Part shown: in pieces, positions 1 to 64,000 of the stretch | How the letters are laid out: each line of letters begins with the position of its first letter | Position numbering within the stretch: position 1 is the stretch's first letter | From: Saliphagus infecundisoli | GTDB lineage: Archaea; Halobacteriota; Halobacteria; Halobacteriales; Natrialbaceae | Length of the DNA: 64,000 nt | NCBI RefSeq assembly: GCF_020177375.1 | Contig: NZ_JAIWHV010000001.1 | Location: 62,001 to 126,000, forward strand | Direction: 5' to 3' | Translations under genes and position numbers: made by a program | Notes under the pieces: model-generated | Seen by the model: the letters and a program-made list of their open reading frames with translations, nothing else | Database searches by the model: none | Told to the model about the DNA's origin: nothing

Positions 1-1
1 C

Positions 2-466
2 CATAACCCTGGCTACGTACTGGTGAGGGCAGATAACGTCAAAGACCTTGACGGGTCGGAAACCGATGCCAACCTGAGTGATGATGATCTCCACGATACT
101 GAGGATCTTGCGACTCTCGGCGAGACTGCTCGGGCAGAGGTCAAGATTTATAAGCCGGGCGGGCACAGCGAGGGTACCCTCTCGATTGTCCCCTATGATT
201 CCCTCGACATCCTCCTCGACAGCCTAAAGGAGGGCTTGGTTATCTCCACCAGCCAAGAGGACCCGCTCTCGATCGGTCCAGATTCTGCGTCATACGAGTC
301 CGTGATCGTCTGTGTTTATATTTGGGTTGGAGCGAAAGCGGGCGATCCGGGGGATATCGGCAACGAGATCCAGGGTGCCAAATTAAGCGCGAATCTCGAG
401 TTCTACGCCGAACAGGCCCGGCACAACGGCGACAGCTTTCCGAGCGGGTCACCAGGCAGCGAGTAA
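2..466 (+). CDS. SipW/TasA-type secreted protein, C-terminal part (5' end outside window)
   Basis: The reading frame is open to the left edge of the window, with a first in-frame GTG at 23, so the gene very probably starts further left. The visible protein has an Asp/Glu-rich stretch, then a beta-rich domain ending in LEFYAEQARHNG. That ending closely resembles LEFVAEQCRHTDG in the gene at 847, which carries a SipW-type signal sequence. I infer a paralogous secreted filament or matrix-like protein. Its base composition is less GC-rich than the neighbours (for example the AT-rich stretch near 310-325), which may point to a variable or transferred segment. No catalytic motif is visible. Confidence 0.55.
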   Translation, partial: HNPGYVLVRADNVKDLDGSETDANLSDDDLHDTEDLATLGETARAEVKIYKPGGHSEGTLSIVPYDSLDILLDSLKEGLVISTSQEDPLSIGPDSASYESVIVCVYIWVGAKAGDPGDIGNEIQGAKLSANLEFYAEQARHNGDSFPSGSPGSE

Positions 467-846
467 CGAACCCGTAACGACGGCGATCGGGGATAGCACT
501 CCTCGACTCTGCCCTGATCCCCCCGAGAATCCGTTCCAACGCTTTCGGTAACTCTCGAGGCCTCCTCGTATCGATCGTTCCACCGCTTGCGACGTGAAGC
601 GCCGGTGTCGGCAAACCAGTTGTCCATACGGCGATCCCATGTGTCCTCCTCGGAGAAACACGGTCAGGAAAGCGGTATGACCGTCCTGTCGCCTCCAGCG
701 ATCGGGTACAGGACTCATACATACACCACTGGTGATAGGAGTGGGCCTAACGGTGGCGGCCTTCGAGCCGCCCACACCACTACCATGCACACGCACACGG
801 ATCGACCGTCGGCTGCCGTACCGACCCGCCCGCTCGAGGTGATCCC
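467..846. other. Intergenic region upstream of the SipW operon
   Basis: No convincing gene is seen in these 380 bases. The open frames on both strands are Arg/Ser/Pro-rich shadows. Two small inverted repeats lie in the right half: CACCA/TGGTG at 724-734 and GGCGGC/GCCGCC at 755-772 with a 6-base loop. They could be operator or 5'-leader structures of the operon beginning at 847. No clear TATA box was found. A short frame starting with ATG at 785 ends in a TGA that overlaps the ATG at 847. Confidence 0.4.
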
Positions 847-1899
847 ATGATCGACGGGGACGGACCCTCCAGGCGCGAGATCCTCGCGGGCGCGAGCGGG
901 CTCGGCGTCTTCGGCGCCGTCGGCGGCGCGGGCACCTATGCGGTGCTGAATGATTCCGAGGAGTTTCCCGGAAGCAGCATCGCCGCGGGCGAACTCGGGC
1001 TCGCCATCGACTGCCAGGGCGGGGGCTGTGAAACCGACGGCAACGCGGTTTCCGTCTCGTTCGGCGGAATCGAACCTGGCGATACGGGGACACGAACAAT
1101 CGAACTCACCGTGGAGGGGAACGCGGCGCGGCTCTGGCTCCGAACGGCCTGCCCGCCGGCCAGCGATCCGCTCGGGGACGCTCTCGCAGTCACCCTCTCG
1201 GACGACGAGGGCTGTGGGGGAACCGGAGAGCTGTTCTCGGGCTCGCTGACCGACCTCCGGCGGGAGTTCGCCGACGGGATTTCGCTCTCCGAGGGCTGCC
1301 TCGACCCTGGCGACACTCGCTGTCTCACCCTCGAGTGGAACTTTTCCGAGGAGGATGTGGAGGGGCTCGTCGGGCTCTCCGCGGAGCTCGAACTGGAGTT
1401 CGTCGCCGAGCAGTGTCGCCACACCGACGGAACCGAAAACCCGTTCGGCGAGAGCGGGGACTGTTCCGAACCCCCGTGTCCGGACTGTGTCGAACTCGGG
1501 AGGGCCGACGTCGAACCGGACTCGGTCTCGCCGGGCGATCGGTTCTCGCTCGGCAGCGGCTACGAGATCAAGTTCCTGAGTGTGACGAACAAGGGGGATG
1601 GTGAGACCGTCTGTGGAGCCATCCGGCTTCTCAGAGAGGGTAGCGAGGCCGCGGCACCAGCGATCTGCAAGGTCGTCGTCCGCGGCGGACCACCGGATCA
1701 TGCCGGTGGATCGGGTAGGAAGTCCCAGAGGGGGAGCGGTCCCGCAAGCGGGGCGAAGGAGTTCGAGATCGATCCACCCGCGACCCGGACCCGCGGCGAG
1801 GTCTGTACGGGCCAACGGGAGGGCGGGAACAGCGGCAAGGTCTTTCGACCGGCGATCAGCAACGTCATGGTCCATATCTGTCAGGGGGAAAGCCAATGA
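847..1899 (+). CDS. SipW-dependent-type signal peptide protein (TasA/camelysin-like)
   Basis: A 350-residue secreted protein. The N-terminus has a twin-arginine-like SRREILAG, a Gly/Ala-rich hydrophobic segment (about residues 10-36) and an AGELGLAIDC stretch after it, which is the arrangement of haloarchaeal substrates of SipW-type signal peptidase. A beta-rich domain follows (about 60-200) with a PGD-T-G turn. After it come a Cys cluster (CPDC) and a second domain beginning with an SPGD turn. TasA-like proteins form donor-strand filaments or matrix in bacteria and some archaea, so a surface fibre is plausible but unproven here. The stop overlaps the signal peptidase ATG in an ATGA, so the two are translationally coupled and the peptidase is probably its processing enzyme. 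Confidence 0.75.
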   Translation: MIDGDGPSRREILAGASGLGVFGAVGGAGTYAVLNDSEEFPGSSIAAGELGLAIDCQGGGCETDGNAVSVSFGGIEPGDTGTRTIELTVEGNAARLWLRTACPPASDPLGDALAVTLSDDEGCGGTGELFSGSLTDLRREFADGISLSEGCLDPGDTRCLTLEWNFSEEDVEGLVGLSAELELEFVAEQCRHTDGTENPFGESGDCSEPPCPDCVELGRADVEPDSVSPGDRFSLGSGYEIKFLSVTNKGDGETVCGAIRLLREGSEAAAPAICKVVVRGGPPDHAGGSGRKSQRGSGPASGAKEFEIDPPATRTRGEVCTGQREGGNSGKVFRPAISNVMVHICQGESQ

Positions 1900-2879
1900 G
1901 CACCGAACCCGCCGACGGCGAGGTCGCCGAGGGCCCGGAGGTCGAGAGTTCGGGGTCGGAAACCGAGGGGTCGGGGATGCCCCTCTGGCGCCGGGCGATC
2001 CATATCGCGGTCCTCCTCGTCTTCCTCGCGGTCGTCGCGGTGTTCGTCGTCTACGCCGTCCCGCAAGTGATCGGCGCCGACCACAGCTACGTCGTGCTGA
2101 CGGCGAGCATGTCCCCGGAGATCGAGCCCGGGGACGCGGTCGTCGTCGGCGAGGTCGAACCCGCCGAGATCGCGGAGGGCGACGTCATCACCTTCTACCG
2201 GAGCGCCGACGAGCCGCCGGTCACCCATCGCGTCGTCGGAATCACCGAAACCTCGGATGGCTACCTCTATGAGACGAAGGGCGACGCCAACGAGGAACCG
2301 GACGCGAACCCAGTGCCCCACGAGAACGTGGTCGGTAGCGTCGTCGTGACGATACCGTATCTCGGCCACGTCATCCAGTTTGCGAACACGACCGAGGGCT
2401 TTCTCGCGCTCGTCGTCCTCCCCTTCGGGCTCCTCTTGCTTTCGGAGGCCTACTCGGTCGTCGGCTCCTCGCGCGAACGCGGGGATCCGGAGACCGAAAC
2501 TCGAGAGGCCGACGGTTCGGGGAGTGGGGACGCTTCGACCGAGGGAACCGACGCTCTCGTCCTCACGCCGGCCGCGCTCAGGACGGCGATCGGAGTGCTC
2601 GCGGTCGTGGCCCCGGCGAGTGCGTACCTGGCCGTCCGGTACCCGACCGCGATCTCGGTCACGGTCGCCATCGGCGCGTCGATCTCGCTTCTGGTCGCCG
2701 TCGGAATCCGGCTTTTGGGCAACGGAAGTGGCGGGGAGAGCGACGACACGGCCGACCCGGATGAGCCCGACGACCCCGCTCTCGAACGGAACGAGATCGG
2801 AGAGCCGGTCGGGGACGGCGCCGGTAACACCATCGGCGAAACCGATGCCGGAGCCGGCTCCGGGGAGGAGCCGCGATGA
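1896..2879 (+). CDS. Signal peptidase I, SipW/ER type (family S26)
   Basis: Membrane serine protease that removes signal peptides on the outer face of the membrane. It has a cytoplasmic acidic N-tail, one membrane segment (about residues 35-56), then the catalytic region: SMSP with nucleophile Ser71, a THRVVG box whose His111 replaces the bacterial Lys, and KGDAN with Asp130. This Ser-His-Asp set is typical of archaeal/ER-type and SipW enzymes. A second membrane segment (about 165-185) and further hydrophobic C-terminal segments separated by an acidic linker make it longer than minimal family members. It overlaps both neighbours by ATGA, so it is dedicated to this cluster. The AUG at 1896 is fixed by that overlap. 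Confidence 0.88.
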   Translation: MSTEPADGEVAEGPEVESSGSETEGSGMPLWRRAIHIAVLLVFLAVVAVFVVYAVPQVIGADHSYVVLTASMSPEIEPGDAVVVGEVEPAEIAEGDVITFYRSADEPPVTHRVVGITETSDGYLYETKGDANEEPDANPVPHENVVGSVVVTIPYLGHVIQFANTTEGFLALVVLPFGLLLLSEAYSVVGSSRERGDPETETREADGSGSGDASTEGTDALVLTPAALRTAIGVLAVVAPASAYLAVRYPTAISVTVAIGASISLLVAVGIRLLGNGSGGESDDTADPDEPDDPALERNEIGEPVGDGAGNTIGETDAGAGSGEEPR

Positions 2880-3601
2880 GCCGAACGCGATCCGCCCTCG
2901 CCGTCCTGGCGGCGATCGTCGTCGCCTGCAGCCTGTTCGCGGGGAGCGGGCTCGCCCTGTTCTCCGCGAGCGGAGCGGCCAACGCCTCATTTTCGACCGC
3001 CGCCGAGTTCGACGGCACCTACTCGACGATCGAGGGGGAGTCGTCGGTAACCGTACTGGACGCGACGGAGCCGGATAACGGCACGGAGCAGGCATCCGAC
3101 GACGACCCGGCGGAGAACGACTCCGACGTCGAGTCGCAGGCTCACAACGCCACCGAGGAGACGGCAGGGAACGAGACGGACGAGGGCGCCGATCGGGGAG
3201 GTGAGTCGTCGGACGAGGGGACCGAGACCGACGACGAGGAGAACGGAACCTCGGACCTCGAGACGGGCGACGAGAACGAATCCGTCGGGGAGAGTGAGGG
3301 GAACACGACCGACGTCGAGGGAAGCAGTGAGAACACGAGCGAGGGCGGCGGGGACGACCACGAGCCCGATCCCGAAGAGGACGATGGGGCGGACGGGGGC
3401 GACAACGCGACGGGGACCGACCCTAGAAACGAGAGCACGGGAATCGCCGACGACGACGGGAACACGACCGAGACGAACGACTCCGTCGAGATGGATGGCG
3501 TGATCGGCACGGAAGAGGGGAGCGACTCGTCGGACGAGAACGCTACTACTGACGGGAACGGCTCCGCGGAACGGCCCGATGAGGGCGGGAGCGATCCGTG
3601 A
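2876..3601 (+). CDS. Acidic, sequon-rich secreted protein with SipW-type signal
   Basis: A 241-residue protein with a hydrophobic N-terminus (residues about 7-32), followed by ALFSASGAANASFST, which resembles the FSDTE-type region after SipW signals. The rest is almost pure Asp/Glu/Gly/Ser/Asn/Thr low-complexity sequence. I count about 15 N-X-S/T sequons, so the mature chain could be densely N-glycosylated. There is no PGF-type C-terminal sorting motif and no second membrane span. The gene overlaps the signal peptidase gene by ATGA, which makes it the third member of the operon. I infer a surface spacer or matrix component; it has no recognised enzymatic domain. Confidence 0.7.
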   Translation: MSRTRSALAVLAAIVVACSLFAGSGLALFSASGAANASFSTAAEFDGTYSTIEGESSVTVLDATEPDNGTEQASDDDPAENDSDVESQAHNATEETAGNETDEGADRGGESSDEGTETDDEENGTSDLETGDENESVGESEGNTTDVEGSSENTSEGGGDDHEPDPEEDDGADGGDNATGTDPRNESTGIADDDGNTTETNDSVEMDGVIGTEEGSDSSDENATTDGNGSAERPDEGGSDP

Positions 3602-3658
3602 TGATCCGCGCCTGCCTCGTCGGGACCTCCGTCGCTTCCGGATCGGAGGAAACAATAC

Positions 3659-3815
3659 GTGTCGAAACGGCGGGCTATCGGCAGCCTCTTACGTGGTCTT
3701 CGGAGCGATACTGGTCGTCTCGAGCCTCCCGACACGGCCCCTCGGCGTCGGACTCGGGCTCCCCTTCCTCACCGTCGGAATCCTCGCGTTCCGGTCGGCG
3801 GGCGGGCGTCAGTAG
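3659..3815 (+). pseudogene. Possible small membrane protein gene broken by a frameshift
   Basis: A GGAGG at 3645-3649 sits 9 bases before a GTG at 3659 that would start MSKRRAIGSL. That frame soon degenerates. The next frame then encodes SYVVFGAILVVSSLPTRPLG followed by a second hydrophobic stretch and a TAG at 3813-3815. Joined by one frameshift these give a roughly 50-residue two-span membrane protein with a basic N-terminus. It is convergent with the ABC permease gene, whose end it overlaps by 7 bases. This reading is an inference. The segment could also be non-coding, or begin at an internal GTG near 3693. Confidence 0.3.
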
Positions 3816-4591
3816 TGGCCCATCACGCCGAGTTTCCGGGCCCGGCGGACGAGCACGGAGAAGGCGACGGCGCCGACGAGGAGGTACGCGAGGCCGTTGC
3901 CGACCAGGAGCCCGAGTTCGAGGACGGGGAACTCCCAGAGGCGGACGCCGTCGGTCATCGCCCGCGAGAGGAGCGCGCTGCCGTGGCTCAGCGGGAGCGC
4001 GACGATCGCGGGGCTGTCGACGGCGGCGGGGGCGGCGATCAGCGCGATAAAGGAAAACTGCATCAGCTGGGAGACGTTCTCGATGCGCTTGTAGAGAAGC
4101 GAGAGCCCGGCGAAGACGAAGCCCAGGCCGACCGCCGAGAGGATCGTCAGTACGAGCAGCGGGACGACGGTGAGGGGATCGACCGACAGGGTCCGGTCGG
4201 TCGTGACGAGCATGACTGCCAGTAGGGTGAAGGCGACGGCGGCGCTGAGTGCGACGTTGAACGCCGACTTGATCGCCATCACCCGCCCGATGCCAAAGGG
4301 CGACATGAACAGCTGTTCTAACGTGCCCCACTGGGCCTCCCGCATGACGTTGCCCGCGACGTCGAAGTACGCCGCCGTCGCGGCCGTAAGCAAGAAGAAG
4401 CCGACGACCACCCCGTCGAGGGTATCGCCGATCCCCGCGCCGCCGACGGCCCGCCCGCCGAAGAAGATCATCGCGAAGAAGAGGTAGCTCGCGACGAGCA
4501 TCATCGCCGTGTTGATCCAGTAGCGTCTGAGCAGGATTAGCTGCTTCTCGACGACCGCACGGGCGAGCAGCCCGTACTGGGCCGCGTTCAT
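3809..4591 (-). CDS. ABC transporter permease (ABC-2 type)
   Basis: A 260-residue integral membrane protein with about six hydrophobic spans, beginning MNAAQYGLLARAVVEKQLIL, a typical ABC-2 permease N-terminus in which a short amphipathic region precedes the first span. A conserved-looking TLEQLFMSPF cytosolic loop follows span two. The start at 4591 forms an ATGA overlap (4588-4591) with the ATPase gene upstream, which fixes it even though the frame stays open further upstream. Together the two genes make an exporter (2 ATPase + 2 permease) of unknown substrate: lipids, drugs, polysaccharides and small peptides are all possible for the family. Confidence 0.88.
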   Translation of the reverse strand: MNAAQYGLLARAVVEKQLILLRRYWINTAMMLVASYLFFAMIFFGGRAVGGAGIGDTLDGVVVGFFLLTAATAAYFDVAGNVMREAQWGTLEQLFMSPFGIGRVMAIKSAFNVALSAAVAFTLLAVMLVTTDRTLSVDPLTVVPLLVLTILSAVGLGFVFAGLSLLYKRIENVSQLMQFSFIALIAAPAAVDSPAIVALPLSHGSALLSRAMTDGVRLWEFPVLELGLLVGNGLAYLLVGAVAFSVLVRRARKLGVMGHY

Positions 4592-5634
4592 CGCTTCCCC
4601 TCCCGGCTCTCGGCGCCCGCGCGGTCGTCCGAGACGACGTGGAGGAACGCCTCCTCGAGATCGGTCTCCAGGGAGTCGACCGAGACGAACCGACAGTCGG
4701 CCGCCCGGAGGGAGTCGACGAGATCGTAGAAGGCCTCGCCGGTGACCCGCGTCGCCTCGAAGGAGAGCCGATCGCCCGACCGGGTCCACTTGCCGGCGCC
4801 GAAGCGATCCTCGAGCGTCTTCCGGGTCTCCTCGAGGAGGTCACCCTCGACGGTGACCCGGTAGGCCTGGGTCCGGAAGGCGTCGACCAGGTTCTCGACG
4901 GTGTCGTCGGCGACGATCCGGCCCTCGTTCATGACGATCACCCGGTCGCAGACGTCCTCGATGACGTCCATGTCGTGGCTCGAGACGACGATCGTTCGCT
5001 TCTCGCCGGCCATCCGGCGGAGCTCCCCCCGAAGCTCCCGGGAGCTCTCGACGTCGAGGCCGAGCGTCGGCTCGTCGAGGAAGGCGATAGGGGTCTCGCG
5101 GGCGAGCGTACAGGCCAGCGAGGCCTTCTGTTTCATCCCCCGTGAGAGCTCGTTGACGGTCGTATCCGCCTTCTCGGCGAGGCCGACGCCGTCGATCAGT
5201 TCGTCGATCCGGTCGGGATCGGCGGGTCGGCCGGCGAGCCTGGCGAAGTACCGGAGGTTCTCCCTCACCGTCAGGCGCCAGTAGACGTTCCGGGCGCCCT
5301 CGAGCATCGCGCCCACCGACCGGTAGGCGTCCCGCGGGGAGGCGAGGGGGTCGGTGCCGTCGATCCTGACCCGTCCCGAATCGGGGAGTACCAGCCCCAG
5401 GAGCGTCTTGATCGTCGTCGTCTTCCCCGCGCCGTTCGGCCCGAGCAGGCCGACGACGGTGCCCCGATCGATCGACACCGAGAGGTCGTCGACCGCCCGG
5501 ACCGCCTCCTCCCCGGTGCCGTAGGTCTTGGTCAGCCCCTCGACTACGAGGACCGGGTCGGCGGCGTCGTTCGACCCCTCCTCGCGCCCGACGGCGGCCG
5601 ACCGACCGGAGCCCGCCGATAGCGTGTCGCTCAT
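4588..5634 (-). CDS. ABC transporter ATP-binding protein
   Basis: A 348-residue ATPase subunit. Visible motifs are Walker A GPNGAGKT (65-72), a signature region LSRGMKQK (about 163-170, a variant of LSGGQ that is usual for ABC-2 exporters), and Walker B IAFLDEP (183-189), with a D-loop following. A C-terminal 80-residue extension is common in this ABC-2 ATPase family. Residues 1-25 are a low-complexity tail, so a later start is conceivable. It is the first gene of a two-gene unit with the permease. The substrate cannot be told from sequence. Confidence 0.9.
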   Translation of the reverse strand: MSDTLSAGSGRSAAVGREEGSNDAADPVLVVEGLTKTYGTGEEAVRAVDDLSVSIDRGTVVGLLGPNGAGKTTTIKTLLGLVLPDSGRVRIDGTDPLASPRDAYRSVGAMLEGARNVYWRLTVRENLRYFARLAGRPADPDRIDELIDGVGLAEKADTTVNELSRGMKQKASLACTLARETPIAFLDEPTLGLDVESSRELRGELRRMAGEKRTIVVSSHDMDVIEDVCDRVIVMNEGRIVADDTVENLVDAFRTQAYRVTVEGDLLEETRKTLEDRFGAGKWTRSGDRLSFEATRVTGEAFYDLVDSLRAADCRFVSVDSLETDLEEAFLHVVSDDRAGAESREGKR

Positions 5635-5709
5635 CGCTCCCGTCTAGACTGTCGACACACTAACCGTTTCCGGACGCTCGGTCGATCCGGTCGGATGCGA
5701 TGGCCGGGA

Positions 5710-6513
5710 CTACACCGCGTCCTCCTGGAGCCGTTCGATGGTTTCGACCAGGGGATGGCGCGCGTAGTCGACGACCTCGATGTCCGCCAACCCCTCCAGA
5801 CCCTCCTTTGCGGCCGTCCGGGCCATCCCGAGGTCGATCGGCTCGTCGATGACGATCACGTACGCCTCCATCTCCTCGATCGCGAGGCGGTCGGCCGCCA
5901 GCACCCGGTGGTGGCCGTCGGCGAGCAACAGGGAGCCGGCGTTGTCGATCACCACCAGCGGCTCGGCGAGGCCGCGGTCGAGTTCGTATCGGCGGCCCTC
6001 GAGCTCGTCGGCGTACACCCGTCCCTGGGTTGGGACGAGTTCTCCCAGCGGAACCGTCCGGCGTTCCTGTCGGAGGGAGATTCCGTGGATGTTCTCCAGG
6101 GTTCGGACGAGCTTTCCGACCTTCTCGGGGGTCGCGCGTTCGATCTGGCTGCGGATGACGTCGGCGTTCGCGATGATCCCCACGAGGTTGCCAGCGTCAT
6201 CGACGACGGGTAGCTTCTGGATGCCCGACCGGAGGATCACGCGGGCGGCGTCGTTGACCTTCATCTCGGGGTGGGCGACGATCAGGTCCGTCGTCATCAC
6301 GGTGAAGATCGGGGCGTCGTCGTCGGCCAGCAACAGGTCCCGCGCGCTGACGAACCCCTCGACCCGCCGGCGGTCACAGACGGGAAAGCCGTTGTGTTCT
6401 TCACACTCCGCGATCCGGGTGGCGACGTCGCCGACGGTCGCGTCGGGCGAGACGGTGACGACATCCCGGGTCATGTAATCGCCGACCTGCGCGTTCGTTC
6501 CGACGCCGTTCAT
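5710..6513 (-). CDS. CBS-domain protein with ParB-like nuclease domain
   Basis: A 267-residue cytosolic protein. Two CBS motifs occupy about residues 8-60 and 70-125; CBS pairs bind adenine nucleotides and act as sensors. A ParB/Srx-fold domain follows (about 150-230) with the conserved DGHHR at 199-203. The ParB-like fold is found in DNA-segregation CTPases, nucleases and kinases, and this CBS-fused type is common in haloarchaea without a settled function. No helix-turn-helix or centromere-binding region is seen, so a chromosome-partition role should not be assumed. It stands alone, divergent from nothing, 37 bases from the DHH gene that precedes it on the same strand. Confidence 0.8.
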   Translation of the reverse strand: MNGVGTNAQVGDYMTRDVVTVSPDATVGDVATRIAECEEHNGFPVCDRRRVEGFVSARDLLLADDDAPIFTVMTTDLIVAHPEMKVNDAARVILRSGIQKLPVVDDAGNLVGIIANADVIRSQIERATPEKVGKLVRTLENIHGISLRQERRTVPLGELVPTQGRVYADELEGRRYELDRGLAEPLVVIDNAGSLLLADGHHRVLAADRLAIEEMEAYVIVIDEPIDLGMARTAAKEGLEGLADIEVVDYARHPLVETIERLQEDAV

Positions 6514-6550
6514 ACTCCTCCCTTGCTCCCGCCGTGGAAAAGTCTCGCGC

Positions 6551-8065
6551 TCACTCCCGTCCCCCCTCGCGTTCGTCGTCCCCTGGCCGGCCGTCTCCCG
6601 GCACGAACAGCCACTCGCTGGTCCGACTGTAGGCGCCCACCGGCGTCCCCGGCCGCGTCCGGATCGCCTCGAAGAAGCGGTCGGTGATCACCTCCTCGAC
6701 GACGCTCAGGATCGAGTCGACCTGATCGCGGTCCTCGACGCCGCCGAGGCTCCCGATCTCGAGTTGGGCGCCGGCCATGTCCGCGTGGCCGCCCGCGCTC
6801 CCGATCTGGCCGAAGGCCTCCCGTAGCGTCTCCCCGAGATCGATCTCGCCGGCCCGCGAGCGCGCCGAGAGGAAGGCCATGTCGTCGATGAACCCGAAGA
6901 CGAGCGTCGTCGTCACCCCCTCCATCGTGAGCAGGCGGTCGGCGGCCTGGGGGAGCGCGTCGCGGTCGCCGATCCGACCCGCACTCGAGACGACCACCGA
7001 CTCGCGCTGGGTCCGGTTCCCGATCGCCCGCCCGACCGTGTCGACGGTGTCGGCGTCGACCGTCGGCGACTCGACCTTCCGGAGGACGTCCTCGTCGGCG
7101 GCCGCGAGCAGCGTCGCCGCGGCCTCGAAGTCGATCGCGCTCGCCTCCCGCGTGAAGTCGTTGGTGTCGATCCGGATCCCGTACAGCAGGGCGGTCGCCG
7201 TCCGTCGGGAGAGCGCGAGGCCGAACTGGTCTAGGTACTCGGTCAACACGGTGCTGGTCGCGCCCGCGTGCTCCCGGAGGTCGACGAAGTCGCCGGGGAC
7301 CGGCCCCCGCGCGGGGTGGTGGTCGATCACCACGTCGACCCGGCGGTCGGGCGAGAGCTGGTCGTTGACGCCGGGCCGGGAGTGGTCGACGAGCGCGACC
7401 GAGCCGTACTCCGCGAGGTCCTCGCCGGGCTCGAGCCGCCGGAGGTCGAGCTCGAGGAGGTTCACCATCGCGCGGTTCTCCTGGTGGGAGATCTCCCCGA
7501 AATAACAGGCGTCGGCGCCCAGTCCGACCACGCTTGCGAGATCACAGAGCGCGACCGCGCTCGCGATCGCGTCGGGGTCGGGGTTGTCGTGGGTCACGAC
7601 CGCGAGCGGCCCTTCGATGGCCCCGAGGTGGTTTCGCAGTGCGAGGGCCGTCGTCGCGGGGCCGCTCGTGGTCTCGCGGACGATCCGGTCGGCCATCGCG
7701 CGGGTCCGGTCTATCACCCGGTCGGCCCGCTCCTCGATGACGGTTCGGTCTTCCCCCTCGAAGTTCCCCCCCGCGTAGGCCACGATCTGGACGCCGGGAA
7801 ACCGCGCCCTGGCGGCCTCGACGGTGCGCCGGTTGCGGTCGGTCCGGTCGCCGGCGACGAGGACGACCGCGGGCTCGGCTAAGGCGGCGAGCACGCCGGG
7901 ATCGGCCGGGTCCTCGAGACGGGCCGGGACGCCGTCGTCGCGCAACGTCTCGACGACGTCGTCGTCCTCCGAGAGGACGAGCAGCTCCCCGCCACCGTGG
8001 TCGGGGACGCTCTCGACGATCCGCTGGCCGATGGTCCCACAGCCGAGTACGAGCCGGGAACCCAT
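6551..8065 (-). CDS. DHH-family phosphoesterase with N-terminal Rossmann (TrkA-N-like) domain
   Basis: A 504-residue protein. The N-terminal 110 residues have a nucleotide-binding glycine loop (LGCGTIG, 8-14) like TrkA-N/RCK domains. The DHH domain shows HDNPDPDA (159-166), VDHS (227-230) and IDHH (247-250), which bind two metal ions. A C-terminal DHHA1 domain has GGHADMAG. The family hydrolyses phosphodiesters, including cyclic dinucleotides, nanoRNA and inorganic pyrophosphate. This Rossmann-DHH fusion suggests a regulated nucleotide or c-di-AMP type phosphodiesterase, but the substrate is unknown. A TATA-like TTTTAA at 8090-8095 places transcription close to the ATG. Confidence 0.85.
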   Translation of the reverse strand: MGSRLVLGCGTIGQRIVESVPDHGGGELLVLSEDDDVVETLRDDGVPARLEDPADPGVLAALAEPAVVLVAGDRTDRNRRTVEAARARFPGVQIVAYAGGNFEGEDRTVIEERADRVIDRTRAMADRIVRETTSGPATTALALRNHLGAIEGPLAVVTHDNPDPDAIASAVALCDLASVVGLGADACYFGEISHQENRAMVNLLELDLRRLEPGEDLAEYGSVALVDHSRPGVNDQLSPDRRVDVVIDHHPARGPVPGDFVDLREHAGATSTVLTEYLDQFGLALSRRTATALLYGIRIDTNDFTREASAIDFEAAATLLAAADEDVLRKVESPTVDADTVDTVGRAIGNRTQRESVVVSSAGRIGDRDALPQAADRLLTMEGVTTTLVFGFIDDMAFLSARSRAGEIDLGETLREAFGQIGSAGGHADMAGAQLEIGSLGGVEDRDQVDSILSVVEEVITDRFFEAIRTRPGTPVGAYSRTSEWLFVPGDGRPGDDEREGGRE

Positions 8066-8089
8066 TGGGGCGGCTTACCCGCCACCGCG

Positions 8090-8095
8090 TTAAAA
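8090..8095 (-). promoter_or_regulatory. TATA-like box of the DHH phosphoesterase gene
   Basis: On the minus strand the sequence CGTTTTAACG lies about 27 bases before the ATG at 8065, in the 40-base gap after nuoN. That spacing gives a leaderless or nearly leaderless transcript, the common haloarchaeal pattern. It also implies that this gene does not depend on read-through from the nuo operon. Confidence 0.45.
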
Positions 8096-8105
8096 CGTAT
8101 CGCTC

Positions 8106-9620
8106 TCAGGGGCCGAGCGCGCTCGCCGCGGCGTAGGCGGCGTCGGCGACCGGGCCGAAGCCGGGCAGGACGAGGACGGTCATCACGCCCGCGAGCACGA
8201 CCGCGACGTACAGCCCCGTCGGCTGGGTGAGCTGGCCCCGTCCGGCGACGGGGTCCTCGAACCAGACCGCTTTCACGAGCCGCGCGTAGTAGTACAGCGA
8301 GAGCGCGCTGTTGATCACGAGCGCGGCCGCGACCGCGAGCAGCCACGGGTTCCCCGAGGCGGTCTCGAGGATGCCCGTAAAGAGGAAGTACTTGCTGAAG
8401 AACCCGCCGAAGGGCGGAACCCCGGCGAGGCTGAACATGAAGACGGCCAGGGCCCCGCAGGCGACCGGCGCCTGCGAGGAGAGCCCGTTGTAGTCCTCGA
8501 AGGTCCGCCCGACGCCCCAGTACTCGGCCATCGCGACGAAGAGGAACGCGCCGGTGTTCATGAAGCCGTAGACGAACAGGTGCATCATCGCGGCCGCGAG
8601 GACGATCTGGCCGCCGTCGACCGCGAGGCCGGCAAGCCCGATCAGCGCGTAGCCCGCGTGGCCGACCGAGGAGTACGCCAGCATCCGTTTGACGTTCTCC
8701 TGGGTCGCCGCGGCGAAGTTGCCGACCGTCATCGTGACGATCGCGAGGACGACGAACGCCATCGTCCAGTCGAAGCCGATCTCGGTCATCGCCTCGAGGG
8801 GGAACGCGGTCGTGAAGATCCGGAACGCGATCACGAAGCCGGCGGCCTTCGAGGCCGAGGAAAGGAAGGCGGCGATTGGTGCGGGCGCGCCCTCGTAGGC
8901 CTCGGGCGCCCAGAAGTGGAAGGGGACGCTCGCGGTCTTGTAGGCGACCCCGCCGATCACCATCAGGACGCCGACGCCGAGCAGGCCGTCGAAGCCCTCG
9001 GCGCCGACGTTCTCGGCGACGGCCTCGAGCTGGAGGTGGCCGGTGGCGCCGTAGACCAGCGAGATGCCGTAGACGAAGATCGCCGACGACAGCGCCCCGA
9101 TCAGGAAGTACTTCAGGCCGGCCTCGACGCTGCCCCGGTTGTCCTTCAGGATCGAGACCAGGGCGTAGGACGGTAGGCTCGCCAGCTCGAGGGCGATGAA
9201 CACCGTCACGAGGCTGTTCGCCGTCGCCATCGTGGACATCCCGGTCGCCGCCAGCAGGACGAGCGAGTAGTACTCCGACTGGTAGACGTGCCCGCGGAGG
9301 TAGTCGTAGCTCGCGATCGAGATCAGGGCGGTGACGACCGCGACGATGACCATGAAGAAGAGCGCCATCTGATCGACGATCAGCTGGTCGCCGAAGAGGG
9401 CCAGCTCGCCGCGGCGGGCGGGGTCGCCGACGCCCGTGGTGATGAACCAGACGGCGACGGCGAGCGAGGCCAGCGAGCCGACCGTGGCGGTGCCCGCGAG
9501 CAGCGGCCGGTTGGTCGTGTCCGGGTCGATGCTGTCGATAACGAACAGCGCGAGCGCCGACAGCGCGAGCAGGAGCGTCGGTGCCAGCGCCATCCAACTC
9601 TCGAGTTGGACCAGTGCCAT
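8106..9620 (-). CDS. nuoN: NADH-quinone oxidoreductase-like subunit N
   Basis: A 504-residue antiporter-like membrane subunit of the complex I type enzyme, last gene of the operon. About 14 hydrophobic spans are visible, with the proton_antipo_M core (about residues 120-420). It retains the polar residues within membrane segments expected for a proton channel, such as the Lys in the LKYFLIGALSSAIFVYG region. It begins one base after the nuoM stop. It belongs to the distal proton-pumping arm with NuoL and NuoM, and homologues are related to Mrp antiporters. Confidence 0.93.
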   Translation of the reverse strand: MALVQLESWMALAPTLLLALSALALFVIDSIDPDTTNRPLLAGTATVGSLASLAVAVWFITTGVGDPARRGELALFGDQLIVDQMALFFMVIVAVVTALISIASYDYLRGHVYQSEYYSLVLLAATGMSTMATANSLVTVFIALELASLPSYALVSILKDNRGSVEAGLKYFLIGALSSAIFVYGISLVYGATGHLQLEAVAENVGAEGFDGLLGVGVLMVIGGVAYKTASVPFHFWAPEAYEGAPAPIAAFLSSASKAAGFVIAFRIFTTAFPLEAMTEIGFDWTMAFVVLAIVTMTVGNFAAATQENVKRMLAYSSVGHAGYALIGLAGLAVDGGQIVLAAAMMHLFVYGFMNTGAFLFVAMAEYWGVGRTFEDYNGLSSQAPVACGALAVFMFSLAGVPPFGGFFSKYFLFTGILETASGNPWLLAVAAALVINSALSLYYYARLVKAVWFEDPVAGRGQLTQPTGLYVAVVLAGVMTVLVLPGFGPVADAAYAAASALGP

Positions 9621-11147
9621 CTATGCACCACCTCCAAGCAGCGGATCGACGGCGTCGGTTATCATCTCGAAGATCAACTCCGGGGCGACACCGAGCGCGA
9701 TGATCAGTCCCAGTAGGACGAACATCGGCGCGACGTCGTGAAGCGGCGCGGGGCCGACCTCGTAGTCGGTCTCGAGCCGGTAGGGCCCAAAGAGGGTCCG
9801 TTGCATCGCAAAGAGGAGATAGCCCGCGACGATCACGATGCCGAACATCGCGATCGCGGTAAAGAGGGGCGCGTAGTCGAGGAACTCCGAGCCGAAGGCG
9901 CCGTAGAATATGGCGAACTCGCCGTAGAAGCCCGACATGAGCGGCAGCCCCATGTAGCCGAACGCCCCCGCGATCAGGATGCCGACCGCGATCGGCATCC
10001 GGTCGGCAAGCCCGGACATGTCCGTGACCATCCGGGTGTGGGTCGCGTTGTAGACGACGCCGACGGACATGAACATCAGCCCCGAGATCAGCCCGTGGGA
10101 GACCATCTGGAAGGTCGCCCCGCCGATCCCGAACTGGGTGTAGGCGATCAGCCCGAGGATGACGTAGCCCATCGAGGAGACCGAGGAGTAGGCGACGATC
10201 CGTTTGAGGTCGGTCTGGGCGAGCGCGAGCAAGGCGCCGTAGATGACGCTGATGACCGCGATCGCCGCGATCGGGATCGCGAACGTCGAGATCACGTCCT
10301 CCGGGAACATCGTGAAGTTGAATCGCAGCAGGGCGTAGGTCCCCATCTTCAGGAGGACGCCCGCCAGCAGGACCGACGCCGGGGTGGGGGCCTCGACGTG
10401 GGCGTCGGGGAGCCAGGTGTGGAACGGAACCACCGGGACCTTCACCGCGAAGCCGAGGAACATCGCGACGAAGACGACCGACGAGAGCGTCGCGCCCTCG
10501 AGACCGGCGAACGCCTCCGGCCCGCCCGCCAACATCGCGTCGGTGATCTCGGGTAAGGCGAAGCTCGTGACGCCGTCGCCCAGCGAGAAGACGAGCGCGA
10601 TGAACGCGCCGAACATCACGAGCGAGGCGACGTTCGTGTAGACGAAGAACTTGATCGCGGCGTACTTCCGGCGGGGGCCGCCCCAGATCCCGATCAGCAG
10701 GTACATCGGAATGAGCACGGCCTCCCAGAAGACGAACCAGACGAAGAAATCGAGCGCGGCGAAGACGCCGATCAGGTTCGCCTCGATGAACAGGATCAGC
10801 CCGTAGAACTGCGACTGGCGCTCGGCAATCGGCGTCCAGGAGCTCAGAATCGCGAGCGAACAGAGCACTGTGGTCAACGCCACGAGCGGCATGCTGATTC
10901 CGTCGAGTCCGACGAACCACGAGATCGAGTAGTCGCCGAGCGCGATCCACTCCATCCGGGACTCGAAGGCCAGATCGCCGTCGAGTAAGGCGTTGCCGCT
11001 GCCGTCGAAGGCGGTGAACATCCACAGGCTGAGTGCCGCGGGGACCAGACTGATCGCGAAGGCGAGCTTGCCCGCGATCCGGTCGGGCGCGACGAACGTC
11101 ACGAGCGCGCCGAGCAGTGCGACTCCGATGAGCGACTCTAGTATCAT
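9621..11147 (-). CDS. nuoM: NADH-quinone oxidoreductase-like subunit M
   Basis: A 508-residue polytopic membrane protein with the proton_antipo_M core: FEANLIG-like early spans, then VKVPVVPFHTWLPDAHVEAP (about residues 215-234), a highly conserved NuoM loop, and DLKRIVAYSSVSSMG (about 293-307), the usual Lys-containing helix. It starts within the nuoL end (ATGA overlap at 11144-11147) and is followed directly by nuoN. It forms one of three antiporter-like proton channels of the membrane arm. Confidence 0.94.
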   Translation of the reverse strand: MILESLIGVALLGALVTFVAPDRIAGKLAFAISLVPAALSLWMFTAFDGSGNALLDGDLAFESRMEWIALGDYSISWFVGLDGISMPLVALTTVLCSLAILSSWTPIAERQSQFYGLILFIEANLIGVFAALDFFVWFVFWEAVLIPMYLLIGIWGGPRRKYAAIKFFVYTNVASLVMFGAFIALVFSLGDGVTSFALPEITDAMLAGGPEAFAGLEGATLSSVVFVAMFLGFAVKVPVVPFHTWLPDAHVEAPTPASVLLAGVLLKMGTYALLRFNFTMFPEDVISTFAIPIAAIAVISVIYGALLALAQTDLKRIVAYSSVSSMGYVILGLIAYTQFGIGGATFQMVSHGLISGLMFMSVGVVYNATHTRMVTDMSGLADRMPIAVGILIAGAFGYMGLPLMSGFYGEFAIFYGAFGSEFLDYAPLFTAIAMFGIVIVAGYLLFAMQRTLFGPYRLETDYEVGPAPLHDVAPMFVLLGLIIALGVAPELIFEMITDAVDPLLGGGA

Positions 11148-13156
11148 ACGAACCAGCCTCCGTTGATGCCGAAGATCACAAGCAGTGCGAGGAATCCGAG
11201 GACGAGCAGCGCCGCGTAGTTGGTGACGACGCCCGTCTGGAGGCGTTTCATCCGACCCGAGCCGAAGAGGCTCACGCTCGAGACGCCGTTTACCACGCCG
11301 TCGATGACGCTCTGGTCGAATCGATCGGCGGTCCGGGAGAACGGAAGCGTGAGGTCACGCGCGAGCCAGACCTGGTACTCGTCCTGGTAGTAGTTGTTCC
11401 CGAGGACCTCCCGGGCGCGCCCGAGCCGGCGGGTGTGTTCTTTGGGCTCGGGGACGTTGTACAGCGTCCAGGCGAGCCCGGCGCCGGCGAACGCGAGGCC
11501 GAGCGAGAGCGCCGCGCCGAGCAGCATCGTCAGCGTCTCCGAGCCGATGTAGCTCGTCTCGTGGCCCATTAACTCGTGGTACTCGTGGTAGGTCAACCCC
11601 TCGACGGCGCCGTACTCGCCGTCGAGCCAGTGTTCGAGGAACACGATCTCCGCGCCGGTGAGTTTCGCGATCGGTGCGAGGTTTACGATCCCCGCGACGA
11701 CCGCGAGGACGCCGAGCACGATCAGGGGCAGTTTCACGGCGGCCCCGATCGGATGGGGGTCGCGTGCGGCTTCCGAGCGGGGCTCGCCGTGGAACGTGAG
11801 AAAGACCATCCTGAAGGTGTAAAAGCCGGTGAAGAAGACGGCGATCAGCCCCATCGCGTACGCGATCAGGAAGATCGGCTCCTCGAGCCCGAGGATGAGC
11901 GCGTCGTAGAGCACCTCGTCCTTGCTCCAGAAGCCCGAGAACGGGACGATGCCGGCGAGGGCGAGCGCGCCCGCGAGGAACGTGTAGTAGGCGACGGGCG
12001 CCTGGTCTTTCAGCCCGCCCATCTTCCACATGTCCTGTTCGTGGTGCATGAGGATGATGACCGCACCGGCACCGAGGAAGAGAAGCGCCTTGAAGAAGGC
12101 GTGGTTCATCAGGTGGAAGACGCCGGCGACGTAGCCGCCGACGCCCAGCCCGAGCATCATATACCCGTACTGGGAGATCGTCGAGTACGCCAGCACCTGC
12201 TTGATGTCGTCTTTGACGACGCCCATCGACGCCGCGAACAGTGCGGTGAAGCCGCCGACGAACGCGATGATCGCGAGCGCCGTCGGCGAGAGGGCGTAGA
12301 AGCCGTACATCCGCGCGACGAGGTAGACGCCGGCGGCGACCATCGTCGCCGCGTGGATCAGCGCCGACACCGTCGTCGGGCCCTCCATCGCGTCGGGGAG
12401 CCAGGTGTGTAGGGGAAACTGGGCGGACTTCCCGATCACGCCGCCCAGCACGAGCAGGCCGAGGATCGTGACCCACGTCTCGGCGCCGAAGCCGAAGAGG
12501 GTCTCGCCGCCGGAGATCGCCTCCTCGGCGGCGACCACGAAGGAGCTCTCGCCGGCAAACGAGAGGGTGCCAAAGGTCGCGGCGATCCCGACGACCCCGA
12601 TCAGGAAGAAGTAGTCACCGAAGCGGGTGACCAGGAACGCCTTCTTTGCCGCCGACGATGCGGAAGGCGTCCGGAACCAGAAGCCGATCAGCAGGTACGA
12701 ACAGAGGCCGACGAGCTCGAAGAACATGAAGGCCATAAGCAGGTTGTCGGCGTAGACGAACGCGAGCATGCTGAAGGTAAACAGCCCGAGTTCGGCGTAG
12801 TAGCGGGGCAGTCCGGTCTCGCCCTCCTCGTTCATATAGCCGAGGCTAAAGACGTGAACGAGCAGGGCGACCAGCGAGACGATCACGAGCATCAGCGCCG
12901 ACAGCGGGTCGATCAGGATCCCGAAGTGGAAGGCGATCTCCTCGCCTGCGGCCCACTCGTAGAGTTCCTGATTGTAGACCTCGCCGCCCGCGACGGTCGC
13001 GAGCGCCCACAGAGAGAGCACCAGCGAGCCCGCGGTCGCGATGATCCCCGCGAACGCGCCTTTCTTCGGCATCGAGTCGCCGACGAGCAGTACGACCACG
13101 AACGCCGCAAGCGGGAGGGCGGCGATCGCCGGAGCGAGTTCGAACGCAGTTGCCAT
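11144..13156 (-). CDS. nuoL: NADH-quinone oxidoreductase-like subunit L
   Basis: A 670-residue protein, the largest membrane subunit. Its N-terminal extension (Proton_antipo_N, about residues 65-130) precedes the antiporter core with SAQFPLHTWLPDAMEGPTTV (about 245-264) and KDDIKQVLAYSTISQYGYM. The C-terminal part carries the lateral helix that clamps the membrane arm. Length is normal for NuoL. It lies four bases after nuoK and overlaps nuoM by four bases, so it sits in the standard operon order. Confidence 0.95.
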   Translation of the reverse strand: MATAFELAPAIAALPLAAFVVVLLVGDSMPKKGAFAGIIATAGSLVLSLWALATVAGGEVYNQELYEWAAGEEIAFHFGILIDPLSALMLVIVSLVALLVHVFSLGYMNEEGETGLPRYYAELGLFTFSMLAFVYADNLLMAFMFFELVGLCSYLLIGFWFRTPSASSAAKKAFLVTRFGDYFFLIGVVGIAATFGTLSFAGESSFVVAAEEAISGGETLFGFGAETWVTILGLLVLGGVIGKSAQFPLHTWLPDAMEGPTTVSALIHAATMVAAGVYLVARMYGFYALSPTALAIIAFVGGFTALFAASMGVVKDDIKQVLAYSTISQYGYMMLGLGVGGYVAGVFHLMNHAFFKALLFLGAGAVIILMHHEQDMWKMGGLKDQAPVAYYTFLAGALALAGIVPFSGFWSKDEVLYDALILGLEEPIFLIAYAMGLIAVFFTGFYTFRMVFLTFHGEPRSEAARDPHPIGAAVKLPLIVLGVLAVVAGIVNLAPIAKLTGAEIVFLEHWLDGEYGAVEGLTYHEYHELMGHETSYIGSETLTMLLGAALSLGLAFAGAGLAWTLYNVPEPKEHTRRLGRAREVLGNNYYQDEYQVWLARDLTLPFSRTADRFDQSVIDGVVNGVSSVSLFGSGRMKRLQTGVVTNYAALLVLGFLALLVIFGINGGWFV

Positions 13157-13160
13157 TCGT

Positions 13161-13466
13161 TTACCACCTCATCGCCGCGGGAACGGTGACGTCGATCCCC
13201 TCGAAGTTGCGATACAGTACGAGGATGATGCCGAGTCCGATGGCGACCTCCGCGGCCGCGAGCGCCATCGTGAACAGCGCGAACACCTGGCCGGTCAGGT
13301 TGCCGTGATAGAACGAGAACGCGATCAGGTTGATGTTCGCGGCGTTCAGCATGATCTCGACGGACATCAGGAACATGAGTGCGTTCTTCCGGGTCAGAAC
13401 GCCGAACAGCCCGATACAGAACAGCGCGGCCGAGAGGAGCACGTAGTACTCGACGGCGACGGTCAC
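13161..13466 (-). CDS. nuoK: NADH-quinone oxidoreductase-like subunit K
   Basis: A 101-residue, three-span membrane subunit beginning YYVLLSAALFCIGLFGVLTR. The second span contains the conserved Glu (MFLMSVEIMLNAANIN, about residues 32-47) used in proton translocation, and a second Glu lies in the third span (AAAEVAIGLGI). The length is typical (about 100). It overlaps the upstream nuoJ2 by ATGA (13463-13466) and sits four bases before nuoL. Confidence 0.95.
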   Translation of the reverse strand: MTVAVEYYVLLSAALFCIGLFGVLTRKNALMFLMSVEIMLNAANINLIAFSFYHGNLTGQVFALFTMALAAAEVAIGLGIILVLYRNFEGIDVTVPAAMRW

Positions 13467-13876
13467 TCTCCCTCACCTCGTTCGTCCTCGTGGAGTTCGC
13501 TGCCCCCGTCGGTCGCCGGCTGTGCCCCCGAGTCGCTTCCGCCCGAACTCGCGTACGGCGAGACGACCTCGCCGGCCTCCTCGCGCTTTGCGAGCACGAG
13601 CGAGGCGTCGAGTGCAGCGTCGAGAACGACCGCCATCAGGAAAAAGGAGACCAGGAAGTGTTCGGTGTCGCCGATCGCGCCCTCGCCGCTCTGGAGGGCG
13701 GTGAAATCGAGGAGGGCGTAGCCGACCTCGGCGGTAACCGAGATCCCGTCGGGGTAGCCGGCCATCCCCTCGAAGGGGGTGTTGAGAACGACCAGGGCGA
13801 TGAGCCCGAAGAGGGCGACCGCGAGGACGCCCGGCAGCAGGTGACCGCCGACGCGCAGGCGCGGGCCGGTGGTCAT
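13463..13876 (-). CDS. nuoJ2: NuoJ-like subunit, C-terminal half (J2)
   Basis: A 137-residue membrane protein corresponding to the C-terminal half of NuoJ. It has one clear hydrophobic span near the start (LLPGVLAVALFGLIALVVLN), a periplasmic segment, then a second span (FLVSFFLMAVVLDAALDASLVLAKR) that ends in the KRE region expected at the end of NuoJ. The acidic, Ser/Gly-rich tail is a haloarchaeal addition. It overlaps the J1 gene by ATGA at its start and nuoK at its end. The split of NuoJ into two genes is the normal haloarchaeal state, not a mutation. Confidence 0.85.
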   Translation of the reverse strand: MTTGPRLRVGGHLLPGVLAVALFGLIALVVLNTPFEGMAGYPDGISVTAEVGYALLDFTALQSGEGAIGDTEHFLVSFFLMAVVLDAALDASLVLAKREEAGEVVSPYASSGGSDSGAQPATDGGSELHEDERGEGE

Positions 13877-14142
13877 TCACCGACCACCCGGGTCGGCGGC
13901 TCCTCGCGTTGGGTCAGCATGACGGCGAACGTGATGAGGATGAGCACGCCGCCGACGTAGACGAGGATCTGCATCATCGCGACGAACTCGGCGGCGAGCA
14001 TCACGTAGTAGATCGCCACGCTCACCAGCGTGACCCCCAGCAGGAGTGCCGAGTGCCAGGGATCCTGCATCAACACGACCCCGATCGCGCTCGCCAGGGT
14101 GACGAACGCGAACAGCGCGAACGCGATCAGCTCGTATACCAT
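13873..14142 (-). CDS. nuoJ1: NuoJ-like subunit, N-terminal half (J1)
   Basis: An 89-residue protein with three spans matching the first half of NuoJ, including SALLLGVTLVSVAIYYVMLA and FVAMMQILVYVGGVLILITF (about residues 53-72), the latter being the conserved NuoJ pi-bulge helix region. It ends in RVVGE and overlaps the J2 gene by ATGA. About 50 bases separate it from nuoI, the largest gap inside the operon. Confidence 0.88.
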   Translation of the reverse strand: MVYELIAFALFAFVTLASAIGVVLMQDPWHSALLLGVTLVSVAIYYVMLAAEFVAMMQILVYVGGVLILITFAVMLTQREEPPTRVVGE

Positions 14143-14193
14143 TGGTGTTGTCTGGTCGGGTAGGGCCCTTGTAGATTTCGAGACGCGACGAGC

Positions 14194-14655
14194 TCACTGG
14201 TAGTCAACCGCACCTTCCCCCTCGCCGATCCAGCTCCCGCGATCGGGTTCGCGGGATTCCAGGGGATCGATGTCCTTGTACCACGGCACGGCCTTGAGCT
14301 GTTCTTTGTTGTAGACGAGGTCGTCTTTGGTGTCGCCGGTGAACTCGAAGTTCTGGGTGAGGATGATCGCGTCGACGGGACAGACCTCCTCGCAGAGCCG
14401 ACAGTAGATACACTGGCCGATGTGGAGGTTGTACTGCTCGCCGTTTCGCTGGTCGTCGGTTACGATCTGGATCGTATCGTTCGGACAGACGTTCTCGCAC
14501 TGGCGACACCAGATACACCGCTCCTGGCTGAACTTGTGGACGCCCCGAAAGCGAGGGGAGACGTCGGGGGTCGTCTCGGGGTACTCCACGGTGAAGGTGT
14601 TGCCGTCCAGTGCGTGTTTCATCGTCGTCGCCATGGATTTGAGCAGTCCGATCAT
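14194..14655 (-). CDS. nuoI: NADH-quinone oxidoreductase-like subunit I (2x[4Fe-4S] ferredoxin type)
   Basis: A 153-residue iron-sulfur subunit of the peripheral arm. Two 4Fe-4S motifs are visible: CIWCRQCENVCP (Cys 47, 50, 53, 57) and CIYCRLCEEVCP (Cys 82, 85, 88, 92). These clusters pass electrons toward NuoB and the quinone. The frame is open far upstream, but the start at 14655 is chosen because it gives MIGLLKSMATTMKHAL, the normal NuoI beginning, and an ATGA overlap with nuoH. Confidence 0.95.
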   Translation of the reverse strand: MIGLLKSMATTMKHALDGNTFTVEYPETTPDVSPRFRGVHKFSQERCIWCRQCENVCPNDTIQIVTDDQRNGEQYNLHIGQCIYCRLCEEVCPVDAIILTQNFEFTGDTKDDLVYNKEQLKAVPWYKDIDPLESREPDRGSWIGEGEGAVDYQ

Positions 14656-15740
14656 GCTATCGCTCCCACGAGGATGGCCGTGAGCACCAGGTTGGCAAAG
14701 GACAGTACGAGCATGCCCTTCCAGCCGATCTCGATCAATTGGTCGATACGAACGCGGGGCAGCGCCGACCGGAACCACTGGGTCAACAGGAACACCGCCC
14801 AGATCTTGACGATGTACCAGACGATCCCCAGCGCCGCGGGACCGGGTCCGGCGGGTCCGCCGAGAAACAGCGTCGCGATGATCGCCCCGCCGAGGAAGAT
14901 GTGGAGGAACTCCCCGAGGTAGATCAGGACGAAGTAGACCGACGAGTACTCGGTCTGGTAGCCCGCGACGATCTCGGTCGGCGCCTCGGGCGTGTCGAAG
15001 GGGTTTCGGCCCACTTCGGCCAGGTTCGCCGCGATGAACAGCCCGAACGCGAAGGGGTTGACGAACGCGTACCAGGAGGGAAGCGCGACCCCGCCGAGTT
15101 CGATCAGTGGTTCGGCCTGGACGGCGACGATCTCTGACAGTTGGAGGGTGCCCGCGAAGATCACCACGGACATTCCGGTTACGACGAGCGGGATCTCGTA
15201 GGCGACGTTCTGTGCGACCGCACGCAATCCGCCCATCAGCGAGTACTTGTTCGCCGAAGCGTAGCCGGCCATCACGAGCCCGATGCTGGCGATGCCCGAG
15301 ACCGCAAAGAGGTAGACGACGCCGACCTCGGGGTCGGCGAGCTGGATCCCGCTTCCCATCGGGATCACGGCGAAACCGAGCATCGCCGAGCCGGCGACGA
15401 CGATCGGCGCCAGGTCGTAGGCCGGCCGGTCGGCGTTCTCGGGAACGATGAGCTCCTTCGAGATCAGCCGGACCGCGTCGGCGACGATGATAAACAGGCC
15501 GAAGGGGCCGATCCGGTTGACCGCGATCCGATCGGTGAAGGCGGCGGTGATCTTCCGTTTGGCCCACGGACCGGCGACGGCGGTCATCGTCAACATGAGG
15601 GTGCCGACGAGGGCGGCGCCGAGAAGCGCGGCGATCGACTCGCCTGCGATGCCGAACTCGCCGAGGCCCGTGAGGTCGGCGATCCGCTCGGGGAGGAGGT
15701 AGGTCTCGCCGTCGGACTGCAGCGGGACGGGCCCCGTCAT
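14652..15740 (-). CDS. nuoH: NADH-quinone oxidoreductase-like subunit H
   Basis: A 362-residue membrane subunit at the junction of the two arms, lining the quinone cavity. Characteristic stretches are DRIAVNRIGPFGLF, the matrix loop RNPFDTPEAPTEIVAGYQTE (about residues 248-267), and EYSSVYFVLIYLGEF. About eight spans are expected and seen. It overlaps both nuoCD (15737-15740) and nuoI (14652-14655) by ATGA. Confidence 0.95.
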   Translation of the reverse strand: MTGPVPLQSDGETYLLPERIADLTGLGEFGIAGESIAALLGAALVGTLMLTMTAVAGPWAKRKITAAFTDRIAVNRIGPFGLFIIVADAVRLISKELIVPENADRPAYDLAPIVVAGSAMLGFAVIPMGSGIQLADPEVGVVYLFAVSGIASIGLVMAGYASANKYSLMGGLRAVAQNVAYEIPLVVTGMSVVIFAGTLQLSEIVAVQAEPLIELGGVALPSWYAFVNPFAFGLFIAANLAEVGRNPFDTPEAPTEIVAGYQTEYSSVYFVLIYLGEFLHIFLGGAIIATLFLGGPAGPGPAALGIVWYIVKIWAVFLLTQWFRSALPRVRIDQLIEIGWKGMLVLSFANLVLTAILVGAIA

Positions 15741-17386
15741 CGATCCACCTCGCCGAGGATGACGTCGAGGCTACCCAGGGAGGCGACCAGGTCGGGGACG
15801 TACTCGCCCTGGGACATCTCCGCGAGCGTCGAGAGGTTGTGGAAACAGGGGCTGCGGATCTTGAACCGGCCGGGGGTGTCGGTGCCGTCGGCGCGGATGT
15901 AGATCCCGAGTTCGCCCTTCGCGTTCTCGACTGCCTTGTAGGTCTCGGTGCCGGGATCGGGTTTGAGCGTCCGGGGGACGTTGCTCTGGATCTCGCGGTC
16001 GTCCTCGGGCCACTCCTCGAGCAGGTCGATACACTGCTCGACGATCTTCGCGGACTGTTCGACCTCCTGCATCCGGACGAGCACCCGCGAGTAGTTGTCC
16101 TTCCCGTCCTCGGTGACGACGTCCCACTCGAGTTCGGGGTAGTAGCCGTAGGGGTCGTCCCGCCGGAGGTCGTAGTCGATTCCCGAGCCGCGGGCGACCG
16201 GGCCCGTACAGCCGTACTGTTTGGCGATCTCCGGCTCCAAGATCCCGGTGTCGACACACCGGATCTGGAAGACCTCGTTGCCGGTCAGGAGGTCGTCGTA
16301 CTCCTCTACTTTCGTCGGGAGGCCGTCGAGGAAGTCCCGCGTCTTCTCGAAGAACTCCTCGCGGGGTTCGGGGACGTCCCAGGCGACCCCGCCGAGCCGG
16401 AAGTAGTTGTACATCATCCGCTGGCCCGTGAGATCCTCGAGGATATCCTGGGCGAGTTCGCGATCGCGGAAGGCGTACTGGAAAATCGCGGTGAAGTCGC
16501 CGAAGACGTCCAGCGCGAACGTGCCGAGCGCGAGGAAGTGCCCCGCCATCCGGGAAAGCTCACAGCCCATCGTCCGGAGCACCTGTGCGTAGTCGGGGAC
16601 CTCCAGGTCGGCGAGGTCCTCGGCGGCGCGGGCGTAGGCCCACTCGTTTGGCATGTTCGCCGTGTAGTCCCACCGGTCGGGGTAGGGCATGATCTGGTGA
16701 CGGTAGGTGCCCTGCTCGCACATCTGTTCCTCACAGCGGTGGAGGTAGCCGATGTCGGGTTCGACGTCGGCGACCGTCTCGCCGTCGAGGACGGTCTTGA
16801 CGTGGAGGACGCCGTGGGTCGCCGGGTGGTGGGGGCCGATGTTGAGGAACATCGTGTCCGTCTCGGCGTCCCGGTGGTCCTCCTGGAGGGGGTTTGCGTG
16901 TTCGGCCAGCGTCACTAGCTGGGGTTTGTCCTGGTCGTAGCTCAGGTCGAGGGGATGGCCCTGCCAGGTCTCCGGCAGGAGGATCCGGCGCGGGTCGGGG
17001 TGGCCTTCGTAGTCGATGCCGACGAGGTCGAACGCCTCCCGTTCGCCCCAGTCGGCCGAGCGGTAGACCGGTTCGGCGGTCTGGCTGACCGGCTCGTCGG
17101 TCGAGGTCGGCACGACGACACTTACCTCCTGGGTCGGGTCGTCGTACTTCTTCAGGTGGTAGATCGTCTCGTAGCGGTCCTCGTACTGCTGGGCGGTGAC
17201 ACACGAGAGGTGGTCGAAGCCCGCTTCGTCGCGCAGATCGAAGAGGACGTCCTGGACAGCGTCGGGCCGGACCACGAACGCCGGGGCGTTCTTGTGGTCG
17301 TCCGTCGAGAGGGCGCGGTCGCCGACCAGTCGCTCGAGTTCTGCCTCCTCGGTGACCGGGACGGTCCGCTCGAGCTCCGTGCTCAT
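15737..17386 (-). CDS. nuoCD: NADH-quinone oxidoreductase-like fused subunit CD
   Basis: A 549-residue fusion of the 30-kDa (NuoC) and 49-kDa (NuoD) subunits. The NuoC part (about 30-150) contains EREAFDLVGIDYEGHPDPRR (115-134). The NuoD part begins near 178 with the conserved HHPATHG (186-192), which contacts quinone. The fusion also occurs in some bacteria and is usual in haloarchaea. The gene overlaps nuoB (17383-17386) and nuoH (15737-15740) by ATGA. Confidence 0.95.
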   Translation of the reverse strand: MSTELERTVPVTEEAELERLVGDRALSTDDHKNAPAFVVRPDAVQDVLFDLRDEAGFDHLSCVTAQQYEDRYETIYHLKKYDDPTQEVSVVVPTSTDEPVSQTAEPVYRSADWGEREAFDLVGIDYEGHPDPRRILLPETWQGHPLDLSYDQDKPQLVTLAEHANPLQEDHRDAETDTMFLNIGPHHPATHGVLHVKTVLDGETVADVEPDIGYLHRCEEQMCEQGTYRHQIMPYPDRWDYTANMPNEWAYARAAEDLADLEVPDYAQVLRTMGCELSRMAGHFLALGTFALDVFGDFTAIFQYAFRDRELAQDILEDLTGQRMMYNYFRLGGVAWDVPEPREEFFEKTRDFLDGLPTKVEEYDDLLTGNEVFQIRCVDTGILEPEIAKQYGCTGPVARGSGIDYDLRRDDPYGYYPELEWDVVTEDGKDNYSRVLVRMQEVEQSAKIVEQCIDLLEEWPEDDREIQSNVPRTLKPDPGTETYKAVENAKGELGIYIRADGTDTPGRFKIRSPCFHNLSTLAEMSQGEYVPDLVASLGSLDVILGEVDR

Positions 17387-18087
17387 GGCGAATCAGCCCA
17401 GTTGTACCGCATGACGAGGTCCTCCTCGTCGATCTCGGCGGCGAGCTTGTCGATCAGCTCGTCGCGAGGGAGGTCGCCGAACTCCTCTAGCTCGTAGGGT
17501 TTGACGACGACGGGCGAGGTCTCGCCGTTTGCGACCCGCTCCTGGAGCTTCGCGACGCCGTAGATAAGCGCCTCGGGGCGGGGCGGACAGCCGGGGACGT
17601 GGATGTCGACTGGGATGATCTCTTCTGCGCCTTTGACGACGTTGTACCCCTCCTGGAAGGGGCCCCCGGAGATCGTACACGAGCCCATGCCGACGACGAA
17701 CTTGGGCTCGGGCATCTGGTCGTAGACGCGCTTCATGCGGGGGCCGAACTTCGAGACGATGGTGCCGGGGACGATGATGACGTCGGCCTGGCGGGGGGAG
17801 GCCCGCGGGACGCCCGCGCCGAAGCGATCCAGATCGTGTTTGATCGCGTAGGTGTGCATCATCTCGATGCTACAGCAGGCGATCCCGAACTGCAGCATGA
17901 ACATCGAGGAGCCCCGGACCCAGTTCATGAACTTGTCGAACTTGGTGAGGATAAACGGCGTCGAGCCGAACGCCTCCCGGAGCCTCGAGTTGAAGCGGTC
18001 GTCGACCCCCTCGCCCATGCGCGAGTCGCGGGTGTCCGTGGAGGGGGCGGTGCTGTCGTGGATCGCTTGGCGTGGTTGGTTACTCAT
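17383..18087 (-). CDS. nuoB: NADH-quinone oxidoreductase-like subunit B
   Basis: A 234-residue protein that carries the N2-type [4Fe-4S] cluster, the last electron carrier before quinone. The ligands are visible as the tandem Cys71-Cys72 (IACCSIEMM), Cys137 (GMGSCTISGG) and Cys167 (VPGCPPRPEA). The N-terminal 30 residues are a polar extension. The gene overlaps nuoA by eight bases and nuoCD by four. Confidence 0.95.
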   Translation of the reverse strand: MSNQPRQAIHDSTAPSTDTRDSRMGEGVDDRFNSRLREAFGSTPFILTKFDKFMNWVRGSSMFMLQFGIACCSIEMMHTYAIKHDLDRFGAGVPRASPRQADVIIVPGTIVSKFGPRMKRVYDQMPEPKFVVGMGSCTISGGPFQEGYNVVKGAEEIIPVDIHVPGCPPRPEALIYGVAKLQERVANGETSPVVVKPYELEEFGDLPRDELIDKLAAEIDEEDLVMRYNWADSP

Positions 18088-18505
18088 GGTCGATCGGTCT
18101 GCGGTCGTAGTCGGTCCGTCTGCGGGCCGCGCGGGTCCACTCCACTGCGCCGTTTCGCCACGCCCACGCGAGTCCGACGAGCAGGATGGCGACGAACAAC
18201 AACATCGGCCCGAGCGCGCTCACGAGCGAGATGTCCGGCGAGTCGAGGGCGGCCCGATAGACGACGGCCCACGGGAACAGCAGTACGGTCTCGATGTCGA
18301 AGACGAGAAAGAGAAGCGCGACCATGTAGTACTGGATGTTAAAGCGGATGCGGGTCCCGCCGGTGGGGACCTCGCCGCTCTCGTAGGTGGCCCGCTTGCT
18401 CGTCTCGGGGACACTCGGCCGGAGGAGGTACGACACCGCCATCATGCTAAGCGGGATCAGCAGTCCAACGAGCGCCAGTGCCCCGATGGCTATCCATTCG
18501 TTCAT
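18080..18505 (-). CDS. nuoA: NADH-quinone oxidoreductase-like subunit A
   Basis: A 141-residue, three-span membrane subunit and first gene of the operon. It shows the conserved YESGEVPTGGTRIRFNIQYY (about residues 49-68) and FLVFDIETVLLFPWA (about 74-88). A longer frame would add ten residues, but the ATG at 18505 is preferred: it has normal length and fits the TATA box at 18535-18546. Confidence 0.94.
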   Translation of the reverse strand: MNEWIAIGALALVGLLIPLSMMAVSYLLRPSVPETSKRATYESGEVPTGGTRIRFNIQYYMVALLFLVFDIETVLLFPWAVVYRAALDSPDISLVSALGPMLLFVAILLVGLAWAWRNGAVEWTRAARRRTDYDRRPIDHE

Positions 18506-18534
18506 CGCGGTAACGTTCGGGCGTTGGAAACGCA

Positions 18535-18546
18535 CCCATATAAGGG
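18535..18546 (-). promoter_or_regulatory. TATA box of the nuo operon
   Basis: CCCTTATATGGG on the minus strand is an AT-rich island in GC-rich surroundings, centred about 35 bases before the nuoA ATG. Expected transcription start is about 10 bases before the start codon. No gene is seen between this box and purE's end at 18616, so it is the likely sole promoter for the 11 genes. Confidence 0.6.
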
Positions 18547-18615
18547 TGATTCTTCGCTCGCCGGCCGTTTTCGACCGACTGCGAGAGAATCGTCGGGAGC
18601 GACGGTCGGCGCCGG

Positions 18616-19245
18616 CTACTCCCGCTCGTAGTCGGCGACGCCGCCGTCGTGGAGCCGGCGGGAGGCCTCGCCGACCTCCCCTCTGAGACGGTCGTGGTAG
18701 GCGACCAGCCGGCGGCGGAGGTCGTCGTGTTCGCGCGCGAGGATCTGGGCAGCCGAGAGCGCGGCGTTGAACGACTTGCCCGCGTCGACCGCCGTCAGCG
18801 GCGCGCCCTGGGGCATCCCGATGACGCTGTCGACGGACTTCTCCTGGACGGGGACGCCGATCACCGGCAGGGGGTAGGCGATCGAGGCGGTCATGTTCGG
18901 GAGGTCGGCGGACTTCCCGCCCGCGCCCGCGATGATCACGTCAATCCCCCGCGCTTCGGCGGTCTCGGCGTAGGCGGCCATCAGGTCCGGGGTCCGGTGG
19001 GCGGAGGTGACGTACGTTTCGAACGTAAAGCGGTTTTCGGGTGGGTCCTCGAAGTCGGTCTGTTCGGCGAAGCCCAGCTCCGAGACGAGTGCGTCGTAGG
19101 CGCCCGGCCGGTCGCCGCCGGTCAGCATCGTCTCGAGGTCGGAGTCGCTGCCCATCACGATCCCGACGTCGGGGGTCTCCGCGGCGGGGCGGTCCCCGCC
19201 CGCCTCGTCGTGAAGCCGGTCGATCAACTCCTGAACTGCGGTCAT
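18616..19245 (-). CDS. purE: N5-carboxyaminoimidazole ribonucleotide mutase (PurE)
   Basis: A 209-residue cytosolic enzyme of purine synthesis that converts N5-CAIR to CAIR. Motifs are GIVMGSDSDLETM (28-40), SAHRTPDLM, GAGGKSADLPNMTAS and GMPQGAPLTAVD. The insertion of about 25 residues between the first motif and the SAHR motif makes it longer than the usual 160. The start at 19245 is chosen because upstream in-frame residues do not resemble the family. It is grouped with purK, which makes N5-CAIR, with one small membrane gene between. Confidence 0.93.
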   Translation of the reverse strand: MTAVQELIDRLHDEAGGDRPAAETPDVGIVMGSDSDLETMLTGGDRPGAYDALVSELGFAEQTDFEDPPENRFTFETYVTSAHRTPDLMAAYAETAEARGIDVIIAGAGGKSADLPNMTASIAYPLPVIGVPVQEKSVDSVIGMPQGAPLTAVDAGKSFNAALSAAQILAREHDDLRRRLVAYHDRLRGEVGEASRRLHDGGVADYERE

Positions 19246-19313
19246 GGACGCGGGTTGTGCGCCAGTTACAAAGAAGGGGGCGGGTTCGACTCGAGCCGAC
19301 TCGTCAGTCCGCC

Positions 19314-19547
19314 TCACTCGGCCCGCCGCTTCGAGGAGGCCTTCAGGAGGACGAACAGGCCGAAGACGGTCCCGAACAGCCAGACCGGATCGGAAAAGAG
19401 GTCGGCGAGGAACGGCCCGGGGGACCGTCCGAGCGCAAGCGCGATCGCCGCGCCGCCCGCGACGAGGACGGCGAGGTAGCCGGCAGCGAGGACGACGACA
19501 TCGCGGTCGATCGAACTGTCGTCCTCGCGGTCGGCGCGTTCCCTCAT
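19314..19547 (-). CDS. Small two-span membrane protein, unknown function
   Basis: A 77-residue protein with a charged N-terminus (MRERADREDDSS), a first span VVVLAAGYLAVLVAGGAAIA, a short loop, a second span WLFGTVFGLFVLLKAS, and a basic tail KRRAE. It lies 4 bases after purK and 68 bases before purE on the same strand, so it is probably cotranscribed with them. I do not recognise the family, and the setting between purine genes need not reflect function. Confidence 0.65.
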   Translation of the reverse strand: MRERADREDDSSIDRDVVVLAAGYLAVLVAGGAAIALALGRSPGPFLADLFSDPVWLFGTVFGLFVLLKASSKRRAE

Positions 19548-19551
19548 TGCC

Positions 19552-20700
19552 TCACTCGAAGGTCACCGCGTCCCGGAGTTCGCGGGCGGTCTCGAGTGCG
19601 TCCTCGACCTCCTCATCGGTGACGGCGACGTGGCCCATCTTCCGCAGCGGCCGGGCCTCGCGCTTGCCGTACCAGTGGAGGTCGGCCGTGGGGGTCTCGA
19701 GGATCCGGCCGATCCCCGAGAGCGCGGCCGGCCGCGGCTCGGAGACGTCGCCCAGCAGGTTGGTGGTGACCGTCGGCGAGCGGAGTTCGGTCGAGCCCAG
19801 CGGCCAGCCGAGAACGGCGCGAACGTGTTGCTCGAACTGCGAGCTTCGAGCGCCCTCGATCGTCCAGTGGCCCGAGTTGTGCGGGCGGGGTGCGATCTCG
19901 TTGAGCAGTATTTCGCCGTTGCTCGTTTCAAACAACTCGATCCCGTACACGCCCCGCCCCTCCATTACGGAGAGAACGTCCCCCGAGACCTCGCGGGCGC
20001 GTTCACGAATACGATCGTCAGTCCGCGCGGGAACGATCGTCTCCCGGAGGATCTCCTCGCGGTGGACGTTCTCGCCGATCGGGAACGCGGCGGTCTCGCC
20101 GTCGCCCTTGACCGCGATCACCGACAGCTCGCGCTCGAACTCGACGAACGACTCGACCATCGCCGGGCCGGCGACCGACTCGAGGGCCTCGGCTGCCTCG
20201 TTGGGCCCCTCGACGGGGACGTTCCCGCGGCCGTCGTAGCCCCCAGTTCGTGCCTTGAGCATCACCGGCGCGCCGTAGGCCTCGATCGCGTCGCGGATAT
20301 CGTCGGCGTCCTCGACCGCCCGGAACGGCGGCACCGGGATCCCGCCCTCCTCGAGTTCCCGCTTCTGGACGAGTTTGTCGTGGATCGTCTCGAGCGTGGC
20401 GGGCTTCGGATGGACCGGCGTCCCCGTCTCCTCGCTGACCTCCGATAGCACCCGTTGGTCGGCGAGTTCGATCTCGAAGGTGAGCACGTCGGATAGTTCG
20501 GCGAGGTCGGCGATCGCCGCCCGGTCGTCGAACTCGGCGACGATCTGGTCGCGGGCGACCGCCCCAGCGGGCGCGTCCGGCGTCGGGTCGAGGACGACCA
20601 GTTCGACCCCGAGCGGGGCGGCGGCCTCGGCGAGCATCCGGCCCAGTTGGCCCCCGCCGACGACGCCGACAGTCGGTCCCGGCGTCCGTAACGTCGTCAT
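19552..20700 (-). CDS. purK: 5-(carboxyamino)imidazole ribonucleotide synthase (PurK)
   Basis: A 382-residue ATP-grasp enzyme that carboxylates aminoimidazole ribonucleotide using bicarbonate and ATP. The N-terminal domain has VGVVGGGQLGRMLAEAA. The central ATP-grasp contains LKARTGGYDGRGN (the PurK Gly-rich loop), and NEIAPRPHNSGHWTIEGA (about residues 275-292) is the C-terminal signature. A much longer open frame exists upstream, but the ATG at 20700 gives the family start. purE follows downstream. Confidence 0.94.
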   Translation of the reverse strand: MTTLRTPGPTVGVVGGGQLGRMLAEAAAPLGVELVVLDPTPDAPAGAVARDQIVAEFDDRAAIADLAELSDVLTFEIELADQRVLSEVSEETGTPVHPKPATLETIHDKLVQKRELEEGGIPVPPFRAVEDADDIRDAIEAYGAPVMLKARTGGYDGRGNVPVEGPNEAAEALESVAGPAMVESFVEFERELSVIAVKGDGETAAFPIGENVHREEILRETIVPARTDDRIRERAREVSGDVLSVMEGRGVYGIELFETSNGEILLNEIAPRPHNSGHWTIEGARSSQFEQHVRAVLGWPLGSTELRSPTVTTNLLGDVSEPRPAALSGIGRILETPTADLHWYGKREARPLRKMGHVAVTDEEVEDALETARELRDAVTFE

Positions 20701-20725
20701 GCGCGGCGCTTTCCCTTGCCGGAGG

Positions 20726-22588
20726 TTAAGGGTTCCCGTTCCCGCCGGTTTCGCTCGCTGCCGGGGTCCACTCGCCGGCGGGGTCGGCGTGGGCACGGAC
20801 GGCGTCCTCTCGGAGGTAGAAGACGGTCTCGTCGCCGGGACTGCGCATCTCGACGGTCGTCCGGACGTAGCCCGCCATCGCCGGCAGCTCGCCGGCGCGG
20901 TCGGCGCGGATGACGACGGCGGCCGGCTCCTCGGCGAGCAGGGCGTCGAGTTCCTCCCGATCGTGGGCGCTCGCCGGCTCGGCGCCCGAACGCTCAACGT
21001 ACCACGGCAGCGGGAGCCGCGAGTACCAGTTCCCGTTGTCCTCGACCTTGACGGGGCCGTCCTCGCCCTCCGTCCAGCGGTCGCCGACGGGCGGGCGGTG
21101 GGCCGCGCTCTCGTTGTCGATGGCGTACTCGCCGTAGTAGACGATCGGGCCGCCGGTCTCTTCGAGGACCGCCTCGAGATCCACCAGGGGCGCCCGCAAC
21201 TCCTGGTTCGGCTGGGCGTACTGGACGACGTGATCGCCGTCGGTCCGGGTGTTCGTCGGGTCGAAGGCCGTGGCGCCGACGACGGCGACCGTCGAGGAGA
21301 GGAGGAGGACGACGACGGCGACCGCGAGGGCGGCGTCAATACCGGCCCGCCTTCCGCCGGTTCCGGCCCGGAGATCGCGGGCCGCGTCGAGGCCCGTCTC
21401 CAGAATCCAGCCGAGCGCGACGCCCGCGGGGATCGCGAGGGGGACGAGGACGTGGACGAGCGCCCAGGTCGCCCAGATGTCCATCGCGAGCGCGTAGCCG
21501 GGCAGGCTGACGAGTCCCCAGTAGGCAAACCCCATCACGATCGGCCGCGGGCGGTCGGCGAAATAGCGCTCGCCCAGCGTCCCGGCGACCGCGAGGACGC
21601 TGATCGCTGGCGCGTACTCGACGAGCGCCCCGAGAAAGCGGGGCAGATAGTCCGTGAGTCGCTCGACGATCGACTCCTCCCCGGACTTGCCGCCCCAGTC
21701 GGCGATCCCGCTCCAGAAGTCCGACAGGGCCCGCTCCGTGACCGCCGGGAGGAGACCGGGGCGAGAAGCGAGGCGTTCGAACCCGATGCCGGTTCCGGCC
21801 GTGCGGGGTGCGTAGAAGACGACGAGGACGGCGACGAACAGCGCCGTCGCCAGCAGGAGGTGGCCGGCGTAGCACCCGGCCCGTCGGCGGGCCTCGGCCG
21901 ACCGGATGCGATCGCGTGCACGGGCGAACCGATCCCGGAGGAGGGCCCGCGTCGGCCGGGCGGCGTCCGGTCGGAAGAGCGCGGTGTCGAGTAAGAGCGC
22001 GCCGGCGCCGAGCCAGCAGACGACGTAGACGACGGCGTTCTCCTTGGTCGTGAACCCCAGCCCCGAACAGAGGGCCGCGGCGTAGAGGTAGCGCGTCCGT
22101 CCCGTGACCGACAGCCGCACCGCCATCCCGAGCGCGAACAGCATGAACGTCGCCACCAGCACGTCGTTTCGCATGAACCGCGAGTAGTAGACGAGGATCG
22201 GGGACGCGGCCAGCAGCGCGCCGACCGAGACGACCTCGAGGGGACGGAGATGGTCACGAAAGAGCCAGGCCGCGAGGGGAAGGAGGCCGCCGACGCCTGC
22301 GACCACCAGCCGCATCGCGAAGTCGGTCGGGCCGAGGAGGGCGAACACGAGGTCGTTGACGTGAATCAGGAACGGGCCGTGGACGATCGGGCGGTACTCC
22401 CAGAGCCCCGTCGCGCCGTACCGAAGGATATCGTAGCCGACACGACCCTCGTCCCAGTGAGCGACGCGCTCGCCGAGGAAGGCGAGGCGGACGGCCACCG
22501 CGAGGGCGGCGATCGCGAGCAGGGCGGGGAGGGTGTGGTCGTTGCGCGAGCCACGCGCCATCGTCCGTGCGTTCGCCGAGAGGGTCAA
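20726..22588 (-). CDS. Agl23-type flippase activity-associated membrane protein (TIGR03663 family)
   Basis: A 620-residue polytopic membrane protein with 10-12 spans and a soluble C-terminal domain of about 170 residues. The first outside loop has HWDEGRVGYDILRYG, which matches the acidic loop of GT-C/PMT-like glycosyltransferases, and the sequence as a whole has the layout of haloarchaeal TIGR03663 proteins. Members are linked to lipid-linked glycan handling in protein N-glycosylation; catalytic activity is not shown by the sequence. An internal ATG at 22561 is an alternative start. It is divergent from ribH and lies upstream of purK on the same strand. Confidence 0.8.
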   Translation of the reverse strand: MTLSANARTMARGSRNDHTLPALLAIAALAVAVRLAFLGERVAHWDEGRVGYDILRYGATGLWEYRPIVHGPFLIHVNDLVFALLGPTDFAMRLVVAGVGGLLPLAAWLFRDHLRPLEVVSVGALLAASPILVYYSRFMRNDVLVATFMLFALGMAVRLSVTGRTRYLYAAALCSGLGFTTKENAVVYVVCWLGAGALLLDTALFRPDAARPTRALLRDRFARARDRIRSAEARRRAGCYAGHLLLATALFVAVLVVFYAPRTAGTGIGFERLASRPGLLPAVTERALSDFWSGIADWGGKSGEESIVERLTDYLPRFLGALVEYAPAISVLAVAGTLGERYFADRPRPIVMGFAYWGLVSLPGYALAMDIWATWALVHVLVPLAIPAGVALGWILETGLDAARDLRAGTGGRRAGIDAALAVAVVVLLLSSTVAVVGATAFDPTNTRTDGDHVVQYAQPNQELRAPLVDLEAVLEETGGPIVYYGEYAIDNESAAHRPPVGDRWTEGEDGPVKVEDNGNWYSRLPLPWYVERSGAEPASAHDREELDALLAEEPAAVVIRADRAGELPAMAGYVRTTVEMRSPGDETVFYLREDAVRAHADPAGEWTPAASETGGNGNP

Positions 22589-22662
22589 ACGTGTTGTGTT
22601 CCCGATCGACCGCCGGAGCCGAGAGCGGTAGCTCTTTCATGCCCCCACGCGACGCTGGCGAC

Positions 22663-23073
22663 ATGCCCACGCTCGGCCTGGTGGTCGCCCGGTTCAACCG
22701 GTCGGTCACCGAGGAGATGGAAGAGCGGGCCCGCGAGGCCGCCGCCGATGCGGGCGCGGCGGTCGAGGAGACCGTCGCGGTCCCCGGCGTCTACGACGCG
22801 CCGCTCGCGGCCGACCGGCTGGCCCGCCGGGAGTCGATCGACGCGGTCGCCGTCGTCGGCGCCGTCGTCACCGGCGACACCGACCACGACCGGGTGATCG
22901 CCGACAGCACGGCGACCAGACTCTCCGACGTCTCCATCGAGCGTGACACGCCCGTCACCCTCGGCGTCACCGGTCCCGGCATGTCCGGCGCCGAGGCCCG
23001 CGAACGAATCGAGAAAGGCGGCGAGGCCGTCGAGAGCGCCCTCGCCCTCGTCGCCGAGTTGCCCGACCCCTGA
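22663..23073 (+). CDS. ribH: 6,7-dimethyl-8-ribityllumazine synthase
   Basis: A 136-residue enzyme of riboflavin synthesis that condenses the pyrimidine and butanone-phosphate precursors. Family features are VVARFNRSVTEEM at the start (the phosphate and pyrimidine site), VPGVYDAPLAADRLARRE, GAVVTGDTDHDRVIAD with the conserved His, and the late GPGMSGAEARERI. The ATG at 22663 is preferred over one at 22639, as the intervening PPRDAGD does not fit. Only one base separates its stop from the aminotransferase start, so the two are coupled. Confidence 0.9.
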   Translation: MPTLGLVVARFNRSVTEEMEERAREAAADAGAAVEETVAVPGVYDAPLAADRLARRESIDAVAVVGAVVTGDTDHDRVIADSTATRLSDVSIERDTPVTLGVTGPGMSGAEARERIEKGGEAVESALALVAELPDP

Positions 23074-23074
23074 T

Positions 23075-24223
23075 ATGACCATGGAATTCACCGACCGCCT
23101 GACCCGAGTCGAACCGTCCGCAACGCTCGCCGTCTCCGCGCTCGCGACCGAACTCGAGGCCGACGGCGCCGACGTCGTCGATCTCTCGGTCGGCGAGCCC
23201 GACTTCCCGACGCCCGAGACCGTCGTCGAGGCGGGGAAAGCGGCGATGGACGCCGGCCACACCGGCTACACCACCTCCGCGGGCATCCTCGAACTCCGCG
23301 AGGCGATTTCGGAAAAACTCGCCGACGACGGCCTCGATCACGGCCCCGAGGAGATCATCGTCACGCCCGGCGCCAAACAGGCGCTCTACGAGATCGTCCA
23401 GGCACTGATCGCCGACGGCGACGAAGTGACGCTGCTGGATCCCGCCTGGGTCTCCTATGAGGCGATGGTCGAGATGGCCGGCGGCTCGCTCTCGCGGGTC
23501 GACCTCTCCGAACACGATTTCCGGCTCGAACCCGCCCTGGAGGACCTCGCGGACGCGGTCTCCGACGATACCGAACTCCTGATCGTCAACTCGCCGTCGA
23601 ACCCCACCGGCGCGGTGTACTCCGACGCGGCCCTGGAGGGCGTCCGGGACCTCGCAGTCGAACACGACGTCACGGTCATCAGCGACGAGATCTACAAGGA
23701 GATCACCTACGGCGTCGAGCCGACGAGCCTCGGCACGCTAGAGGGGATGGCCGACCGGACCATCACCGTCAACGGCTTCTCGAAGGCGTACTCGATGACC
23801 GGCTGGCGCCTTGGCTACTTCGCCGGTCCCGAAGCGCTGATCGACCAGGCGGGCAAACTCCACAGCCACTCGGTCTCCTCGGCGGTGAACTTCGTCCAGC
23901 ACGCCGGGATCGAGGCCCTGGAGAACACCGACGACGCCGTCGCGGAGATGGTCGAGGCCTTCGAGGACCGTCGGGACCTCGTCGTCTCCCTGTTAGAGGA
24001 GGAGGGAGTGGACGTCGCCGTCCCCGACGGGGCGTTCTACATGATGCTCCCGGTCGAGGAGGACGACCAGGCGTGGTGCGAGAACGCCTTAGAGGACACC
24101 CACGTCGCGACCGTTCCCGGCAGCGCCTTCGGCACGCCCGGCTACGCCCGGATCTCCTACGCCGCGAGCGAGGACCGTCTCAGAGAGGGGATCGAACGCC
24201 TCGCCGACGGCGGCTACCTGTAG
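23075..24223 (+). CDS. Class I/II pyridoxal-phosphate aminotransferase (aspartate-type)
   Basis: A 382-residue PLP enzyme. The Schiff-base lysine is Lys237 in NGFSKAYSMTGWRLGY. Other markers are GEPDFPTP (40-47), SNPTG (175-179), Asp204 in SDEIYKE, and a C-terminal Arg in GYARISYA, which binds the substrate carboxylate. This is the fold-type I, subgroup I-gamma aspartate/aromatic aminotransferase layout; the exact amino donor cannot be fixed. It follows ribH in the TGATATG junction. An ATG two codons later is the alternative start. Confidence 0.9.
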   Translation: MTMEFTDRLTRVEPSATLAVSALATELEADGADVVDLSVGEPDFPTPETVVEAGKAAMDAGHTGYTTSAGILELREAISEKLADDGLDHGPEEIIVTPGAKQALYEIVQALIADGDEVTLLDPAWVSYEAMVEMAGGSLSRVDLSEHDFRLEPALEDLADAVSDDTELLIVNSPSNPTGAVYSDAALEGVRDLAVEHDVTVISDEIYKEITYGVEPTSLGTLEGMADRTITVNGFSKAYSMTGWRLGYFAGPEALIDQAGKLHSHSVSSAVNFVQHAGIEALENTDDAVAEMVEAFEDRRDLVVSLLEEEGVDVAVPDGAFYMMLPVEEDDQAWCENALEDTHVATVPGSAFGTPGYARISYAASEDRLREGIERLADGGYL

Positions 24224-24255
24224 GCTATTTCCCGCCGGCTCCCCACTCTCGAGAC

Positions 24256-24543
24256 ATGGCACCCGAGGAGTCCGAGGAATCCGTTCGCGTCTGGCTCGTC
24301 GAGCGGACCTACTCCGACGACGAACAGAACATGATTATCCTCACCTACGCGACGACCGACGGCGAGCGCTACTTCCGGAAGGAGCGGGCGCTCACCTCGT
24401 TTACCGACGTCCGGGACACGACCGCCGCCGTTCTCGCCGACCCCGGCGATCTCGGGAGCGTGGACGACCCCGACCTCGAAGCGCGGTACGCCGCCGAGGC
24501 CGAACGGATGGCCGAGGCCCACGATCCCGATGACGTCATCTAA
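24256..24543 (+). CDS. Small conserved haloarchaeal protein, unknown function
   Basis: A 95-residue acidic protein with a beta-strand core, VRVWLVERTYSDDEQNMII and TTDGERYFRKERALTSF, followed by an Asp/Glu-rich helical C-terminus. No membrane span, metal motif or catalytic motif is visible. It starts 32 bases after the aminotransferase on the same strand and may be cotranscribed. I do not recognise a named family. Confidence 0.7.
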   Translation: MAPEESEESVRVWLVERTYSDDEQNMIILTYATTDGERYFRKERALTSFTDVRDTTAAVLADPGDLGSVDDPDLEARYAAEAERMAEAHDPDDVI

Positions 24544-24554
24544 CCGAACCGCGT

Positions 24555-25148
24555 TCAGTTCCCCTGGATCGCGTCGATGACCATCGCCCCGACCACGACG
24601 GGATCGGTCGGAACCGAACCGGGGTCGTCGATCTCGATCTCGTACCGGTCGAGGATCGAGAACTCGCCCGTGATGGTGCCGACGGGATCGCCGTCCGGAT
24701 CGGTTATCTCGTACTCGTGGGCGATCCACTGGCCGAACGGGAGCACCGTCCGGCCCACGGTGACGAGGGCTCCACGCGAGTCGATCTCCGCGAGCAGGGA
24801 GCCGTCGTCGGGGTCGCGGATCCGCCAGGTGTCCTGCAGGAGCGAGAGGTCGTTGTCCAGGACGACGACGTCCTCCCCGGTCCGGCCGTCCGTCAGGAGG
24901 TAGTCGCCCGCGACGTCCCACGTCCCGCTGGCTTTCACGGTGGCGATCTCGTTCCCGCCGGTATCGACGAGCGGGAACTCCGATTCGTCCTGGTACATGT
25001 TGTATACGCCACTGAACAGGGTGTCGCCGGCGGCGTCACTGGCTTCGTACTCGGGCCGAAAGTTCTCGTCCTGTCCCGTCTGTTCGACCGTGTACCGGCT
25101 CCCTGAGAGATCGAGCGCACTGATCTCGTACTTCCGTTCAGGTGTCAT
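24555..25148 (-). CDS. LURP-one-related (tubby C-terminal-like) protein
   Basis: A 197-residue protein of repeated short strands: KYEISALDLSGSRYTVEQTG, then GEDVVVLDNDLSLLQDTWRI and GEFSILDRYEIEIDD. The pattern fits the LURP-one/tubby-like beta-barrel seen in phospholipid scramblase relatives. There is no signal sequence or membrane span, so it is cytosolic or membrane-peripheral. Function is unknown in archaea. The ATG at 25148 is chosen because the upstream in-frame codons lie within the promoter gap. It is convergent with the small gene at 24256. Confidence 0.65.
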   Translation of the reverse strand: MTPERKYEISALDLSGSRYTVEQTGQDENFRPEYEASDAAGDTLFSGVYNMYQDESEFPLVDTGGNEIATVKASGTWDVAGDYLLTDGRTGEDVVVLDNDLSLLQDTWRIRDPDDGSLLAEIDSRGALVTVGRTVLPFGQWIAHEYEITDPDGDPVGTITGEFSILDRYEIEIDDPGSVPTDPVVVGAMVIDAIQGN

Positions 25149-25257
25149 TTCCGGGTCGTTGGCGCGTGGGGCCCTTAATTTCATGCGAGTCGCGAGCCCG
25201 CCTCGCGGAGAGTACCGGGTGCCGGGAACCCGGTCGTCGCCGGGTTGGTCCGCTCTA

Positions 25258-25986
25258 CTAAAGCTTCGTCGCCGCCTCGAGTGCGGCCCCGATCGCCCGG
25301 CCGACGCCGTCGCTGGCTTCCTCGGGAAGTTCCGCCTCGTCGTCGCCGGTCCCCTTCTGGGTGCCCGCGACGAGGTTGCCGTCGGCCGCACAGATCGCCC
25401 CCGCCGCGAGCCCCCGGCGCCGGGCGAGCGTAAACAGCGCAGCGGCCTCCATCTCGACGGCGAGCAATCCCGCCTCCTCCCACGCGTCGAGCCCCGGCTC
25501 CCGCTCGAAGTAGAAGGCGTCGTCGGAGACGATCGGGCCGACGTGGGCGGGCCCGTCGCCGCCTTCGGCGGCCGAGACGAGCGCCGAGAGCACTCCGTGG
25601 TCGGGCACCGCGGGGAACTCGACGGGTTCGTATCTCCGGGTTGTGCCCTCCTGTTTTGCGGCGCCGGTCGCGACGACGAGGTCGCCGATCCCGACCTCTT
25701 CTTGGAGCGCCCCCGTCGTCCCGACGCGGATCGCGGTCTCGACGCCGGCGCGGGCGAGTTCCTCGATCGCGATCGTCGCCGAGGGACAGCCGATGCCTGT
25801 CGAACAGATCGAAAGCTCGCGGCCCTCGTAGTTCGCGTTGACCACCTTGTACTCGCGGTTTCGGGCGACGGTCTCGGCGTCCGTACAGCGGCCGGCGATG
25901 CGGTCGACGCGACCGGGGTCTCCCGGGAGGAGTACGAGGTCGTTGACGTCGCCGTCGTCGACCTGCAGGTGTGGCTGGGATGGCAT
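25258..25986 (-). CDS. Nucleoside phosphorylase (uridine/purine phosphorylase family)
   Basis: A 242-residue enzyme of the PNP/UDP family that splits nucleosides with phosphate into base and ribose-1-phosphate. Markers are GDPGR (22-26, phosphate), RVGTTGA (87-93, phosphate and ribose) and VEMEAA (177-182), which binds the ribose hydroxyls. The pattern resembles uridine phosphorylase more than 5'-methylthioadenosine phosphorylase, but base specificity is not certain from sequence. In haloarchaea such enzymes feed the pentose bisphosphate salvage route. A neighbouring PfkB-type kinase might act on a related sugar or nucleoside. Confidence 0.88.
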   Translation of the reverse strand: MPSQPHLQVDDGDVNDLVLLPGDPGRVDRIAGRCTDAETVARNREYKVVNANYEGRELSICSTGIGCPSATIAIEELARAGVETAIRVGTTGALQEEVGIGDLVVATGAAKQEGTTRRYEPVEFPAVPDHGVLSALVSAAEGGDGPAHVGPIVSDDAFYFEREPGLDAWEEAGLLAVEMEAAALFTLARRRGLAAGAICAADGNLVAGTQKGTGDDEAELPEEASDGVGRAIGAALEAATKL

Positions 25987-26079
25987 CGTCCTCCTCTGGG
26001 ACCTGTGGGTGAAAAACCCGCACGATCTCGGGCGATCCCGGGCGGTCCCGTTCGGTCTCGGCGTGGCTCGGAGTCCGTC

Positions 26080-26382
26080 TCAGTCGGCCGGGTAGACGTG
26101 GACGCTGTCGGGTCGGACGACCACCGTCGCCGATCCGACGGTGAACCGGACCTCGCCGTCGCCCCGCCGGCGCCCGTCGTAGCGGTCGGCAAAGAGGGCG
26201 TCGAGGGCTTCGGGATCGACGTACTCGTAGAGCCGAACGCTGGCGTCGTGGACGTCCTCGCCGCGGTAGTCGGCGATGGCCGTCGCGGCGGCGACGCTCG
26301 GCGGTTCGCTTTCGTCCCGGTCGTATCTGACGGGATGGCCTCCGTCCCCGAACTCGGAGCCACCTGTAGCTTGTCTACTCAT
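26080..26382 (-). CDS. HalOD1 output-domain protein
   Basis: A 100-residue protein made up of a single HalOD1 domain: VAAATAIADYRGEDVHD, then LYEYVDPEALDALFA, and a strand pair ending VVVRPDSVHVYPAD. HalOD1 is a small haloarchaea-specific domain often placed at the output of signalling proteins; its biochemical role is not known. The ATG at 26382 is preferred to one 13 codons upstream, since the longer version adds Cys/Arg-rich residues. An AT-rich box and a palindrome lie upstream. Confidence 0.75.
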   Translation of the reverse strand: MSRQATGGSEFGDGGHPVRYDRDESEPPSVAAATAIADYRGEDVHDASVRLYEYVDPEALDALFADRYDGRRRGDGEVRFTVGSATVVVRPDSVHVYPAD

Positions 26383-26391
26383 GCTCTCTTT

Positions 26392-26405
26392 GCGCCCCGT
26401 GGCGC
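26392..26405 (-). promoter_or_regulatory. Palindrome in the leader of the HalOD1 gene
   Basis: GCGCC-CCGT-GGCGC forms a 5-bp hairpin or operator-like inverted repeat, 10 bases before the ATG at 26382. An AT-rich box, CCTATATACTATG on the minus strand (about 26426-26438), lies about 50 bases before the ATG, so the repeat would be in a short 5' leader. This is a weak call. Confidence 0.3.
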
Positions 26406-26526
26406 ATGCCCGACACGCCAACGGCCCATAGTATATAGGTACCGTCAGACAACACCGACTGAGAACGGCGCCGCCGCTGGCGAGCGGGGCTTCCGGCTAC
26501 CACGAACGATACTAAATCGCTGCCGG

Positions 26527-27387
26527 TCAGTTTCGCGCGTCGAGAAACCGCTCGAGTCGGGCGCGGTCGGGCCCCGTCTGGGCGCCCTCGCTGGTCGTCG
26601 CCATCGCACCACAGGCGTTGCCGTACGCGAGGGCTCGTTTCTCGCAGGCTCCCTCAAGGGTCGCCGCGAGAAAGCCGGCGGCGAAGGCGTCGCCCGCGCC
26701 GGTCGTATCGACCGTGTCGACGGCGAACCCGGGATGGTGTCGGCGTCCCTCCGCGGTTCGCAACTCGGCGCCGTCGGCGCCGTCGGTGACGACGAGCGCG
26801 TAGTCGCCGTCCTCGGGCAGCGACTCGGCCTCGCGGGCGGTCGCGAAGACGGTGTCGACGTGGGCGAAGACGCCGTCGTAGGTCCGCTCGCCGACCCGCC
26901 GGCCGGGATCGAAGCTCACCCCCACCCCGGCCTCGCTCGCGACCCGTGCGATGCGGGCGGCTGTCGCGGGCCGCTGGCTCGTGAGGTGGACGTGGCCGGC
27001 CCGCCGGACGCGTTCGGGATCGACGTCGCCGGGCTCGATCGCCTCGTTGACGCCGTCGGTGCCCAGCAGGGCGACCTCGCCGCGGTCGTCGACGAGGACG
27101 TGCTTGACGGCGGTCGGACCCTCGGGGGCCTCCCGTAGCCCCGCGGTCGAAACCCCCTCTCGTTCTAGGGTGGCCGCCGCGCGGGCCCCCGCCTCGTCGG
27201 TGCCGACGCTCCCCACGATCCCCGCGGGAACCGAGAGCCGCGAGAGCGAGACGGCGACGTTCGCGGCGCTGCCCCCACACGAGCGGTCGAACGACCGGAT
27301 CGCGGACTCGGCGTCGGGCTCGGGGAGCCGGTCGACGCGGACGATCACGTCACAGTTGACGTGGCCGGCGGCCAGTACGGGACCCAC
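26527..27387 (-). CDS. PfkB-family carbohydrate/nucleoside kinase
   Basis: A 286-residue ribokinase-fold kinase. The substrate glycine pair is in SCGGSAANVAVSLSR (36-50) and the ATP/anion-hole signature is DTTGAGDAFAAGF (227-239), whose Asp233 is the catalytic base. It starts with GTG at 27387. The specific sugar is not evident: ribokinase, fructokinase, KDG kinase and nucleoside kinase all share these motifs. A nucleoside phosphorylase lies two genes downstream, which makes a salvage role possible but unproven. Confidence 0.85.
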   Translation of the reverse strand: MGPVLAAGHVNCDVIVRVDRLPEPDAESAIRSFDRSCGGSAANVAVSLSRLSVPAGIVGSVGTDEAGARAAATLEREGVSTAGLREAPEGPTAVKHVLVDDRGEVALLGTDGVNEAIEPGDVDPERVRRAGHVHLTSQRPATAARIARVASEAGVGVSFDPGRRVGERTYDGVFAHVDTVFATAREAESLPEDGDYALVVTDGADGAELRTAEGRRHHPGFAVDTVDTTGAGDAFAAGFLAATLEGACEKRALAYGNACGAMATTSEGAQTGPDRARLERFLDARN

Positions 27388-27438
27388 TGTTCTCGGGCGG
27401 GATGCGGGCCGGGCGCAAAACGCTGACGGTTCCCCACC

Positions 27439-28245
27439 TCAGGCGACCAGAAAGAGGACGAGGTTGTGGAAGCCGGGGCCGAGGCCGACCGCGGCCACGA
27501 ACGCCAGCACGAGCCGCGCCTGATCGGGCTCCTCGCGGACGTACTCCGTAAAGAGGTAGACGATTGAAGCCGACAGCGCGACCTTCACGAGAGCGAACGG
27601 CCAGCCGGCCCCGAGGTACGCCGCGGTCGGCAGCGCCTCGCCGACCCCGAGGATGATCCGGGAGGCGGGCACCGTCTCGGCGACCCCCAGATGGTCGTAG
27701 CCGACGGCGGTCGTTACCCCATCCAGGGTGTGTCCGAAGACGACGAGCGCGCCCGTCGCTCGGGTGACGGCGATGGTCTCTCCGGAGAGGGCCCCGACGG
27801 CGGCCCACGCGAGGGCGGTGACGATCACCGTGGCCACCAGCGCGACCGCCGGCCAGAACGGCTCGATCGAGCCCGCGCCGGCGCCGAAGGAGACGGCGAC
27901 GGCGACGGCCGCGGCGAGGGTGAGCAGTCCGATCAGGCCGACCGGCCGGGCGGGCGAACTCGAGGAGACGACGGCGGCGAGCCAGACCAGGGCCGCGATC
28001 GCGGCGACCGTCAGGTAGACCGTCGGCGCGCCGACGAAGGGGGTGATCCAGTCGGGGAGCCCGCCGATCCCCTCGAGGACGTACAGCGTCGAGCCGACCA
28101 TCATCCAGGGCGCCAAAGCGAGGACGAGCCCGTCGGTCACCCGGGCCCGGAGGCGCCACAGCGCCGCGCCGGCGCCCGCGAGGACGGCGACGAGGGGCGC
28201 TAGGACGTACCACGCCGGGAGGACGAACTCGTCGGGAACGACCAT
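27439..28245 (-). CDS. DUF63 family membrane protein
   Basis: A 268-residue protein with seven or eight hydrophobic spans. Features include ALAPWMMVGSTLYVLEGIGG near the third span, GHTLDGVTTAVGYDHLG in the middle, with conserved His and Asp residues, and EALPTAAYLGAGWPFALVKV. This matches the archaeal DUF63 family, whose function is unknown. The ATG at 28245 gives MVVPDEFVLPAWYVLAP, a normal beginning; one 10 codons upstream is possible. Confidence 0.8.
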   Translation of the reverse strand: MVVPDEFVLPAWYVLAPLVAVLAGAGAALWRLRARVTDGLVLALAPWMMVGSTLYVLEGIGGLPDWITPFVGAPTVYLTVAAIAALVWLAAVVSSSSPARPVGLIGLLTLAAAVAVAVSFGAGAGSIEPFWPAVALVATVIVTALAWAAVGALSGETIAVTRATGALVVFGHTLDGVTTAVGYDHLGVAETVPASRIILGVGEALPTAAYLGAGWPFALVKVALSASIVYLFTEYVREEPDQARLVLAFVAAVGLGPGFHNLVLFLVA

Positions 28246-28288
28246 ATCCGAAAGCGAGAGGGCAGCGACTAACACCTTCCGATCCCGC

Positions 28289-29035
28289 TCAGAACTCCCC
28301 CTCCCGGATCGCCCGCTCGGCGGCCGCGAGCGCCTCGTCGGGGTCGAACGCCGCTGCGATCCGCTCCAGCTCCCCGTCGTCGGCCCCCGCGAGCTCGCGG
28401 GCGTGGGCGGTCATCGCCGGCAGCGCACGGACGACGTTGTCGACGATCGGGACGTCCGCGACCCGTGCCGTCCGCGAGCCGGGGTTGAGATCGATCGCGA
28501 CCACGACTTTCCCCATCGCCGCCAGCGCCTCGGCCCGGTCGCCGTCCTCCAGGGGAACGAGGACGGCATCGGCCGCGCCGATCCCGTCGGCGTCGACCGT
28601 CGCGCGCTCGTGGTCAAGTCCCGGGATCCGGCCGTCCGCGGTCAGTCCCTTCACGTCCGCCGCGCCGTGCTCGCGGAGGTGCTCCTCGATCGCTTCCATC
28701 CGCTCGTCGGTCCGGTTGAAGAGGTTGACCTCGAGGGCGGCGCTGACCGCGTCGGCGAGTTCGACCGTTTCTCCGGGTGCGAGCGCGGCGACGTTGCCGT
28801 TGACCGAGACGACGGGGTGGTCGGCGGCCAGCAGGCGGGCGACCCCCGCGCGGGCCGCCCGGTCGGCCGTCGGGATCGTCTCCTCGCCCAGCAGGTAGTC
28901 GAAGGCCTCGCCTCTCCCCTGGGCGATCAGCCCCTGGCGGCTCGTGATCCCCCGATCGACCCCCGCCTCGATCCGGTGGCGGGTCACGAGCGACTCGTAG
29001 CGGGGGTGGTCCTCGGGAAGCGCCGACTCGTCCAT
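28289..29035 (-). CDS. 4-phosphopantoate--beta-alanine ligase (phosphopantothenate synthetase)
   Basis: A 248-residue archaeal enzyme that joins phosphopantoate and beta-alanine with ATP to make phosphopantothenate, replacing bacterial PanC in CoA synthesis. Markers are HPRYESLVTRHRIEAGVDRG (9-28), SVNGNVAALAPGE, EVNLFNRTDER, a run near LVPLEDGDRAEAL, and AIDLNPGSRTAR. Its partner pantoate kinase lies 78 bases upstream on the same strand, which supports the assignment. A six-base palindrome lies just before the ATG. Confidence 0.92.
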   Translation of the reverse strand: MDESALPEDHPRYESLVTRHRIEAGVDRGITSRQGLIAQGRGEAFDYLLGEETIPTADRAARAGVARLLAADHPVVSVNGNVAALAPGETVELADAVSAALEVNLFNRTDERMEAIEEHLREHGAADVKGLTADGRIPGLDHERATVDADGIGAADAVLVPLEDGDRAEALAAMGKVVVAIDLNPGSRTARVADVPIVDNVVRALPAMTAHARELAGADDGELERIAAAFDPDEALAAAERAIREGEF

Positions 29036-29039
29036 CGGT

Positions 29040-29054
29040 CCCCGCTCGGCGGGG
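29040..29054 (-). promoter_or_regulatory. Palindrome before the phosphopantothenate synthetase gene
   Basis: CCCCGC-TCG-GCGGGG is a perfect 6-bp inverted repeat ending 5 bases before the ATG at 29035. A T-run on the minus strand (about 29059-29066) lies just upstream and could be a TATA-like box or a terminator for pantoate kinase. Both readings are possible. Confidence 0.3.
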
Positions 29055-29113
29055 GGCGGAAAAAAGGCCGACGGTTCCGCGGCCCGGGATCGGCTCCCGG
29101 AGCCGGGCCCCGC

Positions 29114-29971
29114 TCACCCCTCCAGCGTCGCCCCCGCCGGATCGATCGCACAGACCGCGGGGTCGTAGCCCGCGTCGGTGAGACCGGTGCCGACGGCGAA
29201 GGCGGTGTCGCCGAGCATCGCCATCGACGCCTGGCCGCCCTCAGCGGCGACGGCCTCGATCGCCTCGCGCGCCTCGGGGGTGAGCAGGTCGGCCTCGCGG
29301 GCGAACCGCCGGGAGGCGTGGATCACGGAGGACAGCGTCGGCTCCGAGACCACCCGCGAGAGGGCCCGCTTGCCGGCCTCGGTCAGCCGGTCTGTCTCGC
29401 CGGCGAGCACGTCCGCTGTCGAGCGCTCGCCGAAGGTCACGTACTCCACACGCGCGCGCGCCGGGACGGCGTCGATCGAGTTGACCGCGGGCGCGCCGGG
29501 CTCGAGCCGGATCGGGACCCCGCCGCGGGCCTGGGCGACGACGTCTCCGAGCCCCGTGCCCGCCCGAACGTCGGCAGCGTGGGCGATCGTCACCAGCTCG
29601 TTCTCCGAGAGCCGGCGGTCGAACGCGGCGTTCGCCGCGAGCGCGGTGCCGAGCGCCATCGCCCCCGAGACGCCGAAGCCGGCGCCCAGCGGGAGGTCGG
29701 CGTCGATCTCGAGGCGGACGCCCGCATCGAGCTCGAGGGTCTCGAGGACCGTCTCCACGGCGTCGATCGACCCGGGCGACATGCGTTGGCGGTCGCCGCC
29801 GGCGTCCTCGAGGACGACCGCCGTCTTCCCGTCGGCGGGCTCGACCGTCACTCCCACGCCGTCGGTGAGCGCGAGCCCGGCACCCCGCGAGCCCGCTTCG
29901 GTCGGGTCCTCCGCGGGGTGGGCGCTAAAGAACCCCGTCACGTGGCCCGGGACGAACGCCGTCGCCTGCAT
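29114..29971 (-). CDS. Pantoate kinase
   Basis: A 285-residue GHMP-superfamily kinase that phosphorylates pantoate in the archaeal CoA pathway. The ATP-binding loop is PLGAGFGVSGA (94-104), preceded by the N-terminal FVPGHVTGFFSAH that is typical of PoK. The C-terminal region lies around SMAMLGDTAFAVG. The product is used by phosphopantothenate synthetase, encoded immediately downstream. Promoter and palindrome elements are described separately. Confidence 0.92.
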   Translation of the reverse strand: MQATAFVPGHVTGFFSAHPAEDPTEAGSRGAGLALTDGVGVTVEPADGKTAVVLEDAGGDRQRMSPGSIDAVETVLETLELDAGVRLEIDADLPLGAGFGVSGAMALGTALAANAAFDRRLSENELVTIAHAADVRAGTGLGDVVAQARGGVPIRLEPGAPAVNSIDAVPARARVEYVTFGERSTADVLAGETDRLTEAGKRALSRVVSEPTLSSVIHASRRFAREADLLTPEAREAIEAVAAEGGQASMAMLGDTAFAVGTGLTDAGYDPAVCAIDPAGATLEG

Positions 29972-29993
29972 GGGTCGGCGTTCCCGCCGACCC
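29972..29993 (-). promoter_or_regulatory. Nine-base palindrome within the pantoate kinase promoter
   Basis: GGGTCGGCG-TTCC-CGCCGACCC is a perfect 9-bp inverted repeat directly abutting the ATG (start codon at 29969-29971). It fills the space between the TATA-like box at 29994-30004 and the start codon. Since the transcript should be leaderless, a protein bound here would block initiation, so it looks like an operator. Confidence 0.5.
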
Positions 29994-30004
29994 CGTATAA
30001 ACGG
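29994..30004 (-). promoter_or_regulatory. TATA-like box of pantoate kinase
   Basis: CCGTTTATACG on the minus strand is centred about 28 bases before the ATG at 29971. It fits the haloarchaeal TTTAWA box with leaderless spacing. Confidence 0.55.
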
Positions 30005-30034
30005 TGGAGGTTCGGCGCTCGCGGCCGGCTCGGG

Positions 30035-30583
30035 TCAGCTAAAGCCCCGGCCGACGCCGTCCTCCTCGACCAACTCGTCGAGCTCGGCCGAGAGCAGCCT
30101 GTCGGCCTCCTCGAACCGTTCGGATAGCTCGCCGAGTTCGTCGGGCCGGTCGTACTGGTCGTAGGCCATCGGGCCGAACGCGGGGCTCTCCATCGCCTCC
30201 ATCACGTCGTCGAACATGTCTCCCGGCGTCGTCGGCGCGTCGGCGTGGGCCCGGACGACCTCCTCGACCCGGCTGGCCTGCTCGCTGGCGTGGTCCTCGT
30301 CCTCGGGGGCCGACCGGACCGCAAAGCGTCCCGTCCCCTCCTCGGGGAGGAAGCTCCCGATCTCGTCGTCGAGCGAGCGTGCGACCCGGCTCCCGACGCC
30401 TCTGACCTCGTAGGGGTTCTTCGCGTAGGTCTTCAGGAAGAAGACGCCCGCGGCCGGGTGCGCGAGGTAGAGGTCCTCGCCGACCCCGCCCGAACGGTCG
30501 CCGGCGACGGCCCGCCAGTCGTCGGCAGCAACGTCGCGCTCGGTCACGTCGGCGACGACGTCCTGCCAGTCACGGATCCGCAT
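30035..30583 (-). CDS. Conserved haloarchaeal protein, unknown function
   Basis: A 182-residue acidic soluble protein. It begins MRIRDWQDVVADVTERD, contains a strand-rich middle (GEDLYLAHPAAGVFFLKTYA) and helical segments in the second half (AFGPMAYDQYDRPDELGE, then an Asp/Glu-rich C-terminus). No catalytic, metal or membrane motif is seen. It lies 64 bases upstream of pantoate kinase on the same strand, but the latter has its own promoter. I do not recognise the family. Confidence 0.7.
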   Translation of the reverse strand: MRIRDWQDVVADVTERDVAADDWRAVAGDRSGGVGEDLYLAHPAAGVFFLKTYAKNPYEVRGVGSRVARSLDDEIGSFLPEEGTGRFAVRSAPEDEDHASEQASRVEEVVRAHADAPTTPGDMFDDVMEAMESPAFGPMAYDQYDRPDELGELSERFEEADRLLSAELDELVEEDGVGRGFS

Positions 30584-30764
30584 ACCCGGAGTTGCGAGCC
30601 GACCGGAAAGAACGTATCGGTCATCGGGTCGGAGGAAACGATGTCACGATCGACCGTACCGACGGGCCACGATCGCCGGTCCACTGACTTCCCTCCGACC
30701 CTATTGGTCCACGGGCCGCGCCCGAACCGAAACGGCTACGGGTGAGCCCTCGACAGGGAGGGCG

Positions 30765-31010
30765 ATGTCAACGACGGAGCGCCACCCGACCCTCGCGCCC
30801 TTTCTCGCCGCGCCCGCTCGCGGTCTTTTGCTCTCGGTCGCCCCGCTCGCGCTCGCGGCCGCCCAGCTCGCCAACAGCTACGCCAATGACCTCCCGGCCG
30901 CGGTCGCCGTCGGCTTCGCCGCCGCGATGGTCGCGTTCGCGGTCGTCGCGACGCGCCACCACGCCGCCGAGTGGCGACTGAACCGGCTCGAGGGGACGTT
31001 CGGGGAGTAA
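30765..31010 (+). CDS. Small two-span membrane protein, unknown function
   Basis: An 81-residue protein with spans LLLSVAPLALAAAQLAN and AVAVGFAAAMVAFAVVATR, and a polar C-terminal tail RHHAAEWRLNRLEGTFGE. A purine-rich AGGGAGGG lies just before the ATG at 30765 and may serve as a ribosome-binding site. It is convergent with the SPW protein (9-base gap). No family is recognised. Confidence 0.6.
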   Translation: MSTTERHPTLAPFLAAPARGLLLSVAPLALAAAQLANSYANDLPAAVAVGFAAAMVAFAVVATRHHAAEWRLNRLEGTFGE

Positions 31011-31018
31011 ACTCGCGA

Positions 31019-31636
31019 TTACCGTACGCCTGCCTCCCCGGCGAGGTCGGCACGCGCCTCGCGGGATTCATAGAGGACGTACCCCGAGAGGACGGCGACG
31101 AGCAGCCCCGCCACGGCCGTCGACCAGGCGGCGCCGCCGGCGAGCCCGAGGGCGGCGACGGCGACGATCAGCCAGATCCCCAGCAGGGCGACGAGACCGG
31201 CGACGCCGAGGGTCGGCGGATGGCCGGTCAGTCCCCGGTAGTACTCGTAGCCGGCCCCGAGGAAGATCACGGCGCCGACGAGGACGTTGTTCCAGAGCGC
31301 GGCCGCTCCCATCCCGTAGCCGAACGCCGAGACGGCGACCCAGGCGCCCAGAAGGGCGGCGACCCCGCTCGCGATCCGCCCCGTTCGACGCCGGTCGGTC
31401 GCGGGTCGCTCTCGGCTCCCTCCTCGGTCCCCCCGCCTTCCGCGCTCCCGATCGGGCGCGATCGGCTCCCCGTCGGGCTGTGGGCCCGGCGTCGGCCCGG
31501 ACCGGTCGTCCCGTTCGGCTCCGACGTCGCTGTCGGCGCGGTCGTCCTCGCGTTCGTCGTACCCGAACTCGCCGTCAGCGGGCTCGTCCACGCGCTCGTC
31601 GGTACCGGTCCGCTCGCCGGTGTCGTCGTTTGCCAT
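31019..31636 (-). CDS. SPW-repeat membrane protein with disordered N-terminus
   Basis: A 205-residue protein. Residues 1-90 are a charged, low-complexity cytosolic stretch. Residues 91-200 carry four spans that resemble two SPW repeats: LGAWVAVSAFGYGMG followed by ALWNNVLVGAVIF, then a second, weaker copy LGIWLIVAVAALG with AWSTAVAGLLVAVLS. In SPW proteins the W-(x)3-SPF and WN-N pattern is typical; here SPF is degenerate. Function is unknown. A longer open frame exists upstream, and the ATG at 31636 is chosen because coding character starts there. Confidence 0.65.
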   Translation of the reverse strand: MANDDTGERTGTDERVDEPADGEFGYDEREDDRADSDVGAERDDRSGPTPGPQPDGEPIAPDRERGRRGDRGGSRERPATDRRRTGRIASGVAALLGAWVAVSAFGYGMGAAALWNNVLVGAVIFLGAGYEYYRGLTGHPPTLGVAGLVALLGIWLIVAVAALGLAGGAAWSTAVAGLLVAVLSGYVLYESREARADLAGEAGVR

Positions 31637-31710
31637 GTCCGGGGCTCCGGCGTGACCACTGAAAAACGCCGCCGACCGTTTCACGCCTCCATCGACCCCT
31701 TCCGGAGTAA

Positions 31711-33081
31711 TCACGCGTTGGAACCGACCGGCCGGAGCCCGCAGTCCCCCGCCTCGTCGAGCGCTTCCTCGGCGGCCTCGACGTACTCCTCCTCCCGTCC
31801 TCCGTCGCCCGATCGTGCCGCGTCGGCCGCCCAGTAGTAGCGATCGGCCGCCCTCGCCATCGCCGCGGCCGTACAGTCGATCGCCGCGATCGCGCCGGCG
31901 AACGCCGACGACTCCGGAGGCTCGAACCCGGCCCGAACGTCCTCGAACGCCTCCCGGCTCGTCTCGAACGACGAGCGAGCCGTCACATACGCCCCGCGCT
32001 CGAACACCTCGTGGCTCTCCCCGAAGCGCTCCTCGGCCGAAAGCAGTCCCTCGACGGTCCCGGCGATCTCCCCGGCGGCCCGGTCGTCGGCCACGAGGGA
32101 GGACCGCCGCTCGTCGACCCACGACCAGTCGACCGCCTCGACGGAGTCGAGGTCGCCTTCGGCCGCCTCAGCCGCCTCCTCGATCGCCCCGATCCGTCCG
32201 GCTCCCGACTCCAGTTCGCGGGCGACGTCCTCGGCGACGTAGGTCGCCCGGTCGTCCTCGCCCTCCCCGAGCGCCTCGAGCAGGCGGTCGACCGATCGGG
32301 CGATCCCGTGGAGCCACGGCTGGCCTTCGAGCAGGGTTCGGACGAACGCGACGGCGGATTCGATCGCCGACAGCGTGGCTTCCTGGTCGTCGGTCGCCTC
32401 GAACTCCCGGGCGTCGGCGACGGCGAGGCGCGCCGCCGAGAGCCGGTCGGCGATCGGTCGGGTCGAGAGCTCGTCGGTGGCGTCGAGGACGTCCCCGCTC
32501 TGGTCGTCGAGGTCGGCGACCGCCGCCGAGAGCTCCGACTGCGCCCGGTCGATTGCCTCGGCCGCGCGTTCGGCCTCGGTCGGCTCGATCCTGAGGATCA
32601 CCCGGGCGTCGCCCGAAAGCTCGACGTCCTCGACTGTCTGGCGGTCGCCGGCGATCGCCCCGGCCTGGTAGCTCCCCTCGGGCAGGGTCGCCTCGGCGGC
32701 GCCGCTCCCGTCGGTCGTCGCCCGGTCGGCGCCCTCGAAGGCGTCGATCGGCTCGCCGTTCTCGGCGACGGCGACGGTCGCGCCCTCGATCGGTTCGCCC
32801 TCGGCGTCGATCACGAGGACTACCAGCTCGTACTCCGGCGGCTCGTCGGACTCGTTCCCGGTCGCTTCTGGACTCTCGTTACCGGTTTCGTTCGCCGTCT
32901 CGTTTTCGTCCCCGCCGATCGTCGTCGCGTTCCCGTCTTCGGCCGTGTCATCCGCCGAGTTCCCGCCGTCGGGCGTGTCGTCCGTCTGAGTGGCGTCCTC
33001 GTCGGCGTCGTCACTCCCGTCGCCCGAACAGCCCGCGAGCGCGGCCGCCGCGCCGGCGGCGAGCACCGCCCGACGCTTCAT
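31711..33081 (-). CDS. Tat-type lipoprotein with carboxypeptidase-regulatory-like domain
   Basis: A 456-residue secreted lipoprotein. MKRRAVLAAGAAAALAGC gives a twin-arginine signal with a lipobox; Cys18 would be lipidated. An acidic, Asn/Thr-rich linker with several N-X-S/T sequons follows (19-85). Next is an Ig-like carboxypeptidase-regulatory domain (about 88-165, starting ELVVLVIDAEGEPIEGATVA). The remaining 290 residues are long acidic helices without a recognised domain. It probably sits on the outer face of the membrane; its ligand is unknown. Confidence 0.8.
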   Translation of the reverse strand: MKRRAVLAAGAAAALAGCSGDGSDDADEDATQTDDTPDGGNSADDTAEDGNATTIGGDENETANETGNESPEATGNESDEPPEYELVVLVIDAEGEPIEGATVAVAENGEPIDAFEGADRATTDGSGAAEATLPEGSYQAGAIAGDRQTVEDVELSGDARVILRIEPTEAERAAEAIDRAQSELSAAVADLDDQSGDVLDATDELSTRPIADRLSAARLAVADAREFEATDDQEATLSAIESAVAFVRTLLEGQPWLHGIARSVDRLLEALGEGEDDRATYVAEDVARELESGAGRIGAIEEAAEAAEGDLDSVEAVDWSWVDERRSSLVADDRAAGEIAGTVEGLLSAEERFGESHEVFERGAYVTARSSFETSREAFEDVRAGFEPPESSAFAGAIAAIDCTAAAMARAADRYYWAADAARSGDGGREEEYVEAAEEALDEAGDCGLRPVGSNA

Positions 33082-33143
33082 GGCCCTATTCCGGCACGAG
33101 CGGTGATAAATGTAAAGCCGGCTCTTCTCCAGACTGGCGCCGG

Positions 33144-33908
33144 TCAGTAGACGGCGACGTCATCGAACGCCCCGCCGTAGGCGATGTGGTCGGGGTGGGT
33201 CGGCTCCATTCCCTTCAGGAACAGCCGCTCGATCTTCTCCCAGCTGTTCTCCCAGCCGAGGTGGCCGAGCTCCCGGGCCGTCGTCGCCCACCGGCCGACG
33301 CCCGTCTCGTGGACGACCCGGCGGGGCGCGTCGTCGTGAAACGCCTCGACCAGCCCCTCGGCGCCGTCGATCGCGCGGTCGAAGGCGGTGTAGGCGATCC
33401 CGACCGTCGAGGGCAGGTGGGCGTACGAGGAGCCGAAGGGGGGGTAGTCGAAGGCGTCGGCGATCGCCCGAGCCCGGCGGTTGTGCCGGGGGAGGTGCTT
33501 CGGGTTGTAGACCTCGATCGCGTCGACGGTCTCGCGATGGCGCGCCAGCTCCTCCCGGCCCAGACTCACCGTGGCGAACTCCGGGTGAGGCGCGAGAACG
33601 GCGGCGCCCTGGCGCTCGAGTTCGGCCATCGCGGCGTCGAGCGTAATGAAGTCGGGGACGGGTTCGCGGAGTCCGATCGCCAGCACGTGCTTCCGGTCGG
33701 CGACCGACCCCGTAAACACCTCGCGGGCGGGGATCACGAGCAGGTCGTCGCTCGAGTACGCCGCCGCGGCGGCCCGGATCTCCGGAAGGCGGGTGAAGTG
33801 GGGGGCGTAGACGATCGCGTCGAGGCCGGCGCCGATCGCCCGCTCGACGACCCGGTCGGTGAGGACCTTCACGTGGGGATCGACCCGGAACTCGTCGCGT
33901 TCGGACAC
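33144..33908 (-). CDS. PHP-domain metal-dependent phosphoesterase-like protein
   Basis: A protein of about 254 residues. PHP motifs are VDPHVKV (variant of the first D-x-H), YAPHFTRLPE, IPAREVFTG and LAPHPEFATVS, with SSYAHLPSTVG near the C-terminus standing in for the late D-x-H motif. The first motif has DPH rather than DxHxH, so the metal site could be reduced. The GTG at 33908 gives MSERDEFRVDPH and fits a TATA-like CATAAC near 33937; the GTG at 33926 is the alternative. Related archaeal PHP proteins act on nucleotides or sugar phosphates; the substrate is unknown. Confidence 0.75.
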   Translation of the reverse strand: MSERDEFRVDPHVKVLTDRVVERAIGAGLDAIVYAPHFTRLPEIRAAAAAYSSDDLLVIPAREVFTGSVADRKHVLAIGLREPVPDFITLDAAMAELERQGAAVLAPHPEFATVSLGREELARHRETVDAIEVYNPKHLPRHNRRARAIADAFDYPPFGSSYAHLPSTVGIAYTAFDRAIDGAEGLVEAFHDDAPRRVVHETGVGRWATTARELGHLGWENSWEKIERLFLKGMEPTHPDHIAYGGAFDDVAVY

Positions 33909-34004
33909 GGAGTGGCGTTTCGCCACCGCCGAGTTATGGGTTCCTATTCTCCCGCCGGCTCCGCTCTCTCACACCCGTTCCGGGATGGCCAGACCCCGGG
34001 TCGG

Positions 34005-34253
34005 CTACTCGCCGCGGTACTCGATGGTGAGGCCGTCGTCGTTCGGCCGCGGCTCGACCTGCTTTACTGACGTGTTGGCGTAGAGGGCGACGGGGAGCCA
34101 CGGGGAGAGTTCGTCGACCGTGACCCCGTTGTGGTTCCGGCGTACCTCCTCCACGAACGTGTGGACCTCCTCGGAGATCGAGGCCGCCTCGACCGACAGG
34201 TTGTTCCGGACGACCCCCGAGCGGCCGCGTTCGTCGACGACGTACAGTCGCAT
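34005..34253 (-). CDS. Small conserved haloarchaeal protein, unknown function
   Basis: An 82-residue protein: MRLYVVDERGRSGVVRNNLS, then a helix ISEEVHTFVEEVRRNHNGVT, and a strand-rich C-terminus VALYANTSVKQVEPRPNDDG. It is neither membrane-bound nor secreted. The context is small regulator-like genes (HalOD1, DUF7344) on the same strand, so a regulatory role is possible. No family is named with confidence. Confidence 0.65.
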   Translation of the reverse strand: MRLYVVDERGRSGVVRNNLSVEAASISEEVHTFVEEVRRNHNGVTVDELSPWLPVALYANTSVKQVEPRPNDDGLTIEYRGE

Positions 34254-34363
34254 TTCGGTTCGATCCGTTCACGGAACCTACGGGCGCACGCAAAAGGAGT
34301 TCCCCGGAACCTGCCGGCAGGGTTCGTCCGGCTCCCCGATCGCGGTCCGGAACCGCGTCCCCG

Positions 34364-34711
34364 TCACTCCTCGGTTTCGTCGCCCCCGGCCGGTTCGTAC
34401 ACGTGGATCCAGCCGTCGCTCTCGACCTCGACGACGAGGCCGTCGTACCGAAAGGAGACCGTTCCGCTCCCCCGGCTGGACCGTCGGGGGGTCTCCGCCC
34501 CGAAGAAGGTGTTTTCGAGGGCGGCGGCGTCGACGACATCGTACAACGGGGGCGATCCCACCTCCGTCGCCTCGACCCCCTTGGCATCGGCGATCGCGGC
34601 GACGAGCGCGGTCGTGAACTCGATGCTCTCCTCGGGATCGTAGTGGCGCTGGAGGACCTGGCGCACGCCCGGATCGTGACCGGTGGTGTCGCCGTTCGGA
34701 CTACCCGTCAT
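34364..34711 (-). CDS. HalOD1 output-domain protein
   Basis: A 115-residue protein with one HalOD1 domain: ESIEFTTALVAAIADAKGVE, PPLYDVVDAAALENTFF, then a strand pair that ends WIHVYEPAGG. The N-terminal 20 residues are a polar tail. It is the second HalOD1 protein in this window (the other is at 26080). Its start at 34711 overlaps the 3' end of the DUF7344 gene by 11 bases, so the pair was translationally coupled before that gene was damaged. Confidence 0.75.
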   Translation of the reverse strand: MTGSPNGDTTGHDPGVRQVLQRHYDPEESIEFTTALVAAIADAKGVEATEVGSPPLYDVVDAAALENTFFGAETPRRSSRGSGTVSFRYDGLVVEVESDGWIHVYEPAGGDETEE

Positions 34712-35143
34712 CCATCTCGCTGCGGGCGTGACTCTCCTGTGCGCTGTCGAGGCTCGCACCGATCCCCTCGAGGACGGTCAGCACCTGCTCGGCGTGGTCG
34801 GCGGCCGCGATCGTCTCCTCGACCTCGTCGAAGCTGATGACTCCTTGATCGACGAGTTTCGGGACGTGGCGTGGTACAACGAGACGTAGACCTGATCGCG
34901 TCGGGCGTCGGTCACGGCGTCCGTCGAGACGCCGTCCTCCCAGGCGGCGATCTTGGTCGCGAGCCCGGGCAGCGACCACTCGGCGTCCTCCAGGAGGGTA
35001 TAACAGAGGTACCGTCGGCGCGGGTGGCCCAGCGCCTCGTAGACGTGGTCGATTTCGAGGTGATCCGGCGAGAGCGTCCGATCGCCCTCCGTGTCGAGCG
35101 CCAGCGACGATCGGGTCTCGTCGGATTGGGACTCGTCCGTCAT
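34701..35143 (-). pseudogene. DUF7344 winged-helix-like gene with a one-base frameshift
   Basis: Two frames together make one DUF7344 protein. The first (from ATG 35143) reads DHLEIDHVYEALGHPRRRYL and runs through DARRDQVYVSLYH. The second continues HVPKLVDQGVISFDEVEETI and ends at 34701. The intact family has a LYH-x-H-[LV]-PKL stretch here, so one base is missing near 34868-34876. DUF7344 is a haloarchaeal putative DNA-binding domain. As it stands translation would run into a wrong frame ending near 34778. The cause could be a true mutation or a sequencing error. Confidence 0.75.
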
Positions 35144-35315
35144 GGCGTCACATACTCGAGAGCGGCACATAACGGCTTCCCTTCCCGATGTTTCGCGATA
35201 CGGTCGATCGAGGTGATACGATGTCGCTCCCCGATTCGCGCCGAGCGATCCGACTCGCTACCGCTCGTCGGAGCCACTCGCGGACACACCATGCTCGTTC
35301 GTACCGTCCGACGAA

Positions 35316-35753
35316 CTACCGTTCGTCGCTGTCCAAGACGCGGATCTGGTCGCCCCGGACCGTCACCGGAATCGGAACGGTCGCCTCGTAGAGCTCGACC
35401 GTCACCTGGTCTTTCCCCTCGTCGATGCGCTGGACCTGGGCCTTCTCGCCTTTGAACGGGCCGGCGATGAGTTCGACGATGTCGCCCTCGGCGATCCCCT
35501 CGACGTCCGGCTTGGGCGAGAGGAAGTGTTCGACCTCCGAGAGATCCGACTCGCCGGGAACGATCGTCCGGGCGTGGGGGATGTCCTCCAAGACGCGCTC
35601 GAGGACGGCGTTGCCCTCGGCCTCGACCATCACGTAGGAGGTAAGCGAGTCCGGCGCCAGCGCGGCGTGGACGTCCTCTTCCTCGCGGTTGATGATCATG
35701 TCGGCGACGGTCTGTTCCTGGCTCGCGGTCGTCTTGACGGCGAAGATGGGCAT
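35316..35753 (-). CDS. spt5: Transcription elongation factor Spt5 (NusG-like)
   Basis: A 145-residue factor. The NGN domain (about 1-80) starts [20 protein letters not shown] and binds the RNA polymerase clamp coiled coil. The KOW domain (about 88-115) reads [20 protein letters not shown]. Its role is processivity and coupling of transcription to translation, with RNA polymerase subunits encoded later in this window. Its ATG overlaps the secE stop (TAATG), the standard archaeal pairing. Confidence 0.95.
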
Positions 35754-35926
35754 TAGAACCCACCCGTCAGCAGCCCCATCGTGACGCCGATGAGAAAGCC
35801 CATGAGCCCGACCAGCAGAATCCCCGCGCCGGCGATCTGTGAGACCTGGAGGAACTCCTCTCTCGACGGCGTCGAGGCCATCTTCAACACTCGAACGTAC
35901 GAGTTCACGTCGTACGGAACGTCCAT
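35753..35926 (-). CDS. secE: Protein translocase subunit SecE (Sec61 gamma)
   Basis: A 57-residue membrane protein, easily missed because of its size. It has [20 protein letters not shown], then [20 protein letters not shown] leading into one span that ends GLLTGGF. It clamps SecY in the translocation channel. The stop TAA overlaps the spt5 ATG. A TATA box at 35951-35958 gives a leaderless transcript. Confidence 0.93.
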
Positions 35927-35950
35927 GGCCTCTGCTTCGGTGTCCGACGC

Positions 35951-35958
35951 CTTTTATC
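35951..35958 (-). promoter_or_regulatory. TATA box of the secE-spt5 operon
   Basis: GATAAAAG on the minus strand lies about 28 bases before the secE ATG at 35926. This is the expected spacing for a leaderless haloarchaeal mRNA. Confidence 0.55.
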
Positions 35959-36022
35959 TGTCTCTCTCGCCGTTGCAGACGACGGCCGACCGATCATGGC
36001 CCTCGAGGCCCTCGCCTCGCCC

Positions 36023-36202
36023 ATGGCAGAGGACGACACCGACCGCCGAGACGAGCACGAGACCGAACGCGAGGCCGAGATCGAAGACGAGTTAGAGCGG
36101 ATCGACCGCGATCCCGACGAGGCCGACACGGACGGCGACCTCGGGACCCAGAACGCCCCCCGGGACGAGGCCGAGGAACGCGACGAGCGCGAGGAGCAGT
36201 AA
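36023..36202 (+). CDS. Small highly acidic protein, unknown function
   Basis: A 59-residue protein, MAEDDTDRRDEHETEREAE, followed by alternating Asp/Glu and Arg; it is predicted helical or disordered. Third codon positions are nearly all G or C, as in real genes here, and no better frame covers the region. An ATG nine codons upstream (35996) is possible. It is divergent from secE. No family is recognised, and confidence is limited by the low complexity. Confidence 0.5.
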   Translation: MAEDDTDRRDEHETEREAEIEDELERIDRDPDEADTDGDLGTQNAPRDEAEERDEREEQ

Positions 36203-36230
36203 GGACCGACACCGGACCCGCGGCGTCCGT

Positions 36231-36944
36231 TCACCCGCGAGCGAGGAGCACGGCGAGGCCCGCGACCACGAGCACCAGCCCGGGGAGAGCGGCGGCGACG
36301 GCGGCCGTCGGAACGGCGAGCCCGCCCGCGGCGCCGACGGCCGCCCCGAGGGCCGCGAGGACGGCGCCGACGACGACCACTCCGGTCGCCGTCGCCGCGG
36401 AGACCCCGTCGGTTCCGTCGGTCGGTGACGGCCGTTCTGCGGGATCGACGAGGCGCCACCGGGGCGACCCGGCCGCGAGCAGGCGATCGATCGGGTCGCG
36501 TACCGCGGGTGGAAGCGCCGCCAGCGAGTCCTCCGGGAGCCACGCCCGCCACCGGCTCCAGCCCTCGTCGCCGGCGTCGGTCCGGGCCAGATAGACCGTC
36601 TCCCCGCGGAGGTGGCCGACCGAGGCGGCGTCGTAGCCGACGTCATCGACGATCCGGGCGAGCAGGAACTCTTCGGACCACGGGATCGGTTTCTCGAGAT
36701 CGAACCCGACGCGGGGGCCGTGGGGGAGGGCGACCTCGAGGCGGACGGTTCGCGAATCGAGGGACTCGATCGCGGCGACCCGACCCTCGACGTACCCCTC
36801 GGGGGTCGTCGAGAGGTCGATCCGCCCCAGTTCGTCCTCGAGGCGGCGTTCGGGCGGCTCCCGGTCGGAGCCGCGGGCGTCGCGGTCGGATCGCTCGGCG
36901 CGTTCGATCTCGATCTCGAGTTCGTCCGATCGGTCGGCGGTCAT
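36231..36944 (-). CDS. Haloarchaeal protein with C-terminal membrane anchor, unknown function
   Basis: A 237-residue protein. Residues 1-35 are charged and low complexity. Residues 40-170 form a soluble mixed domain (GYVEGRVAAIESLDSRTVRL, then RVGFDLEKPIPWSEEFLLAR). Two hydrophobic spans close the chain (about 180-205 and 212-235). The family is unknown to me. The soluble domain faces the cytosol if the N-terminus is inside. It lies 24 bases downstream of the archaemetzincin gene on the same strand. Confidence 0.65.
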   Translation of the reverse strand: MTADRSDELEIEIERAERSDRDARGSDREPPERRLEDELGRIDLSTTPEGYVEGRVAAIESLDSRTVRLEVALPHGPRVGFDLEKPIPWSEEFLLARIVDDVGYDAASVGHLRGETVYLARTDAGDEGWSRWRAWLPEDSLAALPPAVRDPIDRLLAAGSPRWRLVDPAERPSPTDGTDGVSAATATGVVVVGAVLAALGAAVGAAGGLAVPTAAVAAALPGLVLVVAGLAVLLARG

Positions 36945-36968
36945 CCGGGGGCTGTGGCGCCGGTCATC

Positions 36969-37496
36969 TCAGTCGAGGCCGACCAGTCCGCGACAGTCCC
37001 CACAGAGCGCCTCGCCTTTGACGTCGACCTCCCGGACGGTCGGCGAGAAGTTCATCACGCAGCGGTCGTCCTCGCAGTGTTCGAGGCCGTAGGTGTGGCC
37101 GACCTCGTGGACGATCTCCTTGCGGACGCGATCGGAGAAGACGTCGGCCTCGCTCTTTCGGCTGAGTCCGCCGTCGCTCGAGGTCTGGAGCCGGTAGGTC
37201 GAGACGACGCTGCCGCTGCCGTCGAGGTAGGCGAGCCCGAAGACGTAGTTCCGGCGGCGATAGAAGAGGTCCAGTGGCGTGATCGCGATGTTCTTCTCGC
37301 CGCGGCCGACCCGTTCTGCGAGCTGGATGAAGTTCTCCGCGCAGTACTGGTTCCGGCCGGTGTCGTAGGCGCCGTCGGGAACCGACTGCGAGTCGTTGAC
37401 CGTCACCTCACAGCCGTAGATCGACCGCAGTGCCGAGGAGGCCGCCCGCGTCACGGGCGCGGAGACGTTGCCGACCGGCACGATATCGACGGGCAT
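36969..37496 (-). CDS. amzA: Archaemetzincin (peptidase M54 family)
   Basis: A 175-residue zinc metallopeptidase. Zinc ligands His130, His134 and His140 and catalytic Glu131 lie in HEVGHTYGLEHC (130-141). The family-specific second site is present as Cys141, Cys146, Met148 and CGDC (165-168). The length matches archaemetzincins. The ATG at 37496 is preferred over one at 37529 because a TATA-like GTTTATG at 37521-37530 lies about 28 bases before it. The physiological substrate is unknown. Confidence 0.9.
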   Translation of the reverse strand: MPVDIVPVGNVSAPVTRAASSALRSIYGCEVTVNDSQSVPDGAYDTGRNQYCAENFIQLAERVGRGEKNIAITPLDLFYRRRNYVFGLAYLDGSGSVVSTYRLQTSSDGGLSRKSEADVFSDRVRKEIVHEVGHTYGLEHCEDDRCVMNFSPTVREVDVKGEALCGDCRGLVGLD

Positions 37497-37520
37497 GAAA
37501 ACCCGTAAGACCGCCCGCGG

Positions 37521-37530
37521 CATAAACATC
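37521..37530 (-). promoter_or_regulatory. TATA-like box of the archaemetzincin gene
   Basis: GATGTTTATG on the minus strand, about 28 bases before the ATG at 37496. It decides the start: the upstream ATG at 37529 would lie within this box. Confidence 0.5.
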
Positions 37531-37535
37531 CCGCC

Positions 37536-37934
37536 GTGTCACGCGGAGAGAACGAGGCGATCGTAGACCGCCTGGCCCGCGAGCGCGTCGTCGAGGTCGG
37601 GATCGGCCGCCGGACCGACGTCGCGAACGCGCTTGCAGAGCGGGGAACGGCCGTCGTCGCGACCGACGTCCATCCCAGGGAAGTCCCCGAGGTGGTCGAG
37701 TTCGTGATCGACGACGTCGTCTCCCCCACGCGCTCGGTGTACGAGGGTGCGGACCTGCTCTACGCGCTCAACCTGCCCCCCGAACTCCACCGGCCCGCCC
37801 GCGACGTCGCCCGGGCGGTCGGCGCGGAGTTTCGCTTTACGACCCTGGGAGGCGACGGGCCGGCGATCCCCGCCGACCAGAGGAACGTCGGCGGCGAAAC
37901 GCTGTACGCGCCCGCCGAGCGCGGCGGGCCCTGA
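37536..37934 (+). CDS. UPF0146 family protein
   Basis: A 132-residue Rossmann-like protein. VVEVGIGRRTDVANALAERG (18-37) is a nucleotide- or SAM-binding-like glycine motif, followed by VVATDVHPREVPEVVEFVID and a LNLPPELHRPARDVARAVGA helix. UPF0146 is an archaeal family of unknown function whose fold resembles methyltransferases. It starts with GTG at 37536, divergent from archaemetzincin with 39 bases between start codons, so their promoters overlap. Confidence 0.82.
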   Translation: MSRGENEAIVDRLARERVVEVGIGRRTDVANALAERGTAVVATDVHPREVPEVVEFVIDDVVSPTRSVYEGADLLYALNLPPELHRPARDVARAVGAEFRFTTLGGDGPAIPADQRNVGGETLYAPAERGGP

Positions 37935-37977
37935 CCCGGGCGACTCCGGCTTTCCGGCCGGCGGGGCTCCCAATCGG

Positions 37978-37984
37978 CTTTTAG
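37978..37984 (+). promoter_or_regulatory. TATA-like box of the HVO_0476-type gene
   Basis: CTTTTAG about 26 bases before the ATG at 38007, leaderless spacing. Confidence 0.45.
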
Positions 37985-38006
37985 GGCCGTAGCCTGTATC
38001 GAGGGT

Positions 38007-38672
38007 ATGACACCGACAGCGAGCGAGACGCCGGACCGGCTTCCGGCGGCCTGCCCCGCCTGTTCGCCCGACGCCGAGACCGTCCACGAGGTCCTCTCCT
38101 CGGGCGGCGGCGATCTCACGGTCCGCTGTAGCGACTGCAGCCACGTCCACAAAATCCAGCCCGAACGCACCCGCGAGCGGAGCCTCGACGTGATCGTCTC
38201 CCAGGACGGCGAGTCCTTCAGCGCGAACGTGACGACGCCCGCCGAGGAGACCATCGAGGTCGGCGACGAGTTCCTCGTCGAGACCGAGGAGGTGCTCTCG
38301 ACCGTGCGGGTGACGAGCCTCGAGGGCGAAGGCGAGAAACGCTTCGACTCTGCAGTCGCGGAGGACGTCGAGACGGTCTGGAGCCGCGAGATAGACAACG
38401 TCTCCGTCGACGTCACGGTCCACCCCCAGGACGGGAGCCGCGACGACAGCCGGAGCGTGACGGTCCACGTGCCGGGCGACTACGACTTTACTGTCGGGGA
38501 GAGCGAGGGGTTCGGCGACGACGAGTTCACCGTCGACGCGATCGTCGTCCGCGAGGATGCGACCGGCTACTGGACGACGCGGTTCGAACAGGACGGCGAC
38601 GCGGTCGCCGCCAAGGACGCAAAGCGGGTGTACGCCTACGACGACACGAGCAGCGCCTGGTCGGCCTGGTAA
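38007..38672 (+). CDS. HVO_0476-family zinc finger protein
   Basis: A 221-residue protein. An N-terminal zinc ribbon has CPAC (Cys16, Cys19) and CSDC (Cys41, Cys44). Three beta-rich segments follow, with RSLDVIVSQDGESFSANV and VDVTVHPQDGSRDD, and the chain ends TGYWTTRFEQDG...SAWSAW. The arrangement matches the haloarchaeal HVO_0476 family, which is probably nucleic-acid- or protein-binding. A pcm gene follows after 11 bases. Confidence 0.85.
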   Translation: MTPTASETPDRLPAACPACSPDAETVHEVLSSGGGDLTVRCSDCSHVHKIQPERTRERSLDVIVSQDGESFSANVTTPAEETIEVGDEFLVETEEVLSTVRVTSLEGEGEKRFDSAVAEDVETVWSREIDNVSVDVTVHPQDGSRDDSRSVTVHVPGDYDFTVGESEGFGDDEFTVDAIVVREDATGYWTTRFEQDGDAVAAKDAKRVYAYDDTSSAWSAW

Positions 38673-38683
38673 CCGGTCCGACC

Positions 38684-39310
38684 ATGCCCGACTACGAGCA
38701 CGAACGGGACCGGCTGGTCGACGGGCTCGCCGGCCGGATCGATGACGATCGAGTAGTGGAGGCCCTTCGAAGGGTTCCCCGCCACGAGTTCGTCCCGCCC
38801 GCCCGGCGCGACCGGGCGTACGTCGATCGCCCGCTCCCGATCGGGGACGACCAGACGATCAGCGCGCCCCACATGGTCGCGATCATGGCCGACCTCCTCG
38901 AACTCTCCCCGGGCGAGTCCGTCCTTGAGATCGGCACCGGCTGTGGCTACCACGCCGCGATCACGGCCGAGATCGTCGGCGCCGAACACGTCGCGAGCGT
39001 CGAGTACAGCGAGGCCCTCGCGAGCGAGGCCCGCGAGACCCTCGCCGACGCCGGCTACGGCGCGATCGACGTTCGGGTCGGCGACGGCCGGGAGGGGTGG
39101 CCCGAGCGGGCTCCCTTCGACGCGGTCTACCTCACGTGTGGTGCCCCCGAGGTGCCCGGCGCGTTGGTCTCCCAGCTCCGGCCCGGCGGCCGGCTGCTCG
39201 CGCCGGTCGGGAGCGGTGCCCAGACGCTCGTCGAACTCCGGAAAGGGGAGGATGGTGCGGTCGAGCGGACCGAACACGGCGGCGTGCGCTTCGTCAGGAT
39301 GCGGGGATAG
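38684..39310 (+). CDS. pcm: Protein-L-isoaspartate O-methyltransferase
   Basis: A 208-residue SAM-dependent repair enzyme that methylates isoaspartyl residues in damaged proteins. The substrate motif QTISAPHM (57-64) and SAM-binding EIGTGCGY (82-89) are intact, followed by VASVEYSEALA and FDAVYLTCGAPEVPGALVSQ. The length is typical. It sits 11 bases after the zinc finger gene. A second Pcm-like gene follows. Confidence 0.92.
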   Translation: MPDYEHERDRLVDGLAGRIDDDRVVEALRRVPRHEFVPPARRDRAYVDRPLPIGDDQTISAPHMVAIMADLLELSPGESVLEIGTGCGYHAAITAEIVGAEHVASVEYSEALASEARETLADAGYGAIDVRVGDGREGWPERAPFDAVYLTCGAPEVPGALVSQLRPGGRLLAPVGSGAQTLVELRKGEDGAVERTEHGGVRFVRMRG

Positions 39311-39357
39311 GGGACCCCGAACGCGGCATTGATTAGCGTCGGCGCGATAGCTCGCTC

Positions 39358-40110
39358 ATGGACCCCGCGGTACTGCGCGAGGACATGGTCGACGGCCTCG
39401 AGCACGAGGCCAAGGCCGTCCTCGAGGGGGAACGCGTCGCCGTCGCGATGCGGGAGGTCCCCCGCGAGGCGTTCGTCCCCGACGAGCGAACCGCCTACGC
39501 CGACCGCGAGCACGACCGACTCGGGACCCGCGTGCTCTCGCCCAGCGACGCCGCCCGCCTCCTTCGGGAACTCGATCCCCGACCCGGAGATTCGGTGCTC
39601 GTCGTCGGCGCCGGCGTCGGCTACACGGTCGCGCTCGCCGCCGAACTCGCGGGCGCGCGCAACGTCCACGCCGTCGAGATCGCTCGACCGGTGGTGTACG
39701 AGGCCCGCGAGAACCTCGGGCGGGCGGGCTACGGCGAGGTCCTCGTCGACTGTCGGGACGGCGCCCGGGGACTCCCCGAGTACGCCCCGTTCGACCGGAT
39801 CCTGGTCGAGGCCGCGACGGTCGATCCTCCGGGGGCGCTCGTAGAGCAACTCGCCGACGACGGCCGACTCGTCTACCCGAAGGGACCCGGTCGTGGCTCC
39901 CAGCGCATCGAGCGGGTCGACGGTCCAGACTTCGACCCCGAGGGGTCCGAGGAAGGGGAAGCGCGGATCTCGCTGTCGCCGCTGCTGGTTTCAGGCGAAC
40001 AGTCGGGGGCGATCGAACGAGACCGGACGGCCCGCGAGGACGACGAACACGCCCGCCGGCGCGCCGAGTCGCGGACCGGCTGGGAACACGACTGGCTCGA
40101 GTGGGAGTAG
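39358..40110 (+). CDS. Pcm-like methyltransferase (paralogue lacking the isoaspartate motif)
   Basis: A 250-residue SAM-dependent methyltransferase with the Pcm fold: VVGAGVGYTVALAAELAG (82-99), AVEIARPVVYEARENLGRAG and FDRILVEAATVDPPGALVEQ. In the place where Pcm has QTISAPHM it reads LGTRVLSPSDAARLL (55-69), so the isoaspartyl-binding motif is absent and the substrate may differ. An added C-terminal region of about 45 residues rich in Glu and Arg is present. It lies in tandem with the canonical pcm, with 47 bases between; an AT-rich CATTGATTAG about 25 bases before its ATG could be its own promoter. Confidence 0.85.
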   Translation: MDPAVLREDMVDGLEHEAKAVLEGERVAVAMREVPREAFVPDERTAYADREHDRLGTRVLSPSDAARLLRELDPRPGDSVLVVGAGVGYTVALAAELAGARNVHAVEIARPVVYEARENLGRAGYGEVLVDCRDGARGLPEYAPFDRILVEAATVDPPGALVEQLADDGRLVYPKGPGRGSQRIERVDGPDFDPEGSEEGEARISLSPLLVSGEQSGAIERDRTAREDDEHARRRAESRTGWEHDWLEWE

Positions 40111-40258
40111 AGCGTCAGGGGGGTGGGGAAAGAGGTGGCGTCGGTCCGCGCGGACCGGGGTCGCCGACCGACGGTCGGGTCGGCGGAGAGTTAACCCTGC
40201 CTCCAAACTGTTTAGGACCGTCCCAACCCCTAAGCGACCTGCCTCCCTCGCCCCGGGC

Positions 40259-40914
40259 GTGTTCGACGCCCACGTCCACTCGAACTACTCCGACGGTCGC
40301 TTTCTCCCTCACATGGTCGAGGCCGCGGCGGAAGCCGGCCTCGAGGGCGTCGGGATCGCCGACCACTGTGCCGTCTCCACTCGAGAGGGCCCCGCGAGGC
40401 TCGCGCGCGCTGGGGGTTCACCCTCGATCGAACCTACGAGCGCCGCCGGCGGGCGATCGAGTCGATCCGTGCGGAGGCCGACCTCCGGGTGTTCGACGCC
40501 GTCGAGATGGATTACGACCCCCGCGACGAGGAGCGGATCGCGGCTTTTCTCGACGAAGCCGGCTTCGAGTACGCCATCGGCAGCGTCCACGCCGTCGGCG
40601 GCGAGAACGTCCAGCGGCCCGCCCGGTTTCGGGGTCGACCCGCCTCCGAACTCGATGCCGTGGTCGACGACTACTTCGAGAAACTCCTCGCCCTCGTCGA
40701 CTCCGACCTGTTCGCGGTCGCCGCCCACCCCGATCTCGTCGAGCGCACCGAGCCCCTCCGTGGCCGGGCGACGGCCGACCAGTACGAGCGCGTCGCCCGC
40801 GCCTTCGCCGATTCGCGGACGATCCCGGAACTCAACGCCGGCCGGGCGCTCTCATCGGGGGGCGACTGGGTTACGGGATCGTGCCGTCGAACTCGTACTC
40901 GTCGGCCCAGTTGA
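40259..40914 (+). pseudogene. PHP-domain phosphoesterase gene, frameshifted and 3'-truncated
   Basis: From a GTG at 40259 the frame reads MFDAHVHSNYSDGRFLPHMV and GIADHCAVSTREGPARL, the first PHP metal motifs. Near 40402-40411 the frame must change by a missing base, and the neighbouring frame then reads WGFTLDRTYERRRRAIESIR through FDAVEMDYDPRDEERI, GSVHAVGG and AAHPDLVERT. It stops making sense at about LNAGRALSSGGDW. The family's last metal motif (D-x-H in a GTDSH context) is missing, and about 30-60 residues are lost. The frame runs on to 40914 over the next gene. Both lesions should inactivate the gene. Confidence 0.75.
40869..40878 (+). repeat. Direct repeat, left copy, flanking the nuclease gene
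   Basis: The 10-base sequence GGTTACGGGA occurs here and again at 41339-41348. The two copies bracket the PD-(D/E)XK gene, and the left copy overlaps its stop codon. A target-site duplication is one reading. The outer bases do not match, so the repeat is only 10 bases and could be chance. Confidence 0.4.
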
Positions 40915-41281
40915 TCGAGGGGTGGTCGATAGCGGCGTCGTGTCGGAGTTCCATCTTCCCTTCGGTCGCAGCCCCGACGTCGACCCAGTAGAATCGGTCG
41001 CCGTCCGGATGCCGAACGAGGAAAGCGTCGATCTCGTCGCGATAGGTCCTCTCGCGGTACTCTCCGTCGTCGGTCGTTTGTGAGTGGGTGTTAAAGCGGA
41101 TGGTCCGCTCTTTGTTCCACCACGCCGTCTTGCACTGTAGGCGGTGGAGGTCCGTGCCGTCGTCGACGATTAGGTCATAACCGTCGTTGTCGTCGAACGG
41201 AATCGACACGCTGTATCCGGCCGAGATCAGCCTCGAGATGACCGCTGCTTCGGTCGCGTCGCCGACGTCCTTCGAGTTCAT
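40871..41281 (-). CDS. PD-(D/E)XK nuclease-like protein (group I intron endonuclease-like)
   Basis: A 136-residue protein with a PD-(D/E)XK core: Glu11 in TEAAVISRLISAGYSVSI, Asp36 in GYDLIVD, and Gln49-Cys50-Lys51 in HRLQCKTAWW, followed by strands IRFNTHSQTT and DAFLVRHPDGDRFYWVD. This matches the small PDDEXK nucleases related to group I intron endonucleases, which occur sporadically in haloarchaea. GC content is visibly lower than its neighbours. It is opposed to the truncated PHP gene at its 3' end and lies 206 bases from tRNA-Asp. A mobile or defence origin is plausible. No partner gene or intron is visible here. Confidence 0.75.
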   Translation of the reverse strand: MNSKDVGDATEAAVISRLISAGYSVSIPFDDNDGYDLIVDDGTDLHRLQCKTAWWNKERTIRFNTHSQTTDDGEYRERTYRDEIDAFLVRHPDGDRFYWVDVGAATEGKMELRHDAAIDHPSINWADEYEFDGTIP

Positions 41282-41338
41282 GACGTGCCTGTCGCCTCAT
41301 CGTATATCAACGATCGGCTCCGGTCGCCGTCGAGGGGT

Positions 41339-41348
41339 GGTTACGGGA
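41339..41348 (+). repeat. Direct repeat, right copy
   Basis: The second copy of GGTTACGGGA, 470 bases right of the first, 57 bases upstream of the nuclease start codon. Downstream of it, up to the tRNA, no gene is seen. The region includes AT-poor sequence with short inverted repeats. Confidence 0.4.
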
Positions 41349-41487
41349 GACAACGCGGGTATGGGGTCCGAACCACTCGAACCTCGCTTCGCTCGGTTTC
41401 GTCGTCCAGGCCCCTCCGTGGGGAGTTTTTCCACTTACGGAGCGGCAACACACGCTACGCGCTCTCGTCAATTTGTCGCGAAAAACA

Positions 41488-41560
41488 CGCCCGGAGCGGG
41501 ATTTGAACCCGCGTCACAACCGTGACAGGGTTGTATGATGGGCCACTACACCATCCGGGC
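41488..41560 (-). tRNA. tRNA-Asp (anticodon GTC)
   Basis: Read on the minus strand, the 73-base cloverleaf has acceptor arm GCCCGGA (41560-41554) pairing with TCCGGGC, discriminator G at 41488, D-arm TGTAGTGGCCCATCA, anticodon stem CAACC/GGTTG with loop CTGTCAC (anticodon GTC at 41524-41526), and T-arm GCGGGTTCAAATCCCGC. All stems pair perfectly or nearly so. No intron and no encoded CCA. tRNA genes are frequent integration sites, and a foreign-looking nuclease gene lies just downstream of its 3' end. Confidence 0.95.
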
Positions 41561-41586
41561 TCGCAGTTTCAGGTATCGGTGTCCGA

Positions 41587-41594
41587 GTATTAAG
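41587..41594 (-). promoter_or_regulatory. TATA-like box of tRNA-Asp
   Basis: CTTAATAC on the minus strand about 30 bases before the tRNA 5' end, in an otherwise GC-rich gap. Confidence 0.45.
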
Positions 41595-41713
41595 GCTTTC
41601 CAATCGACGCCGGTGTGGTACGGCGGGGCGCCCATCCGGATCCGCGCGTGGACTCGCTTCGTCCGTCAGTGCCCAAAGGGATATATGCCCGAACGGCGTA
41701 GGTGGGACGTGCC

Positions 41714-41740
41714 CGATCCCCGACCGGGATCGCCGGTCGG
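41714..41740 (+). promoter_or_regulatory. Mutually exclusive hairpins upstream of rpoH
   Basis: CGATCCC (41714-41720) pairs with GGGATCG (41726-41732), while CCGACC (41720-41725) pairs with GGTCGG (41735-41740). The arms overlap, so only one can form at a time. They lie about 130 bases before the rpoH ATG and 27 bases after the GATATATG box, where a transcript could begin near 41706. The layout is attenuator-like, but chance in GC-rich DNA is a real alternative. Confidence 0.25.
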
Positions 41741-41867
41741 ATAGCACCGCAGCCGAGTCAGTTAGTAACCGTTAAATGCCTGCCGACGGTATGCTGCTGT
41801 AGTATCCCGTGACAGCACCTTCTCCCCCGGTAGCCGAGACCAGCATCCACCGCGGTGACACCCATAC

Positions 41868-42095
41868 ATGGTAGACGTAAGCCAACACGAACTCGTCCCC
41901 GAGCACACCGTCCTCGACGAGGAGATCCTAGAGGACGTCCTCGAGGAGTACGACATCGATCGCACCGACCTGCCGAAGATAAAACGCACGGACCCGGCGC
42001 TTCCCGACGAGGCCGAGATGGGAGACGTCGTCAAGATCGTGCGGGACTCCCGGACGGCCGATCAGGCGGTCGTCTACCGACTGGTGGTGGACTGA
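41868..42095 (+). CDS. rpoH: DNA-directed RNA polymerase subunit H (Rpb5-like)
   Basis: A 75-residue subunit equivalent to the C-terminal domain of eukaryotic Rpb5. It reads [20 protein letters not shown], then [20 protein letters not shown] and [20 protein letters not shown], which is the complete archaeal protein. It forms part of the lower jaw of RNA polymerase. It is the first gene of the operon, one base from rpoB2. Confidence 0.96.
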
Positions 42096-42096
42096 G

Positions 42097-43686
42097 ATGG
42101 CGGCCGACGGCGACTACGACGTCGATCAGGGCGCCCGGCGCGACATCTCTCGAGAGTACTTCTCGCGGGAACGACTCGCCGAACACCACTACCGCTCGTT
42201 CAACGCCTTCCTGAACCGGGGCATGCAGCGGGTCGTCGACGAGAAGGAGACGATCGACACCGACATCGGCGACAAGGAGGGCGAGGAGCCCGTCTACGTC
42301 GAACTCGGCGACGTCCGGATCGTCACGCCCCGCGTGCGGGAGGCCGACGGCAGCGAGGAACTGCTCTACCCCCAGGAGGCCCGCCTCCGGAACATCACCT
42401 ACTCGGCGCCCGTCTTCATGGAGATGTCGATCGTCAAGGGCGGCGAGGAGGAAGAAGAGCGGGTCGTCGACTCGACGGAGACGAAGATCGGCCGGATGCC
42501 GATAATGGTCGGCTCCGAGAAGTGCAACATCGCGGGCTTTTCGGACGAGGAGCTGATCGACATCGGCGAGGACCCCGCCGACCCCGGCGGCTACTTCATC
42601 GTCAACGGCTCCGAGCGCGTGCTGATGACCAGCGAGGACTTGGCGCCGAACAAGATCCTCGCGGAGTACGACAGCAAGTACGGCGACGAGATCCAGGTCG
42701 CAAAGACCTTCTCCCAGCGCCGGGGGTATCGTGCGCTCGTGCTCTGTGAGCGCACCCGCGACGGCCTGCTCGAGGTCTCGTTCCCCTCGGTGTCGGGCTC
42801 GGTCGACTTCGTGACCCTCGTGCGGGCGCTCGGACTCGAGAGCGACGAGGAGATCGTCCATAAGGTCTCGAACGACCCCGAGATCGTCAAGTACATGCTC
42901 GAGAACTTAGAGATGGCCGAGGTCCAGACCGAGGAGGAGGCCATCGAGACCCTCGGCAAGCGGGTCGCCTCGGGCCAGGGGAAGAACTACCAGCTCAAGC
43001 GCGCGAACTACGTCATCGACCGGTATCTCCTTCCCCACCTCCACGAGGAGGGCGTCGACGAGGAGGACGTCCGGATCAACAAGGCTCACTACCTCTGTCG
43101 GATGGCCGAGGCCTGTTTCGAGCTCGCGCTCGGGCGGCGGGAGTCCGACGACAAGGACCACTACGCCAACAAGCGTCTGAAGGTGAGCGGCGACCTGATG
43201 AAAGACCTGTTCCGGACGGCGCTCAACAAACTCTCGCGGGACGTGAAGTACCAGTTAGAGCGGGCGAACATGCGAAACCGGAACCTCTCGGTGTCGACGG
43301 TGGTCCGCTCGGACGTGCTGACCGAACGTCTGGAGCATCCGATCGCGACGGGCAACTGGGTCGGCGGGCGCTCGGGGGTCTCGCAGCTGGTCGACCGGAC
43401 CGACTTCATGGGAGTCCTCAGCCACCTGCGGCGGCTGCGGTCGCCCCTCTCGCGCAGCCAGCCCCACTTCGAGGCGCGTGACCTCCACGCGACCCAGTGG
43501 GGCCGGATCTGCCCCTCCGAGACACCGGAAGGGCCCAACTGTGGGCTGGTGAAGAACTTCGCGCAGGCGATGGAGCTCTCACAGAACGTCGAGGACGAAC
43601 AGGAACTCAAACGAGAACTGGCGTCGATGGGGGTCGAGGGGATCCCCGGACTCGAGAACACCGCCCGGACGCCGGCGGACGACTGA
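42097..43686 (+). CDS. rpoB2: DNA-directed RNA polymerase subunit B'' (N-terminal part of beta-like subunit)
   Basis: A 529-residue protein containing the protrusion, lobe and fork regions. Late markers are [20 protein letters not shown] and [20 protein letters not shown] (about residues 468-487), the fork-loop segment. Halophiles and methanogens encode the beta-like subunit as B'' and B', and the split here after TPADD is the normal one, not a break. One base separates it from rpoB1. Confidence 0.95.
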
Positions 43687-43687
43687 C

Positions 43688-45520
43688 ATGGCAAGCCAAC
43701 AACAACGAGAGGCGAAGGTGTACGTCAACGGGTCGCTGGTGGGGACCCATCCGGACCCGGAGGAACTGGCGGACCAGATCCGCGAGTCGCGTCGGGTCGG
43801 CGAGATAAGCGACATGGTGAACGTCTCGGTCAAAGAACGGACCCGGGAGGTCATCGTCAATGCCGACGCCGGTCGGGCGCGCCGCCCGCTGCTGGTCGTC
43901 GAGAACGGCGAACCCCGGATCACCAGCGCCGAGATCGAGGCGGTCCGCAACGGCGACATGGAGTTCGAGGAACTCGTCGAACAGGGATATATCGAGTTCA
44001 TCGACGCCGAGGAGGAAGAGGACATCTACGTCGCCGTCGACGAGGACGATCTAGAGGACGATCACACCCATCTCGAGATCGATCCCCAACTGATCTTCGG
44101 GATCGGTGCCGGGATGATTCCCTACCCCGAACACAACGCCTCCCCCCGAATTACGATGGGGGCGGGGATGGTCAAGCAGTCGCTTGGACTGCCTTCGGCG
44201 AACTACCGGATCCGGCCGGACACGCGCCAGCACCTCCTTCACTACCCGCAGCTGTCGATGGTCAAAACGCAGACGACCGAACAGATCGGCTTCGACGACC
44301 GGCCCGCGGCCCAGAACTTCGTCGTCGCCGTCATGTCCTACGAGGGGTTCAACATCGAGGACGCGCTGGTGATGAACAAGGCCAGCGTCGAACGCGCGCT
44401 CGCGCGGTCGCACTTCTTCCGGACCTACGAGGGCGAGGAACGCCGGTATCCGGGCGGCCAGGAGGACCGCTTCGAGATCCCCTCCCAGGACGTCCGGGGC
44501 GCCCGCGGCGAGGAAGCGTACACCCATCTCGACGAGGACGGCCTCGTCAACCCCGAGACGACCGTCGACGAGAACTCGGTCCTGTTGGGCAAGACCTCCC
44601 CGCCACGGTTCCTGGAGGAGCCCGACGACATGGGCGGCCTCAGCCCACAAAAGCGCCGCGAGACGAGCGTGACGATGCGGTCGGGCGAGTCGGGCGTCGT
44701 CGACACCGTGACGCTGATGGAGGGCGAGGACGGCTCGAAGCTCTCGAAGGTCTCCGTACGCGACGAGCGCGTCCCCGAACTCGGGGACAAGTTCGCCAGC
44801 CGCCACGGCCAGAAGGGCGTCATCGGCCACCTCGCGCCCCAGGAGGACATGCCGTTTACCGAGGAAGGTGTGGTACCGGATCTCGTGCTCAATCCCCACG
44901 CGCTGCCCTCCCGGATGACCGTCGGCCACATCCTCGAGATGATCGGCGGGAAACTCGGCGCGATGGAGGGTCGTCGCGTCGACGGCACCCCGTTCCTCGG
45001 CGAGGACGAGGACGAACTCCGGAAAGGTCTCGAGGACAACGGCTTCGATTCGGCGGGCAAGGAGACGATGTACTCCGGGGTCAGCGGCGAGAAGATCGAG
45101 GCCGAGATCTTCGTCGGCGTGATCTTCTACCAGAAGCTCTACCACATGGTCTCGAACAAGCTCCACGCCCGCTCGCGGGGGCCGGTCCAGGTGCTTACGC
45201 GCCAGCCCACCGAGGGCCGGGCCCGCGAGGGCGGCCTCCGGATCGGGGAGATGGAGCGCGACGTCTTCATCGGCCACGGCGCGGCGATGACGCTGAAAGA
45301 GCGACTGCTCGACGAGTCCGACCGCGAGGAGATCCACGTCTGTGGGAACTGCGGGATGGCGGCGGTCGAGAACGTCGAGCAACGGCGGGTCTACTGTCCG
45401 AACTGCGAGGAGGAAACCGACATCCACCGGATCGAGATGAGCTACGCGTTCAAGCTCCTCCTAGACGAGATGAAGGCCCTCGGCATCGCACCCCGGCTCG
45501 AACTCGAGGACGCGGTCTAA
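43688..45520 (+). CDS. rpoB1: DNA-directed RNA polymerase subunit B' (C-terminal part of beta-like subunit)
   Basis: A 610-residue protein carrying the external and hybrid-binding domains with [16 protein letters not shown] (near residue 365), the switch regions and the anchor and clamp. A C-terminal zinc site has [14 protein letters not shown] and CPNCEEET, and the chain ends [20 protein letters not shown]. It is complete and follows rpoB2 immediately; six bases separate it from rpoA1. Confidence 0.95.
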
Positions 45521-45526
45521 CCTACC

Positions 45527-48460
45527 ATGATGCAACACAGCACACCGAAGGACATCGGATCGATCGACTTCGGGCTGATGGAGCCCGAGGAGTACCGGGA
45601 GATGTCGGCGACGAAGATCATCACGGCCGACACCTACGACGACGACGGCTTCCCCATCGACATGGGGCTGATGGATCCTCGGCTGGGCGTCATCGACCCC
45701 GGCCTGGAGTGTAAGACCTGCGGGAAGCATTCGGGGTCGTGTAACGGCCACTTCGGCCACATCGAACTCGCCGCGCCCGTCATCCACGTCGGCTTCACGA
45801 AGCTGATCCGCCGGCTTCTGCGAGGCACGTGCCGGGAGTGTTCGCGCCTGCTTCTCACCGAGGACGAACGCGAGGAGTTCCTCGGCGACCTAGACCAGTC
45901 GAGAAAGCTCGGCCGCGACCTCAACGACGTGACGAAGGCCGCGATCCGCCAGGCCAGAAAGAAGGACCGCTGTCCGTTCTGTGGCGAGGTCCAGTACGAC
46001 ATCGACCACGAGAAGCCGACGACCTACTACGAGGTCCAGCAGGTCCTCACGAGCGAGTTCTCCCAGCGCATCGCGGGCGCGATGCAGGGCGACGAGGAGG
46101 CGGGCGTCGAGCGGACGACGCCCGACGAGCTCGCCGCCGAGACCGAGATCGAGCTCTCGCGGATCAACGAGATCCTTTCGGGGTCGTTCCGCCCGCGCGA
46201 GAGCCAGCGCAAGGCCATCGAGAAGGCTCTGGACATCGACCTCACCGACGAGGACACGAACAAGCTGATGCCGAGCGACATCCGGGACTGGTTCGAGAAC
46301 ATTCCCGACGAGGACATCGAAGTGTTGGGGATCAACGCCGAACGATCCCGGCCGGAGTGGATGATCCTGACCGTGCTCCCGGTACCGCCCGTGACCGCAC
46401 GGCCCTCGATCACGCTCGACAACGGCCAGCGATCCGAGGACGACCTCACCCACAAGCTGGTCGACATCATCCGGATCAACCAGCGGTTCATGGAGAACCG
46501 GGAGGCAGGTGCTCCCCAGCTCATCATCGAGGACCTCTGGGAACTGCTGCAGTACCACGTGACGACGTTCATGGACAACGAGATCAGCGGGACGCCGCCG
46601 GCCCGACACCGTTCCGGCCGGCCGCTCAAGACGCTCTCCCAGCGCCTGAAGGGCAAGGAGGGGCGCTTCCGTGGCTCGCTGTCCGGAAAGCGCGTGAACT
46701 TCTCCGCTCGTACGGTGATCAGTCCGGACCCGACCCTTAGTCTAAACGAAGTCGGCGTCCCCGAACGGGTCGCAAGCGAGATGACCCAGACGATGAACGT
46801 CACCGAGCGAAACGTCCCCGAGGCCCGCCGGTACGTCACCAACGGTCCCGAGGGCCACCCCGGCGCGAACTACGTCCGACGGCCGGACGGCCGCCGGCTG
46901 AAGGTGACCGAGAAGAACTGCGAGGAGTTGGCCGAAAAGGTCGATGCCGGCTGGGAGGTCAACCGCCACCTCACCGACGGCGACATCGTGATCTTCAACC
47001 GCCAGCCGTCGCTCCACCGGATGTCCATCATGGCCCACGAGGTCGTCGTGATGCCGTACAAGACGTTCCGGCTGAATACCGTTGTCTGCCCGCCGTACAA
47101 CGCCGACTTCGACGGCGACGAGATGAACATGCACGCCCTCCAGAACGAGGAGGCCCGTGCGGAGGCCCGCGTGCTGATGCGGGTCCAAGAGCAGATCCTC
47201 AGCCCCCGCTTCGGTGGCAACATTATCGGCGCGATCCAGGACCACATCTCGGGGACCTATCTGCTGACCCACGAGAACCCCAGCTTCAACGAGACCCAGG
47301 TCCTCGACCTGCTGCGGGCGACCCGGATCGACGAGCCACCCGAACCGAGCGGCACGGACGAGGACGGCGAACCCTACTGGACCGGCCGGACGATCTTCTC
47401 GGAGCTCCTGCCCGACGGGCTCGACCTCGAGTTCACGAGCGAGTCCGGCGACACGGTCGTCATCGAGGACGGCCAGCACGCCTCGGGGACGATCGACTCC
47501 GAGGGCGTCGGCGAGTTCGGCGGCGAGATCGTCGACACCATCACGAAACAGTACGGCAACACCCGCTCGCGGATCTTCATCAACGAGGTCTCGACGCTGG
47601 CGATGCGGGCGATCATGCACTTCGGGTTCTCGATCGGGATCGACGACGAGACGATCCCGGACGAAGCCGAAGCCCGGATCGACGAGACCGTCGCCGACGC
47701 CTACGACCAGGTCGGCGACCTGATCGCGGCCTACGAGGCCGGCGAGTTGGAGAGCCTGCCCGGGCGGACGATCGACGAGACCCTCGAGATGAAGATCATG
47801 CAGACCCTCTCGCGGGTCCGCGAGAACGCCGGCGACATCGCCGAGGAGCACTTCGAGGACGACAACCCGGCGGTCGTGATGGCCGAGTCGGGTGCCCGCG
47901 GCGGGATGCTCAACCTGACCCAGATGGCCGGCTGCGTCGGCCAGCAGGCAGTGCGCGGCGAGCGGATCAACCGGGGGTACGAGGACCGTACCCTGAGCCA
48001 CTACAAGCCCAACGACCTCTCGGCCGAAGCCCACGGGTTCGTCGAGAACTCCTACACCTCGGGGCTCTCCCCGCGGGAGTTCTTCTTCCACGCGATGGGC
48101 GGCCGCGAGGGGCTGGTCGACACCGCGGTCCGGACGTCGAAGTCGGGCTACCTCCAGCGCCGGCTGATCAACGCGCTGTCGGAGCTCGAGGCCCAGTACG
48201 ACGGCACGGTCCGGGACACCTCGGACACGATCGTCCAGTTCGAGTTCGGCGAGGACGGTACCTCGCCGACGCTGGTCTCCTACGACGACGACAACGAGAT
48301 CGACGTCGACGCGATCACCGACCGCGTCCTCGACTCGGAGTTCGACGGCGAGGGACGCCACGAGTTCCTCGAGGCGGGTTCGGAGGCGACGAACCTCTCG
48401 GAGCACGCCGACAGCCGTCGGATGGACCGGCCGGGGACGGAGGTGACCTCCGATGACTGA
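45527..48460 (+). CDS. rpoA1: DNA-directed RNA polymerase subunit A' (N-terminal part of beta'-like subunit)
   Basis: A 977-residue protein. The clamp zinc site begins at [18 protein letters not shown] (Cys62, Cys65, Cys72) with a second site around CRECSRLL and CPFCGEV. The catalytic magnesium loop is [12 protein letters not shown] (525-536), Asp527, Asp529 and Asp531. The bridge-helix region lies near [20 protein letters not shown]. Its end overlaps the rpoA2 start by eight bases. Length is normal for an archaeal A'. Confidence 0.96.
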
Positions 48461-49664
48461 GTCGCGCTCGGCGGTCGGCGCCGGGGGCGCACCCGGTAAC
48501 GGCTACGACGTCAGCGACGACGTCGTCGCCGTCGTCGAGGACACCGATCTCCCCCGCCGGCTGAAAGACGAGGTCTACGGGACCGTCGAGTCCCGCGAGG
48601 ACGTCACCGTCGAGGAGGCCGACGAGATCGCGCGCGCGGTCGAGGCCCGGTATCTCGACACGCGGGTCGATCCCCTCGATCCCGTCGGCACCGTCTCGGC
48701 CCAGTCGATCGGCGAGCCGGGGACCCAGCTGACGATGAACACGTTCCACTACGCCGGCGTGGCCGAGATCGACGTCACCCAGGGCCTCCCGCGACTGATC
48801 GAACTCGTCGACGCCCGGAAGACTCCGGATACGCCGATGATGACGGTCTATCTGGAAGACGAGTACGCGACCGAACGCGAGAAGGCCCACGAGGTCGTCT
48901 GGAAGATCGAGGCGACGAAGATCCTCGCGCTCGGGGACGTCTCGACGAACGTCGCGGACATGCGCGTCCAGATATCGCTGAACCGCGACACCTTAGAGGA
49001 GCGGATGATCACGCCCGAGGAGGTCGCCGAGATCATCGAGGACTCGCTGGGCGTCGAGACCGTCCAGAACGGGGCGGCCGTCGAGTTCGGCCCCGAAGAG
49101 CCCTCCTACCGCGATCTGCTGCAGTTGGTCGAGGAGCTTCGAGAGATCACGTTCAAGGGGATCGAGGAGGTCTCCCGGGTCGTGATCCGCCGGGAGGAGG
49201 TAGACGACGGCGAGGAGTTCGTCCTCTACACCGAGGGATCGGCGTTCGGCGACGTGCTCTCGATCGAGGGCGTCGACGCCTCCCGGTCGACCTGTAACAA
49301 CATCCACGAGATCCACCGCAACCTCGGCATCGAGGCCGCCCGCGAGACGATCATCGAGGAGACCAACGACACGCTCAAAGAGCAGGGTCTGGAGAACGTC
49401 AACGTCCGTCACCTGATGCTCGTCGCGGACATCATGACCAATCGTGGCGAGATCGAGTCGATCGGCCGTCACGGCATCTCGGGAAGCAAGGACTCCGTGC
49501 TCGCGCGTGCGGCGTTCGAGGTCACCGTCAACCACCTGCTGAACGCGGCGATCCACGGCGAGGTCGACGATCTGAACGGCGTCACCGAGAACGTCATCGT
49601 CGGGAAACCGATCAAGCTCGGCACCGGCGACGTCGACCTCCGGATGGGATCGACCGGGCGCTGA
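48453..49664 (+). CDS. rpoA2: DNA-directed RNA polymerase subunit A'' (C-terminal part of beta'-like subunit)
   Basis: A 403-residue protein. It starts with a 20-residue polar tail, then the trigger-loop region [20 protein letters not shown] (about residues 75-94) with [20 protein letters not shown], and further C-terminal jaw and clamp segments, including [20 protein letters not shown] and [20 protein letters not shown]. It overlaps rpoA1 by eight bases and shares a base with the nusA-like start. Confidence 0.95.
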
Positions 49665-50083
49665 TGGCGGTCACGCTCGGCGACGACGCCCGCCGACACC
49701 TCGCACGCTTCGAGGACGTCACCGGTGCGACCGGCCGGGACTGCATCGTGGGCGACGACCGGTTGCTGATCGTCGTCACCCGCGGGGAGATGGGCGAGGC
49801 GATCGGCCCGCAAGGGAGCCACGTCGAGCGCTTCGAGGAGGCCGTCGGGCGAGAGGTCCGGCTGATCGAATCCGCCGAGACCGCCGAGGAGTTCGTCGCC
49901 AACGCCCTGGCTCCGGCGGCGGTGTACAACGTCACGGTAAGCGAGAACGACGACACCGTCGCCTACGTTGAGGTCGCACGCGAGGACCGCGGCGTCGCCA
50001 TCGGGGCCGACGGCGAGACGATCGAGGCCGCCCGGACGCTCGCTGATCGCCACTTCGGGATCGACGACGTCCAGCTGGCGTAG
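49664..50083 (+). CDS. nusA: NusA-like transcription factor (KH domains)
   Basis: A 139-residue protein made up of two KH domains: [20 protein letters not shown] (GxxG-type loop, about residues 45-65) and [20 protein letters not shown] (about 106-125). Archaeal NusA lacks the N-terminal and S1 domains of the bacterial protein. It occurs between RNA polymerase and ribosomal genes in most archaea and probably binds RNA near elongation or termination complexes. It overlaps rpoA2 by one base (ATG at 49664). Confidence 0.93.
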
Positions 50084-50118
50084 GCGCCGAAACGCCGACA
50101 CCGGTGCCAAACGGGCCG

Positions 50119-50124
50119 TTTAAG
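50119..50124 (+). promoter_or_regulatory. TATA-like box of the rpsL gene
   Basis: TTTAAG at 50119-50124, about 28-33 bases before the rpsL ATG at 50152. A promoter here would let the S12-S7 pair be transcribed independently of the upstream polymerase genes, with a very short leader. Confidence 0.5.
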
Positions 50125-50151
50125 TGGCTCCGCCGGATAGCAACGGACACT

Positions 50152-50580
50152 ATGGCAAACGGCAAGTACGCCGCGCGCAAGCTCAAGAAGGACCGCCAGC
50201 AACAGCGGTGGTCCGACTCGGAGTACGCGCGCCGTGCACGGGGCCTCCGCGAGAAGTCCGACCCTCTCGAGGGTGCCCCCCAGGCCCGCGGTATCGTCCT
50301 CGAAAAGGTAGGCATCGAGGCCAAACAGCCCAACTCGGCGATCCGGAAGTGCGTCCGGGTCCAGTTGATCAAAAACGGCAAACAGGTCACCGCCTTCTGT
50401 CCCGGCGACGGCGCCATCTCCTTTATCGACGAACACGACGAGGTCACGATCGCCGGCATCGGCGGCGCGAAGGGCCGTGCGATGGGCGACCTCTCGGGAG
50501 TCAACTACAAAGTCGACAAGGTAAACGGCGTCGCGATGCTCGAACTCGTTCGTGGCAACGCGGAGAAACCCGTCAGATAA
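50152..50580 (+). CDS. rpsL: 30S ribosomal protein S12
   Basis: A 142-residue archaeal S12 (eS23/uS12). It reads [20 protein letters not shown] and [20 protein letters not shown], with the decoding loop [19 protein letters not shown] (about residues 60-78) near the tRNA site. The frame extends upstream, but the ATG at 50152 gives the family start and fits the TATA box. Two bases separate its stop from S7. Confidence 0.96.
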
Positions 50581-50581
50581 C

Positions 50582-51190
50582 ATGTCCGAGACAGACCAAC
50601 CCGAGCCCGACGCGCCCGCCGGCGGCACCGACGTCGCCGCCGACCTCTTTGGCACCTGGGAGATCGGCGAGATCGAGTACGAGGATCCATCGACGGAACG
50701 CTACATCACCGTGACGCCCGTCGCCCACACGATGGGGCGTCACGCCTCCAAACAGTTCCAGAAGTCCGAGATCTCGATCGTCGAGCGGTTCATCAACCGG
50801 CTGATGCAGACGGAAGAGAACACGGGCAAGAAACAGCAGACGCTCAACCTCGTCCGCGAGGCCTTCGAGATCGTCCACGAGCGGACCGACGAGAACCCGA
50901 TCCAGGTGCTCGTCACCGCAGTCGAGAACGCCGCGCCCCGCGAGGAGACCGTCCGCCTGAAGTACGGCGGGATCTCGGTCCCGAAGGCGGTCGACGTCGC
51001 GCCCCAGCGCCGGGTCGACCAGGCGCTGCTCTTTCTCGCACAGGGCGTCCAGAACGACTCGTTCAAGACCCCGACCTCCGCCGAGGAGGCCATCGCCAAC
51101 CAGCTCGTTGGCGCGGCCAACTACGACGTCGGAACGTACGCGATCAGCCAGAAAGAGGAGAAAGAGCGCGTCGCGGCCGCCGCACGCTAA
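50582..51190 (+). CDS. rpsG: 30S ribosomal protein S7
   Basis: A 202-residue protein. Residues 1-35 are an acidic haloarchaeal extension. The core is typical: HTMGRHASKQFQKSEISIVE, ERFINRLMQTEENTGKKQQT, VLVTAVENAAPREETVRLKY and GGISVPKAVDVAPQRRVDQA. S7 binds the 3' domain of 16S rRNA. The ATG at 50582 follows the S12 stop by one base. T-rich sequence follows its stop. Confidence 0.96.
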   Translation: MSETDQPEPDAPAGGTDVAADLFGTWEIGEIEYEDPSTERYITVTPVAHTMGRHASKQFQKSEISIVERFINRLMQTEENTGKKQQTLNLVREAFEIVHERTDENPIQVLVTAVENAAPREETVRLKYGGISVPKAVDVAPQRRVDQALLFLAQGVQNDSFKTPTSAEEAIANQLVGAANYDVGTYAISQKEEKERVAAAAR

Positions 51191-51239
51191 CCGTTTTCGC
51201 TTCGATTTCTCCGCTTTTGCGTCCTTCGCGTAGCGAGGG
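51191..51239 (+). terminator. Candidate terminator after rpsG
   Basis: The stretch after the S7 stop has repeated T-runs (CCGTTTTCG, GATTTCT, GCTTTTGCG) followed by a hairpin CCTTCGC-GTA-GCGAGGG at 51223-51239 with one mismatch. Haloarchaeal termination usually needs T-runs, so the T-rich part is the main argument. Confidence 0.4.
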
Positions 51240-51334
51240 CGTCGTCACACACCACTCCGGTTTACGGCGAGGCCCCCACGGCCGCGAGGACGTGGTGGTG
51301 TGGATCTGGCAGCCCACTACCTGACCGCCCGCTC

Positions 51335-52075
51335 TTACTCCGCACGCCCGACGTACGACCGGGTCGCCTCGAGCAGCGTCCGACGGTAGGTACTCGAGTC
51401 GGGGTCGGCCGCGAGGTCCCGAAAGCGCCGGGTAAACCCCACGAGATCGACTTCGGGGGCGTCGCTTTCGGCGGCGTGTGCGAGATCGTAGAGGCGGTGG
51501 TCCTCGCCCGCGAGGTCGTGGCGTTCGGCGAGTGCGAGGGCGAAGGCGGCGTTGACGGCGGTGATCTCGGGGTCGGCGCTAGGAGAGATCAGTCGGCTAT
51601 CGTCGGGACCGGGTGTGGGCCGGTCGGCGACGGCGGCCGCGAGCGAGGATTCGAGAAAGGAGAGCAGTTTCTCGCCGGGACCCACCGTGAGGGTGATGTC
51701 GTCGGCGTAGATGTCCTTCATGTGGTTTGCGATCTGGTAGCAGTGGACGAGTTTCCGGCGTTCGACCCGGCGGCCGGCCAGGGCCATGTAGAGTACCTCC
51801 TCGATGGGCTGGGTGTGGGAGGGGTGGGCCTCCTCGTGGCGGGCCATGTGGGCGAACTCGTGGAGGGCGAGTTCGCGGGCCATCGCGCTGGCCGCGGCCT
51901 GTCGGGAGATGTTCAGGACGTGGCGGTCGTCATGGTGGCCCACCCAGGTCCGTTCGTCGGGGTCCTCTCTGATCCGGACGTCGACGGGCAGGGCGAGGTC
52001 GCGTTCGGTCTCGAGCAAGTCGCGGGCGCCCAGGAAGGGCGCGGCGGGTCCCGACCCGCGTACGCGGAGATCCAT
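51335..52075 (-). CDS. DUF5781 family protein with HExxH motif
   Basis: A 246-residue protein of the haloarchaeal DUF5781 family. [17 protein letters not shown] starts at residue 72; HEFAH fits HExxH and the further His residues could complete a zinc site, so a metallopeptidase-like role is possible but not known. The rest is mostly helical, with [20 protein letters not shown]. The ATG at 52075 is chosen since upstream codons lie in the EF-2 promoter gap. The gene is opposed to S7 and EF-2 and splits the usual str operon. Confidence 0.75.
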
Positions 52076-52139
52076 CAGTATCGGTAGCAGGGACCGGGGC
52101 GGTATGGCTCTTGTGCCCACGCGGGGGGAGAAACAGCAC

Positions 52140-52147
52140 CCTTTTGA
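52140..52147 (+). promoter_or_regulatory. TATA-like box of the aEF-2 gene
   Basis: CCTTTTGAC about 26-33 bases before the EF-2 ATG at 52173. The box is shared in a 97-base divergent gap with the DUF5781 gene. Confidence 0.4.
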
Positions 52148-52172
52148 CCCTGCTGGCGGTAGTGAGGCCCAT

Positions 52173-54359
52173 ATGGGCAGACGCAAAAAGATCGTACAGG
52201 AGTGTGAACGGCTCATGGACGAGCCGGAGAACATCCGGAACATCGCCATCGCCGCTCACGTCGACCACGGCAAGACCACCCTGACCGACAACCTGCTTGC
52301 TGGCGCAGGCATGATCTCCGACGACACCGCCGGCGAGCAGCTCGCGATGGACACGAAAGAGGACGAGCAAGAGCGTGGGATCACCATCGACGCGGCGAAC
52401 GTTTCGATGACCCACGAGTACGAGGGCAAAAATCACCTCATCAACCTGATCGACACCCCCGGCCACGTCGACTTCGGCGGGGACGTCACCCGCGCGATGC
52501 GGGCGGTCGACGGCGCGCTCGTCGTCGTCGACGCCGTCGAGGGCGCGATGCCCCAGACCGAGACGGTGCTCCGGCAGGCGCTCCGAGAGGGCGTCAAGCC
52601 GACCCTCTTCATCAACAAGGTCGACCGCCTCATCAGCGAACTTCAGGAGGGCCCCCAGGAGATGCAAGAACGCCTCCTCAGCGTCATCGCCGACGTCAAC
52701 GAGCTCATCGAGGGGATGACCCAGGACATGGACGACGTCGACGACTGGACCGTCAGCGTCGAGGGCGGCACCGTCGGCTTCGGCTCCGCGCTCTACAAGT
52801 GGGGCGTCTCAATGCCCTCGATGCAGCGAACCGGGATGGACTTCGGCGACATCATCGATCTGGAGCAAGCCGGCAAGCGCCAGGAGCTCCACGAGCGGAC
52901 GCCGCTCTCGAACGTCGTCCTCGACATGGTCTGTGAGCACTTCCCGAACCCGCTCGACGCCCAGCCCCGCCGTATCCCGCGGGTCTGGCGCGGTGACGAC
53001 GAGAGCGAACTCGCGGAGGGGATGCGGCTGGTCGACGACGAGGGCGAGGTCGTCCTGATGGTCACCGACATCGGCATCGACCCCCACGCCGGCGAGATCG
53101 CGGCCGGTCGGGTCTTCTCGGGGACCATCGAGAAGGGCCAGGAGCTGTACGTCTCGGGCACCGCGGGCCGGAACCGCGTCCAGTCGGTCGGCATCTACAT
53201 GGGCGGCGAACGCGAGGAAGTCGAGAGCGTCCCCGCGGGCAACATCGCCGCAGTCACCGGGCTCCGGGACGCGATCGCCGGCTCGACGGTTTCCAGCGTG
53301 GAGATGACTCCCTTCGAGTCGATCGAGCACATCTCCGAGCCGGTCATCACGAAGAGCGTCGAGGCCCAGACGATGGACGACCTCCCGAAGCTGATCGAGA
53401 CCCTTCGCCAGGTGTCGAAAGAAGACCCCACGATCCAGATCGAGATCAACGAGGACACCGGCGAACACCTCATCAGCGGCCAGGGCGAACTCCACCTCGA
53501 GGTCATCACCCAGCGCATCGAGAAGAACCAGGGGATCCCCGTCAACACCGGCGAACCGATCGTCGTCTACCGCGAGGCCGTCCAGCGCGAAAGCGACACG
53601 GTCGAGGGGATCTCCCCCAACCGCCACAACCGCTTTTACATCTCGGCCGAACCCCTCGACCAGGAGATCGTCGAGGCGATCCAGCTCGGCGAGGCCTCGA
53701 TGGACATGCCCGAACAGGAGCGCCGCGAGGCACTCCAGGACGCCGGCATGGGCAAGGACGACTCCCAGGACGTCGAGCACATCCACGGGACGAACATCCT
53801 CCTCGACCAGACGAAGGGGATCCAGCACCTAAACGAGACGATGGAGCTGTTCATCGAGGGCTTAGAGGACGCCCTCGACAACGGCCCGCTGGCCCAAGAG
53901 CCGGTCCAGGGGACGCTGATCCGTCTCCACGACGCGAAGCTCCACGAGGACACGATCCATCGGGGACCCGCACAGGTCATCCCCGCGACCCGCGAGGCGG
54001 TCCACAAGTCCCTGATCGACGGCCACATCATGCTCTTAGAGCCGATGCAGGACGTCCGCATCGACGTGCCCAACGACCACATGGGCGCCGCCAGCGGCGA
54101 GATCCAGGGCCGTCGTGGCCGCGTCGACGACATGTACCAGGAAGGCGACCTCATGGTCGTCGAGGGGATTGCCCCCGTCGAGGAGATGATCGGCTTCTCG
54201 AGCGACATCCGGTCTGCGACCGAGGGTCGGGCCTCCTGGAACACCGAAAACGCCGGCTTCGAGGTCATGGCCGACTCCCTGCAGACCGAGACGATCATGG
54301 AGATCCGCGAGCGCAAGGGCCGCAAGCTCGAACTGCCCCCGAGCATCGACTACATCTAA
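52173..54359 (+). CDS. fusA: Translation elongation factor aEF-2
   Basis: A 728-residue translocation GTPase. G1 is AHVDHGKT (28-35), G3 DTPGHVDF and G4 NKVD. Domains II-V follow. The diphthamide loop reads [16 protein letters not shown], with the modified histidine at residue 596 (HRG), so a diphthamide pathway is expected elsewhere in the genome. The ATG at 52173 follows the family, with [20 protein letters not shown]. The gene stands alone after DUF5781, instead of directly after S7. Confidence 0.96.
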
Positions 54360-54390
54360 GCGGCGCCGTCCCCGTTTTCCCGTCCGTTCG

Positions 54391-54687
54391 TTACCCCGCC
54401 CACACCAGCGCGTAGAGGAACACGAACAGGAAGTAGATCAGGAACACCGAGACCGCGGCCTTGAGGTGGAACGTGAACAGTTCGTACTCCTCGTCGTCGC
54501 GTTCGGCCTCGTAGGCCTCGCGTTCGGCCTCGGTACAGCTCTCGCCGTGGCGGACGCCGACGTGGAAGGTCCGGGTCCGCTCGCTTGGAAACGGCCGATC
54601 GCAGTACGGACAGCGGAGGGCGTCGCCGTGAACGTCGTACTCGTGGTCGGTCAGCCGCTCGGTCGAGTCCGCCAGCGAGGGCGCCAT
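54391..54687 (-). CDS. Small zinc-finger protein with C-terminal membrane span
   Basis: A 98-residue protein with a C2H2-type finger: Cys26, Cys29 (CPYCDRPF), His42 and His47 (FHVGVRHGE), followed by an acidic linker (EAEREAYEAERDDEEYELF) and one span, VSVFLIYFLFVFLYALVWAG, at the C-terminus. It faces the cytosol with a membrane anchor. It resembles haloarchaeal DUF7410-type proteins, but I am not sure of the family name. It is convergent with EF-2. Confidence 0.75.
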   Translation of the reverse strand: MAPSLADSTERLTDHEYDVHGDALRCPYCDRPFPSERTRTFHVGVRHGESCTEAEREAYEAERDDEEYELFTFHLKAAVSVFLIYFLFVFLYALVWAG

Positions 54688-54810
54688 CCTACCGGCGGGA
54701 GGGCGCGAGCGGGCATGGGTCTGGCGGTCCTCATACGACCAGCTGTACGTCGTTCGCGATTCTCGGTCGGGCGGGAGCCGAGACGTCTCATACGGTTACA
54801 GCCGGCAGTA

Positions 54811-56208
54811 TCAGCTCGGAACGTACGGCGCGCCCGTCTCGGGGAGGGAGACGAGCAGGAGGCTCACCACGGTGAAGGCGATCATGAGGGCAACGAAGGG
54901 GTACTCGCTTCTGATCGCCTGGAGCTTGCCGGGGAACAGCTCGAAGGAGACCGTGTGAGCCACCCAGACCGCGAGCACATGGCCCGAGAGGATGCCCGCG
55001 ATCTCGACGTAACCGAACCAGCCCGGCAGCGCATATCGGGTCGGGTTCGCCGGCGGCGAGAGGGGCATCAGGAGGGAGTCGAGAAAGGCGGGCCAGAGCT
55101 GGATCGCGAACCCGGCGTAATGAGCGAGGTGGTAGCCGGCGGCGATCGCCAGCAGCGCGGGTCCGAAGCGGACCGCGAGATAGCGCCGGGAGAGAAAGGT
55201 CTCCGCGCGCCGGCGCGTGAGCCCGGCGGCGGCCCAGTAGGCCCCCCAGAAGGCGGCGAAACCGCCCACGAGGAGGAGTAGGTAAACGAGTTCGGCCGGG
55301 AGCCCGAGGCCCACGGCCGCCTCGACTGCTCGCGCGCCCGGCGGCGTCACGATGAAGCCGCTGTAGGTCAACTCCCAGACCAGGAGGACGGCGAACGCGA
55401 CCCCGGAAAGCTCCGCGAGCACGTCGTCGTCGCCGAGCCGGGCGCCCGGCGCCCGGAGGGCGAGCCCGTCGTCGGTCCGCTGTATCGGCGCGACCGAGCC
55501 GTAGCAGCGAAACCACACCGACAGCGGGTCGGCCCGGCGAAACCAGGTCTCGGTCGGGAAGACGACCCCGCCGGCGACCGTCACCAGGGAGTAGCCGGCG
55601 ACCGCGGCAGCGAGCGCCAGCGGCGAGGAGCTAAGCGGGGCGACGACCTCGAGCCAGATCAGGGCGAGCAGGGCGGCGACGGCGGGCCAGTGGCCCGCCC
55701 GCTCGGGGTACGATCGGCCGAGGGTCGGCAGCGCCGCCGCGACTCGCCGCCAGGGGTTGATCGCGGGCCAGGGGTCGCCGACGGCGTAGGCGATCATCGT
55801 CAGGACGGCGCGGGCGCCGACGAACACCAGGAGGACGGCGCCGCTGACCAGCCCCGTCTGCGGGCCCGCGACGCCGACGACGAGGACGAACGCGAGCCCC
55901 GCGATCCCGACGATGCCGAGGACGGCGTCGCCGACCCGACGGAGGGCGTCGATGGGGAGGTCCACCGTCCGGTCGTGGTAGCCCTTGATGACGACCCGGT
56001 CGGTGACGAGCATCGAGAGCAGTGCCATCGCGCCGATGACGCCGCCTCCGGAGGCGAGATAGAGCCAGGTCGGCACCGTGATCTCCCCGCCCGATCCCGA
56101 GAGCCCGACGACGGCGTTGCTCGCGGTCACGCCCCCGCTCGCGCAGACGGCGAGCGCGAGCGTTCCGAGGACGAGTCCGGTCCCGCGGATCCCCGGATGG
56201 TCGGTCAT
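54811..56208 (-). CDS. Haloarchaeal polytopic membrane protein, unknown function
   Basis: A 465-residue protein with about eleven hydrophobic spans. Distinctive loops are VTDRVVIKGYHDRTVDLPID (about residue 67), DPWPAINPWRRVAAALPTLG, PTETWFRRADPLSVWFRCYG and LSPPANPTRYALPGWFGYVE, the last with an aromatic-rich outer face. A His-rich GYHLAHYAGFAIQLW span could hold a cofactor, but this is speculative. It lies next to cytochrome oxidase subunit IV on the same strand, and a role tied to the oxidase is possible but unproven. Confidence 0.7.
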   Translation of the reverse strand: MTDHPGIRGTGLVLGTLALAVCASGGVTASNAVVGLSGSGGEITVPTWLYLASGGGVIGAMALLSMLVTDRVVIKGYHDRTVDLPIDALRRVGDAVLGIVGIAGLAFVLVVGVAGPQTGLVSGAVLLVFVGARAVLTMIAYAVGDPWPAINPWRRVAAALPTLGRSYPERAGHWPAVAALLALIWLEVVAPLSSSPLALAAAVAGYSLVTVAGGVVFPTETWFRRADPLSVWFRCYGSVAPIQRTDDGLALRAPGARLGDDDVLAELSGVAFAVLLVWELTYSGFIVTPPGARAVEAAVGLGLPAELVYLLLLVGGFAAFWGAYWAAAGLTRRRAETFLSRRYLAVRFGPALLAIAAGYHLAHYAGFAIQLWPAFLDSLLMPLSPPANPTRYALPGWFGYVEIAGILSGHVLAVWVAHTVSFELFPGKLQAIRSEYPFVALMIAFTVVSLLLVSLPETGAPYVPS

Positions 56209-56291
56209 CGCTCCCTCGAGGAAACCGGACGTTCGTGAACTCGTCGTTGGCGGATCATGTGGGGTCCGGAGTCGGCGGCGAGAACGACGGA

Positions 56292-56558
56292 TTACTGGAT
56301 CGAGAAGCCGGCGGCGATCGTCAGCAGGAACACCATGAAGACGGCGCCCCCGAGCAGGTAGGTCAGCGATCGGGGCTCGTCGATCAGGTGCTGGTAGTAC
56401 CCGATGATGAGGCCGGCCTTTGCGACCGAGAGGACGAGCACGCCGGCCATTGCAACCTGATAGGACATTCCAGTGTCGCCCTCGAAGAAGACGAACTGCA
56501 CGGTCCCCAGCGCCAGTAACGCCACGTAGATGATCGCGTAGGTCCGGACGCTCGCCAT
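56292..56558 (-). CDS. Cytochrome c oxidase subunit IV family protein
   Basis: An 88-residue protein with three spans: YAIIYVALLALGTVQFVFFE, VAMAGVLVLSVAKAGLIIGY and LLGGAVFMVFLLTIAAGFSI. YYQHLIDEPRS in the loop between spans two and three matches the prokaryotic COX4 pattern (KAxLIxxYFMHL). It belongs to an accessory subunit of haem-copper oxidase, but no catalytic subunit I or II gene is in this window. Its TATA box is at 56584-56589. Confidence 0.8.
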   Translation of the reverse strand: MASVRTYAIIYVALLALGTVQFVFFEGDTGMSYQVAMAGVLVLSVAKAGLIIGYYQHLIDEPRSLTYLLGGAVFMVFLLTIAAGFSIQ

Positions 56559-56583
56559 TGCTAGGTGGTCGGGCGGTCGTCCA

Positions 56584-56589
56584 CTTATA
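56584..56589 (-). promoter_or_regulatory. TATA box of the oxidase subunit IV gene
   Basis: TATAAG on the minus strand about 28 bases before the ATG at 56558, leaderless spacing. It lies between the stop of the upstream gene (56608) and this gene. Confidence 0.5.
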
Positions 56590-56607
56590 CCTTCCTCACT
56601 GGGAGCG

Positions 56608-57066
56608 CTACGCCTGGAGCAACATGACCACGATGCCGAGCAGCGCGATCAGGCCGGTCGTCACCGCGGCGACCGCGATCCCCGCCGCCGTGTAACCGAT
56701 CCGGTCGCGGGCGGCGAAGAAGGCCCCGAAGAACAGGAAGCCGCCGAGAATCGCCCCGCCGACCGCGAGCAGGCCGGTACCGACGGCGCCGCCGATCCCG
56801 GAGAGTCCCTGGACCATCACTACCGCACCCGCGATGAAGACGATCGCGAGGACGACGAAGGATACTGTCCAGGCCATCGGGTCGTAGGCCAGTTCGACGA
56901 TTCGTGGCCGGTCGGGGTCGACCCGTCCGGACCACTCCGCGAAGCCGCTTCGTCCGCCGGACTGGCCGCTCGGCGTCGCTCGATGCCCGCTCCGTGCGAT
57001 CGCGACGGCGACCGCGATCAGAATGACGGTCATCAGCACCGTGCTGAGGAGGTAGATCTCTGCCAT
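56608..57066 (-). CDS. Haloarchaeal membrane protein near oxidase subunit IV, unknown function
   Basis: A 152-residue protein. An N-terminal span IYLLSTVLMTVILIAVAVAI is followed by a polar loop of about 45 residues, then spans WTVSFVVLAIVFIAGAVVMV, GLLAVGGAILGGFLFFGAFF and a final GIAVAAVTTGLIALLGIVVM. The start at 57066 is preferred over an ATG at 57099, because the latter lies inside the TATA box (57096-57107). The gene is paired with the oxidase subunit IV gene, so an oxidase accessory role is possible. Confidence 0.65.
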   Translation of the reverse strand: MAEIYLLSTVLMTVILIAVAVAIARSGHRATPSGQSGGRSGFAEWSGRVDPDRPRIVELAYDPMAWTVSFVVLAIVFIAGAVVMVQGLSGIGGAVGTGLLAVGGAILGGFLFFGAFFAARDRIGYTAAGIAVAAVTTGLIALLGIVVMLLQA

Positions 57067-57095
57067 GGGGCGTTGGATAGAGGTTGTCCCTTCCG

Positions 57096-57107
57096 CCATA
57101 TATAACC
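57096..57107 (-). promoter_or_regulatory. TATA box upstream of the 57066 gene
   Basis: GGTTATATATGG on the minus strand, about 35 bases before the ATG at 57066. It is a strong AT island and excludes the ATG at 57099. Confidence 0.55.
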
Positions 57108-57215
57108 TTCAGTTGTCGGTTTCCGGCGGTAGGGGCGGGGAGACGTCACTCCGGTTGAAAGATCGGACGGTGACTGGAACCGACGAGTCGTTGCGGTCGA
57201 AGGCTGGAAAACGTG

Positions 57216-58673
57216 CTACTCCTTGCCGAACATGTTCCGCATCATCGGATGCATCTCCATCATCTGCTCCTCGGCGATCTCCTCGTACAGCTTGTACGTG
57301 ATCGAGACCGCGAGCAACAGGCCGGTGCCGGTCACCGAGCCGATGGTGCCGAGCATGTTCGCGGCGACCGCGAGCAGGCCGACGAGGGCGCCCCCGATGA
57401 CGGTCACCTGGGGGATGTACCGCTCCATGACCTTCTCGACGACGCCGACGTTCTGTCGGAAGCCGGGGATCTGCATCCCGGAGTTCTGGATCTGCTTTGC
57501 GGTCGCCTCCGGGCCCATGTCGGTCGTCTCGACCCAGAAGATCGCGAAGATCGCGCCGCCGCCGACCATGACGGCGACGTCGATCCCGATCCGGATCAGC
57601 ACCTGCCACCACTCCTGGGTGACCTGTGCGGTCCACCAGAGCCACTCCTCGCGCGAGTAGATCGGCGCGACGTAGTAGAAAAAGCCCGAGACGGGCTGGC
57701 CCTCGGAGTAGACCCCGAGCCAGGCGGGCATTCCCCACTGGCTGTTCAGGATCTGGCCGAGAAACTGGACGTTGGCCTGGACCGCCCGGACGAGGATCAT
57801 CGGCAGGACGCTCGCGTAGATCAGCTTCACCGGGAACCGCCCGCGGGCACCCTTCACGCGTGCGTGCGAGAGGGGGATCTCGATGCGGACGGACTCGGCG
57901 TAGACGACGATCGCGAAGATCAGGACCGTCGTCGCGAGTGCGAGCAACTGGCCCTCGGTGACGACGAGCTGGTAGAGGCCGGCGCCGCCGGCGATCGGAT
58001 CGAGGTCGGTCCGCCCGGTCAGGATCTGGAACCAGCTATAGAAGAACCCCTCCTCGGACAGCGAGAGGAAGCCGGCGACCAGCCGCTGGCTGACCCCCGC
58101 GATGATGAAGAGGCCGATCCCGCTGCCGACGCCCCACTTGCTCACCACCTCGTCCATGTAGAGCAGGAGGATGCCGCCGACGAAGATCTGGACGAACAGC
58201 AGGAGCTGGACGCCCGTCGAATCGAGGGCGAGCCCTCCGAGCGAAAGCGAGCCCTGGACCGGAAGGAAGCCGCCGGCGAAGACCATCGGGATGGCGGTCA
58301 GCGCCGTCATCACGACGACCAGCAGCTTCTGGAGCCCCTGGTAGAGCACCTGGTCGCGGGGGTCGTCGGTGTCGAGCCCGAGCAGGTTCGTCCCGCCCAG
58401 CAGCTGGAGCACGATGCTCGCGGTGACGATCGGGCCGATCCCCACCTGGAGGATCGAGCCGAACTCGCCGGCGAGGATCGCACGGAACTGCCCGAAGAGG
58501 TCGGTCGCCTCCCCCTGGTCCAAGCCGAGCAGGGCGACGTTGGTCAGAAAGAAGTAGAGCACCAGGATGCCGGCGGTCCACGCCAGCTTCCGCTTGAAGG
58601 GGACGTGGCCCTCCGGACGGCGGACGGCCGGCATCCGTGTCAACACCGGTTCCGCGGCACCCTTCCATCCCAT
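57216..58673 (-). CDS. secY: Preprotein translocase subunit SecY (Sec61 alpha)
   Basis: A 485-residue protein with ten spans. Markers are the plug-region loop after span 1, GSGIGLFIIAGVSQRLVAGF (about residues 210-229), and PAVRRPEGHVPFKRKLAWTA at the cytosolic N-terminus. Span 10 is followed by MMRNMFGKE. It forms the channel with SecE, encoded at 35753, and is the last gene of the ribosomal operon, as in most archaea. Confidence 0.95.
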   Translation of the reverse strand: MGWKGAAEPVLTRMPAVRRPEGHVPFKRKLAWTAGILVLYFFLTNVALLGLDQGEATDLFGQFRAILAGEFGSILQVGIGPIVTASIVLQLLGGTNLLGLDTDDPRDQVLYQGLQKLLVVVMTALTAIPMVFAGGFLPVQGSLSLGGLALDSTGVQLLLFVQIFVGGILLLYMDEVVSKWGVGSGIGLFIIAGVSQRLVAGFLSLSEEGFFYSWFQILTGRTDLDPIAGGAGLYQLVVTEGQLLALATTVLIFAIVVYAESVRIEIPLSHARVKGARGRFPVKLIYASVLPMILVRAVQANVQFLGQILNSQWGMPAWLGVYSEGQPVSGFFYYVAPIYSREEWLWWTAQVTQEWWQVLIRIGIDVAVMVGGGAIFAIFWVETTDMGPEATAKQIQNSGMQIPGFRQNVGVVEKVMERYIPQVTVIGGALVGLLAVAANMLGTIGSVTGTGLLLAVSITYKLYEEIAEEQMMEMHPMMRNMFGKE

Positions 58674-58676
58674 GGC

Positions 58677-59174
58677 TTACGCCCCGATCTCGTCCTCGTC
58701 GTCGTCCTCGTCCTCTTCGGCCAGACGTTCTTCACCGCGCTCGGAGAGGACCGCCTCGCCGCCCGCGTCCTCGAGTTTCTCGCGGGCCCCCTCCGAGAAC
58801 GCGTCACCGACCACGGTGAGCTCGGTTCGGACCTGGCCGCCGCCGAGCACCTTGACGACGTCGACCTCGTGGCCGTCCTCGACGACGTCGCGGGCGTCGA
58901 TCCGGTAGCCGTCGCCGTCTTCTTCGGCGAGGCCGTCGGCCGCGTACAACGGGACGTCCTCGTCTAGCTTCTTGACGTCTATCGTCGCGACCTCCTCGCG
59001 GACGTCCTGTGGCCGGTCGAAGCCGTGTTTGCCCTTCGGTTCGTAGTTGTGGAACTCGTGTTTGCTCCGCCCGGCGCGGCCGCGGCCCCCGCGGTGGCCC
59101 GCCCCACGACGATTCTTGTGGGAGCCGCCGCCGTGGGTCCGCGAGCCGCGCTGGCGTCGTTTCTTGTCCGTCAT
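58677..59174 (-). CDS. rplO: 50S ribosomal protein L15
   Basis: A 165-residue archaeal L15 (uL15). It opens KKRRQRGSRTHGGGSHKNRR, GAGHRGGRGRAGRSKHEFHN, the basic Gly-rich part that threads into 23S rRNA, and later VVKVLGGGQVRTELTVVGDA. The C-terminal Glu/Asp tail is a haloarchaeal trait. The ATG at 59174 gives the family start. Three bases separate it from SecY. Confidence 0.95.
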   Translation of the reverse strand: MTDKKRRQRGSRTHGGGSHKNRRGAGHRGGRGRAGRSKHEFHNYEPKGKHGFDRPQDVREEVATIDVKKLDEDVPLYAADGLAEEDGDGYRIDARDVVEDGHEVDVVKVLGGGQVRTELTVVGDAFSEGAREKLEDAGGEAVLSERGEERLAEEDEDDDEDEIGA

Positions 59175-59176
59175 TG

Positions 59177-59644
59177 TTAGCGCATCGAGGTGAGGAGATC
59201 GTCGATCTCCTCGGTGGTGTGCGTTCCGAGCTGGCCCCCCTTCGAGGCCGGCTGCTTGATCCCCTCGTGGCCGCCGCGTGGCGGATGCAGTCGAAGCGTC
59301 GGCGACAGCCCCTGTTCGCGAAGCGTCGTCTCCTCTTCGAGCAGCGCCTCCGCGAGGCTCTCGAAGCCGTCGTACTCCGTGTGCTCGCCGAGCCACTTCT
59401 CGTTGACGTCCGAGGACGTGCCCTCGAGGGGCTCGGCGCGCGTTTCGAGCAGCGTCGCGAGCACCTCGGGGCTGGGCTCGCCGAAGGCGACGTAGTCGTT
59501 CACCTTCGCGATCATCCCCTGGTAGGTGTCGGTCTCGGGGACGAGCGCGCAGTGGTTGGTCTCGTGGACGTTCAGCATGTCCAGGGTGTCATCGACGCCC
59601 TCCTGGCGATTGACCTCGCCGCGGAGTTGAACGATCGCCTTCAT
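59177..59644 (-). CDS. rpmD: 50S ribosomal protein L30
   Basis: A 155-residue archaeal L30 (uL30, eukaryotic L7-like), longer than the bacterial 60-residue form. It starts [20 protein letters not shown], then [20 protein letters not shown], and ends [20 protein letters not shown]...DDLLTSMR. It overlaps S5 by ATGA (59641-59644) and sits in the standard spc order. Confidence 0.95.
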
Positions 59645-60282
59645 CCCTCGACCACCTCGCGTTCGCGCCTGCGGGCGCCACGCGACTGGGAAGCGTTCTC
59701 CAGGGCGTTGAACGTCGCCTTCGCCAGGTTCACCGTCGTCCGGGTGTTGCCGTGGCTCTTCGTCCAGGCGTTCTCGATCCCGGCAAGCTCGAGCACCGCG
59801 CGCACGGTGTCGCTCGCCGCGAGCCCAAGCCCCTCGGGCGCGGGGATGAGTTCGACCTCGACGGAGCCCGCTTTCCCGGTCGTCCGGTGGGTCAGCGAGT
59901 GGGGCCGGTCGGATCGATCCTCCCAGGAGCCCGAGCCGCGGGGCACCTGGATCATGTTCAGCTTCGCGATGCCGATGGCCTTCTGGATCGCCGAGCCGAC
60001 CTGGTCGTCTCGGCCCTCGGCGTAGCCGACGAAGCCGTCGCGGTTGCCGACGACACAGACACAGCGGAACTTGACCCGGCGACCCGAGTCGGTCATCCGC
60101 TGGACCATGTTGATGTCGAGGACCTCGTCGTCGAGCCCCGGCAGGAGCTGGTCGACGATCTCGGGTTCCTTCAGTGGGAGCCCCGAGTTCAGCGCGGCCT
60201 CCATCGTCTCGATCTCTCCGTCCTGTACCTGTCTGCCCAGGCGGGTAACCGGCTCCCAGCCCCGGGAGTTGCGTCCGCTCAT
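59641..60282 (-). CDS. rpsE: 30S ribosomal protein S5
   Basis: A 213-residue S5 (uS5). The double-stranded RNA-binding-like N-domain includes [20 protein letters not shown] and [20 protein letters not shown]; the S5 C-terminal domain begins [20 protein letters not shown]. It overlaps L18 by four bases (60279-60282). It acts near the decoding site and mRNA entry. Confidence 0.96.
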
Positions 60283-60827
60283 TCTAGGATCGCCTCTCGT
60301 GTCTCATCGAAGTGGTCGGGTAGGTCACTCGCGTCGAACTCCCCGCCGTACAGCGGCTCCTCGCGCTGGTCTGCGTAGTCGGCGATGTGTTCGCCCCGCG
60401 TTCGTGACCAGTCGGCCAGCACGCTGTCGTTGTGGGGGATCTCGAGGCCGGCGTCGATGGCGCCCTCCTGGACGGCGAACACCTTGTTCCCCGGCGAGGC
60501 CGTGTTGAGGCCGATGTCGAGGACTGCCTCCTCGAGACCGGCCTCGACGGCCCGTTTCCCGGCCAGCAGGCCGGTCAGGTAGGCCGCCGGCAGGTTGCCC
60601 GTCGGGGCCTCCCAGCCGTAGTCGGCGAGATCGCTCGAGTGTGCACTTGCTCGTGTCTCGTCGCCCTGGGGTCCGGGGGAGATCAGCTGCGCCGTCGTGT
60701 GCTTGTTGCTCGTGCGAGCAACGAGGCGCGGTTTGCCCGATTTCAACAGGCGCAACCTCTGATGGTAGTCCGTCCGGACCTCGCGGCGACGCCGCATCGG
60801 TACCTTGTATCGTGGTCCTGTCGCCAT
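60279..60827 (-). CDS. rplR: 50S ribosomal protein L18
   Basis: A 182-residue archaeal L18 (uL18, similar to eukaryotic L5). It begins [20 protein letters not shown], then [40 protein letters not shown] and a C-terminal extension absent from bacteria. It binds 5S rRNA. It overlaps S5 at its stop by four bases and shares one base with the L19e stop at its start. Confidence 0.95.
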
Positions 60828-61276
60828 TAGTCGTCACCGTAGTTGTCGTCGATGTAGTTCAACAGGTACTGGACGCTCTGGAACTCCCCGCCGCCGGCCT
60901 TCCGGTACAGCTCCCGGTACTGGGTCGGCGTGAGTTCGCCCTTGTCGCGGAGTTCGCGGAGCTTCCGTCGCTGTGCTCGAATCTTGCCTTTCCACTCGTC
61001 TTTCTCGTTCTGGCGGGCACCCTTCTTGCCTTTCCGGCTTCCCGGCCCCGTGCGGTGGCCGTAGGCGCGTTTCGCGTTGCGCTCGCGGGCCCGGCCGCGG
61101 GAGTTCCCGCCGGCCTCGCTGGCCCGGATCGTACCCGAGTCGACGAGTTCGCGGATCTCGTCTCGCGTGATCGCCTCGGCGATCTCGCCCTGGGACTCGG
61201 GGTCGAACCAGATGCGGTTCTTCCCGACGTCCAAGACGTCGGCCGCCAGTCGCTTCTGTGCTGAGAGATCAGTCAT
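60827..61276 (-). CDS. 50S ribosomal protein L19e
   Basis: A 149-residue archaeal/eukaryotic-type protein. It opens [20 protein letters not shown], then [20 protein letters not shown] and an extended helical tail [20 protein letters not shown]. It bridges the subunits in archaea and eukaryotes and has no bacterial homologue. It overlaps L32e by eight bases and L18 by one. Confidence 0.95.
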
Positions 61277-61994
61277 CGGAATCCACCTCGACTTCGACGT
61301 ACGTCGGGTTGAGGACGCGAACGCCCGCGTCCTCGGCTTCCTCTTCGATGCGCTCGCGTTTCCGTGCGCCCACCGAGGAGCCGATCCGAACCGCCTGGAC
61401 GTCTCCGTCGACGCCCTCCAGGTCGTCAGTGTTCTCGACGCGGACCTCCTCGAAGCCGCTCGGGTGTTTGCCCCGGGCGGCTTCGGGCGTCCGGTAGCCC
61501 GCCTCGACTTTGGCGCCCTTGCCCTTGATGCCGCGGCGCTGTTTCGACAGCTGACCGCGGGGCCGACGCCAGGATTCCGGCGTCCGCTTTTTCATGTGGT
61601 AGTCCTGGCGGTTGAACTGGGGCGTTCCCTCCCGCTTTCGCTGGGAGAGGAGTCGCTCCTCGTTCTCGGAGAGCTCGGGGGTCTTCTCGGCTAGGCCGCG
61701 GGGCCGGAGTTCGGTTTCGGCCTCCTCGGCTTCCTCCTCGCCTCCCTCGTCTTCGATCTCTGCGTCGGTCTCCTCGCTGACCTCGAGGTCGCCGACGTCG
61801 GCTTTGATCCGGGCGGCCAGCGCGTTGCCGACCCCCTCGACCTCGCTCAGGTCGTCCTGATCCGCTTCCTGGACGTCCTCGACGGTCTCGAAGCCGGCCT
61901 CCCGGAGCGCGTCGGCCTTGCTCTCGCCGACGCCGCTTATCTCCTCGAGTCCCTCGACGTCCTCCGTCTCCTCGACGTCGTCGTCGTCCGCCAT
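61269..61994 (-). CDS. 50S ribosomal protein L32e with N-terminal helix-hairpin-helix extension
   Basis: A 241-residue protein. The L32e core occupies the C-terminal 140 residues ([20 protein letters not shown], then [20 protein letters not shown]). The N-terminal 100 residues carry two helix-hairpin-helix-like motifs, [20 protein letters not shown] (about 13-32) and [20 protein letters not shown], followed by an acidic linker. This extension is usual in haloarchaeal L32e and absent from most other archaea. It overlaps L6 by one base and L19e by eight. Confidence 0.93.
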
Positions 61995-62524
61995 CAGGCA
62001 CCACCTCGGGGTTTGGCCGTGATGTAAACGCCGTCCTGGAAGACGCGGGCGTCCTTTCCTTTCACTTTCGTGAGCTGTTCGATGTCCGCCGCCGTCTGGC
62101 CGACGTCCTCCTTGTTCGGACCGGAGAGCGTGACCGACTCGCCGTCGACGGCGACCTCGGTGTCGCCGTGGATCGTCGTCCGTCGGGGCGCCTGCTCGCC
62201 GAGGAAGTTCTCGATGACGACCTCCTCGCCGTCGACGCGGACCTGCATCGGGAAGTGGGAGTAAAAGACCTCCATCGTGTACTCCCAGCCCTCGACGACG
62301 CCGTGGAAGGCGTTTCGCAGGTGGCTCTCGAAGGTGCCGACGGTCGCGGTCGTCTTCGCGTCCTCAACGTCGCTCTCGACGACGACGACGTCGTCCTCGA
62401 GTTCGACCGTGACGTTCGGGTACCAGAGCCGGCGGGTGACGCTGCCGTTCGGGCCGGAGACGGTGACGTCGAGGTGGTCGACCTCGACGTTTACGTCCTC
62501 CGGGGGTTCGAGTTCTGTGCGCAT
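61994..62524 (-). CDS. rplF: 50S ribosomal protein L6
   Basis: A 176-residue protein with two related domains: [20 protein letters not shown] (about 15-34) and the second half with [20 protein letters not shown]. An internal [20 protein letters not shown] is typical of archaeal L6. A much longer frame exists upstream; the ATG at 62524 is the family start, two bases from the S8 stop. It overlaps L32e by one base. Confidence 0.95.
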
Positions 62525-62526
62525 TG

Positions 62527-62919
62527 TTAGTAGACGTACGCGATCACCTGGCCCCCGATACCCTGCTCGCGGGCCTCGTAGTGGCTCATGATTCCACTGC
62601 TCGTCGTGACGACGAGCGCGCCGAAGTCCCGAGCGGGGAGAAACCGCTTCTCCCAGCGCTCGAAGTCGTCGGCGCCGACCGAGTACCGCGGCTTGACGGG
62701 GCCACAGGCGTTGATCGCTCCGTTCAGTTCGACCTCGAACCGACCGGCCTTCCCGTCCTCGACGAGCTCGAACCCGGAGATATACCCCCGGTCGTAGAGC
62801 ACTTCGAGGACGCTGCCGATCTCGTTCGAGGCTGGCGATACCTCGTGTGTGAGATGCCCCACGCTCTCGGCGTTGTCGAGTCCCGAGAGCGCGTTGCTGA
62901 GTGGGTCGTTCCCTGTCAT
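62527..62919 (-). CDS. rpsH: 30S ribosomal protein S8
   Basis: A 130-residue S8 (uS8). [20 protein letters not shown] starts the chain, then [20 protein letters not shown] and [20 protein letters not shown] near the C-terminus. The upstream in-frame part (to 62967) is rejected because it overlaps S14. The start base overlaps the S14 stop (62919). Confidence 0.95.
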
Positions 62920-63098
62920 TATCTGTACTTCTTGAATCCCATGTCGCGGGCGACCTCGCGGAAACACTGTCTGCAGAGGTTGATGTCGTACTTGCCGACG
63001 AGCCCCTGCTTGCGGCCACAGCGCTGGCAGGCCTCGATCTGGCCCGTCCGCTTGGTGGCGTGTTCGCCCGTCTCGGTTTCGGTGTCGCTTTCACTCAT
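62919..63098 (-). CDS. rpsN: 30S ribosomal protein S14 (zinc-binding)
   Basis: A 59-residue S14 (uS14). A zinc site is formed by Cys24, Cys27, Cys42 and Cys45 (CQRC and CRQC), with [20 protein letters not shown] at the C-terminus. The first 15 residues ([13 protein letters not shown]) are an acidic haloarchaeal tail. It overlaps L5 by eight bases and S8 by one. It is short and easily missed by gene callers. Confidence 0.93.
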
Positions 63099-63633
63099 CG
63101 TTTCCCTCCGTGATCTCCGCGTCGAAGGCGGCCTCGAGGTAGGCCGTCGCGTCCTCGGCGGTCAGACGGTGACCGGCGGGGATCGAGCGGTTGGCCTTGT
63201 CGCGTTTCGAGACCCGGTAGCCCGGCCGCACCAGGTTGACGGTGACGTCGAGCCCGTAGATCCCGACCTCAGGGTCGTACTCCTGGCTCGGGAAGTCGGT
63301 GTGTTCCTCGACCCCGAAGCTGACGTTGCCCGTGTCGTCGAACTGGGTGGCCGACAGCTCCGTGAGGCCGAGTGCGGTCTCGAGGAACTCGTCTGCCTCC
63401 TCGCCCCGCAGCGTGACTTTCGCGCCGATGGGCTCGCCCTGGCGGATGCCGAACTCGGGTTCGGTCGCCGTCGCCTGGGTCCGGACGCTCGACTGGCCGG
63501 TGATCTCCTCTAAGATCCCCTCGGCCCGGTTGAGATCGCGCCCGCCACGGCCGACGCCCATGTGGACGACGACCTTCTCGATGCGGGGTTCGCGCATCTC
63601 GTGGAAGCCGGTTTCGGTGTCTGCCTCGCTCAT
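63091..63633 (-). CDS. rplE: 50S ribosomal protein L5
   Basis: A 180-residue L5 (uL5). It starts with an acidic tail, then [20 protein letters not shown] (about 14-33), [20 protein letters not shown] and [21 protein letters not shown]5 contacts 5S rRNA and the P-site tRNA. It overlaps S4e by ATGA (63630-63633) and S14 by eight bases. Confidence 0.95.
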
Positions 63634-64000
63634 TCGTCCTCACCTCCGTCCGCGCTCTCGCCGGTCGTGGTGACGTCGGGGTCGTCGTCGCCGACGAAGT
63701 TCTCGTCGATGACGACGACGTACTCCTCGACGGTCTCGAAGGGGTCGTCGCCGGAGATGGTGACGGCGTTCGAGCCGCTGCCGGCGGTGATCTCGATCGC
63801 CTCGATCTCGCCGATCTTGCCGGCGTGGTTGCCACGGACGGCGGTGACCAGCGCGCCCTCCTCGTAGGGGAAGTGGGCGACGATCTCCTTCGATTCGTTG
63901 TCGACGACGATCGAATCGTTGGTCGCGTACTCCTCGTCGACGACGACGTTCGCGCCGTCGTGAAGGGTCAGCTGGGTCCGGCCGCCGTCGACCTGACGCT
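63630..64000 (-). CDS. 30S ribosomal protein S4e (C-terminal part, 5' end outside window)
   Basis: The last 122 codons of an archaeal/eukaryotic-type S4e. Visible are a beta-rich domain ([20 protein letters not shown]), [20 protein letters not shown], and a KOW-like segment [20 protein letters not shown] followed by [19 protein letters not shown] and an acidic tail ending at 63630. The N-terminal S4-type RNA-binding domain lies to the right of the window. Confidence 0.92.

What the first reader, a model, noticed from the sequence alone, without database searches (positions are those of the whole stretch)
40869..41348. 10-bp direct repeat brackets a PD-(D/E)XK gene next to tRNA-Asp
Seen: GGTTACGGGA at 40869-40878 and 41339-41348 frames the lower-GC nuclease gene, and the left copy sits at the truncated end of the PHP gene. 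Known: group I intron-type PDDEXK endonucleases drive their own spread; tRNA genes attract insertions. Inference: a free-standing nuclease cassette of about 470 bp that inserted with a target duplication. No transposase or intron is visible, so the mechanism would be unusual.
Basis: partly seen in the sequence, partly recalled or inferred. Interest (0 to 1): 0.52.

Follow-up and report, generated by a model that had tools for sequence, protein, structure and literature searches.

The report
tRNA-gene-targeting homing nuclease in haloarchaea
The small nuclease gene belongs to a family that in salt-loving archaea (and in some viruses) nearly always sits right beside a tRNA gene, one nuclease lineage per kind of tRNA, and it looks like a selfish gene that spreads by cutting that tRNA gene; the short repeat that drew attention to it is not part of the mechanism.

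Summary
The 10-bp repeat is real but uninformative: the same 1.3 kb holds 14 exact 10-mer repeat pairs, the left copy lies over the nuclease's own stop codon, and the orthologous loci lack it. PHP truncation is separate; a relative has intact PHP and the nuclease. The "target duplication" reading fails.

The tRNA is the real clue. Of 118 PDDEXK_5 loci examined in Halobacteria, 100 lie downstream of a tRNA gene on the same strand; 3 lie just upstream of one; 1 lies inside a tRNA-Lys intron. Nuclease lineages sort by tRNA species (4 changes, the minimum), not by host family (21). Among 53 tRNA-Asp-linked nucleases, one tree change separates hosts whose tRNA-Asp has the G28-C42 anticodon-stem pair from those without it; the acceptor-stem allele of the same tRNA needs 8. 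Two near-identical strains have swapped nuclease lineage and stem allele together. Linked tRNA-Lys genes all carry introns, and linked tRNA-Pro genes carry non-consensus stems. The only PDB relative is 2ost, which I recall is I-Ssp6803I.

Best explanation: free-standing PD-(D/E)XK homing endonucleases aimed at tRNA anticodon regions, spreading by intronless or collaborative homing and protected by stem changes or introns. Cleavage is untested. New variant of a known kind.

The parts
40871..41281 (-). PDDEXK_5 nuclease gene, 136 aa; residues G7, E11, Y35, D36, Q49, K51 that are invariant in the 33-sequence alignment are all present
41488..41560 (-). tRNA-Asp(GTC), 207 nt upstream of the nuclease on the same strand; inferred homing target (an allele of it)
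41512..41539 (-). anticodon stem-loop region of tRNA-Asp with the A28-T42 ('AA') allele; the pair lies at 41532/41518 (tRNA numbering recalled)
   Evidence: G000:C11:103512-103539; allele co-segregates with nuclease clade
41282..41487 (-). spacer between tRNA-Asp and nuclease (60.2% GC)
41868..42095 (+). rpoH, conserved neighbour on the far side of the tRNA, used as the anchor for synteny
40262..40914 (+). PHP pseudogene (frameshift near 40390-40430, C-terminus missing); neighbour, not part of the system
40869..40878 (+). left copy of GGTTACGGGA; lies over the 3' end of the nuclease gene; no function supported
41339..41348 (+). right copy of GGTTACGGGA, in the spacer; no function supported

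Best explanation
The gene is a free-standing PD-(D/E)XK homing endonuclease whose target is an allele of the neighbouring tRNA-Asp gene. Inferred mechanism: the enzyme cuts the anticodon stem-loop region of a tRNA gene that lacks its own protective allele. The break is repaired from the donor chromosome. The repair tract starts in the tRNA gene and copies the downstream nuclease gene together with the protective tRNA allele (intronless homing with co-conversion). Protection comes from a compensatory base-pair change in the anticodon stem (tRNA-Asp lineage II, probably tRNA-Pro) or from a bulge-helix-bulge intron in the anticodon loop (tRNA-Lys, often tRNA-Asn). In one genome the nuclease is itself encoded in such an intron. 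Shown: linkage, orientation, sorting by tRNA species, co-segregation with the stem allele, allelic swaps, purifying selection. Inferred: cleavage, the exact site and the immunity. The window's copy is intact but lies on a long branch.
For: Linkage: 100 of 118 PF11645 loci have a same-strand tRNA within 1,300 nt upstream (65 Asp, 15 Pro, 12 Asn, 5 Lys, 3 Gly), 3 lie 16-48 nt upstream of a tRNA, 1 is inside a tRNA-Lys intron, 1 has a 3' tRNA-Pro remnant, 13 divergent ones have none. Tree of 83 tRNA-linked intact nucleases: tRNA species 4 changes (least possible 4, shuffled mean 27.8); host family 21 changes (least 6). tRNA-Asp: CG versus non-CG anticodon-stem allele needs 1 change on 53 nucleases, acceptor-stem allele of the same gene needs 8. 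Swap: G176 and G080 are 97.9% and 98.1% identical in the flanks but 36-79% over most of the tract, with the stem allele swapped inside tRNA-Asp; G036/G009 show the same. tRNA-Lys: 5 of 5 linked genes carry an intron against 5 of 99 unlinked, and 5 of 5 named Lys loci, two of them repeats of the same places. tRNA-Pro in family f6: 6 of 6 linked have a non-consensus stem against 1 of 8 unlinked, p 0.005. Intron-encoded copy L169: ORF fills nt 17-442 of a 451-nt intron in the only tRNA-Lys(TTT) matched in that genome. dN/dS 0.02-0.24 in 13 of 15 pairs; the other 2 had saturated dS. 2ost is the only PDB match; 33 of 33 members match PADLOC 'homing endonuclease'. Viruses carry it beside tRNA genes: 13 of 13 loci fetched.
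Against: No cleavage was tested. Asp lineages I and III have the common CG stem in 20 of 20 hosts, so their protection is not explained by a rare allele. Five of 12 Asn-linked nucleases have an intronless tRNA-Asn (one of them a pseudogene). The AA allele also occurs in many genomes without any nuclease, and no remnants were found in the nuclease-free loci scanned. Pro stems: f12 p 0.08, f7 p 1.0. Lys introns within genus g45 alone: 4 of 4 against 4 of 12, p 0.08. G186 and G202 carry one AA and one CG copy. L084 is a lineage II nuclease beside a CG tRNA (1,153 nt away). All loci are phylogenetically related.
Confidence: 0.7

Rival explanations
1. Promoter capture and hitch-hiking: the nuclease genes live behind tRNA genes because these give a constant promoter and a conserved recombination patch; stem alleles travel along by ordinary recombination and the tRNA is not cut.
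For: All linked genes are co-directional with the tRNA; conserved tRNA genes naturally bound recombination tracts.
Against: Nuclease lineage matches tRNA species with the minimum number of changes; only the anticodon stem, not the acceptor stem, co-segregates; one copy is inside the anticodon-loop intron.
Confidence: 0.17
2. A host or viral defence or competition nuclease that cuts tRNA genes of incoming or rival genomes, kept for that benefit rather than as a selfish homing gene.
For: Purifying selection; the family is in a defence model library, though labelled homing endonuclease; tailed haloviruses and phages carry it.
Against: Patchy presence, pseudogenes and fragments at fixed sites fit a gain-decay-loss cycle.
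Confidence: 0.08
3. One reading: a 470-bp nuclease cassette inserted with a 10-bp target duplication at the PHP/tRNA junction.
For: The repeat exists at the stated places.
Against: Repeat is of a kind common locally, lies partly over the gene's own end, is absent from orthologues; intact PHP coexists with the nuclease in G015.
Confidence: 0.02
4. Remnant of a tRNA-integrating mobile element (integrase type) that left its nuclease between duplicated att sites.
For: Nuclease often lies between two tRNA-Asp copies.
Against: The flanking copies are complete tRNA genes, not 3' fragments; twin copies also occur without the nuclease; the sorting by tRNA follows the nuclease itself. I did not search the flanks for integrases.
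Confidence: 0.03

Closest known systems
I-Ssp6803I (PDB 2ost), PD-(D/E)XK homing endonuclease of a cyanobacterial tRNA-fMet group I intron (the tRNA-fMet intron and the identity of 2ost are recalled)
   Same: Same fold family by profile search (E 8e-15); E, D and QxK residues invariant in our relatives; tRNA gene as home.
   Different: Here mostly free-standing, beside at least five tRNA species, in archaea; one copy in an archaeal spliced intron, not a self-splicing group I intron.
SegB of phage T4 and intronless homing (PMC2988022, passages)
   Same: Free-standing homing endonuclease among tRNA genes that spreads without an intron.
   Different: SegB is GIY-YIG and cuts a tRNA intergenic region; here the family is PD-(D/E)XK, chromosomal, and the inferred site is the tRNA anticodon region, with host stem changes as protection.
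Collaborative homing and archaeal rRNA-intron enzymes such as I-PogI (PMC3984707 passages; I-PogI seen only as a reference title)
   Same: A nuclease that cuts at the insertion site of a neighbouring intron without an ORF; bulge-helix-bulge introns.
   Different: Different nuclease fold and tRNA instead of rRNA or phage protein genes.

Membership tests
PDDEXK_5 (PF11645) / I-Ssp6803I-like nucleases | Profile match over the whole domain | tested here: met
   131.9 bits, cut-off 26.1; 2ost E 8e-15
PDDEXK_5 (PF11645) / I-Ssp6803I-like nucleases | Catalytic E / D / QxK residues | tested here: met
   E11, D36, Q49, K51 invariant in 33 sequences; their catalytic role is recalled
Homing endonuclease gene | Cuts a specific site in an allele lacking the gene | not testable with these tools
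   no biochemistry
Homing endonuclease gene | Patchy, horizontally moving presence at one fixed site | tested here: met
   89 of 195 genomes have PF11645; swaps at the tRNA-Asp site; host family needs 21 changes
Homing endonuclease gene | Own site altered so that it is not cut | tested here: inconclusive
   Stem allele (Asp lineage II, Pro in f6) and Lys introns fit; Asp lineages I and III and 5 of 12 Asn loci do not show it
Intronless homing element (SegB type) | Free-standing gene beside its target, co-conversion of flanking markers | tested here: inconclusive
   Replaced tract bounded at tRNA-Asp in G176/G080 and G036/G009 as co-conversion predicts, but the target itself was not tested
Archaeal bulge-helix-bulge tRNA intron (L169) | Intron after position 37 with bulge-helix-bulge fold | tested here: met
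   Fold of the same layout as the short tRNA-Lys introns; splicing itself not tested
Transposon-like cassette with target duplication | Flanking repeat conserved as insertion border | tested here: not met

The most novel reading that the evidence does not exclude
Haloarchaeal tRNA genes are in an arms race with a family of tRNA-specific homing nucleases: rival lineages aimed at the same tRNA flip an anticodon-stem base pair back and forth (A28-T42 versus G28-C42 in tRNA-Asp) as the self/non-self mark, archaeal tRNA introns (including one that encodes the nuclease) serve as another mark, and viruses carrying tRNA-plus-nuclease units move them between species. Anticodon-stem evolution and some tRNA introns would then be scars of selfish DNA.
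Probability: 0.4. Interest if true: 0.86.

Novelty: new variant of a known kind. Interest (0 to 1): 0.73.

Why it matters
It would give a concrete selective cause for two long-standing puzzles: why archaeal tRNA genes gain short introns in the anticodon loop, and why anticodon-stem base pairs change in compensatory pairs in otherwise near-invariant tRNAs. It would be a natural set of small nucleases, each specific for one tRNA gene, and a directly testable two-allele drive system in culturable archaea. The intron-encoded copy would be a PD-(D/E)XK nuclease inside an archaeal spliced tRNA intron; my searches of the held papers listed no report of one, but most subscription papers are not held.

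Tried and rejected
Target duplication and PHP insertion: rejected. Integrase remnant: considered, weak, flanks not scanned. Vertical core gene: rejected because within genera g7 and g10 one species has a nuclease 67-68% and its sister species one 41-44% identical to the window protein, and because the two fall in different clades. Degraded nuclease remnants at nuclease-free tRNA sites: none found in any of the nuclease-free loci scanned, so the idea that AA alleles without nuclease are scars has no direct support. Intron as universal protection: rejected (all linked tRNA-Asp, and 5 of 12 linked tRNA-Asn genes, have no intron). Outside Halobacteria: no genome of the phylum sample outside the window's order reached the family cut-off (23 of 294 did, all in the order). 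Plasmids: only 2 weak matches of the divergent subfamily. Viral-contig scan: none.

Counts made by hand from printed listings, which were cut: tRNA-Lys intron states (104 genomes) and tRNA-Asn states. tRNA-Pro stems were typed (139 of 195 genomes matched; only families f6, f12, f7 tested). In the Pro test G133 (3 stops), G101 (32-residue fragment) and G182 (nuclease beside a truncated tRNA-Pro, complete copy 12 kb away) were counted as linked. Trees left out pseudogenes and short or long proteins: 94 of 118 loci, 83 of those, 53 of 65 Asp loci (L139 dropped as a long branch). L033 (divergent, no tRNA) was not among the 118.

Full report
What was reported. GGTTACGGGA occurs at 40869-40878 and 41339-41348 around a 136-aa ORF at 40871-41281(-) that is a full-length PDDEXK_5 protein (PF11645, E 2e-38), 207 nt downstream of tRNA-Asp(GTC) at 41488-41560(-). 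The gene is 60.8% GC, the window 68.0%. The stretch 40500-41800 contains 14 exact 10-mer repeat pairs (3.2 in shuffles) and two exact 12-bp repeats. The left copy lies over the nuclease's own last codons and stop. Orthologous loci in G010 and G015 lack the 10-mer. The PHP gene in the window is frameshifted and truncated, but G015 has an intact PHP gene and the nuclease in the same order. The repeat is therefore not an insertion border.

Same place in relatives. Of 61 genomes searched (the window's own included), 24 encode a homologue. Eighteen loci (L005-L022), 17 from the window's family and one from family f7, have the nuclease downstream of tRNA-Asp on the rpoH side. In several the nuclease lies between two complete tRNA-Asp genes; twin tRNA-Asp genes also occur without the nuclease.

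The family lives with tRNA genes. PF11645 is found in 89 of 195 genomes of the order and in none of 14 control genomes; in a sample of 294 genomes of the phylum only members of the order pass the cut-off (23). I took every place plus the further one search places used here, 118 loci in all. One hundred have a tRNA on the same strand within 1,300 nt upstream: 65 Asp, 15 Pro(TGG), 12 Asn, 5 Lys, 3 Gly. Of the other 18, three lie 27, 16 and 48 nt upstream of tRNA-Arg, -Leu and -Gln on the same strand, one lies inside a tRNA-Lys intron, one (L083) follows a 3' remnant of tRNA-Pro, and 13, mostly a divergent subfamily, have no tRNA of this kind.

One lineage per tRNA. On a tree of 83 intact tRNA-linked nucleases, tRNA species changes 4 times, the least possible, with a shuffled mean of 27.8, while host family changes 21 times (least possible 6, shuffled mean 48.2). 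The tree is short (131 columns) and many deep forks are unresolved.

The anticodon stem travels with the nuclease. tRNA-Asp has two common anticodon-stem alleles that differ by one base pair: CAACC/GGTTG in 64 of 195 genomes and CGACC/GGTCG in 100 of 195, with two genomes holding both. On a careful tree of 53 intact Asp-linked nucleases the CG versus non-CG state changes once (support 96/91; shuffled mean 16.6; 0 of 500 shuffles as low). The acceptor-stem allele in the same gene changes 8 times. Lineage II hosts carry CAACC or, twice, other stems; the one exception, L084, has its nearest tRNA-Asp 1,153 nt away. Lineages I and III are all with CG. Several genera contain both alleles, so the allele is not simply a mark of the host.

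Swaps caught in the act. G176 (lineage I, CG) and G080 (lineage II, AA) are 97.9% identical over 2,200 bp on one side and 98.1% over 1,685 bp on the other. Between them identity falls to 36-79% over most of the tract, which starts at the stem pair in the first tRNA-Asp and ends at the start of the next gene; over the same tract G080 matches the more distant G205 at 89-100% where enough columns align. G036/G009 show the same pattern (91.8% over 3,977 bp, 96.6% over 1,475 bp; between them only one 266-bp piece around a tRNA-Asp aligned, out of register). In seven same-genus pairs the homology on the rpoH side runs through tRNA-Asp and stops within about 25 bp of its 3' end; part of this is simply that tRNA genes are conserved.

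Introns. All five Lys-linked nucleases follow a tRNA-Lys with a short intron, against 5 of 99 unlinked tRNA-Lys genes counted by hand (p 3e-6, not corrected for kinship; within genus g45 p 0.08). In G046 the nuclease ORF occupies nt 17-442 of a 451-nt tRNA-Lys intron whose ends fold with the same bulge-helix-bulge layout as the short introns; no second tRNA-Lys(TTT) was matched in this 98% complete genome. Its protein falls beside the Lys lineage (SH-aLRT 81). tRNA-Asn: 7 of 12 linked genes have an intron; several unlinked ones do too, including the one in the window's own genome.

tRNA-Pro as a repeat of the test. The common 5' stem is CGGGC. In family f6, 6 of 6 linked genes depart from it, with four different stems, against 1 of 8 unlinked (p 0.005); in f12 8 of 8 against 5 of 9 (p 0.08); in f7 2 of 2 against 5 of 6 (p 1).

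Protein. Nine residues are invariant in the 33-sequence alignment, among them E11, D36, Q49 and K51. The only PDB chain found is 2ost (E 8e-15), which I recall is I-Ssp6803I, the enzyme of a group I intron in a cyanobacterial tRNA-fMet gene. dN/dS was 0.02-0.24 in 13 pairs of 15, two being saturated. All 33 match PADLOC's 'homing endonuclease' model and phrog_5018.

Viruses. Of 50,697 phage records 33 match. I fetched 13 loci, chosen to cover most of the different phages; all 13 have same-strand tRNA genes near the nuclease. In haloviruses HSTV-4 and HJTV-3 the ORF starts 2 bp after tRNA-Asn. Large phages often carry tRNA arrays, so this is weaker evidence than in archaea.

Interpretation. The simplest account is a set of homing nucleases, each aimed at one tRNA gene, moving by intronless homing and, where an intron is the protected state, by collaborative homing. 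Phage T4 SegB is the nearest mechanistic precedent: free-standing, between tRNA genes, with a tRNA intergenic target (PMC2988022, passages). Linkage, sorting, co-segregation and swaps are shown. Cleavage, site and protection are inferred. What fits least: lineages I and III sit with the common CG allele, and many AA genomes have no nuclease, with no remnant of one in those scanned.

Literature seen: passages only of PMC4496867, PMC3984707, PMC3943268, PMC2988022, PMC11078007 and PMC8919778; the rest as search listings.

Noticed in passing
window 40262-40914: PHP-domain gene is a pseudogene (frameshift plus missing C-terminus); intact in relative G015.
   Followed up: partly
L172, L173, L150, L152-L154, L161 (also L156-L158): A divergent PDDEXK_5 subfamily with no tRNA nearby; one is on a plasmid of Natrialbaceae archaeon AArc-T1-2.
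   Followed up: no
L106, L117, L121 and L080: tRNA-Pro-linked proteins of about 256-265 aa that look like two tandem nuclease domains, the second apparently degenerate.
   Followed up: no
G000:C55:74230-74262: The window's own genome has an intron-type tRNA-Asn without a PDDEXK_5 gene beside it.
   Followed up: partly
L083 (G182:C206): Nuclease of the Pro lineage sits behind only the last bases of a tRNA-Pro gene, as if recombined inside the tRNA.
   Followed up: partly
L160 (G202) and L177 (G186): Tandem tRNA-Asp genes with one AA and one CG copy; in G202 a nuclease fragment lies between them.
   Followed up: no
L203 2387-2923 and L204 1887-2423: Haloviruses HSTV-4 and HJTV-3: PD-(D/E)XK gene starts 2 bp after a viral tRNA-Asn.
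   Followed up: partly
many f1, f7 and f17 loci: Tandem complete tRNA-Asp genes occur with and without the nuclease; cause unknown.
   Followed up: partly
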